From Daucus carota subsp. sativus (Eukaryota > Streptophyta > Magnoliopsida > Apiales > Apiaceae), in contig NC_030382.2 in the NCBI RefSeq assembly GCF_001625215.2, forward strand, positions 48,077,364 through 48,141,363: 64,000 nt of DNA. Reading direction: 5' to 3'. Under the pieces are notes generated by a model that did no database searches, had not been told where the DNA came from, and was given only the letters and a program-made list of their open reading frames with translations. This document shows positions 1-64,000 of this stretch, one piece after another. The translations under genes and the position numbers were made by a program. The first letter of the stretch is position 1; each line of letters opens with the position of its first letter.

Positions 1-1628
1 AAAAAAAAAAAAAAAACAAATTCAGTCAAACAGTCGATAAGAAAAAATCAAAAAAAAAATTTTGACGGGAGAAAATTTAATTTGAACTTTAAAAGTAAGC
101 TCTAATCAGAGGATATGGAATACTACTATGTAAACTGAAAGTCAACAATTATGATACTTGTTCAGAATTCAGATTACAGCTTATTACAGTGATTGACTCA
201 GAATCTATTCAACAGCTGTTGATTAACTTTAATAATGCCGCATTCTAGCAAGAGTATCCCAAGTTTGTTACAATCTATATTACTGTAATTGTATACTGTA
301 CCATGTTTTAGCAAGAAGATCGTGCAAGGGCGAGCGTGGAGAGAATCAATTAAAATGTTAATCTAAAATTTGCAGATAATTTTTAAAATGATCAGTTCAC
401 CAATCCTACTAATATAACAAACTTGGGATACGATATTGCATTTATGCACTGTCGCGGTTGCTGATTAATTTATTAGTCCACATGCTACTTCTGCTGTGAC
501 TTGCCAAATTTACAAAATGGAAATTGCTAAGTATTAAATTATGTTATTTTGTACTAACAGTGTGGCTTGACTGGTCTGATGTACAGGGTTCGGAGAAAAT
601 AATTAACTTATATATATACATTGGTTCAGATGCATCAATGTCATTGTATAAAATGCAAGGATGTTTTTCTAGTGTGTGCCCATGTGCACATGCTAAGCGC
701 GCGGAATTTGATAAATTTAAGAGATTTTGATTGGCTCTCATATTTTAATAATGGTGGATCACCCTGCAAATACACCAATTATACCAATCAAAATTTCTCA
801 AACATATCAAATTCCGCGCTTAGTATGTGTCTAACAAACCCTTAAAGAAAAAGAGAGATGTTCCTCCTTTCCTGATTGAAACATCTTATTCAACCATGAA
901 ACTTCATAAATTGGACTGTTGGTACATTTTGTGCTCATGCTGACTGTTTAGCTATCAGTCTGACGCTGCAAAATATGGGCACACGTTAGTTTGTTCAGTA
1001 TTCTTACTCTTTATCTCACTGATACTCACTGTTTAAACGGAATCACTGATGCTCTCTGTTCAAATGGAAACTAACATGCCATCCATGATCCATCGTATGT
1101 ATGGGATTCTTAAAGCATTTCGATATGTCTGGCCAATTGATAATTAAGTATATATTTTTATTGAAAAGATCATGAAACATATATTATTATAAAATATATT
1201 TTTACAAACAAAAAATATACTTCCTCACCCTCATTTAATTATATATAATGGATTTATTATGAAACTAAAAAAAATTTAAAAAATAAGTAAGATTAGATGA
1301 AAAATCGATCAAATAAAAAAATCAATTTATATTTAACAATTATTGTAGACACTGGAGTAAAAATTGGATTTAATAATGTTTTATATTAGTTTAAAATAAA
1401 GATGGCCGAGGAAGTTTTGAGTGTACTTGTGTTTAATATCATTAAATATTACTTCCTCTGTCCCATTTAATTGTATACGTTTCTTTTCAACTGCTCGACA
1501 CGCATTTCAATGCTCTTATAAAACATAATTCCGTAACTTATTTTTGAGATTTTCTTTTTCTGAATAAAAATATAACATTCAAATTTTAATTCAGAAAAAG
1601 AAATTTTTAAAAATAAATTACACAACTA
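1..1628. other. AT-rich intergenic DNA
   Basis: I see no credible gene here. The short open frames lack domains and codon bias. Around 1450-1620 there is a decayed Stowaway-like arm that begins with a CTCTGTCCC-type motif and is followed by an inverted pair of A/T-rich segments. Confidence 0.6.
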
Positions 1629-2238
1629 CTCCCTCCGTCCCCCTCAATTGTTTACATTGGAGGGGGACACGGAGACCAAGACAATGTATGAAAAATGAGT
1701 AAAGTTAGATGAAAAGTGGGTAAAGTGGTGGGACCTATTAATATTTAATAATAAATTTGAGATAGTGGAGGAAAGTAGTGGGTGTAATAGTAGTTTTTAC
1801 TCCCTCCGTCCCTTTTTATCTGTCCATTTTGGAAAAAAAAACACATACCAAGGAATACTTGATTGTGTAAACTTTTCCATTAAATAACTCTAATTAATAT
1901 CTTGAAAATGGTGGAATACCCCTACTTTATGTCTTGAAAACATGAATTCAACCAAGTTTTAAATAAGTCAAGCCTTGAAAATTGAAATTATGGAGATATA
2001 TTTGAAAAACTATCATTAAATTAGTTTTGAAAGTATAAATGGACAGATATATAGGGACAAATTTTTACTTCCAAAGTGGACAGATAAATAGGGACGGAGG
2101 GAGTATTGTTAAATATGAGATAGTAGGGGAAGATAGTGGGTGTAATGATGAGAAAAACTTACTATTTATAGTAACGTAAAGAAATGAGAGGGACATCTCA
2201 AAATAGTAACTGTAAAGAAATGAGAGAGACAGAGGGAG
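1629..2238. mobile_element. Stowaway-like MITE (outer, interrupted)
   Basis: The left end reads CTCCCTCCGTCC and the right end GAGGGAG, each flanked by TA, as expected for Tc1/mariner-derived Stowaway MITEs. The interior motif 'gatagtgg..gtgggtgtaat' occurs on both sides of a second element, so the outer copy was split by the inner insertion at 1800-2103. Confidence 0.7.
1800..2103 (+). mobile_element. Stowaway-like MITE, 304 bp family, nested copy
   Basis: It has CTCCCTCCGTCCC terminal inverted repeats and TA on each side. It is nearly identical to 6564-6867, and in inverted orientation to 44064-44368. It is inserted inside the older element at 1629-2238. Confidence 0.85.
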
Positions 2239-2391
2239 TACATTTTACAGGAGCATTAAAGTCCGTACTCCGTCCTCGTCCCCCAATGTATACTACTCAG
2301 GGGGACGGAGGGAGTAGTAGTTAGAGTATTTATAATAATGAGAGTAATATTTTATAAATATATTATATAAAATAAATGACAGAAGATAATA

Positions 2392-2635
2392 CTCCCTTTT
2401 CCTGTTTCTGATGTCGGTATTGTTCATAACATGAGATAAATTACTTATTTATATCTAATCTACAAAACTAAATATAGTCATGAGTGATCTTGTTAGATTC
2501 GTATTCACGAGTACTTTAATACGGTGAAGTTTTTATATTTAATGCTACTACGAAATGAAAGATATTTACGATCAAAAATGTGTGTTGGCAAACGTGAAAA
2601 GTACAAATAGGAAAAGTATTTAGAGACGGAGGGAG
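2392..2635. mobile_element. Stowaway-like MITE (about 244 bp)
   Basis: The left end is CTCCCTTTTCC, the right end is GACGGAGGGAG, and TA flanks both sides. The interior differs from the 304-bp family. A short CTCC..GGAG inverted pair at about 2269-2315 may be another remnant. Confidence 0.65.
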
Positions 2636-4479
2636 TATAGATTTTCTCAAAAGATCATCATGAAATATAGGCTAATTATGGAGCATAACAGAATGGGTAG
2701 GGTTACACTAATATAGTACAGTACATTGTATCCAAAAATCTACGAGATGTGACATGATCATTGATTTAAGTCATGATATTGTTCCAGTTACTATGTAGCC
2801 TGACGTGTTAGAACCGCCACAACGTTCCTTAGTGTGTTTGGCGGGAAGAAAAAAGGCGGGAGGAGGTGGGTGGGGGCCACGTAGGCGGCTATTGCGAGAA
2901 ACAGAAGCGATGTATGTTTAATATGGACCACTCATTTCTCAACTTGCGTATTGCACTTGCCTCTCTTATTATATCACACTCTCCTCCACTCCAATTAGTC
3001 AACATATATTTTTTAATCTCATTTCTTACATGTACATGCATCATGTAAGAATGATGTTTTATGGTTATGTTGCATGTCATGCGCGTATTCTTAATATAAA
3101 TAAACATAAACATGCACGGGAGGATGCAGGTCACGTGACTATGTTTGAGATCCTACTATGCTAGATACAGTAGTACCCTAGTAGTAGGTGTAGCTATACT
3201 TTTGCCGTTTAAAGAATCTGATACATAGCTATGTTGTGTGTATTAAAAAAAGGTGTACGGAGCAGATTATGGGTGGATACAGTCAAGAGAGGGAACAAGA
3301 CTTTGCCTAGTGGACGCGTTCTTTTCTTGTTTTTCACGCCTATTCGAGCTCACCTCACTGCCCTAAACTGCTCTCTTTTTTACTGTACTTATGTTAAGAG
3401 AGTATGCTTTACATTTTTACTGGTTAATAGAATGCTGATAATAAAATTTTTATGGAATAATTATAAAACAAATAAATAATAGCATTTCGATGTTTATTAA
3501 AGTGATCCAACTTCCAATTAGTAAAGACAAGTAATGTTTGATATTTCTAAAAAGGTAGAAATTTGTTATATATATATATATGATTATTGTTTGGATTATC
3601 AATAATGAAAACTTTTTACATATGTTCAACTTTTGTCAAATAATAAAAATTTATTTCAATTATTTTAAATTTTTTAAACTATATTTTAAAATGAGCTAAA
3701 TATACTTTTAATGATACAGTTATATTACATTGGTAATTTTTAGATAAAATTTAATAATTAACTTGTATGACTAAGATATTATTACCAACACGAAAAGAAT
3801 AACAAATTAATATGTCAATTGTTGCATATAGAAATAGTATTATATAATCAATTTTATTAATATTACTATCTCGTTTCTTTGATTTCTATACATTTTTCTT
3901 ATCTAAGACTAGATGTTCCGCTCAACTTTATACATTTCAAAGTTTTCCCGAAATAATAAATTTTATGACTGATTTTCCTATGGTGTACCCGTACATTAAA
4001 CACAAAATTTTGATTAATTCCTCTTATTTATTTTGATTGGTTTACCCTCTTAAATAATGGTGGGCCCTGCATTTACAACAACAAGACCAATTAAAAACAT
4101 TCTAATTCATTAATTCTCGTACTTATCATGTGTCCCATGCACACACTAGACAAATCATTTTAATTGGTTTCCACCCCATTGATAATGGTGTCCCCTCGAT
4201 GCACAAAAATTCACCAATCAAAATCTCCCACCTAAATAGAAGTTTATTTTTTAATAACCTTAAATTACCCGTAAAAAATTGAAATGACAACTTAAAAAGG
4301 ACTGAGAGAATAGCATGTACCTATTGGGCATACAATGAAAAGACCCGTATATAAATTTCAACCACCTGCTTTTTAAAATCTATTAATTAATTATCGATAA
4401 ACCCCACAATTTCACCCAATTTTCCTCGTTACTTTGAAAGACCTGCGGCTCTCCGGAGAGGAGTATGATATTAGTGTCA
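2636..4479. other. Intergenic, no gene seen
   Basis: AT-rich, with a short (TA)n run near 3568-3580. A G-rich stretch near 2840-2890 contains CCACGTAG but I could not attach it to a gene. Short open frames at 2866-3134 and 3231-3479 show no recognisable domain. Confidence 0.5.
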
Positions 4480-5450
4480 CTCACCTCATACATAAATTTA
4501 TAAATGAGAAAATAGATTTTTTTGTCACCGAACTTATTATGTTTGTAGAAACTTACCACTCAACTAAATTTTTTTTCCTTTTGGTCACTGATGTTAGGTT
4601 TGGATTTGTTTTTAGTCACTAACTTAAGTTCGGATATGATTATTAGCATTGCGATAATTTTTTGTAGCATCATTAATACATAGTGATAGTATATAATTTT
4701 TTGATAATATGATGTACGTTTATAACTTTGTATATAGCAATAATAACATAAAATGAGGTGATATAATATTAAAATCAGGAAAAATCGTAATTAGAATTCC
4801 AGAAATTCATTAAATCATCAGTATGGAACCAATGAATTCAAATAATTTATGCTCACCATGATAAAATAAAGTCTAATTGAGTGATACGATGCATCATCTT
4901 TCACTATTAAAGTTTCAATCACCTAGTTCAGCGTAAGATATCTCTTAAATTTATCCTCATAATTCTTAATAACTCTACCTTATTATAATTTTTAAGATAA
5001 AGATAAATAAATAGAGAGGAAAAATTAATTTTCAATGATTTATGAGATTTTCTTTTTGCATATAAAAATTCAAACACTAGATTTTTATTCGGAAGAAAAA
5101 ATAAAATAATTTATGAGAGTACACTTTTAGAAACCGTAAAATGCGTGTTTAACTCTTATCACCGAAGATAAACGATCTTGGGTACATAAAAGTACTATAT
5201 ATAAAAATAGACATATATCAAATCATCAAAATATTACACGTTATCATATATTTTAATAATATTACAAAGAATTAATATAATGGTAATAATCAAATCCGAA
5301 CCTAACTTTAGTGGGAAAAAAATTTCCGAACCTAACATCAGTGATCAAAAGGAAAAAATAATTAGTTGAGTGACAAGTTTCTAAAAACATAATAAGTTCG
5401 GTGACAAAAAAATCTATTTTCCCTTTATAAATATAAAACATTCGATGCAA
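4480..5450. mobile_element. Fold-back / long-TIR element
   Basis: About 150-200 bp near 4490-4665 is repeated inverted near 5265-5440. Both arms carry 'gtcaccgaacttattatg' and a run ending in 'ttaggttcgg'-type sequence. The interior is AT-rich with no gene. Structure resembles a Mutator-like or other fold-back MITE; I did not determine the exact ends or a target duplication. Confidence 0.55.
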
Positions 5451-5496
5451 ATATTAGAGGTTATATTGACATATCCATATACTATAAAAATCTTAT

Positions 5497-5927
5497 GCCG
5501 GGATCGGGTCTTATATTAGGAGGTCTGGGAGTGGTATTACTCCCCAATCCAATTTATTCTGCCTTTTCATTAGGATTGGTTCTTGTTTGTACATCCTTAT
5601 TGTATATTATCAAACTCCCATTTTGTAGCTGCTGCGCAACTTCTTATTTACGTAGGAGCTATAAATATTTTAATCATTTTTGCTGTAATGTTCATGAATG
5701 GTTCCGAATATTACAAAGATTTTCATCTTTGGGCCGTTGGGGACGGAGTTACGTCGATGGTTTGTACAAGTATTTTTGTTTCACTAATTACTACTATTCC
5801 AGATACGTCATGGTACGGGATTATTTGGACTACAAAATCAAACCAGATTGTAGAGCAAGATTTGATAAGTAATAGTCAACAAATTGGGATTCATTTATCA
5901 ACAGATTTTTTTCTTCCATTTGAACTT
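5497..5927 (+). pseudogene. ndhG: Plastid ndhG fragment (nuclear plastid insert)
   Basis: The translation matches plastid NADH dehydrogenase subunit 6 (ndhG): [14 protein letters not shown], then [32 protein letters not shown] and [11 protein letters not shown]. The first dozen or so residues and the C-terminal membrane helix are missing. A frameshift near 5605-5620 splits it into two frames. In chloroplasts the subunit sits in the membrane arm of the NDH complex; here it is a dead nuclear copy (NUPT). It abuts the fold-back element ending near 5450. Only this gene fragment is visible, so the insert is short or its flanks have decayed. Confidence 0.93.
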
Positions 5928-6563
5928 ATTGAATTTCATTTGAAAATTTAGATTTGATCAAATAACTTGTTTGAGAATTTGGATCTGCATTTCATGTGAA
6001 ATGCACACATTTAAATATTAGTATAAATCTGAGAATTTAAAATGACAACTCAAATTCAAATCCTGTCATTTCAAATGAAATGCATGTTGCCAAACAGTTT
6101 TTAAATATATCTTACTTTTAATCATTTATACATAATTATGTTAAATATATAAAAGTTTTCACTTAATTATTCCTCATCTAAAAACCGAAATGGAGATAAA
6201 TGTGGATGGTATGATGCAGATTAGAAATATCCGGACTACCCTACCGCCTTGCAGAAATACACTACTGCTAGCTGTCCTCCACACAAAAATATCTACATCA
6301 ATACGTTTGCGAGTCGCTGCACACATAACACAATGTATCGCACGTGACCCCCTAGCGCGTGCTTTCCACAGTCTCAACTTTTCAGATAAAATCAACCCAA
6401 GAGTATCACGCGCGTCAAAAAGCTATTTTCTCGGTATCTGAAATTGGCATGATATGCATGAAAAAGAGACTGTGATGCTCATGCCATCAATATGCACATA
6501 CACATTTACTTTTGTTAGTTCATTACAGCTCATCACGGTATATTTTATTCCTGGTAAATATTA
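5928..6563. other. Intergenic, no gene seen
   Basis: AT-rich. It contains 'catttcatgtgaaatg'-type short inverted pairs at 5980-6090, possibly a small MITE remnant. The open frames at 6174-6441 on both strands show no domain. Confidence 0.45.
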
Positions 6564-6867
6564 CTCCCTCCGTCCCTTTTTATCTGTCCATTTTGGAAAA
6601 AAAAACACATACCAAAGAATAATTGATTGTATAAACTTTTTCATTAAATACCTCTAATTAATATCTTGAAAATGGTGAAATACCCCTACTTTATGTCTTG
6701 AAAACATGAATTCAACCAAGTTTTAAATAAGTCAAGCCTTGAAAATTGAAATTATGGAGATATATTTGAAAAACTATCATTAAATTAGTTTTGAAAGTAT
6801 AAATGGACAGATAAATAGGGACAAATTTTTACTTCCAAAGTGGACAAATAAATAGGGACGGAGGTAG
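6564..6867 (+). mobile_element. Stowaway-like MITE, 304 bp family
   Basis: CTCCCTCCGTCCC terminal repeat with TA at both sides. It is near-identical to 1800-2103 and lies about 130 bp upstream of the ERF gene's TATA box. Confidence 0.85.
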
Positions 6868-6997
6868 TAAAAAGAGTATAGTTTATTTTCAAATAGGAAA
6901 ATCTAGTTTGATTTTCTAAAGCTCGGAATATTTTTATTCATTTCCTTAATAAACAATATTTTACATTTTTAAAAACTTAACATTATTTTGTACCATC

Positions 6998-7004
6998 TAT
7001 ATAT
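6998..7004 (+). promoter_or_regulatory. Putative TATA box of the ERF gene
   Basis: A TATATA run in 'catctatatatacactc' lies about 70-100 bp upstream of a GA-rich leader (7079-7135) that looks like 5' UTR. It is the best-placed core promoter element upstream of the uORF and the ERF coding region. Confidence 0.4.
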
Positions 7005-7499
7005 ACACTCACGTATACACGCAGGTGTATATAATAACTACCTATGCGTTTTGACTGCTTGGAAAAAGGAGTTCAGTCTAGAGAGAGAAACAAAGAGCAG
7101 AGAGTTTTGGTGAGGAGAGAGAGTGGGGACAAGTACTGAGGTATGGACATTTATTTTAAGGATTTTTTAATGATGTTTTTTTTAATTGTTGTTGTTGGTT
7201 GTTCTATAGAGATCTGCGTTGATTATCTTTGAATGGTTGTTTTTTATTTGCTGTTACAGTATTTTTAATCTGTCGATGCATACAATTTTTGTATCTATAT
7301 ATTGTAGCAGTAAGTGATGTTTGTGATATTATTTACAGTGAAATAGCAACCATTGATTTCTGATCCGTTTTATCTTGAAGGGTTTTGAGGGGTTTTGTGT
7401 GTGTTTATATAAATACAAGAGTTCTGTGTGTGTTTTGGTGTTTGTTCTGATAAAATTTTGTTTTGATTGTGAAGAAGAGAGGGGTTTTTGAGAAGATTT

Positions 7500-7867
7500 A
7501 TGTCGGCAGGGTCTAAATTGGCTGCGATTGGGGCTCAGTTGAAGCTCTGTATTTCATTTTCTCTGGTGTTTTTCTCTCTGTGTATGCTACAACAACTCTG
7601 CTGCCTTTTCCAGCAGTGGATCCACTTCTTTTTCCCGACTGTTTCGATGCGTTTGAGGCCCAAAAGGTACAGTCTTTATCTTTCTTGTTTTCTGGATTTT
7701 TTGTTCTATGTGTTTGTATGTATGTTTGTGGATGTTTTGGGGGCTCAAGCTGATATGGGGTTTATGTATTTTTTTGCAGGACTTGTTCTGGAGTAGAATT
7801 TTTTGGGGGTTTTCATATAAAGAAGTTTTGCTATCTTTTGTTGTTCTTAAGAGGGCCTCATACTTGA
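7500..7867 (+). CDS. Spliced upstream ORF of the ERF gene (candidate conserved-peptide uORF)
   Basis: Start ATG at 7500. Exon A is 7500-7666 and ends AG|GTACAG; exon B starts at 7780 after TTTTTTGCAG and stops at TGA 7865-7867. This gives 84 residues. The N-terminal part is MSAGSKLAAIGAQLKL, followed by a hydrophobic, Cys/Phe-rich stretch and the basic motif MRLRPKR, with the splice inside the last Arg codon. Group VI ERF genes related to Arabidopsis At1g68550 are, from memory, annotated with conserved-peptide uORFs. The position in the leader, the clean splice sites and the protein-like start support a peptide that tunes translation of the ERF downstream. If the intron is retained, the frame reads on to 7796 and stops there. 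Confidence 0.6.
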
Positions 7868-7989
7868 GTCAACGTTGAGTTTTGGTTTTCATTTTGAGTG
7901 TTTTGTTACTTTATTGCATTTTGTTATTGTTTACAACTATCGTTTCTTGGTGGGCTATTTGTTGAGAGGGGTTTAAGGGGGGTGTTGAA

Positions 7990-9186
7990 ATGCCGGAGTT
8001 TCATAGACTGAATCATAACTCTGGAAAGAAATCGAGGAACAAGCCGGTTTCTGTGGAGGAATCTAAGATGATGATGAGGAAAGTTCGCATAATCTGTCAT
8101 GATCCTGATATGACGGATTCATCTGATGATGAGGGAGGCAATGATGTGAAGAATAGTCGTTATGGGCCTAAGCGAATCGTGAGGGAGGTCCTGATTCCGA
8201 TGGCTGATTGTCCTCAACCGGTTGAGGAGAGCTCTTGTCAAGGTAGCAATAATGGCGAAAAGGTTGCGAAGAAGAAAAGGGTTGTGACTAGAGCCCCCCC
8301 AAGTCAAGCCCGAGCTAGCTCTAAATTCAGAGGGGTTAGACAGCGAAAGTGGGGCAAATGGGCTGCTGAAATCCGAGATCCTTTTCAGTCGAAAAGGGTT
8401 TGGCTGGGTACTTACAACACTGCTGAAGAAGCTGCCCGGGCTTATGACTTGAAGAAGATAGAATTTGATTCTATGCTTGCAGCCGCCTCCTCCGGAAGAA
8501 CTTCTGGAAACTCTAATTCACATGCTTTGCAGCAGATTAAGAATCAACCTGCTGCCTCTGAGGAATCTGGGAGTGTGATATCTCGTGCTTCTCCATCTTC
8601 TGTACTCGAGTTGGAATCATCATCATCAGTTAAGAAAACTGTTGAAGACATCATTAATAATAACACCTGCCCTGCAACTGAGACTTTATCTTTGGCTGAA
8701 ATTGGGAAAGGACTGGACTTGGGATTGGAGCTTGGTAGTTCTCAGAATGAGCAAGGACTGGACTTTGGTATGGAGTTTATTCCTCAGATTGAGCAAGGAC
8801 TTGACACTGAGATGGCGGTTATTCCTCAGGCTAATGGTGCTGGAGTCGATGTTGGTGTCGAGCTGGACTCTCAAATTGCTCAAGGGCTGAAGCTTGAAGC
8901 AGAGATCGGGCAAGAACTGGACTTTGGATTGGATCTTGATGCCTTCTTCCTGGATGATTTTGTGCAGCCCCTGGAGTTTGGTGATCTTGATGATATCCAG
9001 ATTCTTGGACTTGATGATGCTGATCCGAGCGAGCTGCCTGACTGTGATTTCGATGAGTTTGAAAGTGATGAACTGGCTTGGCTCAATGAGATCATGGACG
9101 TACAACCAACGAAGAACGAAGCACCCCGGATGAATGAACAATCAAGGATGAACGATCAACAGTCTTTCAATATAGCATGCCTATAA
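7990..9186 (+). CDS. AP2/ERF transcription factor, group VI (CRF / ERF118-like)
   Basis: Intronless, 398 residues, nuclear DNA-binding protein. Residues about 30-48 ([19 protein letters not shown]) form the CRF/TEH-type domain of cytokinin response factor relatives. The AP2 domain starts at about 113 with [19 protein letters not shown], then [18 protein letters not shown]; its end ([11 protein letters not shown]) is typical of the VI-L subgroup (ERF118/119 type) rather than of canonical CRFs. Lys-rich KVAKKKR at 91-97 may serve nuclear import. The region at about 230-320 is a degenerate acidic repeat built on G-L-D-x-G-x-E. The C-terminal block [20 protein letters not shown] ... DELAWLNE is the conserved acidic end of this subgroup, probably an activation domain. 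The main ATG follows the spliced uORF at 7500-7867. Confidence 0.93.
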
Positions 9187-11880
9187 GTTTTGCAGCTAGT
9201 AGGATTATATTACTATAGTTTTTATCATAGCAAGAGTTTAAACTCTCAAGAACATCACGGTGTTCTTGAAAATGGTTTTGCGAGTGTTTAGTTTTATTAT
9301 ATTATTTATTTATTTGTCTAAGACTAAGACTACCTCAGAGTATTTCATGTTTAGGGAGTTGGATAATCCTTCGGGTTTTCTGTGAGCTATTAGAGCCGTT
9401 CCAAGGGGTTTCATCTTCTCCTCCGTGGGGAAGCAACTTGAGTGTTTGATGTTTATGAAGTCTTGAATCTTTCTTATTTCTAATTGGATGTTCAATTGTT
9501 CTTATTAGCAGTGTACTCTTTCCCCCCTTTAATTTCTAGCCGTAATCACCATTTATATATCCACTTAAATTGCCTAATAAGAGCTGTTACTTAAATTGCA
9601 GGAATAATTGCTACTACTTATAAACTGTTGCATTCAAGGTTTTCTGGTGATCCCTTTGATGGTTACTTAAAATTGCAGGAATAAATGCTATTGAAACACT
9701 GTTGCATTCAAGTTTTTATGCTGATCGCTTTAATATCGCAGTTGAATTTTATCATTTACTACTGGTATCTACGTTCTTGGTGACAAGTGTTAAAGGAATT
9801 TATGGAGTTACCCATGAATCCACCAGTGACAACCACCTCTACTTGCTACACTGAAAGAATAAATTTAAGATAATTAAAAAAAGACCCAATTTTCCTAGAG
9901 ACAAGTGGACACCATCCATGTGCCTGAATTTCCAACCGTTCTTTTCAATGGGAATGAAGATATGTTTGGAAGAATACCTACATGCACAGCCTTTACGGTG
10001 GAATTTTCAAGCACTCGTGGCTTGTGTATATACTACCAAAGTGTCTATCTCTCCTTCACACTCGGGCACTTTCGAGGTTGTTTGTAATTTACACTATGTT
10101 ACTCTCATTTCTTATCTCTTTCCCACTTTATTTGTTTGCCAACAAAATTGGGGAATCGTAAGCAAGGACAAGGAAAGAGAGAGGAAAAGCAGGATAATGG
10201 AACAAGTGTATGCAAATTTAAGTTGATGTCAAAACTTGTAGTAAAAAAAATAATGTTTCACATTAAACTACTATAGTATCTTTTTACTATACTAACTGAA
10301 CTTATTGATTTTGTCAAATATCATGTATTTCCATCGCATCTTCCTAAGGACTTGATTGAAATATATAGAGTAAAGAACGTGTATGTGTGGAAAAATAAGT
10401 TTACAAATTCAGGAGGTTATTAATTAAAAATATATAATTCATGAAAAGCGCAAAAAGTTTGGACAAGGTCTTAGAACTTTTCTGTACTATTTCTCTTTGC
10501 ATTCCATTCAATTATATATATATTTTTTCACTCTTCAGTACGTATTTAAATATTTCTATAATATGTTAAAACTTATTTTTAAGATCATATTTTTCTGAAC
10601 GAAATTTTAAAAATTAAATTTTTTTCAAAAAAAATATATGTTCTAAAAATATTAAAAATACGTGCCGCCGTGCCGGTTCTTTAATTATAGCAGAGTACTA
10701 CTATATTTACTCGGAGAGTGGAGGAGTATAAAACAATTATAACTATGAGAGTAAAGGAGGGCATAAGGAAAACACATTTTCAATTTTTGGACCCCATTGG
10801 CCACAATTCCACGAACTGTTATCACCTAATTTATCATGTGATTTTATAGACATGTGTCCCCTATATCATAATTTAAGAGATAAATGGTCCATATTTTAAT
10901 ATAAAAATAATAAGAGGAATGAGTCATCGAAATTCATTATCATCCTCGACCTAACCAATGCCTCGTGACCGCCCATAACATTTTCTTCTATTAATATTGT
11001 TAAGCATCATTTCAACTTGTTGCTTGTAGTATGTTCTTCCTTTTTACATTGATTTTACCTTTCTGAACGTGGTTATGCCTGCAGTGTCAAAAGGCGTTCA
11101 CTGTCAAAAGGCGCGGATAGTCCTATGTTTATTGTAATCGAAGACGTGAATTTACAGCCAGTTACTATTATCATTGAAAACAAGTAAATTGATTTAATCT
11201 AATGTATAAAGCCGTGTCACAACAAAAACTGCTGAAACTCAAGATCATATTTAGGCCACTTAAACGTTGTGCTAGCGTTGATTATAACTCTCAACCAACT
11301 CCATTGTGGTTAATTCACCGGAAAGACGTGACAAAATTATGATAACAACTTCCGTAATTAACAAAATATTTTATCTCTCATTTTTAAACGAATATTCTTA
11401 TAAATTCACATTAATAATTTTTAGATAGATGAGAATTTTTATTGACTCCAATTTTATGAATAATGATGATGATCTTTGTATGCACAAAAATCATCATCAA
11501 TAAAAATCTTTTATCCAAGCAAAAAATAATTACTAGCATGTACATATTGAAAATTCCCTTTTTTAAATCTCCATTTACGTTGTTGAGTAGAGCTTATCAT
11601 CGTCATTATTTCTGAATCATAAAAATGTTCTGCAAGAAGTTTTCCAAGAAACCAACGGTCGTAAAATTATTAATGTCCAAACAAATATATTTTGGATTTT
11701 TAATACGATCAAATACATTGATATTGACATGCTTAGTTGTCCGAATATATTTTCTACTTGTATCATTACCTTGAGTATATAGAAACCCTTATTGTAATAA
11801 ACCCTTTTTGTAATACAATTTTTAGTACATTGCATGGGGTAAAAAAGATCAAGTTGCTAGGAGTGTTGTTTCACTTACTA
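9187..11880. other. ERF 3' UTR and intergenic DNA
   Basis: The first 300 bp or so are probably 3' UTR. Around 9595-9720 'ttacttaaattgcaggaataa' recurs as a short diverged direct repeat. Beyond that I see only AT-rich intergenic DNA; the open frames at 9905-10226 and 11617-11931 have no domain. Confidence 0.5.
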
Positions 11881-12128
11881 TGTGGGTGTTTGGCCCCCCT
11901 TATAAGCTGGACTTCTCGACTTATAAGTTAGAAGCACTTATTTCGTATCGTTTGTGTAAGAAGTCAAGAAGCACTTAAAAAAAGTTAGGAATGCTAGCTT
12001 TTGTTTCAGGGCTTCTACTTATTTCCCAAACACTTTAATCACTTATAAGTCTTATCTTGCTTCTAACTTCTACTCCACTTATTTATTTTAAGTAATAAGC
12101 ACTTATTTTAAGCTCACCCAAACGGCCT
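11881..12128. mobile_element. Tourist/PIF-like MITE
   Basis: Starts TGTGGGTGTTTGGCC and ends CACCCAAACGGCCT, with a CTA trinucleotide on each side. The interior 'cttataagt..agaagcacttattt' is shared with 45787-46021, where the flanking repeat is TTA, so both belong to one family. Confidence 0.75.
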
Positions 12129-13156
12129 CTATATCTAAAATTATTTCATCGATGTCATCTAGAGGAGAATGTTAACTTGGACTATTAATGGATTTGACAC
12201 ACTTCTAAAATTTACTAAGAAGATTTGTTTAGTGGGCGGCCGAGATATGAAGAAACCAAGAAAATAACAGAAGAGAAAAAACAAAGAAGGTAAAGAAAAA
12301 AACTAGTATCAATTACTTTTAAAATGAAACAAAATGTATTGATATGTGGGCCTTGTGGCCCTGTGTGGATGCTGTGGGCTCCTTGATTTATATTTCTAGG
12401 AAGCTTAGATTTGAAGAAAAGTAGGAGAATCAAGATTTGTGTTTGGACTATAGATGCTATTCAATCCAATAACAATACTAAATGAAAAAGCAAGAATAAA
12501 ACAGACAAGTGTTTGTCCACACAATTGTGATGTTCTGTCCCAGAACTTCTAATCTTCATGTTCAAAACTTTGGTTAGTCAACCATAAAATTATTATTTCA
12601 ATAACTCAATTATTAGACAAGTGGTCTCATTAGGTGTTGGATTTACTATATCACTGTGGTCCTCAAGAGTTTTGGAGGCTTCATGTTTTTAATTATATAC
12701 CAGAAAGTAGAATCCATTGGATCTTCGATATCTAATTTATATTGACTTTTCTTTGTTTAATTCATGAATGCTGTAGAAATAGAATAAACAATAATCATAG
12801 AATAAAATTAAGCAGGCACGTATATCTCCAATTTTAGAAAAGGTAGAATCCAGAAAATATGAATCAAAATTTTAAAAACAGCCAACTGCATATGGTTGAT
12901 AGTTTTTTTTTTATTTAAAAATTTAGTTTGCTCGTATTGTTGATCAGTTAAATACAGACAACCTTTTCTTTTCTAATAAAATTTCCCTTTAAACTTAAGC
13001 ATCTAAAGTTTCTATTAAATATAATATAATTTATTTCCGAAATTGTTTGCAAACTAATGTATTTTACAAGCGAAACAAGGTAATTTTCATAAATTCAACA
13101 TGTAAAGCATATGTTGTAGGGTATAAGTTTGGGTTTTTTTTATTCATAACCACGAT
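12129..13156. other. Intergenic, no gene seen
   Basis: AT-rich; no domain-bearing frame, no repeat arms apart from short direct copies of 'aatcttattttcaaaaatac' at the right edge, which belong to the fold-back element that follows. Confidence 0.45.
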
Positions 13157-13313
13157 TTCAATCTTATTTTCAAAAATACTATTTTATCCAATCTTATTTT
13201 CAAAAATACTACCTTCTCTAAAATATTTTCAAAAATACTGTGGTTGCATATGCAACTGAATTCCTGATTTCAAGTTGCAGTTTTCAAATGTCATTTTCGA
13301 CCTTATCATTGGA

Positions 13314-13377
<64 letters not shown>

Positions 13378-13963
13378 TCCAACATCATATGCAACTAAAT
13401 GCAATTGAAAACTGTAAGTTCCAACTGAAGTATGGGTGCCTCTGGCGGGGTCATTAGATTGCAATAGAATCAACTGAATGCAACCTCATATGCAACTAAA
13501 TGCAACCTCATATGCAACTAAATGCAACTGAAAACTGTAAGTTCCAACTGAAGTATGGGTGCCCCTGGCGGGGCCATTAGATTGCAATGGAATCAACTGA
13601 ATGCAAACTCATATGCAACTAAATGCAACCTCATATGCAACTAAATGCAACTGAAAACGGTAAGTTGCAACGGATGTATGGTGTGCCCCGCCAGGGGCCA
13701 TTAGATTGCAATAGAATCAACTGAATGCAACCATATGCAACTGAATACAACCATATGTATATATATATATGGATTCCAAATATGAGGTCGAAAATGACAT
13801 TTGAAAACTGGAACTCGAAATCAGGAATTCAGTTGCATATATAGTTGCATATGCAACCACCGTATTTTTGGAAAATATTTTCAAAAAGATAGTATTTTTG
13901 AAAATATTTTAGAGATTTGAAAATAAGATTGGAGAAGGTAGTATTTTTGAAAATAAGATTGAA
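13157..13963. repeat. Fold-back element with internal tandem repeats
   Basis: The left arm (13157-13310) and right arm (about 13775-13963) are inverted copies: both contain 'gaattcctgattt', 'ttttcaaatgtcattttcga' and 'ttgcatatgcaac'. Between them lie three degenerate copies (about 120 bp; near 13386, 13506 and 13625) of a unit with 'atgcaactaaatgcaac' and a GC-rich core 'gcccctggcggggcc'. In the third copy the core is in the opposite orientation. No protein is encoded. Confidence 0.8.
13311..13380. repeat. Perfect 70-bp AT palindrome
   Basis: GGAATCGATA, a run of TA dinucleotides, then TATCGATTCC. The arms are perfect inverted repeats, so the (TA)n tract is the centre of a palindrome able to extrude a cruciform. 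Confidence 0.9.
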
Positions 13964-14581
13964 AAAACAATATACAAGATAATTCCCTTATAAATTTTGG
14001 GGTAAATCAGTCCGGGTTGGGATATATATTTTAATTAAATGATATATATAATTGCTTGGTATCATAAGTAAAGAAATAAATTGAAATTAGTTGTCAAAAG
14101 ATATCAGTTATATTTAATTTGGTCTGTTACTTTTATATATTAACAATTTCATATACCCGAGAGCTTTAATTCTCATAGAGTAATTTTTTTATTTATATAC
14201 AACACTAGGGGAAAAAACGCGCTCCGCGCGAGTGAGAAAAATTGAGAGAATTATGGAGTACAAAATATTTTAAAAGACCTGTATGATTTATAATTTCTAA
14301 TGCTTTTTGGTTTGTGTTTGTTATTAAAAATATAAGTAAACATTTTAGTTATAAGGAGTACAAGGGTGCAAATATTAGTTTCCCAAAAGAAAAATGAAAT
14401 TTTATTAAAATTTAAAATCATTGTTCAAGACACGATGGAGTTCCGGACAGACATTCAACGCCACATGACGATTGTTCATTCAATAAGCAGAGGTTTGCAC
14501 TCTTCCACCACTTTACCGAGATAGAATAGATTGACAAAATAGCAACTGATGTCCTGTACTATCGATGAGCAATTTGTCTCA

Positions 14582-14788
14582 CTAACAACTGGTTGCATGA
14601 TCTTCGTCTTGACCCAACTCCCAACTCAACGCCTCCCTGATGCCAATTGCTTCAGCCAATTCTGGCGCAGCTACCAGTTCACATGTTTGATTACGAGCTA
14701 CCATGGAAAAACAGTATAAATTAGAATTCTCAAAAATTGCTGCATGACACCTTTTCATTTGCCTGCTCCACTCATGTATATATTTCAC
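14582..14788 (-). pseudogene. RNase H-like (RVT_3-type) fragment
   Basis: 68 residues ending in LAEAIGIREALSW, a segment typical of the plant RNase H-like domain found in retroelement-derived proteins. There is no full domain and the acidic catalytic set is not visible. It lies within the Helitron, near its 3' end, and is probably captured or older transposon debris. Confidence 0.5.
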
Positions 14789-15236
14789 AAGTGATTTTTC
14801 TTATGTCAACCAAGCCATTCCTGATTTATTTTATAACACATCTTCTTTTTTTTTTTTTGAACTCAATGGCAGGCTTTTCATTACTAATCGGGTCATTCAA
14901 CCAATATCTGCATGCATCAAGCTTTCTTAGACATGGTCTCCTCAAGCTAAAGATTATTTTGTTTATGCATTTTGATTCACACTTTCTGTAATCTATAATT
15001 GACTCCGCACTTTTATATTTTTACTATCATCAGTTTACAGTTTACATTTATTCACTATATGCAGATTCTTTGAGTTTGTTCCACAAGACAAAGAGGATAT
15101 TATATCTGTCATCGTAAAACAATATAAAATCATGTAGTCAGATATGTACCTTAGACTTGAAGAGTATCCTGGATATATGGCCAGTAAATTCTGCAATCTA
15201 GACCATTGATAATTACTATCAAAAAGTAAGTCGATT

Positions 15237-16823
15237 CTAGGTAAAATCATGAGAACTAAGCATCTCACGCTCATTCTTATTGCATAGAAGTGAACAGGCA
15301 TGTGAGCCTGTGTGAAATGTATTCAAGCAAGCACCAGTGTGGGTGTTCAAAAATCTGGTGCACCTATCACCACCACCTCCTCCAGATGCAAGCAGATTTG
15401 CCTGAAACGAACACCAAGCTAGAGCTTTCACCACAGCTGTATGATCTTTGAGACCGTAAAGCCACTGTGTTCAAGAATTTGAAGAAGTGGTGGATCTATC
15501 CCATATGTGAAGGAGATTATCATTTCCTCCATCGGCTAACTGCTGGCCAGAGGATGACCATGTTAGTCCACAAACCTCCTGATGGTGTCCACTCTAGGTC
15601 TCACTAATATGATCACTAATTCTTACATCGTTGTTAACAATCTGACCATCCATTCCTCCGGTAGTTAGTATTTGATTTTTTCCAATCAAGTGTTTCTACC
15701 TAGGAACTGTGGTATTCTCGCAATGTCCTTAGCTGTGGATTGATCCCATATACAATTCAACTATCAGACTATGTAATTCGTTATAATATCAACTCCGAGA
15801 TTGAACAAAAAACTCCAAAAGAAACTAACCTGTCGATTGGTAGTTGAATTCTTAACACTTGTCAACGGACCAAGTTCCTCGCCAAATGTAACTAATTCGG
15901 ATGTAACACCATTAGAAGCATCCAACAGATACACTGTGTTTCCAAGAGCAACTATTAACTAAAACTACAATAAAGAAACGTATAACATAAAAAAGCACCA
16001 GAGCACGTTGCATTAGTTGAATATGGAATTTTGTGACCTGAGAACTTTTACCAAGGCAACAGATAGTTCTTCTGTGTTTAATAACTGATACGGTACATAT
16101 ATATTAAGGTTATGAAATAAGAGAATAAACTTCCACTATAAGAGAAGCAAAAATACTTAGGCTCTTTTTTTGTTTTCAGGAGAACTCATGTTACGAGAGC
16201 AATATATAACAATTAATAACTCCACGGAGCACAATTACACTACAAGAATAATGGTGTGAAAACAACCTCAATATTCCATATACCTTTATTAAGCTAGAAC
16301 TGTGGAATGTAACGACGGGTCTTGGGCTTAGGTTGGTGAACCGCTGTTGAGGAGCAGTTACTTAGAACAGTCTCCACTGGTGTTGCCGCGTTGGAGGCTT
16401 TTTCTTTTAACTCACAGCTGGATTTCCCTTACCTTTCCCTGCCTCTGTCAGCATATAATGCGCATAATCAAAATCCATAACCGACCTATTCGGTATAAAC
16501 ATATCCAACTGCAGATCCCAACCAATAACAAAACCATCAGAATAATCATCCACAAGTGCATATAACAAACATTCTCCACAAATCTAAGACTTTATCCTAA
16601 TCATCAACAATAAAAAACCGAAAAATCAAAATCGTAGACAAACTTAACTTCAAAACCCTACTAAAACACAAATAAAAATTTAAATACACGGATAGAAATT
16701 GATAAAGATAAGGAATTGTACATACATCTTCTCGAGATTTTGGCTGTTGAAGAACTGTTCTTGAAGAGGACATCGAGAATGAGCCTTGCTGGAAGAAGAG
16801 GAATGTACTGATTCTGCATCCAT
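15237..16823 (-). pseudogene. CDC20/Fizzy-like gene, decayed
   Basis: Pieces of a CDC20-type WD40 activator of the anaphase-promoting complex follow each other in order on the minus strand. The N terminus starts at 16823 (MDAESVHSSSSSKAHSRCPL). Next comes a segment at about 16315-16450 ending TRRYIPQ, with a stop and a frame change. Then [17 protein letters not shown] at about 15840-15960, and [20 protein letters not shown] at about 15480-15580. The last piece is [20 protein letters not shown] at 15237-15434. An in-frame TGA replaces a codon just after RSTTSSNS (near 15477). Several linking parts are missing and I could not find the last WD repeats or the IR tail, so a working protein is unlikely. 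It lies wholly inside the Helitron. Confidence 0.85.
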
Positions 16824-17241
16824 TGCGTTAGCGACAACAGGTAATAGATACAAATATCAAAAAAAAATCACACAAGAAAACAAAACCAAAGATCCTGCAA
16901 AACAAATATCACCACAAAGTAAAGTAATATGGAAATCAAAAGCAGCGTAACTGATAATAATTGATAAGCTGAGAAAAGAAAGAGTTCTGTAACTGATAAG
17001 AAATAAGAATTAATAAGCCGGAAAATAAAAGATTAATTGCAAACAAAAACTGAAAAATGATAGGAGTGCTCAGGAAACAGGAAAATTGGATGGAGAGTTT
17101 TGAGAGGTGCCACGTCACTCTCCCAAGAACCTCCTTTATTATATAAATATAATATAATATAAAGATACAGATAATCAGGGCCAAAGTTTGGGCCTGGGCG
17201 GAAGATGTACGGCCCATTCAGTCGACAACAAATTTCTCCAG

Positions 17242-17343
17242 GCACTCGATATTGCACCGCGTGAACTTGATATCTTGGTACTCAGTTTAGGACCACCGAT
17301 TGATACGCTATTTTCAGTTGCTGGGTTGCATGTTTTTCATAAT
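17242..17343 (+). other. Isolated exon-like segment, gene unknown
   Basis: A 102-bp open segment in phase 0 is flanked by TTTCTCCAG and GTAAGT, matching acceptor and donor consensus. It reads ALDIAPRELDILVLSLGPPI and continues to FHN. I do not recognise the family, and I found no neighbouring exons in phase. It sits just outside the Helitron's 5' end. Confidence 0.3.
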
Positions 17344-18414
17344 GTAAGTTACTAACTCACCTACTTTTCTGTAATAACTTGATCAATACTCTACAATTAC
17401 AAGTGCTGAGCAATTGTGCAATTTATTTTTAACTTTTTTCTAATCGCAATTACGATTTTTTTTCAATATCATGTTATGAACAATTATATTATTGCGTCTG
17501 CACAATATCAAACAGCTGGGATGCAAATATGTTTGTGTGTTTATATGAATGTATGAACTATCAATGACTTGATGTGAACTATTTAGCCTCCTTCGTACAC
17601 ATTAAATATAACCTTTTGATATATAATCTCAAGTTGTTCAAGCAGTGCTTATAGAAATCTAGGTTTCAGAATGTTATATGCTTTTATTCGAGTTCAGAAA
17701 GAGATGAAACCTAGAAGTATGAAGTATCTATAAGTCGTTAGTTCACGCGAGTAAGATGACATCAAATTTGAACTTTAGGATTCCAAATACATTGAAATTC
17801 AGTTGCGACACTTTTTGTGTGACTCCGTCTGTTGTACTCCATTTAGTTTGCAAATTAGTAGTTATATCGACTACAAACAAGATATACCGGGTCCATTTGG
17901 TTTGTACCTCAGAGTTACTAATTTTAGATGGTGATTACATATGACACTAGTTCTTTACTGTGGATGTTATTCAAATTAGGGTGAGCACTGAACATGAAGG
18001 AATATGATGATGATTATAAATCATCTGATTCTGCTATGCTCATAAGTTTAGATGATGACCTCGGTTGGGAAATTGCATTGTGCTCAAACATTAAAACATA
18101 TAGCAAGTGAATTTTGGTAACTACTGAGTCACCATAAAGAAAAAGCAGTATGCCAGTATTTCATCAGGTCAAGCTGTATTACAAGAGCCTTGCATTATTT
18201 ATTCTTTCAGCAGGATATATAGAAGATATAAGAAGAAAATAAAGGAGTCTAGAGATATGAGTAAGCATTCATAAGACATCTAGAGTATTTGGACGGGGCC
18301 AGCTACGAATATGATATTGTAGATCTCATGGAAGACATTTATCTTGAAAACTTCTCACTAATTGACACATCTAAAGTATGTTGCCAGGGAGATACGAGGA
18401 GGATATTGTAGATC
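17344..18414. other. Intergenic and 3' flank of the reductase gene
   Basis: No gene seen. At 18319-18345 there is a diverged second copy of the reductase's last coding bases ('gatattgtagatctca' followed by 'tttatctt'), a local duplication of about 35-40 bp. Confidence 0.5.
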
Positions 18415-21149
18415 TCACAGAAAACCTTTATCTTTAAAACTTTTGATGCAGTCATCAAACATTTGATCGAGTGTTTTTAGTGGAGGGAGCCCCAATTGGA
18501 TAATTTTGCTGCAATCCATGCTGTGCGGGTTGTTGTCTCCAACTCTACTGCTACACCTAACATAACACAGATATATTCAATGCCTAGGAATTTATGGTCA
18601 CCTATTTTCGAGATGCAATAGTGAAATAAAAGTTCATATAATTTGACATACTTTTCTATATATGGGTAGGACGGGTACTTGGCTTTGAGCATCTGAATGA
18701 TGTCAGACCAGTGAGCTACTGAGCTGGAACATATCAACCTCCCTGATGCTTTTGTTTCCTCCATTGCCAATATATGTGCAGCTACAACATCATCTATGTG
18801 GACGAATCCTATTGTTGTGTTTGGGTATTCTTCCATTTGACCTAAAAAAAGAGCTAAAGATTTAAAAATATTGTTTGGCCATGGCATAACAAGTGCATTG
18901 TATTTCCATATCTTACGGTTCGCTTATCCTTTTTTTAAAAAATAAAATATAAATAATAGTTTATGTGAAGACGTCATACTAATTTTTATCAAGAAGCCTA
19001 GAATTCAGTTAAAAAAAGAGTTTTCACCCTTAAGTTAACGATCGTGGTATGGGATCTCTCATACTGCTTCAGTCTGTCTTCCTTTTGGTAGTTTTCATAT
19101 TTGGTATATGGATCTTCGTATAGGTAATCGATATTCTAATTTGCTATATATATTATAGTGTCACACTCTCTTTATTAGTATGTTATTCCATGTAGCTGGA
19201 CAGTGTATTATTTTTGAGGCAAAATAAGTACTGAAAGCATGTTTTGGATATGATAATTATGTCTACATATATCTTGTAACTACTAAACAATAATCATATA
19301 ACCTTTGATGATACTATGTATCACGTGCAGTGTACTGGTTGGCTGGGGAGAAAGCAAAGCGCCAACAACAAAAGAGGGGTTGACAACTACCAAGTCAATG
19401 CCACTTTCCTCCGCTATCCTCCATGCATCTTTCTCTGCTATAGTCTTAGCATATGCGTACCATAGCTGCAAACAAAGAAGAACTACACTTTAAGCAGTGA
19501 TGGAGAATAAATTTTAGCTGAATGTCTTTCAAGAATTTATATAAGATAACTGGACAGTAATTACGTTGTGACGTTGACAGTATTCAGTATCACTCCAATG
19601 TGATTCATTCAAAGGAGAAATATGCTGCACATCATCGCCGTATCTGATGGAAGAGCATGACGAGGTGAGAACAACTCTTTTCACACTGCTTGATTTCTTG
19701 CATGACCCCAGTACATTAGCGGTTCCCTTTATGCATGGATCAATTAGAGTTGCCTGAAATATTGGTCAAAGATAATCATCTTTGCCCTCAACCAGACCAG
19801 TTTATGTATTGTTTGAATGCAATGAGCTCCCTTTATATATATTACTTGATTAAATTTCTCAAAAAATAACAGAAAATGTGATGGAATGGAGGTCATATGC
19901 TGATATGGCAATTGTAGGATAATTATTTGACACCAAAAACATAAAAAATAGCGACTAGTTGAAAGCACAAAGTATCAATATGGTCACTTTTTCCTTAATT
20001 TTTTTGACAAATTTAACGGAATGATATATATGATGTATTAAGTTTTTTTAAGTGAGTTCCTGTTGAGATTGGTGAGTTAAGTGAGACATTTGAGTGCAAT
20101 GAGTGGTCATTTTGATATAAACACCCACAATAAATATGTATTTTAATTATAACTATTTATTAGGTTTTTTTGCTTCATATGAAATTATTAATTCATAAAG
20201 TTCTTTGTTTATGTATAGTGCTGGTCTAGTAACTTTGCCTGAATGTTGCTGTCATATGGAACAAGCACCGGAGATGCAGTGTGAAAGACTCCATCGACTC
20301 CGTCTACAGCCTGATCAAAGCTTCCTTCCACCATTAAATCAGCTTTCACGACTTTTAATCTCTCCTTGGCTCCATTAAGCTCCCAAAGGTAGCTCACCTT
20401 GTTTATATCATCTGTTAAGAAGAACGTAGTAGAACATGACTTCTCAGGAACACTGTATAATATCAAGAGTAGTCCTATTGCTAAGTTTCCAGAATAACTT
20501 CCTGGAAATTTATGCTTTTAGTTATATTTAGTTATCAGTATCTTCACTTTCTAGTTTCCACTCTTTGGATATGAAAATTTCCAAATTCTAGATTGTAAAT
20601 GCCTAAATGGTAAGTCATGCCTTTTTCTTTATGCAACATCTGTAGTATAAAATTAGAGGATCGGGTTCCCATGCTTTCCCTATAATTAGAAACATATCAG
20701 AATATAATAGTAAGTCTAAATTGAGGATCTATGATGCCTACGCATGACTCCTGTGGGTGAAAACTAAAAACAAATTTACACCATCTTGATTGTTGAGGAG
20801 GCATCCAAATTCCAAAGACTAAAGAGTTAAAAGAGATATTCAGTAGTAATGGTCTGCAAATTGCATCTTCCAACGATTTTATTGCAATATAACAGTTCAT
20901 ATGTTGCAGGAAGTACAAAGACTAGCAGTATTCATCTTTTACATATAATCACACAAATTTGATGGTCCTTTTGTCGAGGCAAAAAGATTTGTGCTTGAAA
21001 AGTTTTAAGGATCAACTAAATTACAGAGGAAGACTGGGAATACCTGGATCTCTTACAGTGGTTCTTACCACATGGCCCTTCTCCAACAACGACTTTACCA
21101 GGTAAGCTGCTATGAAACCAGTACCCCCTGTTACACAGTATTCTGGCAT
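18415..21149 (-). CDS. NAD(P)-dependent reductase of the DFR/CCR superfamily
   Basis: Six exons join to 320 residues: 21149-21044, 20411-20239, 19753-19565, 19465-19303, 18841-18652, 18556-18415. All phases agree. The N terminus [20 protein letters not shown] carries the TGxxGFI Rossmann motif. Exon 2 has [20 protein letters not shown]; exon 3 [15 protein letters not shown] supplies the catalytic Ser region. Exon 4 [15 protein letters not shown] holds the YxxxK pair, and exons 5-6 give [17 protein letters not shown] and the end [19 protein letters not shown]. The KNWYCYGK signature of true cinnamoyl-CoA reductases is absent, so a CCR-like, phenylacetaldehyde-reductase-like or tetraketide-pyrone-reductase-like aldehyde/ketone reductase is more likely; the substrate is unknown. 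Intron 2 has a GC donor (CAG|GCAAAG). Confidence 0.88.
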
Positions 21150-24100
21150 CTTTATATTTTTTTCCTTGGCTTACGCTATATGTTTAGCAACATCAATTTA
21201 TTGCTCTATTTATACTGAGTCGTGTTCCCAAATTCTTTTAGGTAGTAAAAAAATAGGTCATGCAGCTTATACTCCTTTTAGAAAAAAAAAACTTGGATTG
21301 GAAAAGCATGTACCCAGTTTTCAGTTTGGTATAATTTGGATGAGTTTGCCTGCTTACTTTGAATTATAGTTTACTAATGCCGTCTGCATTTCATATGAAT
21401 TTTGGTTTAAGACAGATAAGTTTGCCTGCTTTGAATTTAAAAATACCAATGTTGTCTGCATTGATATTAGGTAATGGTTTAATTTAGATGAGTCTGCCTG
21501 CTTTAAATTGAAAAACAAGAATGTTGTCTGCATTGCATAGTAGGTGTTAAGTCACATGAGTAACGAGTAGTTGGCTGGACATTCTGCTTTAATATAAGGA
21601 TTTTGGAGAAATTTGATTTTTGTAGAAACATGCATTGTAGGAAATAAAACTTAAAAAATAAATTAGCAAAAACAGAAAATTAAAAAATTAACTAAATCAA
21701 ATAGGAATTGTAGGAAACTTTTATTTGGTATATATTGTGTGTACCTGCAAAAAAAAGTTAAAAAATACATTAGCAAAAAAAGAAATTTCAAATAAATTAA
21801 GTAAATCGACTAGGAAGATGTTAGGATTAACAATCTGATAAGAAAAAACCATAAGATTCAAATAAAACACAAGAATTAAGTAAATCACAATTGATGCAAG
21901 TATCAAACTACCTAACATCTAAGCCCCAATAAATTGGAACTTCCACACCATGCAAATTTAAAAACTTCTTGTCCATACTGTAGCTCCCAGACCTGACAGA
22001 TTATTAAGGCACAAAAGCAAAGCTCAATAACAGTCAAGCAAGCTTAAAAATCTGTGCACAATCTATTATTCTACAATATTAAATTTTGAATCTCAATGAA
22101 ACATCTTTCTCAAAGTAAGAAATGATGCAATGTAAATAACTCTCTTCAATCTCTGAGTAGCTCAGTTGCTCCCCACTCCACCCTGCGTGGCACATGTATA
22201 AAAGAGATGCATCATGTATATATAATATTTTTTGTATATAATAAAATAAAATGGAGGTCTAGAATGACTATGGTTTATAAACAAAGTGATTGCACATTTT
22301 AATATGAGGACAAACTATGAATGAAGCTGTGCATCTCAGGATAAGGTTGGTGGGGAAAGATGTCAACTTTTGTTGTTTAGCAATCACCAGTTCAGTATCA
22401 ATTAAATTTTGTACAAATTGCATGTGAAATGCTTTATGCACACACCTACCCTGTATTGGTTTCTGGCCTAGTTTATAAGTTTATAGATTTATTATCTAAT
22501 CATGTTTTAAGAAAACAGGATTACCTAAAACTATCCTAATATTCAGAAATTTAGTATATAATAATTATTTTTCACATGACATATAAAACTTTGGACCTGC
22601 CTTTTTTGTTTAATTTAGCAGTGGCTTTGAGATCGCACTGCCTACAAGTTATGGCCTTAAATTAAAGTTTTTACTTCAGTATGTGTAGGTTTATTTCTGC
22701 GTATTTAAGGATAACAAGAGAAGAAAGCTATAACGTGAAAAACATATATAATATTATAATCATCTGGATGGGCTACATATAAATCATGGACTTTATATAA
22801 GCCAGAAACATAACTGAAAGACTCCTAAAAAACTGCTACTATTCAAAATTAATTCAAATCTAATCCTAATCTCAATTAACTAAAAGATATGATCAACAAC
22901 AACCAATTATTTAATAAATCTAAATTTAAAATTCAAAGCATTATTTCAAAAGTATGTTCAAGATTACATCCAACGGGCATTCACATCTCTCCATTAATTT
23001 TGACAAGTGGAGTTTTAAGTAGAATTTTGTATACCAGTTAGAAAAGGCTGATTAGACAAAAATAGGGCAACTCAATCTTTTGAAGTTTCTCTTTTCATCA
23101 CATGTGGACTGGACTGGACTATTGTAAGTGAAGGGTATCAATAATTGGTTGGTAGTTGATTCATTGCAATTTAATATATTTTCCAAAGATGGAACCAGCA
23201 CAACCACTCAAGAAGGCGCTAGCCGTATAATCAAATGATCAGAATGACTCAAGAGGCTTAATGATTCCTTGGTCACAAATGTAAAAACAGTTATTCAAAA
23301 ACCTGAAAGACTAAAATCATCTTATAGTTTAACTTAGTGTTCATACCTTCTTCCAAATTTACATAAAACTCACTCTGTTAATCTCTGATCACATCTTAAT
23401 AACTGTGATATTATCTGCTGGAAGTTGATTCAGGGACAAATGAAGTGACAAATGGTGCATTACATAATTGCCTGAATATTTAACGCCACCTAATGCTTCA
23501 TGCTATTATACTCTATAGTATGAATCATGGTACTATATAATTGCCTGCAATCCGGCATAACAAACTAGACGGCAAATAAATTTTAGAGGTCCCCTGAAAA
23601 AAATATACTTTTGAAAATTTTATTTAATTTGCAAAAGCTTTTTTGTGTGTGTTTGCCAATTTGTCATATTAGACTATTTAATTTCAACCATTGGTGTGCT
23701 TGGCTTCATTAGAACTATGCAGTATAAATACTAGGTCTGAGCAGAGTATATAATGCTGCAGCTAATTTCATTCAATCTGCATATTAATTTTAGACCACTT
23801 TGATGGGTGTTGAAACCACCAAATAAATTTGTACTCTATTTAATTTTGTGTATAGCAGTGAGAAGGGCCGAACATAGGGGATTGGTATGGTTGATCTTAA
23901 ACATTGAGAACTAGACCAAATTCAACATGAGAGATTATGTTTATCAAGAAAAGAGTACATGTTAGTCTAACATTCTTTGTGAAGAATACTCGTTGAACAA
24001 GAACACTATATGAATAGAAACACTTGCCAAATAAATATATAGATGTAGTGGCCAGGCAACGGCAAATTGTGATTTTCATTACGTTAAGTATTGATCCTTT

Positions 24101-24395
24101 TCCGAGATTCGAGAAATTGGTGAGGCTAGGAAATTGGATAGAAGGGAAGTAGTTAAATTAAAAAAGTACAAGGAATTTTGGCTCTTGCTACCATGTGGAA
24201 CTAGGTAAAGAAAGGGTTGTTAACACATAATATAATCTATATTCGGTACATATACAAATAAATTCTTAGGTCTAAGCATAGCCATCAATTTGTAATACTC
24301 AATAACCGATATATGTAGATTACATATCATATTTGTATATGATGATTACATATCGTTATATATGTATGTATGTATATTATATATATATATATGTA
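21150..24395. other. Long intergenic stretch
   Basis: AT-rich. Between 21300 and 21540 'gatgagtttgcctgctt' recurs as degenerate direct repeats. At 21916-21992 on the minus strand an acceptor-like CAG precedes an open segment ending KFAWCGSSNLLGLRC-stop. A second open stretch lies at about 22105-22190, containing WSGEQLSYSEIEESY. They could be remains of a gene but I cannot name it. (TA)n and (TATG)n runs occur near 24355-24400. Confidence 0.35.
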
Positions 24396-25075
24396 TATAT
24401 ATAGAGAGTTGGACTCGATGGAGACAAAAAACTTTGGAGTCCTTAGAGACTACAAGATCTACCGTTAAAATAATCTGACAATTAATGAACATGATTAAAA
24501 AAAATTTGTCCTGCATTTCTTGTCCTACATTTCTAGTAATGTAATATTAATTATTAACATTATTCTTATCCTACATTTCTAGTAATGCATTATTAATATT
24601 TTTATCCTGCATTTCTTGTTTTAGTTTTAATTCAAAACTATTTTTATAATTTACACTATTCTTGTCCTGCATTTCTAGTAATGTAATATTAATAATTTGT
24701 CCCGCATATTTGTGATATATCTAAGTGTTATTTTGTCTTGCAACAAATTCAATTCGTTGCCGGACAATGACAATGAGTTTAGTGCCAATCATAGCAATGT
24801 CCAACTACATATGCAATTATTATTTTTATTTTTTAGGATTTCGGTGATTGAACACCGATATTAAGAAATTATTATTTTATGTTATGCAAGATTTAGAAGT
24901 TCTGCTTGTTGTTCACCGATTTAGAAGTGCAGGACATGATAGGGAGAGAAAACGAATGTGCAGGACAAATATCTGTAGCCCTTGGATGGGTAAGAAATGA
25001 ATGACTGTGATTAAGTCTCTAAAACCTCCACAAAAATCAGTCTCCATAAAACTTTTCTCTCTCTCTATATATATA
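24396..25075. repeat. Unclassified repeat with degenerate subrepeats
   Basis: The block starts 'tatatagagagttggactc..ggagac' and ends 'cagtctccat..ctctctctctata', giving weakly inverted ends. Inside, 'cctgcatttct.gtaatgtaatattaa' recurs at about 24510, 24560, 24600 and 24665. No coding. Probably a non-autonomous transposon, class undecided. Confidence 0.4.
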
Positions 25076-25082
25076 TGTATAT

Positions 25083-25735
25083 AGGGTAGTGGTCAAATGC
25101 AAACGACCCCTTAAATACAAACTAAAAACCAGTCTAATTTAGTGATGTTCTCTTTAGAATTTAGTGATTTGTGTTACATAAATTGGTTAAAACTTCTAGA
25201 AACTGTTGAAAAACTCCAGAGCTGTTCTAGTTTTCGATTCAGGTGGTGGTTGCAGTGGTGGAGACAGTGGAGGTGATGGTGGAGATGGAGGTAGTGGACA
25301 TGGAAGGAGTTTTTAGCTCTCTTTAGCAGTTTTTGGCAAAGATGTAAAAACGAAATTACAATAAAGTCGGGCAGATGGTGTTGGAGGTGAGGAAGACCGA
25401 GGTGGAGGTGGAGACGGAGGTGAAGGTGGAGACGGGGGTAGAGGTGGAGTGGAAGGCGCGGTGGAGGTGGGTTGGATTTGGTGGTGATATAAATAATGAA
25501 GGTGGACATGGAGGTGGTGGTTATGGATGGGGCGGGCGGCATGGAGGTGGAGGGAGCGGCAGACTTGGCGGCGTGGCGGGGTGAAGCTGCCGGAAGTGGG
25601 AGGAGGCAGAGGCTGCTCGGAGAAGGAGAAGGAGAAAATGGGGTTGGAGAATTTAGTGATATACTCTTAGAAATTTAGTGATGATTTTTAGTTTGTAGAA
25701 TAAAGAGGTTTGTATCAGAGTAAGACTATATATAT
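25083..25735. repeat. Unclassified repeat with GGTGGAGG-rich core
   Basis: Begins 'gggtagtggtcaaatgcaaac' with 'tttagtgat..' nearby and ends with 'tagtgatgatttttagtttgtag', so 'agtttgta'/'tacaaact' and 'gtgat' motifs are mirrored. The core at 25235-25620 is a degenerate GGTGGAGGTGGA minisatellite that opens long frames in several phases (Gly-rich on +, His/Leu-rich on -). I do not regard these as genes. Confidence 0.45.
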
Positions 25736-26006
25736 ATATAGGTATGTATGTATGTGTAGAAACCTATCTTAGGATTATATAATAATTTTGTAGGTTTTGA
25801 ATTAATTATATATTTTATGCTCGACATCATGTTGTGTAAAATAAACGAGAGGTGTTTTTGCATAATCGTGAAGTGATCGTATTTACTGAGTGAGCAAATC
25901 CATTCACTGTCACATATATTATTAACAACAATTATATGCTGAAGTGGATGTAACATTGTGTACCTACCAAAGTCCTTACTCATTACCGCATGTTCAGTAG
26001 GCAGTC

Positions 26007-26015
26007 TTTATATAT
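26007..26015 (+). promoter_or_regulatory. Putative TATA box of the KCS gene
   Basis: TTTATATAT in 'cagtctttatatatccgg' lies about 90 bp before the ATG at 26104. This argues that the in-frame ATG at 25990, upstream of the box, is not the translation start. Confidence 0.55.
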
Positions 26016-26103
26016 CCGGCTCTTTCCATCACACTTGCACATCTTAATTCTCTTTATCTATCTTGCATTTAGATTTTATACACCAAGAGACATATCTACA
26101 ACA

Positions 26104-27585
26104 ATGCCTGATTTCTCAAGTTGTGTAAAGCTCAAGTACCTAAAACTAGGTTACCAGATTCTTGTGAACCACTTTGTTGCCTCGGTCCTTATAACAATCT
26201 TGGTTTATATATTAAGTGAAGTACTTAGATCAAGTCCTCATGAGATAGTGGCCTTTTGGAATTGTCTTCATTTTGATCTCGTCCAGATACTTTGGTCTTC
26301 ATTTCTTTTTATTTTTATATCAACCCTCTACAATATGTCTAAGCCTCAAACAGTATACCTTGTTGATTTCGCCTGTTACAAGGCTCCTGCAGAGTTATGT
26401 TTTAGTATAAGAGATTACGTTGAACGTGTAAAATTGATCATGTCAGGGCCAGAAAACAAAAATCTTGATTTTCTGCTAAGAGTTTCAGAGCGGATTGGGC
26501 TTGGTGAACGTACTTGTATGCCACCGGCGATACATTTAAACCCTCCAAACCCTACAATGAAAGCTTTAAGGGAAGAAGCTGAGATGGTAATTTTCTCAGC
26601 AATGGACTCATTATTTCAAAAATCTGGACTCAATCCCAGAGACATAAATGTACTAGTAGTAAATTGCAGCATTTGCTTTTCAACTCCTTCACTCTCTGCT
26701 ATGGTGATTAACAAGTACAAAATGAATGCCAGCATAAAGAGCTTTAATATATTGGGAATGGGCTGCAGTGGTAGTCTGATATCAATAGATTTAGTGCGTC
26801 AGCTCCTGCAAGCTCATCCAAGTTACAATGCTGTGGTCGTAAGTGCAGAACTCATGACAACAATTTTCTACAGAGGAAAAGAGAGATCAATGCTTGTTCC
26901 CAATTGTTTGTTTCGAATGGGTGGTGCAGCCATTTTCTTATCAACTAGAAACTCTTTCTGCAACGTAGGGGCCAAGTACCGTCTTCTCCATCTAGTTCGA
27001 ACCCACACAGCTGGTGATGATAAGTCCCATAATTGTGTTTATGTGAAAGAAGATCCAGAGGGAGTTTTAGGGATATGGCTGTCAAAGGACCTACTGGCTG
27101 TTGCTGGAGAGGCCTTAAAACTGAATTTGACATCCCTGGGTCCTCTTGTTCTTCCTGCATCTGAGAGATTTCTTTATATGTTGAACTTCATTGCTCGGAG
27201 GATTTTTCACCTCAGGTGGAAGCCCTATATCCCGGACTTTAAACAGGCCTTCAAGCACTTCTGTATCCATGCAGGAGGACCAGCCGTGATCGACGGGGTG
27301 CAGGATACCCTTCAGCTATCAAAGGAGCAAGTGGAGGCATCAAGGTCGGCATTTCACCGGTTCGGGAATACATCATCCTCATCGTTGTGGTATGAGATGA
27401 GCTATATAGAAGCTAAGGGGAGGATGAATAAAGGCGATAGAATTTGGCAAATAGCGTTTGGGAGTGGATACAAGTGTTTTAGCGCTGTTTGGGAATGCAA
27501 TGAAACTGTCAAATTTCCACCAACTGAACCATGGCTTGATTGCATTGATAACTACCCAACATGTATTCCTCAAGTGGCAAAATAG
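26104..27585 (+). CDS. 3-ketoacyl-CoA synthase (fatty acid elongase condensing enzyme)
   Basis: Single exon, 493 residues from the ATG at 26104 (MPDFSSCVKLKYLKLGY). It condenses malonyl-CoA with a long-chain acyl-CoA in the ER membrane, the first step of very-long-chain fatty acid elongation for waxes, suberin and sphingolipids. Two N-terminal membrane helices (about 22-40 and 60-77) precede the FAE1/CUT1 domain. The active-site set known from FAE1 is all there: Cys221 (GMGCSGS), His301, His385, His389 (FCIHAGG), His418 and Asn422 (RFGNTSS). YRGKERSMLVPNCLFRMGG is also typical. Unusual: the Cys loop reads NILGMGCSGS where most KCSs have a GGMGCSAG-type loop. An upstream in-frame ATG at 25990 would add 38 residues but precedes the TATA box. 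Subfamily is not assigned. Confidence 0.94.
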   Translation: MPDFSSCVKLKYLKLGYQILVNHFVASVLITILVYILSEVLRSSPHEIVAFWNCLHFDLVQILWSSFLFIFISTLYNMSKPQTVYLVDFACYKAPAELCFSIRDYVERVKLIMSGPENKNLDFLLRVSERIGLGERTCMPPAIHLNPPNPTMKALREEAEMVIFSAMDSLFQKSGLNPRDINVLVVNCSICFSTPSLSAMVINKYKMNASIKSFNILGMGCSGSLISIDLVRQLLQAHPSYNAVVVSAELMTTIFYRGKERSMLVPNCLFRMGGAAIFLSTRNSFCNVGAKYRLLHLVRTHTAGDDKSHNCVYVKEDPEGVLGIWLSKDLLAVAGEALKLNLTSLGPLVLPASERFLYMLNFIARRIFHLRWKPYIPDFKQAFKHFCIHAGGPAVIDGVQDTLQLSKEQVEASRSAFHRFGNTSSSSLWYEMSYIEAKGRMNKGDRIWQIAFGSGYKCFSAVWECNETVKFPPTEPWLDCIDNYPTCIPQVAK

Positions 27586-29130
27586 TGAAGCCTGGTTAAC
27601 ATTAGTGGTTGTCCATGTCTGAATATATCTGGTAGTTTGAGTTGGGATTATCGGTCCATAGGGGAACGGTTGCTACCCGATCTTGAGTTTCAGATTAATA
27701 TTAATGAGTTTTAAAAAAAAGTGTCTAATATGACACATAGATAACAGTGATAATAAAGTGTTTCTTTTAGCTGAACATGATGTATGGTCGATGATTGTAT
27801 GTACTATGGACTTGATTCTGTTTGATAATATATGAAGCATTACAGAATCTACACAAGTACGCATTAGTACAATATGTTTGGCACTCATTTAGAATATAAT
27901 ACAATATAATTTCAATTTCTAAGAATATACATACATTGCATTATTCAGTGAGAAATATAAATAACATGAATAAGAATCCAGTGATATATATGTCTTATAG
28001 AAACAATATGATCTCTCATGAAAATCAGAAAGTAATCATATATTCAGATTTCAGTCTGAAGTATAAACCCTAATACTTTTCTCTGTGTTGTCGATGTATG
28101 CTAGTAACATGCAACTTCTGCTATGTATTATCTGTCTTTGGAACAAATTCACTGTACGTAGCTCTCTTTTTAAATATTTTAAGTACTCCATGCGATTTAA
28201 GAGGGCAACAAACAATGTGCATGTTTCAGGTCTGTAACCTGGAGTCGATGCAACAGAAGAAATACTACTGCTAACTAAAATATGCTTGGAGCCTCTAATA
28301 ATTCTTGGCACACAACCTACGGAAGTAGCTTCAGCTTAGTCGTTAGATGCAAAATATGCAACCTAATTTTCCTGCTTCTGCTTGCTGCAGGTCTACTGTA
28401 TCCTACTCTTGCACCTTTACATTTCCTTACATTTTTCCATTACTTCCTCCACATGGGGTTTTAGCAGTTTAGAAAATAGCTGTTAATGAGTATTGTATGC
28501 CTTAATTCTCGGGATGGAGGGAGTTTGATTGTTTGACAGGTCAAGCTCTACGTCTATCAAGCCACAGAACTCTAACTAGTTAGAGCTAGTAATGCCATAT
28601 CCTGTTGTTTGATGTCCTCATCATTTTGTATCAAGTTTCGAAGTACTTGTGTGTTTACATCACACGTATATAATGTGTATCATCCCTCTTGTTTCTTTCC
28701 CTTATATAAACTTTTATAGATGGTATGGTTATATATTATACATTTCACAATTTTTAGTGGGAGTCAGATTTTAGTTGGCTGTCGTTTTGAGACCTTGACC
28801 CCCTCCCCCCCTCACGGCCATTAATTGCTAGCTCAGTGCCAGTTTGTAACTGTAAGCTAATATTAGATAGTTAGTTATTACATCTAACGTTGTTTTGATG
28901 TCACTATCATTTGAAGACGATAAACAAAAAATATCTGACAAGCGGCTTCTGTTAGGATTTTGTGAAAGAGTTGGAATAAATTGACAGGGCAAGTAGTTCA
29001 ATTTACTCTTTCGTAGGTCATTGTCATTCACATGTTGAGTGTACTGGACTGGACCAGCATTACAGACCATAATGATGATCCAAGTTCTAGGTGTGCCCCA
29101 ATGTAAGTATGGCTTCTGCTGAAGCACTTA
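27586..29130. other. KCS 3' UTR and intergenic DNA
   Basis: No gene seen. A minus-strand open frame at 28051-28311 has no recognisable domain. A lone 'gggatggagggag' near 28512 looks like a Stowaway end without its partner. Confidence 0.45.
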
Positions 29131-29459
29131 GGCTGTGTTCACTTTATGGAATGGAATGAGGGAAGAATGGAATGAAAAATTATATAGAAGTTTTAAGGAG
29201 AAAGAAGAAAGTATGAGATAATGGTGACAAAATATGAATGTAGTTAATTTTTTTGTGAGAAAGATTTTGAAGAAACATGATGTTGAAATGGAATGAGCAT
29301 TTCTTCTAAAACATGTGGGTTAGAGTTATAGTTAAAATAGTAAAGTTGGAATGATGGAAGGAATGAAAATTATATACATTTTCTTTGATCAACACCATTT
29401 TAGAGAACAAAATTCATTCCATTCTCCCTCCATTCCATTCACTCTAAGTGAACACAACC
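29131..29459. mobile_element. Tourist/PIF-like MITE (329 bp)
   Basis: Ends GGCTGTGTTCAC ... GTGAACACAACC form terminal inverted repeats with 11 of 12 matches, and TTA flanks each side (29128-29130 and 29460-29462). The subterminal 'tggaatggaatga' is mirrored at the other end. Confidence 0.85.
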
Positions 29460-29491
29460 TTAGTAGTTAAATTGGGCCCTTATGAAGTTCT

Positions 29492-29630
29492 CTCCACTTC
29501 AATCCATCCAAGTAAAGTGTCCTTACTTCATTGCTTCTAGTCATCTTCATATCGACTCTGTTTTATATCCGAGCCCCACACAGTACACCTAGCCGGTATT
29601 GTCTGTTATAACTTATAAGCCGTCTGCCCT
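29492..29630 (+). pseudogene. 3-ketoacyl-CoA synthase relic (5' part)
   Basis: The frame reads LHFNPSK-stop-SVLTSLLLVIFISTL, then a one-base shift gives FYIRAPHSVHLAG and CY. This lines up with residues about 56-92 of the intact KCS upstream (LHFD..SSFLFIFISTLYNMSKPQTVYLVDFACY). It is a short, stop-bearing and frameshifted remnant about 2 kb downstream, in the same orientation, so an old tandem KCS copy is the simplest source. Confidence 0.7.
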
Positions 29631-29639
29631 GTATCTTTG

Positions 29640-30430
29640 TTATTTTTGCAATATAGTCTGTGTTGGTCGATATTGTCGGTGTTAGTATTTCAGTTTTCAT
29701 TGAACTTGTAATGTGTTAGTGTCTGTGTTAGTTTTGAAGCTTTGGAAAATCCAATTTGAGCTTAGGATCTAAGATTGTCTACTTGTTACGGAGTATCTGT
29801 TGCTATACAGTTACTAATTAATAAATTTTCTGTAGCTCGCAGGCCTGCATAGCTTATTAGTTGCTGCTGTAGACATGTACTCTTTTGCTAGAAAATTCTA
29901 TTGATCTACAAGTCAAAGAAGATATTAATGTTGCACATCATCCTCCAACAATTTGATAATATATTTCATTAGATTATCATCTATCTGCTTGCAGTAAATA
30001 CAAAAAAAAAAAACTATGGGAATCAGACTTCTCGTGATCAATTATTTGATTGCCTTCTCTTCCTCTAATATTTTATCGGTGTACAAAATTTAAAATCTGC
30101 GGACCATGTAGGTGCACTCTGCTTTACATTGTACTCTACTAAAACTATGCATGTGTATACTGTAAAAAAAAATTGAAGTCTTCACAACAAACGGCAGTGA
30201 CAGGGTTTACTAAGATATGTGAATACCTCAAACAACAAATACCCTACTTCTATATGGATCAAACAAAGTCTAGGGCATTCATGGAAAGTACCTGTAGTAA
30301 GATCTGTGTGCATCTCACATTCTCGTTCATAAGATTAATACGGCATAGATTTTGTTTTATGCGTTTGCAGTCTTGCACAAAAAAGAAAATATTTGAAAAC
30401 CAATGATAAAGGAGGGAAGTAAAATTGAAT
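29640..30430. other. Intergenic, no gene seen
   Basis: AT-rich sequence between the KCS relic and the CLE gene. It probably includes the 3' UTR of the minus-strand CLE gene next to 30430. Confidence 0.45.
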
Positions 30431-30712
30431 CTACTTGTTGTGAAGAGGATCTGGGCCGCTGGGTACCCTTCTTTTGTTGTGTTGGAGACCTCTGTTGTGA
30501 TCATAGACTCTATTAAAGAGTCGAGATTCACTATAGTAAACCTTGTTTACGGTCTGGCTCTGTTCCATTTGTTCTTCCACTGCCTTTAATATCTGTGTTG
30601 CGCTTACTTTGTAGTCACTGATATACAGGGCTGAGATTATTAACAGCACCACCAGATAAGAGTACATATTTCGCTTTCGGCCTGGAAACGACATATGGAC
30701 CAAACTCGACAC
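30431..30712 (-). CDS. CLE-type signalling peptide precursor
   Basis: 93 residues, single exon. The C terminus ends in the 12-residue CLE motif RRVPSGPDPLHN followed by one Lys, which matches CLAVATA3/ESR-related peptides (R-x-V-P-x-G-P-x-P-x-H-N). A hydrophobic stretch at 16-34 (MYSYLVVLLIISALYISDY) is a likely signal peptide, so the real start may be Met16 (30667) or Met7 rather than Met1; all are in frame. The middle is variable, as is usual in the family. The mature peptide would be secreted and perceived by LRR receptor kinases such as CLV1/BAM types. Pro residues 4 and 7 of the motif are the usual hydroxylation sites. This class of gene is easily missed because it is short. Confidence 0.87.
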   Translation of the reverse strand: MSSLVHMSFPGRKRNMYSYLVVLLIISALYISDYKVSATQILKAVEEQMEQSQTVNKVYYSESRLFNRVYDHNRGLQHNKRRVPSGPDPLHNK

Positions 30713-31747
30713 TTTCTGTTTGTCTTGTGTGTGAGCGATGGTGTTACACCTATATCTACCTGCTCCAAGTCCTAGCTTAAAATAAAGAAATTAGCTAGCT
30801 CACTACAGATGTATCTTGCAGTATTATAATTGTAGAAGAGACATGGGTTGTTTTACTTGTTTGTATATGCATCTTCACATATTATTTGCAAGGCAGCGAA
30901 CTTGAACTGAACTAATTGTTTGTTAATTGTGGTTTGGATAGGGAGAGAGAAAGGCTTGTCATGCAAGAATGTACCATGTGTTCATAACACAAAAACACAT
31001 GCTGCTGCAAGTTCAAATCTGTATCTTGTTCAATTCTGAGAAGGTAAGACCAAATCCTCATTCAAGTTGGTACTAAAATTTCATAACGAATGGCTAGTTG
31101 TATGTATATAAATTGGCTAACAATTTTTCGGGAATTAAATTTATGATTCATGTTCATCGTACTTAACTGAGAATTCGTATGTAATTTCCTCCAATTCTTT
31201 AAGAAAAAAGCGAGGTAAAAAAAGGTGAGAAAATAAATTAATCTTTGCTCATACACAGACTTTTCTGGTACAAAATGAGCCACTTCAAATAAGTCCATTC
31301 TTCCGGCTAAATTATGATGGCTACATGAGTCCGTGGATAAATTAACAAGCTGGGCATTTTCCGGTCACCAAGCAAAACCGGTGGTTTCTTGGTCAGGACC
31401 TGATAAAGATGTCCGCAAAAGTTATTCGAATGACTTATCTAACCTTCACCTCTACCAATTTATTCTAGTCTTGATTTGTTCTCTCTGCGCATTATTCCAA
31501 AAGGAACTTAACGAATATGAAGGTACTTTTGGCATTGTTCCTGAAGATAAATAAGGAAAGAAGGAATATTTGGTGATCCGATCTAATATATTTTACTAGG
31601 AGTTCCAAAATATTTGTTGCCACCATGCCACTGAGGCACTGAACATCACAAACTTTAGTAGTATGCTGCTGCTGCCAATCTTCAATACAACAGAGCCTAA
31701 TTCGACAAGAGATAAAATGCAAACCGTAATCTATTACAAGCATAATA
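30713..31747. other. Intergenic, no gene seen
   Basis: Includes the CLE promoter side and the 3' flank of the DUF1218 gene. The plus-strand open frame at 31333-31554 has no domain. Confidence 0.45.
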
Positions 31748-34555
31748 CTATGGGTAACCAGCTAACCCGACTGTTGAACTTGTACGGTTTGTTTTACGAG
31801 CACCCTGGTTAGTCGCCTTGGTGAAGTACACGTAGTAATATACATTAAGAACCATTGTTGCAACAACGAAAATTGCTCCTGCAACAAAAACCCCCTTCCT
31901 CAGTGTTTCACAAGAAATGTTTTGTGCATAAATCATATCCCTGTACTTAGTATGATAAGCATTCTGCTTTGCTCCTGCAACTAAACATGCTTCTGCTACC
32001 AAAAAAGTCATCCTGCAAGCGCACATGCCGATCACACTTCTTAGCATCAAAGTTTTACATCATTGAAATATACAGATTCTGTGTTATATCCAGTTATCTA
32101 CTGTTTCATCAAATTTAGTGTTCAACGACCTCTGTGATTATGAATATCATGTTAATCTGACTACAGGTGTTGATAATCAGTGACCATAAACCATTATATT
32201 TTATATAAAATAAAAAACATGTAATAAAATTCATCACCTGACACCTAATCTATGTATGATACAATGGTTAACTGATACTTTATTACCTGATTTCTACTTT
32301 ATATACGACATGATGGCTAATGATTAAACCATGTATAGGGACTAGGGTAATAGCAATTGAATGTCAAACACCACTAGCAGAGAGGATGCAATCTGGCGAG
32401 GCACATACAAAAGTAATACTTTTTCAATTTCGACTAACAAGAAATTATGTAACATAACAAATTTGTTGGACACAGGAAGGCATAGCAAAAACAAGAGTAC
32501 TGTAGATGAGAGGGCACTGACAGTAGGAGAAGGCCATTAATTGTCTTACCATGATGAGATAAAATAGATGATTGTCCAAGCACGATCACTTCCAGGTGTT
32601 AAAGGTATACCAAAACACATGCATTTGGTAACCCCCATAAGCAAAGATTCACCTGAGAGTAAAAACAGGAATGCTCCTACCCCGTATCCTGTTGCAACAT
32701 CTGAGCTGTAAACACAATATGTAGCATTCGTATGCTCATCTTTATGTACGGTACCCTGTAAAACAGAAAAAAGAACATGAGGTATAAGATCAACATAAAA
32801 GAGCCACACTTGTCCGGCAAAAAAAAAAGTAGATGTTGGTTGGATAGCTATAAAGATACAACCTCAAACTTAAAGTAAACCAGCACAAACAACAGCAATG
32901 AATAGTTTAGTCAACAGTGGTCAATAAGAATGCAAGGATGTTGATTTTCACCTAAACACCAACGTGCATACATGGACAAAGCAAGCAAATAAAGAGGAGA
33001 GAACAAGATGACAGTTTCAATAACATTTTTATTTCAAAAAATATAGTTTTAAAGCAAATGACAATAATAATGATTTCTACTCATTCATACCTAGACAAGC
33101 TTAGTACCATTACGGTTTTCATATATGAGCAAATTATATGATAGCAAATAAAAACAGTTCAGTGCTTCCGTAACATCTACCTAGGCTCATACACATGTTC
33201 TCTTGTATCAATACAACACCTTTCATGTTCAACAATGTGAAAGCAAATTCTCTGCAATAGAAACAAACATCTGCTAGCGACATTTCAGATAATAATAAAA
33301 CTTTGAAAGACTAATTGTACTTATGCTCCATCTGATTGGAAGGTATGGACGGAAATGGTAAACGAGAAGTATACAAGAGTGAAGAGTGATGAAGAACTAG
33401 AAAGTGCAGAATTTATTTTGAGTTTCACAAGATGATGAGAAAAATATAGGAGTGATCATTTAATATCCCTATATTGGTAGGATTGGGATATTAGTTTATA
33501 TTTGTATGCCAAACTAGTACAAATTTCATTTCATTCTCCCCTAAATGTAATTCTTCCAACCAAATGGGGCATTACATAAAGGTATAAAGATGAGGAGATT
33601 AAAGATTGACAGCTGCAATAAGGGGATTATTACTAAAAGAAAATTCATAGCAGAACACACACACAGAAAATATATGGCACCTAGATTCGTAGCAGAACAC
33701 ACACACAAAAAACATATCATGTGCGTTAGAAACAATTATTATACATTTCTTATGACTAGTATGGAAAACATGTCTAACTATATAAATGGCGAACACCATT
33801 AAGATCCAAATAACTCATATAACATCCAAACTCAGTAACAAATTTTTTATGGTTAACAGATTAAAATTTAGAAGCGAATGCAAAATAGTTTGTAAAATCA
33901 GATTTCTAAGATCCAAACTTCTAGTATTCAGATTATATGCAGATGAAAGAGGGAGGGAGATTATATTGAATAATTCAGGCTTAACAAAACACAATAAAAT
34001 TATACACAGACTAGTATAACTATGAGCAGCATATATTCTTAACGGCTATTGTCTTTTCTATTATATCAATGAACATAAATTATTATTTAAAATTCTGATA
34101 TTGCAAAGCTGTACATTCACATTAAAAAGCTTAAACAAACTACCCAAAGCAACCAACCACTCTAATTGGATATAATTGGATAAATTTCCAAAGAGATCAT
34201 AACTAAGAACCCTAATTTCAAAGTTATAAATGTTTGTATATAAAAAAAATGATTCAAAAATCAGAACTCTGTAAGACTGTAACACAAAAAAGCTAGCTGA
34301 ACTGAGATGAAGTAGAAAGCAACAACAAAACATTTATGAATTAAATATCTAAAGCTGATCTAATTACAAACATCAACTTACAATTTCCAAATTTATTAAT
34401 CAGATGAGAGGAAGGGAGAGAGGGAGGGAGGGAGAGAGAGAGAGAGCAGTTACAGTGCTACGACGACGTTCAGCGGCGATGGAGAAGCCAAAAGCGACCA
34501 AGCATAGTATTATTACAAGAAGATGAACAAGAGATGAGCCTTTCCCTGCCCCCAT
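31748..34555 (-). CDS. DUF1218 four-helix membrane protein
   Basis: Three exons join to 190 residues: 34555-34454, 32755-32550, 32012-31748, with phases 0 and 2 matching. The N terminus MGAGKGSSLVHLLVIILCLV is the first membrane helix, followed by AAERRRST. Exon 2 contains YCVYSSDVATGYGVGAFLFL, a signature of the family; exon 3 has FLVAEACLVAGAKQNAYHTKY, SCETLRKGVFVAGA and a last helix, then a Ser/Thr/Arg-rich tail. DUF1218 proteins include MODIFYING WALL LIGNIN 1/2 in Arabidopsis and are ER or cell-periphery membrane proteins of largely unknown function; this one is closer to At4g27435-type members. Intron 1 is about 1.7 kb. Its 5' half, with exon 1, is duplicated at 48728-50500. Confidence 0.9.
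34405..34446. repeat. (GA)n/(GGGA)n tract beside a splice donor
   Basis: A GA-rich microsatellite begins 7 bp inside intron 1 of the DUF1218 gene, giving a (CT)n run just after the donor on the coding strand. The orphan copy at 50338-50391 has an expanded version. Confidence 0.8.
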
Positions 34556-35463
34556 TATTGTTTTGAGTCTCTCTACTCACTTCACTTTATTACCTTAAAT
34601 CCTGCACTCTTCTTGAATGTGAAAGTTGATGTTAGTGTGAAAAAAGCAGTGAGGCCGAGTAAGATGCTTCCCACGCTACTTTAACAGAGCGTGAATGATA
34701 CTCGCGACCACACTTTCGCCACTCCAGTCAACTTCGGAATGTTTGCTTTTGCGTAATTATTTTACTAATTCCCACTTTTTGCACAATTTTAATATATCTT
34801 TTATATTTAAATGAGATGATTTTATAATTTATCTTAAACATCGAAATATATGATCTTACTCGGATGAAGGTAAATCATACGTGCTTGTAAATTTAACGGT
34901 ATAATTTAGAAATTAGGGTTTGGAAGTACTAGTAGTCATGCTATTTTTACTTGATGTTCTCGTATCGTAACTGTTTTTACACGTGGGATTTGTTGCTTAC
35001 AGCTCATATATCATACTTTCCCCATTTCACATGTGACTTCATCTTTTGACTAGGGTTTTGATCCCAGCTTGCATGATTTGTGTCCATCGGTTGCTTAGCT
35101 GAGCCAAGCTTAGTGCTATTTTATCAAACACTTCCCGTATTTAATCTGAAAATGAGGAGATATTTTTCCCACAATAGAAAGGAAATATCACGATGAGAAA
35201 TTGAGGCCAAAGTCATTTTGTTCATGGGCTCTCTTTTCTTGACAAAAATCACTTTGTTCCCCCTAATATTTTCCTAAGCCCATGTTTTCAAATTTCAGTT
35301 ACGCCCACCTAGTAGTCCAGGGTAGTTAGGCCATAAGTTAACCGTCCAATGTCTAAATAAATCAAAGCCCACATGTGACATGTACGGGGTTCAGATAATT
35401 TTTATTCATGAATGATAAAATTGTATGTACGTGAATCGAGGGCAGACGCGGGACGCCTGAACG
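34556..35463. other. DUF1218 promoter side, start of the duplicated block
   Basis: From 34687 ('taacagagcgtgaatgatactcgcgaccacac') the sequence is paralogous to 41299 onward and, further in, to about 50640-51360. No gene is seen in it. Confidence 0.6.
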
Positions 35464-35999
35464 TAGAGACGGCAAAATATGGTTTTGGTTTGGTTTTGGT
35501 TCTTATAAAATGGATTTGGTTTGGATAAATGAACCAAAATTATTTTCAAACCATATATTAATAAATGTGGTTATGGTTTTAGTTTGAATTATGGGTAACT
35601 AGTTTAGTAAGTAAAAATAAGTATTATATAATGAACAAAAATTGACAATATAATGAATACTAAATATAACAATAGTGTGTTTGAGTGTGTGAGTTGGTGT
35701 AGTGGTTCAAGCTTTTGGCTTCTCCAAGTAAGATCATGAGTTCGAATCATGAGATGTGCATGTGTGGTAACTAGCAAAACAAAAGAAAGAAAAGGAAAAG
35801 AACATAATAGTGTGTGGAGAGTTATAAAAAATATTAAAAATGAGACAAAATGTGGTTAGATCCATATTTTGTGAGAAATGTGAGACTAAAAACCAAACCA
35901 AATCCATTTTTCTAAGTGTGATTTCAAATGGATCCAAATCCACAATTTTGGTTTGATTTGGATTGGTTTAATGGTTTTGCAACCATATTGCCAACTCTA
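35464..35999. mobile_element. hAT-like MITE hosting a SINE
   Basis: Ends TAGAGACGGCAAAATATGG ... CCATATTGCCAACTCTA are imperfect inverted repeats of a type seen in hAT elements. The flanks cctgaacg and cctgaaaa could be an 8-bp target duplication with two mismatches. Subterminal 'ggttttggtttggtttt' is mirrored on the right side. A SINE is inserted near the middle. Confidence 0.7.
35681..35805 (+). mobile_element. tRNA-derived SINE
   Basis: A pol III A box (TGGTGTAGTGG, near 35695) and B box (GAGTTCGAATC, near 35748) are spaced as in tRNA genes. An A-rich tail (aaaacaaaagaaagaaaagg) follows. The 125-bp unit is bracketed by a perfect 10-bp duplication, AATAGTGTGT, at 35671-35680 and 35806-35815. 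Confidence 0.85.
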
Positions 36000-36323
36000 C
36001 CTGAAAATAACTCATAGTACTTCTTTACAATTTTTTTTATTACCCGACACCATTTTAAAATGCATAAAAAAACATATTTCATAATTTTTTGTGAATTTTT
36101 AATTTTTTTATAAAAATTTAGATACTAAATATTTATTAAAATAAAAAAAATGAAAATAATTTATCAAATTATTATGTTTTATGAAAATATTAAAATGCGT
36201 GTCGAGTCGTGTCCTCCAATTTAAATAATTGAGGGGACCGATGGAGGAATATATGGCTTCAATTATTGACTGGGTTAAGCTTACTTTTTAAAGTCTAACA
36301 TCTCAGGTAATTTGTTCTTAAAA

Positions 36324-37071
36324 TCTATTATATATCTAATAGAACAAGTGTGAGTAATTTAATTCGTTGAGACGAAACTACCCTTGCTCACAATACATAT
36401 ATATTCATAAATAATGAGGCTATTATTGACTTTTTATTTTAACAAATTTATTAGACATTAATGTCTCTTCATTAATATACATTAATTACTTTATAATTAA
36501 AACTCCAATATACATATAAGTATATAATATTTATAATTATGATTTAATAAACATGATCATTATTTGAAATTAATTTAATATTATATATGTTAAAACAATA
36601 TATAATCATTTTTAAACTTTAAATTTTCCCCATAAATTTTGTAATTTTTTATATCCTGGCTGATTTTCAAGCTATTAATCAAATCTCTTACCAATCTATT
36701 ATATTATATATCTAATAGAACAAGTGTGAGTAATTTAATTCGTTGAGACGAAACTACCCTTGCTCACAATACATATATATTCATAAATAGTGAGGCTATT
36801 ATTGACTTTTTATTTTAACAAATTTATTAGACATTAATGTATCTTCATTAATATACATTAATTACTTTATAATTAAAACTCCAATATACATATAAGTATA
36901 TAATATTTATAATTATGATTTAATAAACATGATCATTATTTGAAATTAATTTAATATTATATATGTTAAAACAATATATAATCATTTTTAAACTTTAAAT
37001 TTTCCCCATAAATTTTGTAATTTTTTATATCCTGGCTGATTTTCAAGCTATTAATCAAATCTCTTACCAAT
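36324..37071 (+). repeat. Tandem duplication of the Helitron 5' end
   Basis: Units 36324-36694 and 36695-37071 are about 99% identical. The differences I saw are a few substitutions (for example aataatgagg/aatagtgagg) and 6 extra bases near the second start. Each unit begins A|TCTATTATAT. Confidence 0.9.
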
Positions 37072-37179
37072 TAGACATCGATTTAACCGGATTTTACCAA
37101 ATCGGATCAAAATCTGTCCGATTATCGATTATTCCGTTAATTCGGCTGATTTTTAGAATTTAATTATTATGATTTAATA

Positions 37180-37225
37180 ATATATATATATACACACACA
37201 CACACTCTAATATATACATATATAT

Positions 37226-37258
<33 letters not shown>

Positions 37259-37262
37259 TATA
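37180..37262. repeat. Compound microsatellite (TA)n(CA)n(CATA)n
   Basis: Runs of TA, CA and ATAC/CATA dinucleotide and tetranucleotide repeats inside the Helitron. Confidence 0.9.
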
Positions 37263-37652
37263 TTAGAATGATTATAAATAATATATAACTATATGACAAA
37301 GACTCTAATTCGGCAAGAACCTCATTTTTTTAAAACAAATTTTCAATAATTTTAGGTGAGTGGTATTTTAATTATATAATAAAAAATTTAAATAGTGTAT
37401 ATTTTTTGTAATTATATTTTAATAAATATTATTATAGTGAGGATATGTGTACATATATACATCAGCATAGGAAGTGACTTCTTACTTAAAAAAAAGTGGA
37501 CTATTAGTGAGAAGTAAGTCTAGACTTTAAGTTTATTAAAGTGTTTGAAAGAAAGTAGAAGTCCCGATAAAAAGATGGAATTTTCGGTTTCTTATATGTG
37601 CTTTTAACTTTTTACACAAACGGGTCAATAAAAGTAGAAACTAACTTTCTTA

Positions 37653-38036
37653 GAGCATCTCCAAGAGCCTCCTTGTTGGCTCCTAAATATAATATAAAAA
37701 ATGTGGCTCTTAGCAATTTAGAACAAAGTTAAGAGTGTGAACTCCAACAATACTCTTTACATCTCTTCTCTATTTCATATTTTATTCATATATTGGGCTC
37801 CACTACAACAAAAAAGAGAGTGAAAGATGGAGGTGAATTGGATGGAAAGATTTTTTTATTGTAAAAAAATAAGTTAGGAGTCATGCGGTAGCTCTTAACT
37901 TTGAGGAGAGAGGAGAGAGAAACAAGAGGCTCTTAAGATTTAAGAGTCATTTAAGAGTCTCTTGGAACAACATTTTTCCTCTCCCTCCTCAAATCTCAAG
38001 TTAGGAGCCTAAATGAAGAGGCTCTTGGAGATGCTC
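37653..38036. mobile_element. MITE with GAGCATCTCCAAGAG ends
   Basis: Terminal inverted repeats GAGCATCTCCAAGAGCC ... GGCTCTTGGAGATGCTC, with TTA on both sides (37650-37652, 38037-38039). It is nested in the Helitron. Shares end style with 41580-42188 and 44908-45283. Confidence 0.85.
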
Positions 38037-38946
38037 TTAGAAAAGGAAGCCGGAGGCAGGAACAACCTAACATACACATGATATTACTTCAAATACAAAC
38101 AAATATTACATTTAAATTACGTTTATAACACAAATAATCTTAATTTGAAAAAGATGAACAAAAAAATATGAGATATATTGAAAAAATAATTTAAAACAAC
38201 CCGTGCTTTGCACGGGTTAAAAAGCTAGTTATTAGGAAAACAGGATTGAAGCTCAAAATTTATCACCACTACATCGTTTTTCCTGGTGCAACAAATCTGG
38301 CCTAAATCAAACGCATTTACTACCGGTATAAACGCCTTTAAGACAAATGACAGTCTTAATATAGGAGCACTACATTTTGGTTAAACCGTGAACACTGTTT
38401 GAACTATGTGATACAGCTTCTTTACTACTACTAATATGTACTTCAAACTCTGGAACTAGAAGGACTTTGGGCCACTTTAATGCAGCATATATCTTGCAAT
38501 TTAAGCTCAATAATGGAGCAAATTCCAAATGCAATCTATCCATACATTACACTCAAGTGTGAAGGGAAAGAATAATCCATATATTTTAGGGTTCCTGACA
38601 TACGTTAAGAATTACTTATATAATATACTGATTTTTAGGAAGGATTATATAATATACTGGTTTTGGACAGTTGGACGATATATTATATATGTATCTAACG
38701 AGCAGAATTATAATTTTTTTTTGTAATGTTTAGTGTTTTTCTTCGTATGATATGTAACTTGAATAATAAGAGGAAGGGGGAAAGTGATGCAACTGCAATT
38801 GTGGAAGTCATCAGTCACTAGTCACTGATTTGAATTTCAAAGTACAAAGTCCAAATAAGCGTTTTCCAAAGAGCTAAGCAATGAAGGGCCAAGAAATGGC
38901 TAGCTACCACTGAAGAAAGCAAGTCCTCATTCCCTTGATCAGAAGA

Positions 38947-39119
38947 GATAAGGCAACCTCTCTCATGCCACGTGTCACCTCGATAAGAGTGTTTAATGAT
39001 AAGGCAACCAATCCAAATTGCTCACACTGTGTGGTCAGAAAAAATCTGATCTTTAGGAGGTGAATTTGGAACCATTGGATCAGCAAGTTAAACGATAGTG
39101 ATGAAATGCCTATATATTA
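38947..39119 (+). promoter_or_regulatory. RbcS1 light-responsive promoter
   Basis: I-boxes GATAAGG at 38947-38953 and 38998-39004 and GATAAGA at 38982-38988 surround a G-box CACGTG at 38969-38974. A TATATATTA box is at 39111-39119. I-box/G-box clusters are the known light-response module of RbcS promoters. Compared with RbcS2 and RbcS3 this copy lacks about 40 bp ('gctaccatgttgcc..') and about 50 bp of leader. Confidence 0.85.
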
Positions 39120-39150
39120 GTAGAAGAACAAGAAGAGAGTATTCGTAGTC

Positions 39151-40239
39151 ATGGCTTCTTCAATGATATCATCAGTAGCACCGGTCACCCGTGCCTCCCC
39201 TGCTCAGGCTAGCATGGTCGCGCCTTTCACCGGCCTCAAGTCCATCGCATCATTCCCCGTCACCCGAAAGCTCGAGAATGACATTACCTCTATTACCAGC
39301 AATGGAGGAAGAGTTCAATGCATGAAGGTATATATCTATACTACTTAATACTCATATATATAGTATGTGCTCATGCGGATCTAGTATAACATGACAGAAC
39401 ATTCTTAATTACTTATTGCTCTCAAAGTAGCATAGCTTTGGAATTTTCCTTGGATATGTGAATAATTTACAAAAATTATGATTCACAGAAATCATGTGTG
39501 TGTCAATGTGTGAGGACCTAAGCATTCGCCCCTGAAGTGAAGTAGATTTTAATTCAATAATGAAATTGAATTGTACCTTAATTAGCTTGCTCTCAGTGAG
39601 ACAGTAACCCCACTCACAGTCTCACTAAATAGTCGGTAATGTATATTCTTATAAAGACATGGTCACGTTCTTCAAATTTTGCAATGCAATACTGTTTCTA
39701 AAAAAAGTATCAAGGAGAACACACCTTGGTTCTGAAAGTGAATAAGAAATTAGTTAGCTAACATATGTGAATGGTGCAAGCGCAGGTATGGCCACCAATT
39801 AACATGAAGAAGTTCGAGACACTCTCGTACCTTCCTCCTCTCACCACCGAACAATTGGCAAAGGAGGTCGACTACCTTCTCCGTTCCGGATGGGTTCCTT
39901 GTCTGGAATTCGAGTTGGAGGTAACCACTTTCTTCCTACACATTTTTCATGTTCTCTGTTACATGTTTCTTGACATTGCTGATGACAATTGTGTGTTAAA
40001 CCGAAATGTAGCACGGTTTCGTGTACCGTGAGCACAACAAATCCCCCGGATACTATGACGGACGATACTGGGTTATGTGGAAGCTTCCCATGTTCGGGTG
40101 CACCGACTCATCGCAGGTGTTGAAGGAGCTTGATGAGTGCGTCAAGGAGTACCCCCAGGCCTACGTCCGTATCATCGGATTCGACAACGTTCGCCAAGTC
40201 CAGTGCATCAGTTTCATTGCTCACCAGCCAGAATGCTGA
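39151..40239 (+). CDS. RbcS: Rubisco small subunit, copy 1
   Basis: Exons 39151-39327, 39786-39920 and 40012-40239 encode 179 residues. A transit peptide of about 57 residues ([20 protein letters not shown] ...) ends at [12 protein letters not shown], the usual cleavage site. The mature chain carries the family motifs [41 protein letters not shown] and [14 protein letters not shown]. It assembles with the plastid-encoded large subunit in the chloroplast stroma. Intron positions match other dicot RbcS genes. The mature protein is identical to copies 2 and 3; the transit peptide has one difference (AQASMV against AQANMV). Confidence 0.97.
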
Positions 40240-40774
40240 TCAATCTGTCTGTTGATTTCATATATTTATCTATCTTGTTCGGCTCATATATAAACTTCTT
40301 GCAATTTCATTTCATTCCTTTCAGTTTTAAATTTCTCACTTGTATCTCCAACACAAGGAAATTTGAACTATAGAGGATTATATGTAGCGACTGTTGGTGA
40401 TTATATATATCTACTTGTTTGTTTTCCCTGCACCTTCTAAATACTTGCATCATATGCTTTCATGTCGTGATGTACTTTTTTATATATCTCCGATTCTCCA
40501 TGCAGTAATTAAGCGTGCACTGCATCAAAATAACAAGAAACCATCTACAAGGAGCTTTAGTCTTTAGATGAACAAAACGAATACTTTCATAACTGCATAT
40601 ACCAAAACGGCAAAACATGTATTAGAATTCCAACAAAGCTGATAAGCTTCAACAAAATTGCAACATCTGCTAATGCTACAAGAAACCTATACAGATGGAC
40701 GCAATCAAAATCTTAAAGTAAGCATATATACAAACATTGTGTACTTTACTTATTAGTACTATATCTCTCTAACT

Positions 40775-41154
40775 GGGAACCCGTTTGTCTGAGCTTATGG
40801 CTTATGATTTATCGTGACTTATTACTTAACGTGATTTATTTGATAAGCTGAGAGTTTAAAATGTCTGTTTGGTAATTTTGACGTATTAATGACTTATGAG
40901 TTATTAAAAATACAATAACAACAATAAAAGTGATTTATGAGTAATTTATAACTTAGGAGTAATTTTTTTCAAAAAAAAAATTCAATAAAATTAGCCACTG
41001 AAAAAAGTATCTCAAATTAACTTCTGGCTTTAAATCAGCTTCTAGCTTATTTCTGATTTTAAGCCGACTTCTGACTTATTACACAAACAGACATTTTTCA
41101 GCTTAAAGTCAGAGATAACTTAAAGTCCGGGCTTTAAGCCCAGACAAACAAGCT
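40775..41154. mobile_element. MITE with CCGTTTGTCTGAGCTTA ends
   Basis: Left end ACCCGTTTGTCTGAGCTTA and right end TAAGCCCAGACAAACAAGC are inverted repeats. The paralogous site in unit 3 (about 55165-55180, 'ctcaaactagttggc') lacks it, so it inserted after the duplication. Confidence 0.8.
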
Positions 41155-41155
41155 C

Positions 41156-41293
41156 TAGGTGGCAAGCTCTGGATCTTCTTAGTTAGTTGAGTTAATTAGT
41201 TGGGAATGTTGTTAATGTGTTTGATAATCCAACCTCCCCTCCCAAATCCACCGTCGCCTCTTCTTTTCTCATCTTTTTAGCCTTCTTTTTCAA
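41156..41293 (-). pseudogene. Remnant of the small gene copied from the 55.2-55.5 kb type
   Basis: Matches the 3' flank and the first codons of the gene at 55204-55533 but lacks about 190 bp between 'gtttgata.tccaa' and 'atccaacct'. The deletion ends share a short 'tccaa' match. On the right it is cut at 'cttctttttcaaattt' and fused to sequence paralogous to 34687 onward. Confidence 0.8.
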
Positions 41294-41579
41294 ATTTAAC
41301 AGAGCTTGAATGATACTCGCGACCACACTTTCGCACTCCAGTCAACTTCGGAATGTTTGCTTTTGCGCAATTATTGTACTGCTTCCCTCCATTTATCTAC
41401 CTTTAACGTATTTTTAATATTTAAATTAGAAAATTTAATAAATTTCTTAAATAACGAAGCATATTATCTTACTTGCATGAAGGTAAATCATACGTTCTTG
41501 TAAATTTAATGGTATAATTTAGAAATTGGAGTTTAGAAGTACTAGAGTCATGTATTTTACCTGATGGTCTCGTATGTAA

Positions 41580-42188
41580 GAGCAACTCTAATGGGGTGCC
41601 AAAAAGAGTGTCAAAGTGCCATGTGGCATGACGTGGCATGACACTCTTGTTGACTCTCCATTGGAATGGAAGGGGTGTCAAGTAAAGTTGTCAATTTTTG
41701 GCACCCTCCTAAAATGAAAAGAAGTGTATATATCACCCTAAAGCATATAGTTCCCTATCTTTTTATACTTATATTTGTATTTTGTTTGGTTTATATAAAA
41801 AAAATTATATTGTACAATTATGTGGCAACTTTGGTTGCCAACCATTGGAGCAAATTTTTACAAATAAAGAGAGAGAAGATAAAATAATACTACCTCCATC
41901 CCAAATTAGATGTCCCCGTTGACTTTGTTCACGTAACTTTAGGTGCATTGACCGTCTACTTCCGAAATTTATTTTTTTATTTTTTCTTTTATAAATGAAA
42001 ATTTCATATTTTAATTTTTATTTGCAAAAATAAAATTTTAAAAATGATTTACGTATCTATGCGGTTAATTAACCTTAAATTGTGTGCTCAAAGTCAACAG
42101 AGTCATCTAATTTGGAATGGAGGGAGTAATACTTTTGATGATGTGTCATTTTAAGCAACTTTAGTTGGCACCCCCATTGGAGATGCTT
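41580..42188. mobile_element. MITE with GAGCAACTCTAATGG ends, interrupted
   Basis: Ends GAGCAACTCTAATGGGGTGCC ... GGCACCCCCATTGGAGATGCTT are inverted repeats and TAA flanks both sides. Paralogous sites in unit 1 (about 34968, 'cgtatcgtaactg') and unit 3 (about 50777) have a single TAA and no element. A Stowaway copy is inserted inside. Confidence 0.88.
41890..42126. mobile_element. Stowaway-like MITE, nested
   Basis: CTACCTCCATCCCAAATTAG ... CTAATTTGGAATGGAGGGAG are inverted repeats with TA on both sides. It lies inside the element at 41580-42188. Confidence 0.82.
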
Positions 42189-43756
42189 TAACTGTGTTTA
42201 CACGTGGGTTTTGCTGCTTACAGAGTTACAGTTACAGCTCATATAACATACTCCCGCCATTTCACATGTGACTTCATCTTTTGACTAGGGTTTTGATATC
42301 CCAGCTTGCATGATTTGTGTCCATCGGTTGCTCAGCTGAGACGATCTTAGTGCTATCTTATCGAACACTCCGTGAATCGGAGTTAGTCAGTGGAAAATCA
42401 TGGATTAATCAGATAATCGGAGATTAATCGGTCCAATAATCGGAGTCAATTTAATATTTTTTTAATATATTATAAATTTATAATTTTATATAATCAAAAT
42501 AGCAAATATTTTTATACCTCAAACTAGGACTTTAAAATGATCTGGGCGATAATGAGTACCCATCTCCTCAAGTATCGGATCATATTATTTTTAGTTTGCC
42601 CAGATTTGGGTCTGAGATTATTTTATTCGGATATAAACCGATCCCGGATATTTGAGATCCAGATCTAAACCGAATATGATCCAATATCGTATTTTCTACT
42701 TTTTAATCGGGTAGTTTATGATCCGTTAAATATGAGCCTGATATGATCCACTAATATTAAATATCATTATTATTTCAATTATTCAAATAATTATTATTTA
42801 ATCTAAGTAAACATACTATTATAAATTATAATAATTTAAATTAAAACTTATAATTATATGTTGGTATATATATATATTTGAAGATATTTAGCATTATCAC
42901 ATTAAATAAATCATATTTTACGAAGATATAAACTTAAATAAGATATTAAAATTTTATAAAATGATGACTATTTAATTACAAATGTGATGTATTTAAAATA
43001 TAATATGTACATTAGTTCGAATCGAATATGAACCTTGATTCATATTCGGGTATTTGGGCAGGATCATATTATGAATAATTACATGAGACCGAATCTGAGC
43101 GGGTATAACTGTGCTCATATCCGGGATCATATATTATACGGGCTTAATTTTTCCGCCAGATTTGGATCGTTTCCAAACGGATATGAGACATTTATCATAT
43201 TTTCGAGCCGGATTTAAGTCTAGACACCGTATAATCCATATCGATTTACAGCCTACCTCAAACAAATACACACACATGTATATATATTAGCACAAACAAA
43301 AATATATATTTGTAAGTATTTTACATAATTCCACGACATAATTTAATAAAAAATTGTATCTTTATACATAATTATATTTCCAAGTACAATTTTTCATAAT
43401 CGTTAAAACTGTAATTGAATAATTTTCATATTTTTTTGAATTTTTTATAAATTTGAACTAATAGTTTTTAATAAAAAATAAAAATTAATTTTTTAAATAT
43501 TGGACCAAATTTTGACCAATTTTGCCGACTTTTGACCGATTTTACCAACTTTTAACCGATTTTTACCGACTTTTTAAAAAAACAGTTTTTTACCCGATTA
43601 ACGATTAATCGAGAAGTTTTTTGTCTGAATAGCGATTAATCCCTAACTAATCGCAGACTTTTAGGACACTGCTTCCCGTATTTAATCCGAAATTGATGAG
43701 ACATTTATTCCCACAAGAAACAATAGATATCATGATGAGAAAATGTCAACAAAATA
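42189..43756. other. Duplicated intergenic DNA, no gene seen
   Basis: The first 180 bp are paralogous to 34970-35140. A large insert at about 42370-43670 ('gaatcggagttagtcag' ... 'taatcgcagacttttag') separates it from the next paralogous stretch. This insert holds inverted 'gattaatcg'-type motifs and repeated 'gatccgg'-like words; probably an unclassified transposon. Confidence 0.5.
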
Positions 43757-44006
43757 CTCCCTCCGTTTTAATTTACATGTCCACTTTGTAAAAAAAGTTA
43801 TGTTTCAAATTACTTGTCCACTTCAACTTTCAATGCAAAATCATATTTCCAAAGTCAATTATACTCCACATATCTCGTATTTATATTTCCTACATCAATC
43901 TCACTCCACATGTTATGGTCATTTAATAGAATTAATTTGTGAACAACCACTTTTCTTAAACTGTGTGATTTTTTGAAAGTGGACATCTATTTTGAAACGG
44001 AGGGAG
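43757..44006. mobile_element. Stowaway-like MITE (250 bp)
   Basis: CTCCCTCCGTTTTAATTTAC ... TTGAAACGGAGGGAG with TA on both sides. Confidence 0.82.
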
Positions 44007-44063
44007 TACAATTTATACCGAGAATCGCAAGGAGTATTTTAATAAATATGCCGATCTTAATTA

Positions 44064-44368
44064 CTCCCTTTGTCCCTCTTTATCTCTCCACTTTGGAAGT
44101 AAAAATTTGTCCCTATTTATCTGTCCATTTATACTTTTAAAACTAATTTAATGATAGTTTTTCAAATATATCTCCATAATTTCAATTTTCAAGACTTGAC
44201 TTATTTAAAACTTAGTTGAATTCATGTTTTCAAGACATAAAGTAGGGGTATTCCACCATTTTCAAGATATTAATTAGAGGTATTTAATAAAAAAGTTTAT
44301 ACAATTAATTATTCCTTGGTATGTGTTTTTTTTTCTCAAAATGGACAGATAAAAAGGGACGGAGGGAG
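44064..44368 (-). mobile_element. Stowaway-like MITE, 304 bp family, inverted copy
   Basis: Reverse complement of the family at 1800-2103 and 6564-6867, with TA at each end. Confidence 0.87.
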
Positions 44369-44907
44369 TAACTTATAGACACAACGTGCAGAAGAATCCT
44401 AAAATCTAAAAACACCACATTTTCTAGTGTCTTGCACATATTTTAGGTTCTGTAAATAGAATTTTGAGCAAAATCCCCTTAATACATAATTGAATAAAGA
44501 CCCCTCCTAGAGATCAACTCTGCCGGCGGAACTAGGGAAGAAACCTTAGTTCAGTCATAAAGATTTATTTTTATTTTTTTCAGATTTTTTTATTTGATCT
44601 CTGGGAAATAACAGTGAAGCAATAACATATTTATTATGCAAATTTTAATTCCAGATACGATTCCTGTCATTGACTAACAGGCCAAAGTCATTTTCTTAAT
44701 GGGCTCTATTTTCTTGACCAAAATCATTTTGTTTCCCCTACTATCTTCCCTAAGCCCATGTATTTAAATTTCAATTACGCCCAACCACTAGCCCAGAGTA
44801 GTTGGGCCATAAGTTAACCGTCCAACGTCAAAATGAATCATAGGTTAATTGATTTTTATTCATAAAAACTGTATGTACGTGAATCCAGGGCAGAGGACGG
44901 AAGATAA

Positions 44908-45283
44908 GAGCAAGTCCAACAGCTGCCCTATTTAGTGTCCTAAGTCATAATATAGGGCATTTGATGAAAAAACTTGATCCAACAATGTCCTAGTGATGCC
45001 CTATATCACTAGGACAACCCATTCAAGCCCTATTTTTGAGGCACTCTCTCTCCTTGCCTTATCTCATATTTTATAATAAATTCTTACCAACACTCTCTTT
45101 CTCTCTCTATTTTATATTATGTTTTAATGATGAAAGAGAACTTTTAATAATAAAATATTAAACATATAGTGAAAATAAGGCACATTGTTGGAGTTGAAGT
45201 TAGTATAATATGTCCTAGACTACTAGGACATAATTTTTTATATTACATTTTGGGTTCAAACTAGGACACTGTTGGACTTGCTC
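44908..45283. mobile_element. MITE with GAGCAAGTCCAACAG ends
   Basis: GAGCAAGTCCAACAG ... CTGTTGGACTTGCTC are perfect inverted repeats flanked by TAA on both sides. Unit 3 has no such element at the matching point (about 51355). Confidence 0.87.
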
Positions 45284-45439
45284 TAAGTACATAACTCATT
45301 ATTTGGGTTATGGGACTCATTATTTGAGACACTGTTGGAATTATAGTCTGGGTTACTTGTTAAAGTCTAACATCACAAGTTATTGTTCTTAAAATTATTA
45401 GGAAACCAGGATTGAAGCTCAAAATTATCACCACTACAT

Positions 45440-45696
45440 CCTCCTTTCTTCGTCCCTTTTTACTTGTCACATTGTTATTTTTGTTGGTCAAATTGACTAA
45501 CTTTTGACCAAAGATTAATTACTACTCTTTCAATATTTTGAAAAAATAAAAATTATATCTTAAAGTAGATTAAAAGTTATTTCCGATAACATATTTTTTT
45601 TTTTCAATTGATAAAATATTAATAAATTTCAGTCAAATTTTGGTCAATTTGACCTGCACAAAACCAAATGTGACAACGAAAATAGGACGGATGGAG
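45440..45696. mobile_element. Stowaway-like MITE, degenerate
   Basis: Right end GGACGGATGGAG followed by TA; left end CTCCTTTCTTCGTCCC. The paralogous sites in unit 1 (about 38272) and unit 3 (about 52203) read 'ccactaca..tttttc.tggtgcaac' without it. Confidence 0.7.
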
Positions 45697-45786
45697 TATT
45701 TCGTGGTGAAACAAATTTGGCCTAAATGACAGTCTTAGGGGGTGTTTATACCGTTATAAACGCCTTAAGACAAAATGACTGTCTTA

Positions 45787-46021
45787 GGGGGTGTTTGTTT
45801 CCGGCTTAAAAGTGGTTTATAAGTCAGAAGCACTTATTCGTATTGTTTGTAAAAGTCAAGAAGCATTTATAAAAAGCTAGGAATGCTAACTTTTGTTTTA
45901 AGGCTTCCGTTTCTTTCCCAAACACTTTAAGCACTTATAAGTCTTAACTTGGTTTTAACTTCTACTCCACTTTTTTATTTCAATCAAGAATCACTTATTT
46001 TAAACTCACCCAAACGGCCCC
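45787..46021. mobile_element. Tourist/PIF-like MITE
   Basis: GGGGGTGTTTG ... CCCAAACGGCCCC are inverted ends with TTA on both sides. Same family as 11881-12128. Confidence 0.82.
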
Positions 46022-46096
46022 TTAATATGGGATTACTACATTTTGGACCACGAACACTGTTTGAACTATGTGATATAGTTTCTTTACTAAGCCGTA

Positions 46097-46376
46097 CTCC
46101 TTCAGTCCCATCCATTTCTTTACACTTTCCTCTTTTGGATGTCCCACCCAATTCTATACATTTCAAAACTTACCAAAAATAGTCAATGAGTCCCACCACT
46201 TCTACATTTTTCTTTCCTTTTCACATTACTTTAACTCCACTATCTTCTTTTTATACATTAAAAATCGATGGATCCACCACTTTACCTACTTTTCTCCCTC
46301 TTTTCCACTACTTTATACATATTTTTTAACCTCCGTGCCCAACCCATTCGATAAGAAATGGGTGGGACGGAGGGAG
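46097..46376. mobile_element. Stowaway-like MITE (280 bp)
   Basis: CTCCTTCAGTCCCATCC ... GGTGGGACGGAGGGAG with TA on both sides. It lies about 1 kb upstream of RbcS2. Confidence 0.8.
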
Positions 46377-46829
46377 TACTACAAACTCTAGAACTGGAAG
46401 GACTATGGGCCACTTAAATGCAGCATATATCTTGCAATTTGAGCAAAATAATGGAGCAAATTCCGAATGCAATCTATCCATACATTACACTCAAGTGTGA
46501 ACTAAGGGAAAGAACAATCCGTATATTTTAAGGATTCTAGTTCCTGGCATGTGTATGATTTTGTTGGATGATAAATGCATCCAACGGCATGATTATAACA
46601 AAAATTCCTCATGTCAGAATGTTTTATTTTTCTGCATATGATATGAAACTTGAATAATAAGAGGAAGGGGGAAAGTGATGCAACTGCAATTGAAGAAGTC
46701 AGTAGTCACTTATTTAAATTTCAAAGTACAAAGCCCAAATAAGCAATTTCCAAAGAGCTAAGCAATGAAGGGCCAAGAAATGGCTAGCTACTGCTAAAGA
46801 AAGCAAGTCCTCATTCCTTGATCAGAAGA

Positions 46830-47042
46830 GATAAGGCAACCGCTCTCATGCCACGTGTCAACTCAATAAGAGTGTTTAATGATAAGGCAACCAATCCAAA
46901 TTGCTCACACTGTGTGGCTACCATGTTGCCTTGTCAACTTCACTGTAATTCAATGGTCAGAAAAATTCTGAACTTTAGGAGGTGAATTGGGAACCATTGG
47001 ATCAGCAGGTTAAACGATAATGAGATGAAATGCCTATATATT
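46830..47042 (+). promoter_or_regulatory. RbcS2 light-responsive promoter
   Basis: I-boxes GATAAGG at 46830-46836 and 46881-46887, G-box CACGTG at 46852-46857 and a TATATATT box at 47035-47042. As far as I can compare by eye, 46650-47345 is essentially identical to 52660-53350 at RbcS3. Confidence 0.87.
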
Positions 47043-47121
47043 GGATAGGTGAAGGAACAGAAGCAAGCCTCTCAAACACAAGAGAAGAAAGTAAAAGAAC
47101 AAGAAGAGAGTATTAGTACTC

Positions 47122-48454
47122 ATGGCTTCTTCAATGATATCATCAGTAGCACCGGTTACCCGTGCATCCCCTGCTCAGGCTAACATGGTCGCGCCTTTCA
47201 CCGGCCTCAAGTCCATCGCATCATTCCCCGTCACCCGAAAGCTTGAGAATGACATTACCTCTATTACCAGCAACGGAGGAAGAGTTCAATGCATGAAGGT
47301 ATATATCTATACTACTTAATACTCAGATATATTATGTGCTAATGAGGAACCAGTATAACATGGCAGAACATTTCTTAGTTAGTTATTGCTCATTTGCTCT
47401 CAAAGTAGCACAATTCTAAGTCAGATAAAGCAGTCCTAGGTAACTTTAGAGTGAGTAACTTCAGAATTTTCCTTGAATATGTCAATAATATACAAAAATT
47501 ATGTCAACACCTCGATTAAAAGATTGTTTTGCTTGTATTTTCCTCCTGAGCTGATCTGAGAAATTTTGTTCTCAAGTCAAACAATTAGAGACTTTAGCTC
47601 AAGAGAAATGTCACCCCCTGGCATTGTAGCCTGCGGGATGTCCTCTATATTTTACCATAGTAACCATGTCGCCCCTCAAGTGAAGTAGAATTTAATTCAA
47701 TAATGAAATTGAACTACCCAGTAGAGGAAATTTCTAGTTTTTTTGTATAATTTCCACCTTAGCTTGCTCTTAGTAACCCCCCTCAGTCTCATTAAATAGT
47801 CGGAAATGTATATTCTTATGAAGACATGATCACGTTCTTCAAATTTTGCAATCCAACACTGTTTCTAGACAAATATACAATCTGTCGGTTTGTAATTGAG
47901 TAAATATGACATTCACAAAATATATCAAGGAGAACACACCTTGGTTCTGAAAGTGAATGATAAATTAGTTAGGTAACATATGTGAATGGTGCAAGTGCAG
48001 GTATGGCCACCAATTAACATGAAGAAGTTCGAGACACTCTCATACCTTCCTCCTCTCACCACCGAACAATTGGCAAAGGAGGTCGACTACCTTCTCCGTT
48101 CCGGATGGGTTCCTTGTCTGGAATTCGAGTTGGAGGTAAGCACTTTCTTCCTACACATTTTTCATGTTCTCTGTTACATGTTTCTTGACATTGCTGATGA
48201 CAATTGTGTGTTAAACCAATATGCAGCACGGTTTCGTGTACCGTGAGCACAACAAATCTCCCGGATACTATGACGGACGATACTGGGTTATGTGGAAGCT
48301 TCCCATGTTCGGGTGCACCGACTCATCGCAGGTGTTGAAGGAGCTTGATGAGTGCGTCAAGGAGTACCCCCAGGCGTACGTCCGTATCATCGGATTCGAC
48401 AACGTTCGCCAAGTCCAGTGCATCAGTTTCATTGCTCACCAGCCAGAATGCTGA
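47122..48454 (+). CDS. RbcS: Rubisco small subunit, copy 2
   Basis: Exons 47122-47298, 48001-48135 and 48227-48454 encode 179 residues with the same mature sequence as copies 1 and 3. Differences from copy 1 and copy 3 in exons 2-3 are synonymous (for example TCA for TCG, TCT for TCC, GCG for GCC). Intron 1 is about 700 bp, longer than in copy 1. Intron 2 keeps the same length as in the other copies but has its own variants (GTAAGC donor, ATGCAG acceptor). The 3' flank stays paralogous to copy 1 up to 'gcagtaattaa' near 48727 and then jumps to a DUF1218 fragment. Confidence 0.97.
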
Positions 48455-48727
48455 TCAATCTGTCTGTTGATTTCATATATTTATCAATCTTGTTCGGCTC
48501 ATATATAAACTTCTTGCAATCTCATTTCATTTCTTTCCGTTTTAAATTTCTTACTTGTATCTCCAACACAAGGAAATTGGAACTATAGAGGATTATATGT
48601 AGCGATTGTTGGTGATTATATATATCTACTTGTTTGTTTTCCCTGCACCTTCTAAATACTTGCATCATATGCTTTCATGTCGTGATGTACTTTTTTATAT
48701 ATCTCCGATTCTCCATGCAGTAATTAA

Positions 48728-50500
48728 CCACTACGGTCTTTTTACACCAACAAATTATATGATAACATATAGAAACAGTTCATTGCTTCCGTAATATCTG
48801 CCTTGGTACATGTTCTCTTGTATCACTACAAAACCTTTCACGTCCAACAATGTGAAAGCAAATTCTCTGTAATAGAAATGGACATCTGCTAGCGACATTT
48901 CAGATAATAATAAAGTGTACTTATGCACCATCTGGTTGGAAGGAATGAACGGGAAAAACATGAACAAAATCAAAGGTAAACGAGAAGTATACAAGAGTGA
49001 AGAGTGATGAAGAACTAGAAAGTGCAGACTTTATTATGAGTTTCACAATATAATGAGTAAAATATAGGAATGATCATTTATCCCTATATTGGTAAGATTG
49101 AGATATTAGTTTTTTTTTGTGTGCCAAACTAGTACAAATTTCATTTCATTCTCCCTAAACGTAATTCTTCCAACAAAATGGGGCATTACATAAAGGTATA
49201 AAGATGAGGAGATTAAAGATTGACAGCTGCGATAAGGGAAGGTATGGAAAACATGTGTAACTATATAAATGTCGAACACCAATAAGATCCAAATAACTCA
49301 GATAACATCCAAACTCAGTAACAAATTGGTTAACAGATAAAATTCAGAAGCGAATGCAAAATAGTTTATAAAATTAGATTCTAAGATTCAAAATTTCTAG
49401 TATTCAGATTATATGCAGATGAAAGAGGAAGGGAGATTTATTGAATAATTTAGGCTTGACAAAACACAATAAAATGATACACATAGACTAGTATACTCTA
49501 ATACTTAATGAGCAGCATATATTCTTATTCTTAACTACCGTCTATTCTATTATATCAAAGAAACATAAATTATTGCAAAGCTGTAAATTCACATTAAGAA
49601 GCTTAAACAAATTACACAACTAGAAATCAACCACTCAAATTGGATATAATTGGATAAATATCTAAAGAGATCATAACTAAGAACCCTAATTTCAAAGTTA
49701 TAAATGTATGTATATAAATGATTCAAAAATCAGAACTCTGTAACACAAAAAAGCTAGCTGAACTGAGATGAAGTAGAAAGCAGCAACAAAACATTTATGA
49801 ATTAAATATCTAAAGCTGATCTAATTACAAACATCAACTCACAGTTATCAAGAGGGGTGTATTGGATTGGGATTTTAAATCATTTTTTTGCATTCATGAA
49901 ATCCGAGGGTATTCGATTGAGATTATTTGAAATGCATTAAAATCTTGGGGTATTCAATTGGGATTTTGAATTATGCTACAAAATCTGGTGGTATTCAATT
50001 GGGATTTTAAATTATGCTTTAAAATCCGGTGGTATTCAATTCGGATTGTTTAAAATCCATTAAAATCTGATGGTATTCAAATGTTGTCGGATTTTTTTTC
50101 ATTTCATAAAATGGTGGATTTTGTGGCATTGTTCGATGTATTTTAAGTTTTATGAAATCCCACCAAAATCAATGGGATTTTGAAGCATTGTGCTTAAATC
50201 CTATCAACTCTGCGACATTTCATCAAGAATCCGCACAAAATCAAAATCACATGCAATCCATTAAAATCCATAGACTAAAAACAATCCATTAAAATCTCAA
50301 TCGAATACACCCCCGCAATTTATTAATCAGATGAGAGGAAGGAAGGGAGAGGGTCAGAGGGAGAGGGAGAGGGAGAGAGAGAGAGAGAGAGGAGTTACAG
50401 TGCTACGGCGACGTTCAGCGGCGATGGAGAAGCCAAAAGCGACCAAGCATAGTATTATTACAAGAAGATGAACGAGAGATGAGCCTTTCCCTGCCCCCAT
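48728..50500 (-). pseudogene. Orphan 5' end of the DUF1218 gene (exon 1 plus part of intron 1)
   Basis: Paralogous to about 33106-34560. Exon 1 (50500-50399) keeps all 34 codons and the GT donor. I count only synonymous changes against the intact gene (CTT/CTC and CGT/CGC). Exons 2 and 3 are absent, since the block ends inside intron 1 at 48728. Upstream of the ATG the sequence soon diverges from the intact promoter. A 464-bp MITE (49852-50315) is inserted in the intron part. If transcribed it could only make a truncated peptide or chimeric transcript. Confidence 0.88.
49852..50315. mobile_element. Tourist/PIF-like MITE with internal subrepeats (464 bp)
   Basis: Ends GAGGGGTGTATTGGATTGG ... 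TCGAATACACCCCCG, flanked by CAA on both sides. The intact DUF1218 intron (about 34375-34400) lacks it. Inside, 'ggtattcaattgggatttt' recurs three to four times. It is an inverted relative of 62413-62875. Confidence 0.88.
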
Positions 50501-50515
50501 TATTGTTTCTAAGGG

Positions 50516-52660
50516 CATCTTTGATCACAATTTCAAGCTTCATATTTTTTTCACTTTTAATTTTATAGATAGATTAATCAATCTCCAATCATCCATTTAT
50601 CTTCCTATGTAAAGTCATTTACTAGATAAATTATATTATTTTATAAAAAAAAATTAAATAACGAAATATATGATCTTTCTCGGATGAAGATAACTTGCAA
50701 ATTTAATGGTATAGTTTAGAAATTGGGGTTGAGAAGTACCAGTAGTTATGCTATATTTACCTGATGATCTCGTATCGTAACTTTTTTTACACGTGGGATT
50801 TTTTTGCTTACAGCTCATACTCTATAACACACTTCCGCCATTTCACATGTGACTTCATCTTTTGACCAGGGTTCTGTAAATAGAATTTTGAGCAAGATCC
50901 CCTTAATACATAACTGAATAAACAACACTCGTAGAGATGAATTCTGCTGGCGGAACTAGGGAAGAAACCCTAGCTTAGTCAAAGTTTTTTTTTTCTTCCA
51001 GATATTTGTTTTTTTTCAGATATTTTTTTATTTGAGCTCTTAAAAATAACAGTGAACCAATAAAAAGTATTTATTGTGCAAATTTTAATTCTAGATTATT
51101 TTGATTCATGTCATATTGTCATTGACTAACAGGCCAAAGTCATTTTGTTAATGGGCTCTATTTTCTTGACCAAAATCATACTGTTTCCCCTACTATTATC
51201 CTGAGCCCATGTTTTCAAATTTCAATTACGCCCAACCACCAGTCCAGAGTAGTTGTTGTTGGGCCACAAGGTAACCATCCAATGTCTAAACTAATCATAG
51301 TCCAAATAAAATTTTTTCATAAAAACTGCGTGTACGTGAATCCAGGGCAGAGGACTGAACATGACTCCACTTGAGTTGAGCAAGAAAACCGCAATCATAT
51401 ATCTTTGATTTTTAAAATTGAAAACCGCAACCGTCAATCGGGGTCGGTTTCGGTTTCGGTTTAAGAAACTTCGATTCGGTTAATAGTCGGCTCGGTTTCG
51501 ATTACAAAATCGACAAATATAAGAATGAAAAATAGTACACAAACGAGACAAATTAATGCACGTAATCTAGACATAATAATTAATATAATATTAAAATTTA
51601 ACAAAAGTAACCGTATTTTATTTAAAACACTCTTGCCAGTAATATAAAACTAGTCTTAGTCAGAATTTTCATACAGAATACGAATCAGAACTTCCGGCTG
51701 ATTGGCTTTTTTAACACATGCTTCATGAAGATTGAGAAAATGTGACAGGGAAAATAGGAAATACAGATTGGCAGTGGCCAGTCAGCATGAGATATTCACT
51801 GAACATCAAATATTAACATAGACGGATGTTTCTGTAAGTGTTAGAATAGATTTATTATATTTATTACATATTACATATATTATTTATTATTATTTTAATA
51901 ACCGGTTCCGTTTGGTTTTTATTGGTTCGGTTGGGAGGTATAACCGGAACCAAACCGTTTAAATCAGATCAATTTTTAATTTTTCGGTTTCTAATTGGTT
52001 TTTTTGAGTTTTTCCAAATTTCGATTCGTTTTGATTTTAAATCGGTTTTTTGCTAAGTCCTAAATTAAGGTATGGGTTCAATTATAGACAAGGTTAAGCT
52101 TACTTTTTAAAAAGTCTAACATCACAAGTAAATGGTTCACAAGTAAATGGTCTTAAAACTATAAAGAAACCAGGATTGAAGCTCAAAAATTATCACCACT
52201 ACACCCTTTTTTCGTGGTGCAACAAATTTGGCCTAAATCAAACGCAAATCAAACGCATTTATACAAGACAAATGACAGTCTTAATATAGGATTACCCCAT
52301 TTTGGTTCAACCATGAACACTGTTTGAACTATGCGATAGTTTCTTTACTAAAATATACTTCAGACTCTGGAACTGGAAGGACTATGGGCCACTTAAATGC
52401 AGCATATATCTTGCAATTTGAGCTCGATAATGGCAAATTCCAAATGCAATCTATCCACACATTACACTCAAGTGCGAAAGAATGATCCATGTATTTTAAG
52501 GGTTTTGGTTCCTGGCATGTGTACATCAGGGAGTACTTATATAACATACTGATTTTGGATCGTTGGATGATATATGCATCTAACGGACATAATTATAAAA
52601 AAAATTCGTCATGCTCAATTTTTTTTTATTTGTTTTTTTGCATATGATATGTAACTTGAA
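50516..52660. other. Duplicated intergenic DNA of unit 3
   Basis: Paralogous to unit 2 in patches (about 50640-51360 and 52060-52650), with an unrelated insert at about 51365-52050 containing repeated 'tcggtttcggtt'-like words. No gene seen. Confidence 0.55.
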
Positions 52661-52835
52661 TAATAAGAGGAAGGGGGAAAGTGATGCAACTGCAATTGAA
52701 GAAGTCAGTAGTCACTTATTTAAATTTCAAAGTACAAAGCCCAAATAAGCAATTTCCAAAGAGCTAAGCAATGAAGGGCCAAGAAATGGCTAGCTACTGC
52801 TAAAGAAAGCAAGTCCTCATTCCTTGATCAGAAGA

Positions 52836-53048
52836 GATAAGGCAACCGCTCTCATGCCACGTGTCAACTCAATAAGAGTGTTTAATGATAAGGCAACCAA
52901 TCCAAATTGCTCACACTGTGTGGCTACCATGTTGCCTTGTCAACTTCACTGTAATTCAATGGTCAGAAAAATTCTGAACTTTAGGAGGTGAATTGGGAAC
53001 CATTGGATCAGCAGGTTAAACGATAATGAGATGAAATGCCTATATATT
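52836..53048 (+). promoter_or_regulatory. RbcS3 light-responsive promoter
   Basis: I-boxes GATAAGG at 52836-52842 and 52887-52893, G-box CACGTG at 52858-52863 and TATATATT at 53041-53048. Spacing is the same as at RbcS2. Confidence 0.87.
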
Positions 53049-53127
53049 GGATAGGTGAAGGAACAGAAGCAAGCCTCTCAAACACAAGAGAAGAAAGTAA
53101 AAGAACAAGAAGAGAGTATTAGTACTC

Positions 53128-54515
53128 ATGGCTTCTTCAATGATATCATCAGTAGCACCGGTTACCCGTGCATCCCCTGCTCAGGCTAACATGGTCGCGC
53201 CTTTCACCGGCCTCAAGTCCATCGCATCATTCCCCGTCACCCGAAAGCTTGAGAATGACATTACCTCTATTACCAGCAACGGAGGAAGAGTTCAATGCAT
53301 GAAGGTATATATCTATACTACTTAATACTCAGATATATTATGTGCTAATGAGGAACCAGTATAACATGGCAGAACATTTCTTAGTGAGTTATTGCTTTCA
53401 AAGTAGCACAATTTTAAGTCAGATAAAGTAGTCCTAGGTAACTTTAGAGTGAGCATAACTTTGGAATTTTCCTTGAATATGTAAATAATTTACAAATATT
53501 ATGTCAACACTTCAAATAAAAGATGGTTTTGCTTGTATTTTCCTCCCGATCTGATCTGAGAAATTTTGTTGTCAAGTCAAACAATTAGATACTTTAGCTC
53601 AAGAGAAATGTCACTCCCTGGCAATCCTGGGGGATAACTTCTATATTTTACCATAGTAACAGGAGTTTGAGAGTCCAAGATTCGCAGAAAACATGTGTGT
53701 GTCAATGTGTGAAAGCCTAATCATGTCGCCCCTCAAGTGAAGTAGATTTTAATTCAAAATAGAGATGTGTGAGAACCTAATCATGTCCAAGTTTTTTGTA
53801 TGATTTTCACCTTAGCTTGCTCTCAGTAACCCCTCTCTTAGTCTCATTAAACAGTGACTCTGAAATGTATATTCTTTTAAAGACATGATCACGTTCTTCA
53901 AATTTTGCAATCCAACACTTTTTGTCAAAAAATATACTACAATCTGTCGGTTTCTAATCGAGTAAATATGACATTCACAAAGTATATCACTGAGAACACA
54001 CCATGGTGTGAGAGTGAATAAGAAATTAGTTAGCTAACATATGTGAATGGTGCAAGCGCAGGTATGGCCACCAATTAACATGAAGAAGTTCGAGACACTC
54101 TCGTACCTTCCTCCTCTCACCACCGAACAATTGGCAAAGGAGGTCGACTACCTTCTCCGTTCCGGATGGGTTCCTTGTCTGGAATTCGAGTTGGAGGTAA
54201 CCACTTTCTTCCTACACATTTTTCATGTTCTCTGTTACATGTTTCTTGACATTGCTGATGACAATTGTGTGTTAAACCAAAATGTAGCACGGTTTCGTGT
54301 ACCGTGAGCACAACAAATCCCCCGGATACTATGACGGACGATACTGGGTTATGTGGAAGCTTCCCATGTTCGGGTGCACCGACTCATCGCAGGTGTTGAA
54401 GGAGCTTGATGAGTGCGTCAAGGAGTACCCCCAGGCCTACGTCCGTATCATCGGATTCGACAACGTTCGCCAAGTCCAGTGCATCAGTTTCATTGCTCAC
54501 CAGCCTGAATGCTGA
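53128..54515 (+). CDS. RbcS: Rubisco small subunit, copy 3
   Basis: Exons 53128-53304, 54062-54196 and 54288-54515 encode 179 residues. Exon 1 and promoter match copy 2 exactly as far as I can see, including the AQANMV transit-peptide variant. Exon 2 through exon 3 instead carry copy-1 variants (TCG, GTAACC donor, ATGTAG acceptor, TCCCCC, CAGGCC). The last codons differ by one synonymous change (CCT for CCA), and the 3' UTR lacks the 'tctgtt' present in copies 1 and 2. Confidence 0.97.
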
Positions 54516-55203
54516 TCAATCTGCTGATTTCATATATTTATCTATCTTGTTCGGCTCATATATAAACCTCTTGCAATTTCATTTCATTCCTTTCAGTTTT
54601 ATGTTTCTCAATAACACCCACAATATCTCCAACACAAGGAAATTTTAACTACGAGGATTATATGTAGCGATTGTTGGTGATTATTTATATCTACTTGTTT
54701 TTCCTGCACCTCTAAATATTTGTGTCATACATTTTATCTCCAGCACAGGAAATTTGAAATATGAAGGATTATTATGTAGCGATTGTTGGTGATTATATAT
54801 ATCTAGTTGTTTGTTTTCCCTGCGTCTTCTAAATATTTGTGTCACATATTTTCGTATCATGACATGCTTGCGGAACTCTGATTCTCCATGCAGTTATTGA
54901 GCTACAAGCACTCCATTAAAATAACAAGAAACCATCTACAAGGAGCTTTAGTCTTTAGGTGAACAAAAGGACTATCTCTCAACTGTATATACAAAAACAT
55001 GTAGTATTATAGTTGCCGCTAATGATCTGGATTCCAACAAAGCTGATAAGCTTCAACAAAATTGCAACATCTGCTAATGCTAGCAAGAAACCTATACTGA
55101 TTGACGCAAACAAAATTTTGGGGCAACATATATGCAAACACTGGGTACTTAGTACTATATCTCTCAAACTAGTTGGCAAGCTCTAGATAGTTAGTTGAGT
55201 TAA
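54516..55203. other. RbcS3 3' flank
   Basis: Paralogous to 40240-40775 but with a local direct duplication: 'ggattatatgtagcgattgttggtgatta' type sequence occurs at about 54655 and again at about 54768. No gene seen. Confidence 0.6.
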
Positions 55204-55533
55204 TTAGTTGGGAATGTTGTTGATGTGTTTGATATTCCAAATATCATCATCCCAAACAACCTCATCAAACAAGTAATCCTGATAAGCATTGCCCATCAAC
55301 TGAACATCCCAAAGAGGACACCAAGAAGCCATCATGTGGTCATCCCCAAGCATCCATGACCATGCGCTGCACCGCTCCTCCCACTCCGTCAACACAATGT
55401 CCATCGCCGCCACCGCCATATAATCCAACCTCTCCCCACCCAAATCCGCCGCCGCCTCCTCTTTTCTCATCTTTTTAGCCTTCTTCTTGGCCGTGGGAGC
55501 CTCACTTGCACTCAAACTCCTCTGCCTCTGCAT
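55204..55533 (-). CDS. Small acidic, Trp-rich plant protein of unknown function
   Basis: Single exon, 109 residues. The N terminus has a basic stretch (KKKAKKMRKEE, about 17-27) that could act in nuclear import. It is followed by DYMAVAAMDIVLTEWEERCS, then WSWMLGDDH, CPLWDVQLMG, and an acidic end LFDEVVWDDDIWNIK. I do not recognise a named domain. The even composition, the TATA box at about 55609-55617 and the retained frame beside a decayed paralogue (41156-41293) support a real gene. Confidence 0.6.
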   Translation of the reverse strand: MQRQRSLSASEAPTAKKKAKKMRKEEAAADLGGERLDYMAVAAMDIVLTEWEERCSAWSWMLGDDHMMASWCPLWDVQLMGNAYQDYLFDEVVWDDDIWNIKHINNIPN

Positions 55534-55608
55534 AATGCACCACTAGACTACAAAGTGTGTGTGTGTGAATTGTGATGTGCATAATAAGGATAAAAGAGTA
55601 TGGGCGAG

Positions 55609-55617
55609 TATATATAA
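55609..55617 (-). promoter_or_regulatory. Putative TATA box of the small gene
   Basis: Minus-strand CTTATATATAC about 80 bp before the ATG at 55533, followed by a (CA)n-rich leader. Confidence 0.55.
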
Positions 55618-57685
55618 GGGGAGCTGATGAGGTTGATTTGGACTAGAAGGGGCGGTCTGGACTCTAGGGACTTGATGTGTATTGTGAGGTGTGAAGGTCG
55701 CAAGTTTCGATGACCATGTCTTCACGTGACTCTGCTCTGGCGTTTTCGGAGACTTGGCTTTTTCCAACATAAACATCTTTTCATTATTAAATATGACCAC
55801 TCTTAATTCTAGAATTTTCACCTTGCAGAACAAAGAGCTAGTCGTGAGTCATGACTGTGTAAGTACTCCAGAGTCCAGAGAGCAACACCTCCAGCTTGCA
55901 ACTTTATGTGTGTCACGCTCTTGCTGTGTTCTCGACATCGTCGAAAGACACCAAGCAACAAATGAATAATCAAACAGGATACAGGACGCAGCGAAGAGTC
56001 GATGATCTACCGTCTACGCTACTTGGTAATTATTTTATGGAGTATTTACGATAGTTATTTGTAAGAAACGGATGATTAAATTGTCGTATGCTCAGGAGTC
56101 AGGCCTAAATTTAACTATTTTGAATGAACGGTATAAATAGAATAGTCATAAAGGGTTTTTCTTTAATAATTAAACAATGTTCGATTATAACTGCTCTCTG
56201 CTCAGATTACAGAATATAACTATATATGTTTATATATAAGCCAGAAATAAGGCCTATTGTGGCTTTGCACAAAATTGCCCGATGGTACACTACCTCAAAT
56301 TTTTTTGTCAAAAAATGTGTGAGATGATTTTAATTGAATAATTTAGCATTTTTCTTGTGATTAATATATAAATTTAGATACTAGTGGGCCAATCATGAGC
56401 ACTCAAAAATAATTTTGTTATTGTTTTGAAAGCACAATTTAAAATCCTTTGAGCATATAACTCCATAACTAAAATTGATATTAAGACCTCGATCAAAATA
56501 AATTTTTATTTTTGCAAAAAAAAGATAAAAATTTAAGCATAAAATTTTCATTAAATAAAATTATTAAAAATTAAACTACTGAACCAGACAATTCATACAT
56601 ACTTAACTCAACTAATTTGGAAGGAAGAAATAGTGTTTTAAGTACCGATAATGAGATATGTAATATCAAGAGAATTTAATTGAATCGCTTCTTGTTTAAA
56701 AGTATGTCACGACTCACGAGCCATCAATTCATATAAAATCCATGTGCTCAGACAGATTTAGGATTTAGGAGGGACTTGTAGCTGATTAATTACAATATTT
56801 TTGCTCCGACTAGGATTTAATATCTCTTCTAAAAGACTTAGCATGCAACATAATGTCATGTTGCTGAAAGCGATTCAGAAAAAGTAATTAAACCTTCTAA
56901 AAGACTTGAACATGCAACATAATGTCAGGTTGCTGAACGCGATTAAAGACTTCAGCATGCAATATAATGTCAGGTTGCTGAACGCGATTCAGAAAAAGAA
57001 ATTTTAATTTTGCCATATTCGGCTACGTATTTACATCTATTTTCCTCATTTGTGTTTATGATACTCTTTCTAGATGAAATACAGTAACAGATTCTCCTTC
57101 CTGTTCATTCATTCACAACATTTTCGTTGTAAATTCAAAGCACAACAAAAGCAGCCTTGGAAACAACAAATGCTCCCAAGTCTGCAGACCTCTTATCAAG
57201 AAGAGCAGAGCAGCAACAGTGTTCCAACAATCCCATTCCCATCAAAGCTAAATGCAAATGGAAACTGCAAGGTTACATTAATATATATGGCATTATATAC
57301 TTACAAGGTGGATGATTACAGAAGCTTACTCTAACACCTGACTTGATCTTCTACAACTTCTCTTTAGAAAGCTGGGAAGTACAATTTTAACTCCCCAGAA
57401 ATGATATTAATCGGAAAATTCCCCTCTACACATACTTACATTACACGAGGGTTACCCTTAAACTCCCAACAAAAGCAACTACCTAAAGACCTCTCAATTA
57501 TTTGATACTTACTCTAGTTACTTAGAAACACATTTACATACAGACTACAATAAACATATTTACACTGCCAAAAGGACATTAATTCTCCTGGACTCCTGAA
57601 AATGTGATGTTTTAAGATCTCTCAGCCACTTGCCTCTTTTCCATCTTAATTTACTATGTACTCGTTTGGATGTATAGTTTCGAGT
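55618..57685. other. Intergenic, no gene seen
   Basis: Includes three direct copies of 'gcatgcaa.ataatgtca.gttgctgaa.gcgatt' at about 56840-56990, a short tandem repeat of about 60 bp. The frame at 57074-57334 has no domain. The right part is probably the 3' UTR of the next gene. Confidence 0.5.
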
Positions 57686-59140
57686 TTAGGCCATTGCAGT
57701 GATGCTGCAGTTTCGTCTATCCCTGTCCAGACAATCAAACCCCTCAATTCTCACAGCCGGTTTGTTACCAAAATTTTCCCTTGCACAGGCTACTTTCCTT
57801 GCAGATGACAGCGGGGAGGATGACATCCCAACCGGTATGGGGATTGATCTGGGGGATAGAGGAGTGACCTTTGCGTCCCCAAAATGAGAATCTTGAATTA
57901 GAGGGTTAGAAACTCTACTAGGCGGCGACCCACAGAAAAAAGGGGGCGACGAGGCAGCTTGACTGCATGCTTGTTCCACGGCATATACACCCTGCAAAGT
58001 AAGGTCATAATGAAACTTAAACTACGGTAGTCTATTGTGCCAAAACAAAGAAAAACCAGACTTGTCTTTCTCGATGTACGGAGAGTAAATAATGACAAGA
58101 TCATATGCGAACAGGTACAAGCCATCATAGCTTTAACTAACTGCAAGACTTCCGTTAATCAGCATGAATGTCTATTGATAATCAACAAATTCTAAAAGAA
58201 ATCATTGTTTATAATACGTCACACTAAAGGCAGCTAACGGCAAGTTTCTATGTGGACATGTAGGCTGGTTGCAAGAGTCTGTGTGGGGCAATTCTTATCT
58301 CTGCTATTTTTTACGCGGAGTTAAACCCCTGGCACGGACTAGCCCTACTAGACCCTAGACCCAACACCAGGTGATCAAGTGCTTGTTGTGCAAGCATTTC
58401 TTGCGCAAGTGTTATAGGGGGATTCTGTCATACTTTATCATCTCATGAAACTATTTAAAACTATTATACATGCCAGATATCACCAGGTAAACCGAGTGCG
58501 TCTTGTTGTGCGCGCTATTCTTGCATGAGAGTAGGGGGATTCTATCATACTTCTTTCATCACATGAAACTATATAATGCATCATATAAATATGAAAAATT
58601 GTGTCGGCAAGAGTTACATGACAGACATGGAAACTTATTGCAAAACATTTGCACACTCTCTGTTACTGAGAACTATAGCAATAAATTCTTCATGTATGAT
58701 TTACACAGCGAAATAATAATTTACATAAACCAGGATATCATAACCATGAAAACAAATCAAGGCTAGATATAGTATATAATCGGGATGATAATAACAGGAA
58801 GGAGGATAAACATACCTTAGACATGATTATGTCTAAGAGTTCAGATCCTGCTTTTGAATCACATAGCTCTGACTGATAGCTGTAAAGAGAACAAAATTTT
58901 AACTTCTATAACTTATTCAAAACAGGCAAGCAGACTTCTATGTACACTTCAGCAAATATACCTCATATGCCATCTCAGAGGTCTGATCTGCTCGTTGGCT
59001 ATGGTGTTAATGAGACCAAGTCTCCTCGGTTTAGGACACACCAAAGTATCCCTCTTATCCGAAATGGAAACAACAGTTATGGAGCTCCTCATTTCTTCTC
59101 GAGCAGCAAACGAGTTTTGTTGAATGGCGAAGTGATTCAT
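57686..59140 (-). CDS. Plant-specific protein of unknown function (SPPFFCGSPPSR-type)
   Basis: Three exons join to 182 residues: 59140-58962, 58879-58816, 57991-57686, with phases 2 and 0. Exon 1 has VCPKPRRLGLINTIANEQIR then PLRWH. Exon 2 reads YQSELCDSKAGSELLDIIMS, and exon 3 contains SPPFFCGSPPSRVSNPLIQD followed by a Ser/Pro-rich part ending CSITAMA. I recall similar proteins across seed plants with the same CPKPRR and GSPPSRVxNPL blocks, but no proven function. An untranslated first exon probably ends at CTTAG|GTAAGC (donor near 59919), giving an intron in the leader. A MITE lies directly upstream of the TATA box. Confidence 0.8.
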
Positions 59141-59965
59141 ATTATTGTAAGCCTAATACCCAAATCAGAACGTTGCCTGTTCAAATTTGAAGCACCGAAA
59201 GAGAATATTAGACACGAGCTCCTCAACGAATCTTTATAACTCCAATTTAACAACAAAAGCACAACTTTATTTCGAGTACAAAATATATCTAACTTTTGTT
59301 TTCTTGTGCCAGATCTGAATCATCAGATAAGTATAGCAGATTCTATAATCCGGTCAAATACACATAAAAAACAAGGCATTCAACTTGCAGGCCGAGACTA
59401 ATAAAATTATAGTATAATTTTTGACTTGTTACATAAAATTAAAAACCAATTGTTGGTTTGTGCATATGACCTAACAACAGCAGCTTAGGCATAACCGCAT
59501 AAGTCTAAAATTAGCAAAATACAAAAAAGGACTGCCACAGAATTACGCAGATCTGCTGTGAAAACACATGCTTTTTTACTCATGTCATATGGAGATGATC
59601 ACTACCAACAAAAAAAGTTAAAATTATATGTAAATCTAAAACTGATTATAATTAAGTTACCACAAACAACTAACCAAATTGATTAAGAACACTAACACAG
59701 TTTTTAGGTCTGATGAGCTAAGAAAAATTGCATAACTTGTCGGATCTACAACTTAAGCGTATAAATTTACCTAGAAACAGACAAACGAGGATCTAAACTT
59801 AGTCTGAACAAGAAACTGAAAGTTCAAAAAAAAAAAAAAAAAACCTTAACTGCTAATGAAAAAAATTGGTTAAAAATGATAAGGCAATAAAGACAACAAA
59901 AGAGGAAGAAAGGAGCTTACCTAAGCGCACAAGCTCTACAGCGGAGTAAAGCTCCGATCAAAATG

Positions 59966-59978
59966 ATATATAAATAGG
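59966..59978 (-). promoter_or_regulatory. Putative TATA box of the 57.7-59.1 kb gene
   Basis: Minus-strand CTATTTATATATC, about 50 bp before a leader donor CTTAG|GTAAGC. The MITE at 59986-60832 begins only 8 bp further upstream. Confidence 0.5.
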
Positions 59979-59985
59979 TGTGTTA

Positions 59986-60832
59986 GGCCTCATTTGTTAA
60001 CAACTGAATCACACCAATCTGAACCATACCTCTTGTTCACACCGTTTGTTAAATTGACACAGCTGGACGACACAAAAAAAATTCTGGACGACAGAAAAAA
60101 TTTGTCTGGACGACTGAGGCATAAAAAGGAAGTTGGATGGTCCAGGGGATGATTATACAGTATACTTATACTAATGTTTTTTTTTTGAGTAGAATACTGA
60201 TGCTTTTTACTACCCCTTCGAGAGTTCTATATTAAAAACTATCAACTACCCATTCTTATTTTTTTATTAATTAAAAATAAAAATTAAGAGGTACGTATAA
60301 CAAATTAATTTAAAAACAAGGAGACTAGTTAAAATGTTTAATTAAATGAAAAAGTAAAAGTTTATTAACATTCTAATAAATTTTAATATGTTAGTCGTAT
60401 TTACAGTGTAATATACTATTAAAAAAATCATACCGCTAATCAAATTTTAAAAATCGATTTGGTCAAATATTTTTTAAGAATTAATCAAAGATATATTTCG
60501 AAATATATTTTGTTGTGTGAAAAAAAATAATATTCATATGTATCATTTTTTTTCCATACCATTATTTATTACCTAAATTAGGTTTAAAAATTAAAAACAA
60601 TTATTATATTAGAATATAGGAATAAACATACAAGATATTATTATATATATTCATTTTAAATGAATTCATGAATAGTGTATCATTATAATATAAATGTAAA
60701 ATAAACAAGCATTTCATTCAGAAACTAAAAAATTTAGTTATCAAATGATAACATTCATCCAGCATCCAGATTATCAATCATCCAGAAAATTAACTGTTCA
60801 GAATTTACCGTTCAGATTTAACAAATGACCCC
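59986..60832. mobile_element. Large Tourist/PIF-like MITE (847 bp)
   Basis: Ends GGCCTCATTTGTTAAC ... TTAACAAATGACCCC are inverted repeats with TTA on both sides (59983-59985 and 60833-60835). Subterminal 'tctgaac' and 'ttcaga' words are mirrored. AT-rich interior with no coding. Confidence 0.8.
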
Positions 60833-62412
60833 TTAGTATATGAAAGGAGGAAAATAAAAGGGAGAAAAAATGGTCGGAGGATAGACAAGGAAGAAAAGAA
60901 AACAATAAAGCAGGTTCAGACAGATATATAGAGGGGACATGAACTGGAGCAAGGCTGCTAGAAAAAGAGGCATGCAAGTTGTAATATTTCTGTAATTTTG
61001 TAAGAAAATATAATAAAAAAAATTCTCACGCTGGCGGTGCTTCATGCCAGAAATCTCATTGGTTTTCGCACCCATCCTACTCCTATTTTTAGATTATTAT
61101 TGAAACTTTCAAATTCTGAACGTTTCAACATAATAGCTGACCAGCTCCTCCGTTTAGATTATGTAATTAATTTAGCGAAAAATAACGTTTAGTACTTAGG
61201 ATCATGAACATCCCAACTTACAACATAATATAATTGATAGTACATATACAGCAAAATTAGATTTATCGTGACATATAACTTTTTTTGTAAGAATTTGGCA
61301 TGACATAATTGAAAGTATGACCCTGTTATGTCCCTTTGTCCCGCGGATTTTTTTACATTATTTTTTAACATGTACTTTAAATTTTTATAAAGTATAATTT
61401 TATATATTTTTTTAAATTTTTTTATGAATAAAAATTTGATGATTAATTCAAAAAAAATAAATTTTAAAATAGATATGTAACAATATTTTATGTGAGTCTC
61501 AAAATGCTCGTAAATAGTAAACATAAATAATCACATTGGAGGAAGAAACAGTAAACATAAACATATGGAAAATGAGGAAAACGCTATTCGATTGAAAATG
61601 CTTAAAGATATAAAAAAAATTCCAAAATTATTTTTTTAATGAAATAAATGGATTCCAAAAATAAAGCGAGAACACTTAATAATACTTTCCGAAAATATTA
61701 TGTCACGTAACAGACTCACTACATCATGTTATCTGAAAACATAAAGAGGCGTTTGGTTGATGGTTAATAAGCCCGGTTAACGAGAATCGGAACCTAATAC
61801 CCATACATTCCCATACATTATGTTTGGATTAGTAAAATATTTGCTTGGAATGGGAACCTCATTCCATCTTAAAGGGTAAATCAATACCTCCACACCCACC
61901 ATTTCCCATAACCTCCATTCTCATACTCCTCATTCCCATTCCCCATTCTCATTCCCACCAATCATCCAAACACACCCTACTTTACACGCGTACACAACAT
62001 TCATTATTCTTTCGTCTATCTGGTCTGGTCATGAACATTAAAATCACAGTTTTATCATCTTTCTTTCATCTATCAGAACGTGACGATGTACATTAACTTC
62101 TTAATCGATTTTTGTTTTTCACTAAATGATCCAAAACAACGCTTATCCAAGTTACATATATATGCAACGGTATTACCACTTTTTTTCCCTGGTCAGAGTG
62201 ACCTGATCATCTTTGAACACGACATATGTCTATTTATTAGACAGGCAAATTAGTGTCAACCAGAATTTCTAATTTTTCTGGTTATATGTTTTATCAATTT
62301 GAACGGAGGAAAAGTAAACGCGGTTAGGAATGGAATAGCTAGGAACATTTGAGGTTCGGAAGAGCTGCCCCGCCTTCCATTTTAAAAAAAAATTTGTCTA
62401 GTTAAGCACTAA
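60833..62412. other. Intergenic with a probable small MITE
   Basis: No gene seen. At about 61747-61979 'ggcgtttggttgatgg' and 'ccaatcatccaaacacaccc' are imperfect inverted ends of a likely PIF-like MITE; the target duplication is unclear. Confidence 0.5.
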
Positions 62413-62875
62413 CGGGGTGTATTCGATTGAGATTTTAATGCATTGTTTTTAGTCTATGGATTTTAATGGATTGTATGGGATTTTGATTTTTTGCGGATTC
62501 TTGATGAAATGTCGCAGAGTTGATAGGATTTAGGTACAATGCTTCGAAATCCCATTGAATTTGGTGGGATTTCAAAAAACTTAAAATACACTGAAGAATG
62601 CCACAAAATCCATCATTTTATGAAATGAAAAAAAATCCATCAGCATTTGAATACCATCAGATTTTAATGGATTTTAAACAATCCCAATTGAATACCATCG
62701 GATTTTAAAGCATAATTTAAAATCCCAATTGAATACCACTAGATTTTGTAGCATAGTTTAAAATCCCAATTGAATACCTCAAGATTTTAATGGATTTCAA
62801 ACAATCCCAATCGAATACCCTCGGATTTCATGAATGCAAAAAAATGCTTTAAAATCTCAATCCAATACACCCCTC
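62413..62875. mobile_element. Tourist/PIF-like MITE with internal subrepeats (463 bp)
   Basis: CGGGGTGTATTCGATTGAG ... TCCAATACACCCCTC, flanked by TAA on both sides. Inverted relative of 49852-50315, with the same repeated 'aatcccaattgaatacca' words. Confidence 0.88.
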
Positions 62876-63111
62876 TAAATTTTATAAGTTTGGTGGATTT
62901 TAATTAGTGTGGTTGGTGAATTTGGAGAGGATCCACTGTTATAAAGAAAAAATGGGAGCCAATCAAAATCAACCAAACTTATGAATTTTAGTGCTTAGAC
63001 ACACACTAGAAAAACTGTTTTAAAAAAAAAAATCTCAGTTCTCACTCTTTTCCGTGCTAATCCACAGTCGCGAACTCCCAGATTTGCCCGGATTTTTTTC
63101 CCTATATATAA

Positions 63112-64000
63112 CTAGTTGAGAAGCCGCGCGTTGCGGCGGCCTATAAAAATTATATTAATGATTTAATATTAATATTTGTAGAATGCAATAATTTTTGGCT
63201 GTTTATAAAAAGTATATTAATGATTAAAAATTGATATTTGTGGATAAAATAAATTTTATAGTATAAGAATCTTGATGTAATACCAATACTAATATATACA
63301 ATTGCAAAATTGGACAATGATTCATGGTGAAAAAATGAAAATAAATTTCTACACATAATTAACAATTTAAAGCACGACGAATCTTAATTTTATTTGTGTT
63401 TTTTTTAAAAGAAATCATGTTCTTACATTGTCACCTTCCTCCAATTTTTTTTGGATTGATTGTGCACAAAAAAATCTAACCTAAATCCGTGAGATAGCGG
63501 TCTATAACTACCCCTGCTTCTAACAACTTTTATTTTTTAATACTGTATGAACAGTTTTCACTTGAAAGTTGCTTGAACGGAGCAAACAGATAATTCGTGA
63601 ATAATATTTTCCTGTGTACAAAGTAAATCATATAAAAATTATCGTTGCAACAACTTTTATTTTTTTTAATACCGTATATATAAACAGCCTTCACTTGTCG
63701 TTGCAGAAGAACGGCACCACCGAGTTAGAAATCGAGTAAGAGAACTATCACCAGAGAGAGGTAGGGTTGTGGTAATGAGAGAGGAGGTTGTGTTTAGATG
63801 ATCCAAAACTACAACAATTTATATGGGTATTTATAGGTGCATAGAGACTTGTGTGCTACTCTTTCCCATAATTAAATAATCTGAAACAAAATCAGATTAA
63901 ATTTTTCAAGTTGCTATATTCCATAAATAATCTGAAACAAAATCAGATTCTGAAACTTGCTTCTAATATATCCGAAACTAAAAAAAGTAGTTTTAATTTT
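63112..64000 (-). mobile_element. Probable Helitron 3' end, partial
   Basis: On the minus strand a GC-rich hairpin (GCCGC ... GCGGC) is followed by TTCTCAA and CTAG at 63115-63112, then T. This matches a Helitron 3' terminus. The 5' end was not found and may lie beyond the window, so the right limit given is only the window edge. Confidence 0.5.

Follow-up and report, generated by a model that had tools for sequence, protein, structure and literature searches.

The stretch from 14205 to 17165 on the minus strand of the window, by which we mean the whole 64,000 nucleotides of carrot DNA analysed, is a non-autonomous Helitron of 2,961 bp, a well-known kind of gene-capturing plant element, and it carries a broken CDC20 gene. 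The explanation that best accounts for the whole, and that we hold to be very probably correct, is a Helitron moved by RepHel whose family took up CDC20 in one ancestral capture, received an insertion in the second intron of the captured gene, and then spread, lost parts and decayed neutrally.

In element orientation, the Helitron lies between A (17166) and T (14204). Its start on the minus strand reads A|TCTTTATATTATATT at 17165, with TC following A (A|TCTTTATATT), and the 5' terminus, TCTTTATATT...AAAGGAGG at 17130–17165, was compared with the 5' ends of L011–L013, L015–L017 and the second element of L014. Further in, on the same strand, comes the subterminal block TGACGTGGCACCTCTC (17102–17117), which has 2–4 mismatches in the relatives. 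At the other end, folding gives a hairpin with a 5-bp stem and a 3-nt loop, CGCGC-GGA-GCGCG (14218–14230, minus), after which the element closes with TTTTTTCCCCTAG|T at 14205; the terminal CTAG occupies 14205–14208 (minus) and is followed by T (CCCCTAG|T). The hairpin folds at -6.3 kcal/mol, and equally stable shuffles numbered 6 of 200 when 36 nt were folded (z = -2.20) and 30 of 200 when 96 nt were folded (z = -1.08). The 24-base motif spanning it (14216–14239) occurs once in the window, and none of 100 shuffles matched it with up to three mismatches. With up to three mismatches allowed, the 25-base pattern for 5' ends of the family was not matched in the window, owing to extra AT units that the window copy has at this point; overall, the ends of that copy are 70–79% identical to those of its relatives. 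By inspection of the printed ends and flanks, neither the window element nor its full-copy relatives have terminal inverted repeats or a target duplication. The flanks of the window element, joined as an empty site, matched only themselves in the carrot genome. The first-pass annotation had read a Helitron here from the TC after A, the CTAG before T, the terminal hairpin and the subterminal block, and each of these is present as described, on the minus strand.

The same annotation expected the ends to recur in other copies, and a genome search found them to be common to dispersed relatives. The last 176 bp match at least 40 places in the genome, the window included (40 of 66 candidates were scored). 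The 3' ends inspected at 15 of these, mostly the best-matching ones (the window, L012–L014, L033–L041, L042 on C5 and L043 on C1), read CTAG in 13 cases and CTAA in two (L033 and L037), and the next base is T in all 15. At the 5' side, A precedes TC in seven of the nine ends read, two candidates with four mismatches (L035 and L041) being left out of that number; the exceptions are L011, which has T, and an inner end in L015, which is altered. Full copies occur among the relatives on C1, C3, C5 and C7, each in different flanks. Those on C5 (4,145 bp) and C1 (4,154 bp) are 97.6% identical, their flanks differ, and their homology ceases within about 11 bp of both element ends; a second subgroup, at 88–92%, is represented by two further full copies, L012 (C3, 3,495 bp) and L013 (C7, 3,003 bp), and L011, also a copy, has lost its 3' end.

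Some arrangements around these copies deserve separate mention. At about 3360–3432 of L014 (minus), two elements are head-to-tail neighbours: the first has an intact Helitron 3' end, and TA and the second element's 5' end come immediately after it. At L015 (C3:12.46 Mb), a partial copy of the CDC20-bearing element precedes a longer one, the 1.35 kb common to both being 99% identical. In the CDC20 fragments L019–L021 the exon-2 junction differs, and intron 2 of L020 and L021 has no insert. L020 (C8) and L021 (C3) share 97% identity across 3.1 kb, and the sequence fetched there showed no convincing Helitron ends; membership in the same mobile family is not supported for either, as the fetched 5 kb held no 5' end within six mismatches and the sole 3' candidate, in L020, had eight mismatches and no CTAG end. 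An NF-YB-like reading (PF00808, E 7.7e-17) lies on C5 at about 28364960, some 0.5 kb past the 3' end of the C5 Helitron. In the joined L016+L042 stretch it falls at about 5961 and the element ends at 5397, so that it is a neighbouring gene rather than cargo.

The cargo of the window element is a CDC20 pseudogene at 15085–16928 on the minus strand. By blastn it aligns with 3175–5003 of L009, the intact gene at C6:35.9 Mb, whose exons 1–4 and introns 1 and 3 match the window copy in segments of 87.5–96.5% (3175–3696, 3784–3869, 4074–4173 and 4236–5003); identity is 89.6% over 1,469 aligned columns, and 986 of 1,365 coding bases of the C6 gene are aligned. The copying was at the level of DNA: introns 1 and 3 are kept, as is the beginning of intron 4. 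Alignment with a functional CDC20 had been proposed as a way to map the capture, and it does so, placing the cargo between about 105 bp before the ATG and about 65 bp into intron 4 of the C6 gene. On the minus strand, exon 1 with its ATG (16725–16823; 98 of 99 nt aligned) is followed by the retained intron 1 and by exon 2 (16300–16508; 186 of 273 nt), which has an internal deletion common to the C5, C1 and C3 copies. In place of intron 2 and the first part of exon 3 there is a foreign insert (15952–16299), found whole or in part in L011, L012 and L014–L018 and absent from both intact genes compared, L009 and L010. There follow a remnant of exon 3 with a 62-nt deletion (15830–15951; 120 of 270 nt) and, after intron 3, exon 4 with stop codons (582 of 582 nt; 15150–15730, borders approximate), exon 5 being missing. 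Two of the three stop-to-stop pieces of the gene match PF24807 (WD40_CDC20-Fz; E 1.9e-12 and 4.2e-23), with 47.5 and 82.5 bits against a cut-off of 200 bits that applies to the whole domain; the exon-1 piece has no Pfam match. Elsewhere in the 64 kb, blastn with the C6 gene found no CDC20 at E 1e-3, and tblastn gave matches only at E 2.1 to 7.4. The gene was said to lie fully inside the element and on its strand, which holds: within the window it does not continue beyond the element borders.

Intact relatives of the cargo are few. A CDC20 protein query derived from the window matched 10 places in the genome, the window included (48 candidates scored), and besides the window the reading is open over the whole query on C6 (85%), C3 (84%) and C7 (63%); two further matches were at 48–49%. 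With chosen splice sites, the C6 gene has five exons and encodes 454 aa. L010, the intact CDC20 at C3:3.43 Mb, matches the window in segments of 63.6–83.3%. Both L009 and L010 are open over the query, whereas the window copy is broken. In the 8–8.5 kb fetched for each of these two, no family 3' end was found within eight mismatches, and the family 5' end appeared only as one site with six mismatches, in L010. The terminal part of the last CDC20 exon occurs again at 6376–6430 of L009, downstream of the intact gene by about 1.2 kb.

In the window copy, the aligned codons contain eight in-frame stops, plus deletions; five of the stops fall at codons 379–392 and may reflect a local frame shift. 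An intact CDC20 reading frame under selection was not found there. Changes private to this copy number 27, 22 and 14 at codon positions 1, 2 and 3 (p 0.13 for equality), against 2, 0 and 7 on the branch of the C6 gene, and from this lack of a position-3 bias we conclude that the copy has decayed neutrally. Judged by its sequence, it is a neutral pseudogene that would make no working protein, and we claim no effect of the broken copy on the host. Alignment with the intact C6 gene thus bears out the first-pass view that CDC20 was captured with its introns and later decayed.

The history of the capture can be followed in changes that the copies share. The exon-2 deletion has the same left break in the window, C5, C1 and both C3 copies, with differences of a few bases on the right. 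A single exon-2 deletion across all CDC20 copies was rejected, since at that place L019–L021 are unlike the window and C5. In the C5 copy, roughly 0.55 kb of foreign sequence lies in intron 2, and the second half of it is kept by L012 and L011; the window retains 348 bp. The insert is found alone, in other flanks, in L018 (C3:12.095 Mb; reverse complement 2529–3091), possibly its source or a separate mobile copy. It may resemble an exon of calmodulin-binding protein 60; Pfam gave no match at E 1, and that identity is not claimed. In a tree built on the L009 columns, which are unevenly covered, the window joins the C1, C3 and C5 copies with a support of 0.862; the deep node of the CDC20 tree has a support of 0.245, and a single capture is not resolved by the tree. 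The shared exon-2 deletion and intron-2 insert, on the other hand, favour one capture followed by spread and loss and, as other Helitrons carry the same changes, the capture most likely predates the window copy. The simplest reading is a single capture of CDC20, a later insert in its intron 2 and then differing losses. More tentatively, and with somewhat less than even confidence, we suggest an ordered series of captures: CDC20, then a foreign piece inside the captured intron 2, then extra sequence specific to each branch. As the second capture would lie inside the first, read-through beyond the 3' end could not explain it, and this capture, if the order is right, would speak directly for internal acquisition during break repair, that is, as filler DNA.

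The process behind this history can be sketched as follows. RepHel from an autonomous element would recognise the ends, acting in trans, and rolling-circle (peel-and-paste) replication would copy the element into a target between A and T. The family ancestor would have taken up genomic CDC20 in the same orientation, reaching from the 5' leader as far as intron 4 or further, probably in a single event and perhaps by way of break repair. Unrelated DNA would later have entered intron 2, and the core would have spread by transposition, its descendants losing different parts and coming to hold different further sequence, which in the window copy would be the stretch at 14.4–15.1 kb. The CDC20 copy has evolved neutrally.

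The alternative to which we give most weight, unlikely as we consider it, is that several Helitrons separately captured a now-lost CDC20 paralogue that already had the exon-2 deletion and the intron-2 insert. The low support of the deep tree node would agree with this, as would the CDC20 borders, which vary against L009 (3175–5003 in the window, 3341–4738 in C5, up to 4879 in L012). Loss after capture accounts for such borders equally well, however, and is described for maize in the portions of PMC2575219 available; moreover, no such paralogue was seen among the 10 matches of the CDC20 query from the 48 candidates scored. A single ancestral capture with subsequent losses is the reading that we prefer.

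The remaining explanations do away with the Helitron or with the capture of genomic DNA. The retained introns would suit an ordinary duplication pseudogene, resembling a segmental duplicate, with Helitron-like ends there by chance or from a nearby insertion, but the CDC20 sequence ends inside both element borders, related fragments sit inside other elements with the same ends, and end-to-end copies at unrelated sites contradict the idea, leaving it highly improbable. Still less credible is that the gene fragment was captured by a Pack-MULE or another transposon with terminal inverted repeats: according to the accessible part of a review (PMC13317346), Pack-MULEs, too, carry host gene fragments, but the ends of the present element are not mutually inverted and inspection shows no flanking target duplication. 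We attach similarly negligible weight to capture via an RNA copy, as a retroposed CDC20. One gap relative to the C5 copy does coincide with the exon-2 border, but introns 1 and 3 are kept; splicing was rejected as the origin of the gaps at 16300/16301 and 16229/16230, the C5 stretches missing there not being GT...AG by inspection. Capture of CDC20 as DNA by a Helitron stands as the explanation of choice.

Other sequence in and around the element is less easily assigned. A piece at 14780–15054 is 75% identical to two places on C8 (C8:100945 and C8:118704). At 14479–14800 on the minus strand lies a possible, weak RNase H-like remnant: two frames joined across a break match RVT_3 in Pfam with 15.3 bits (E 0.019), below the cut-off of 21.6 bits, and the open piece alone has no Pfam match at E 0.1. 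At L019, the CDC20 fragment has an RVT_3 reading that is open (E 6.6e-21) some 0.5 kb away from it, which makes the RNase H idea plausible, albeit unproven; the RNase H-like piece that had been noticed near the 3' end thus keeps a suggestive match and falls short of an assignment, the match being below cut-off and dependent on the joined frames. At the gathering thresholds, Rfam gave no match in the window. Adjoining the Helitron, at 13131–13970, is a palindromic repeat of roughly 0.8 kb that looks like a MITE-type element; its inverted arms (13248–13335/13753–13840, 92%; 13156–13204/13916–13964, 94%) flank a TA run and about three tandem units of 123 bp, and parts of it recur at 6284–6490 of L010. 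The open genes flanking the Helitron encode an AP2-domain protein (7990–9186) and a 3-ketoacyl-CoA synthase-like protein (25990–27585).

Overall, this is a well-resolved case of Helitron gene capture in carrot, with a donor-like intact gene, partial copies and shared changes, and it is the combination of these that makes part of the order of events readable. Gene captures of this sort in plants have been reviewed (PMC13317346, in the part available); of the three papers found to mention both Helitron and CDC20 in a library of open-licence literature, none is on a plant as judged by its title. Internal, stepwise capture is described for the insect Helitrons Sfru_Hel1A under a filler-DNA model, as far as the accessible portion of PMC6544945 goes, and in our element, too, cargo would have been added within the element, as that model predicts; the host here is a plant, however, and the cargo is larger. 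Closest in kind are the gene-carrying Helitrons of maize and rice, which, in the sections of PMC2575219 available, have TC...CTRR ends, a 3' palindrome, an A|T target and captured gene fragments. The ends, the host and the captured genes differ, ours being CDC20 with foreign DNA in its intron 2, but the window element has all of those features and, as in those Helitrons, its copies keep different parts of what is probably one capture.
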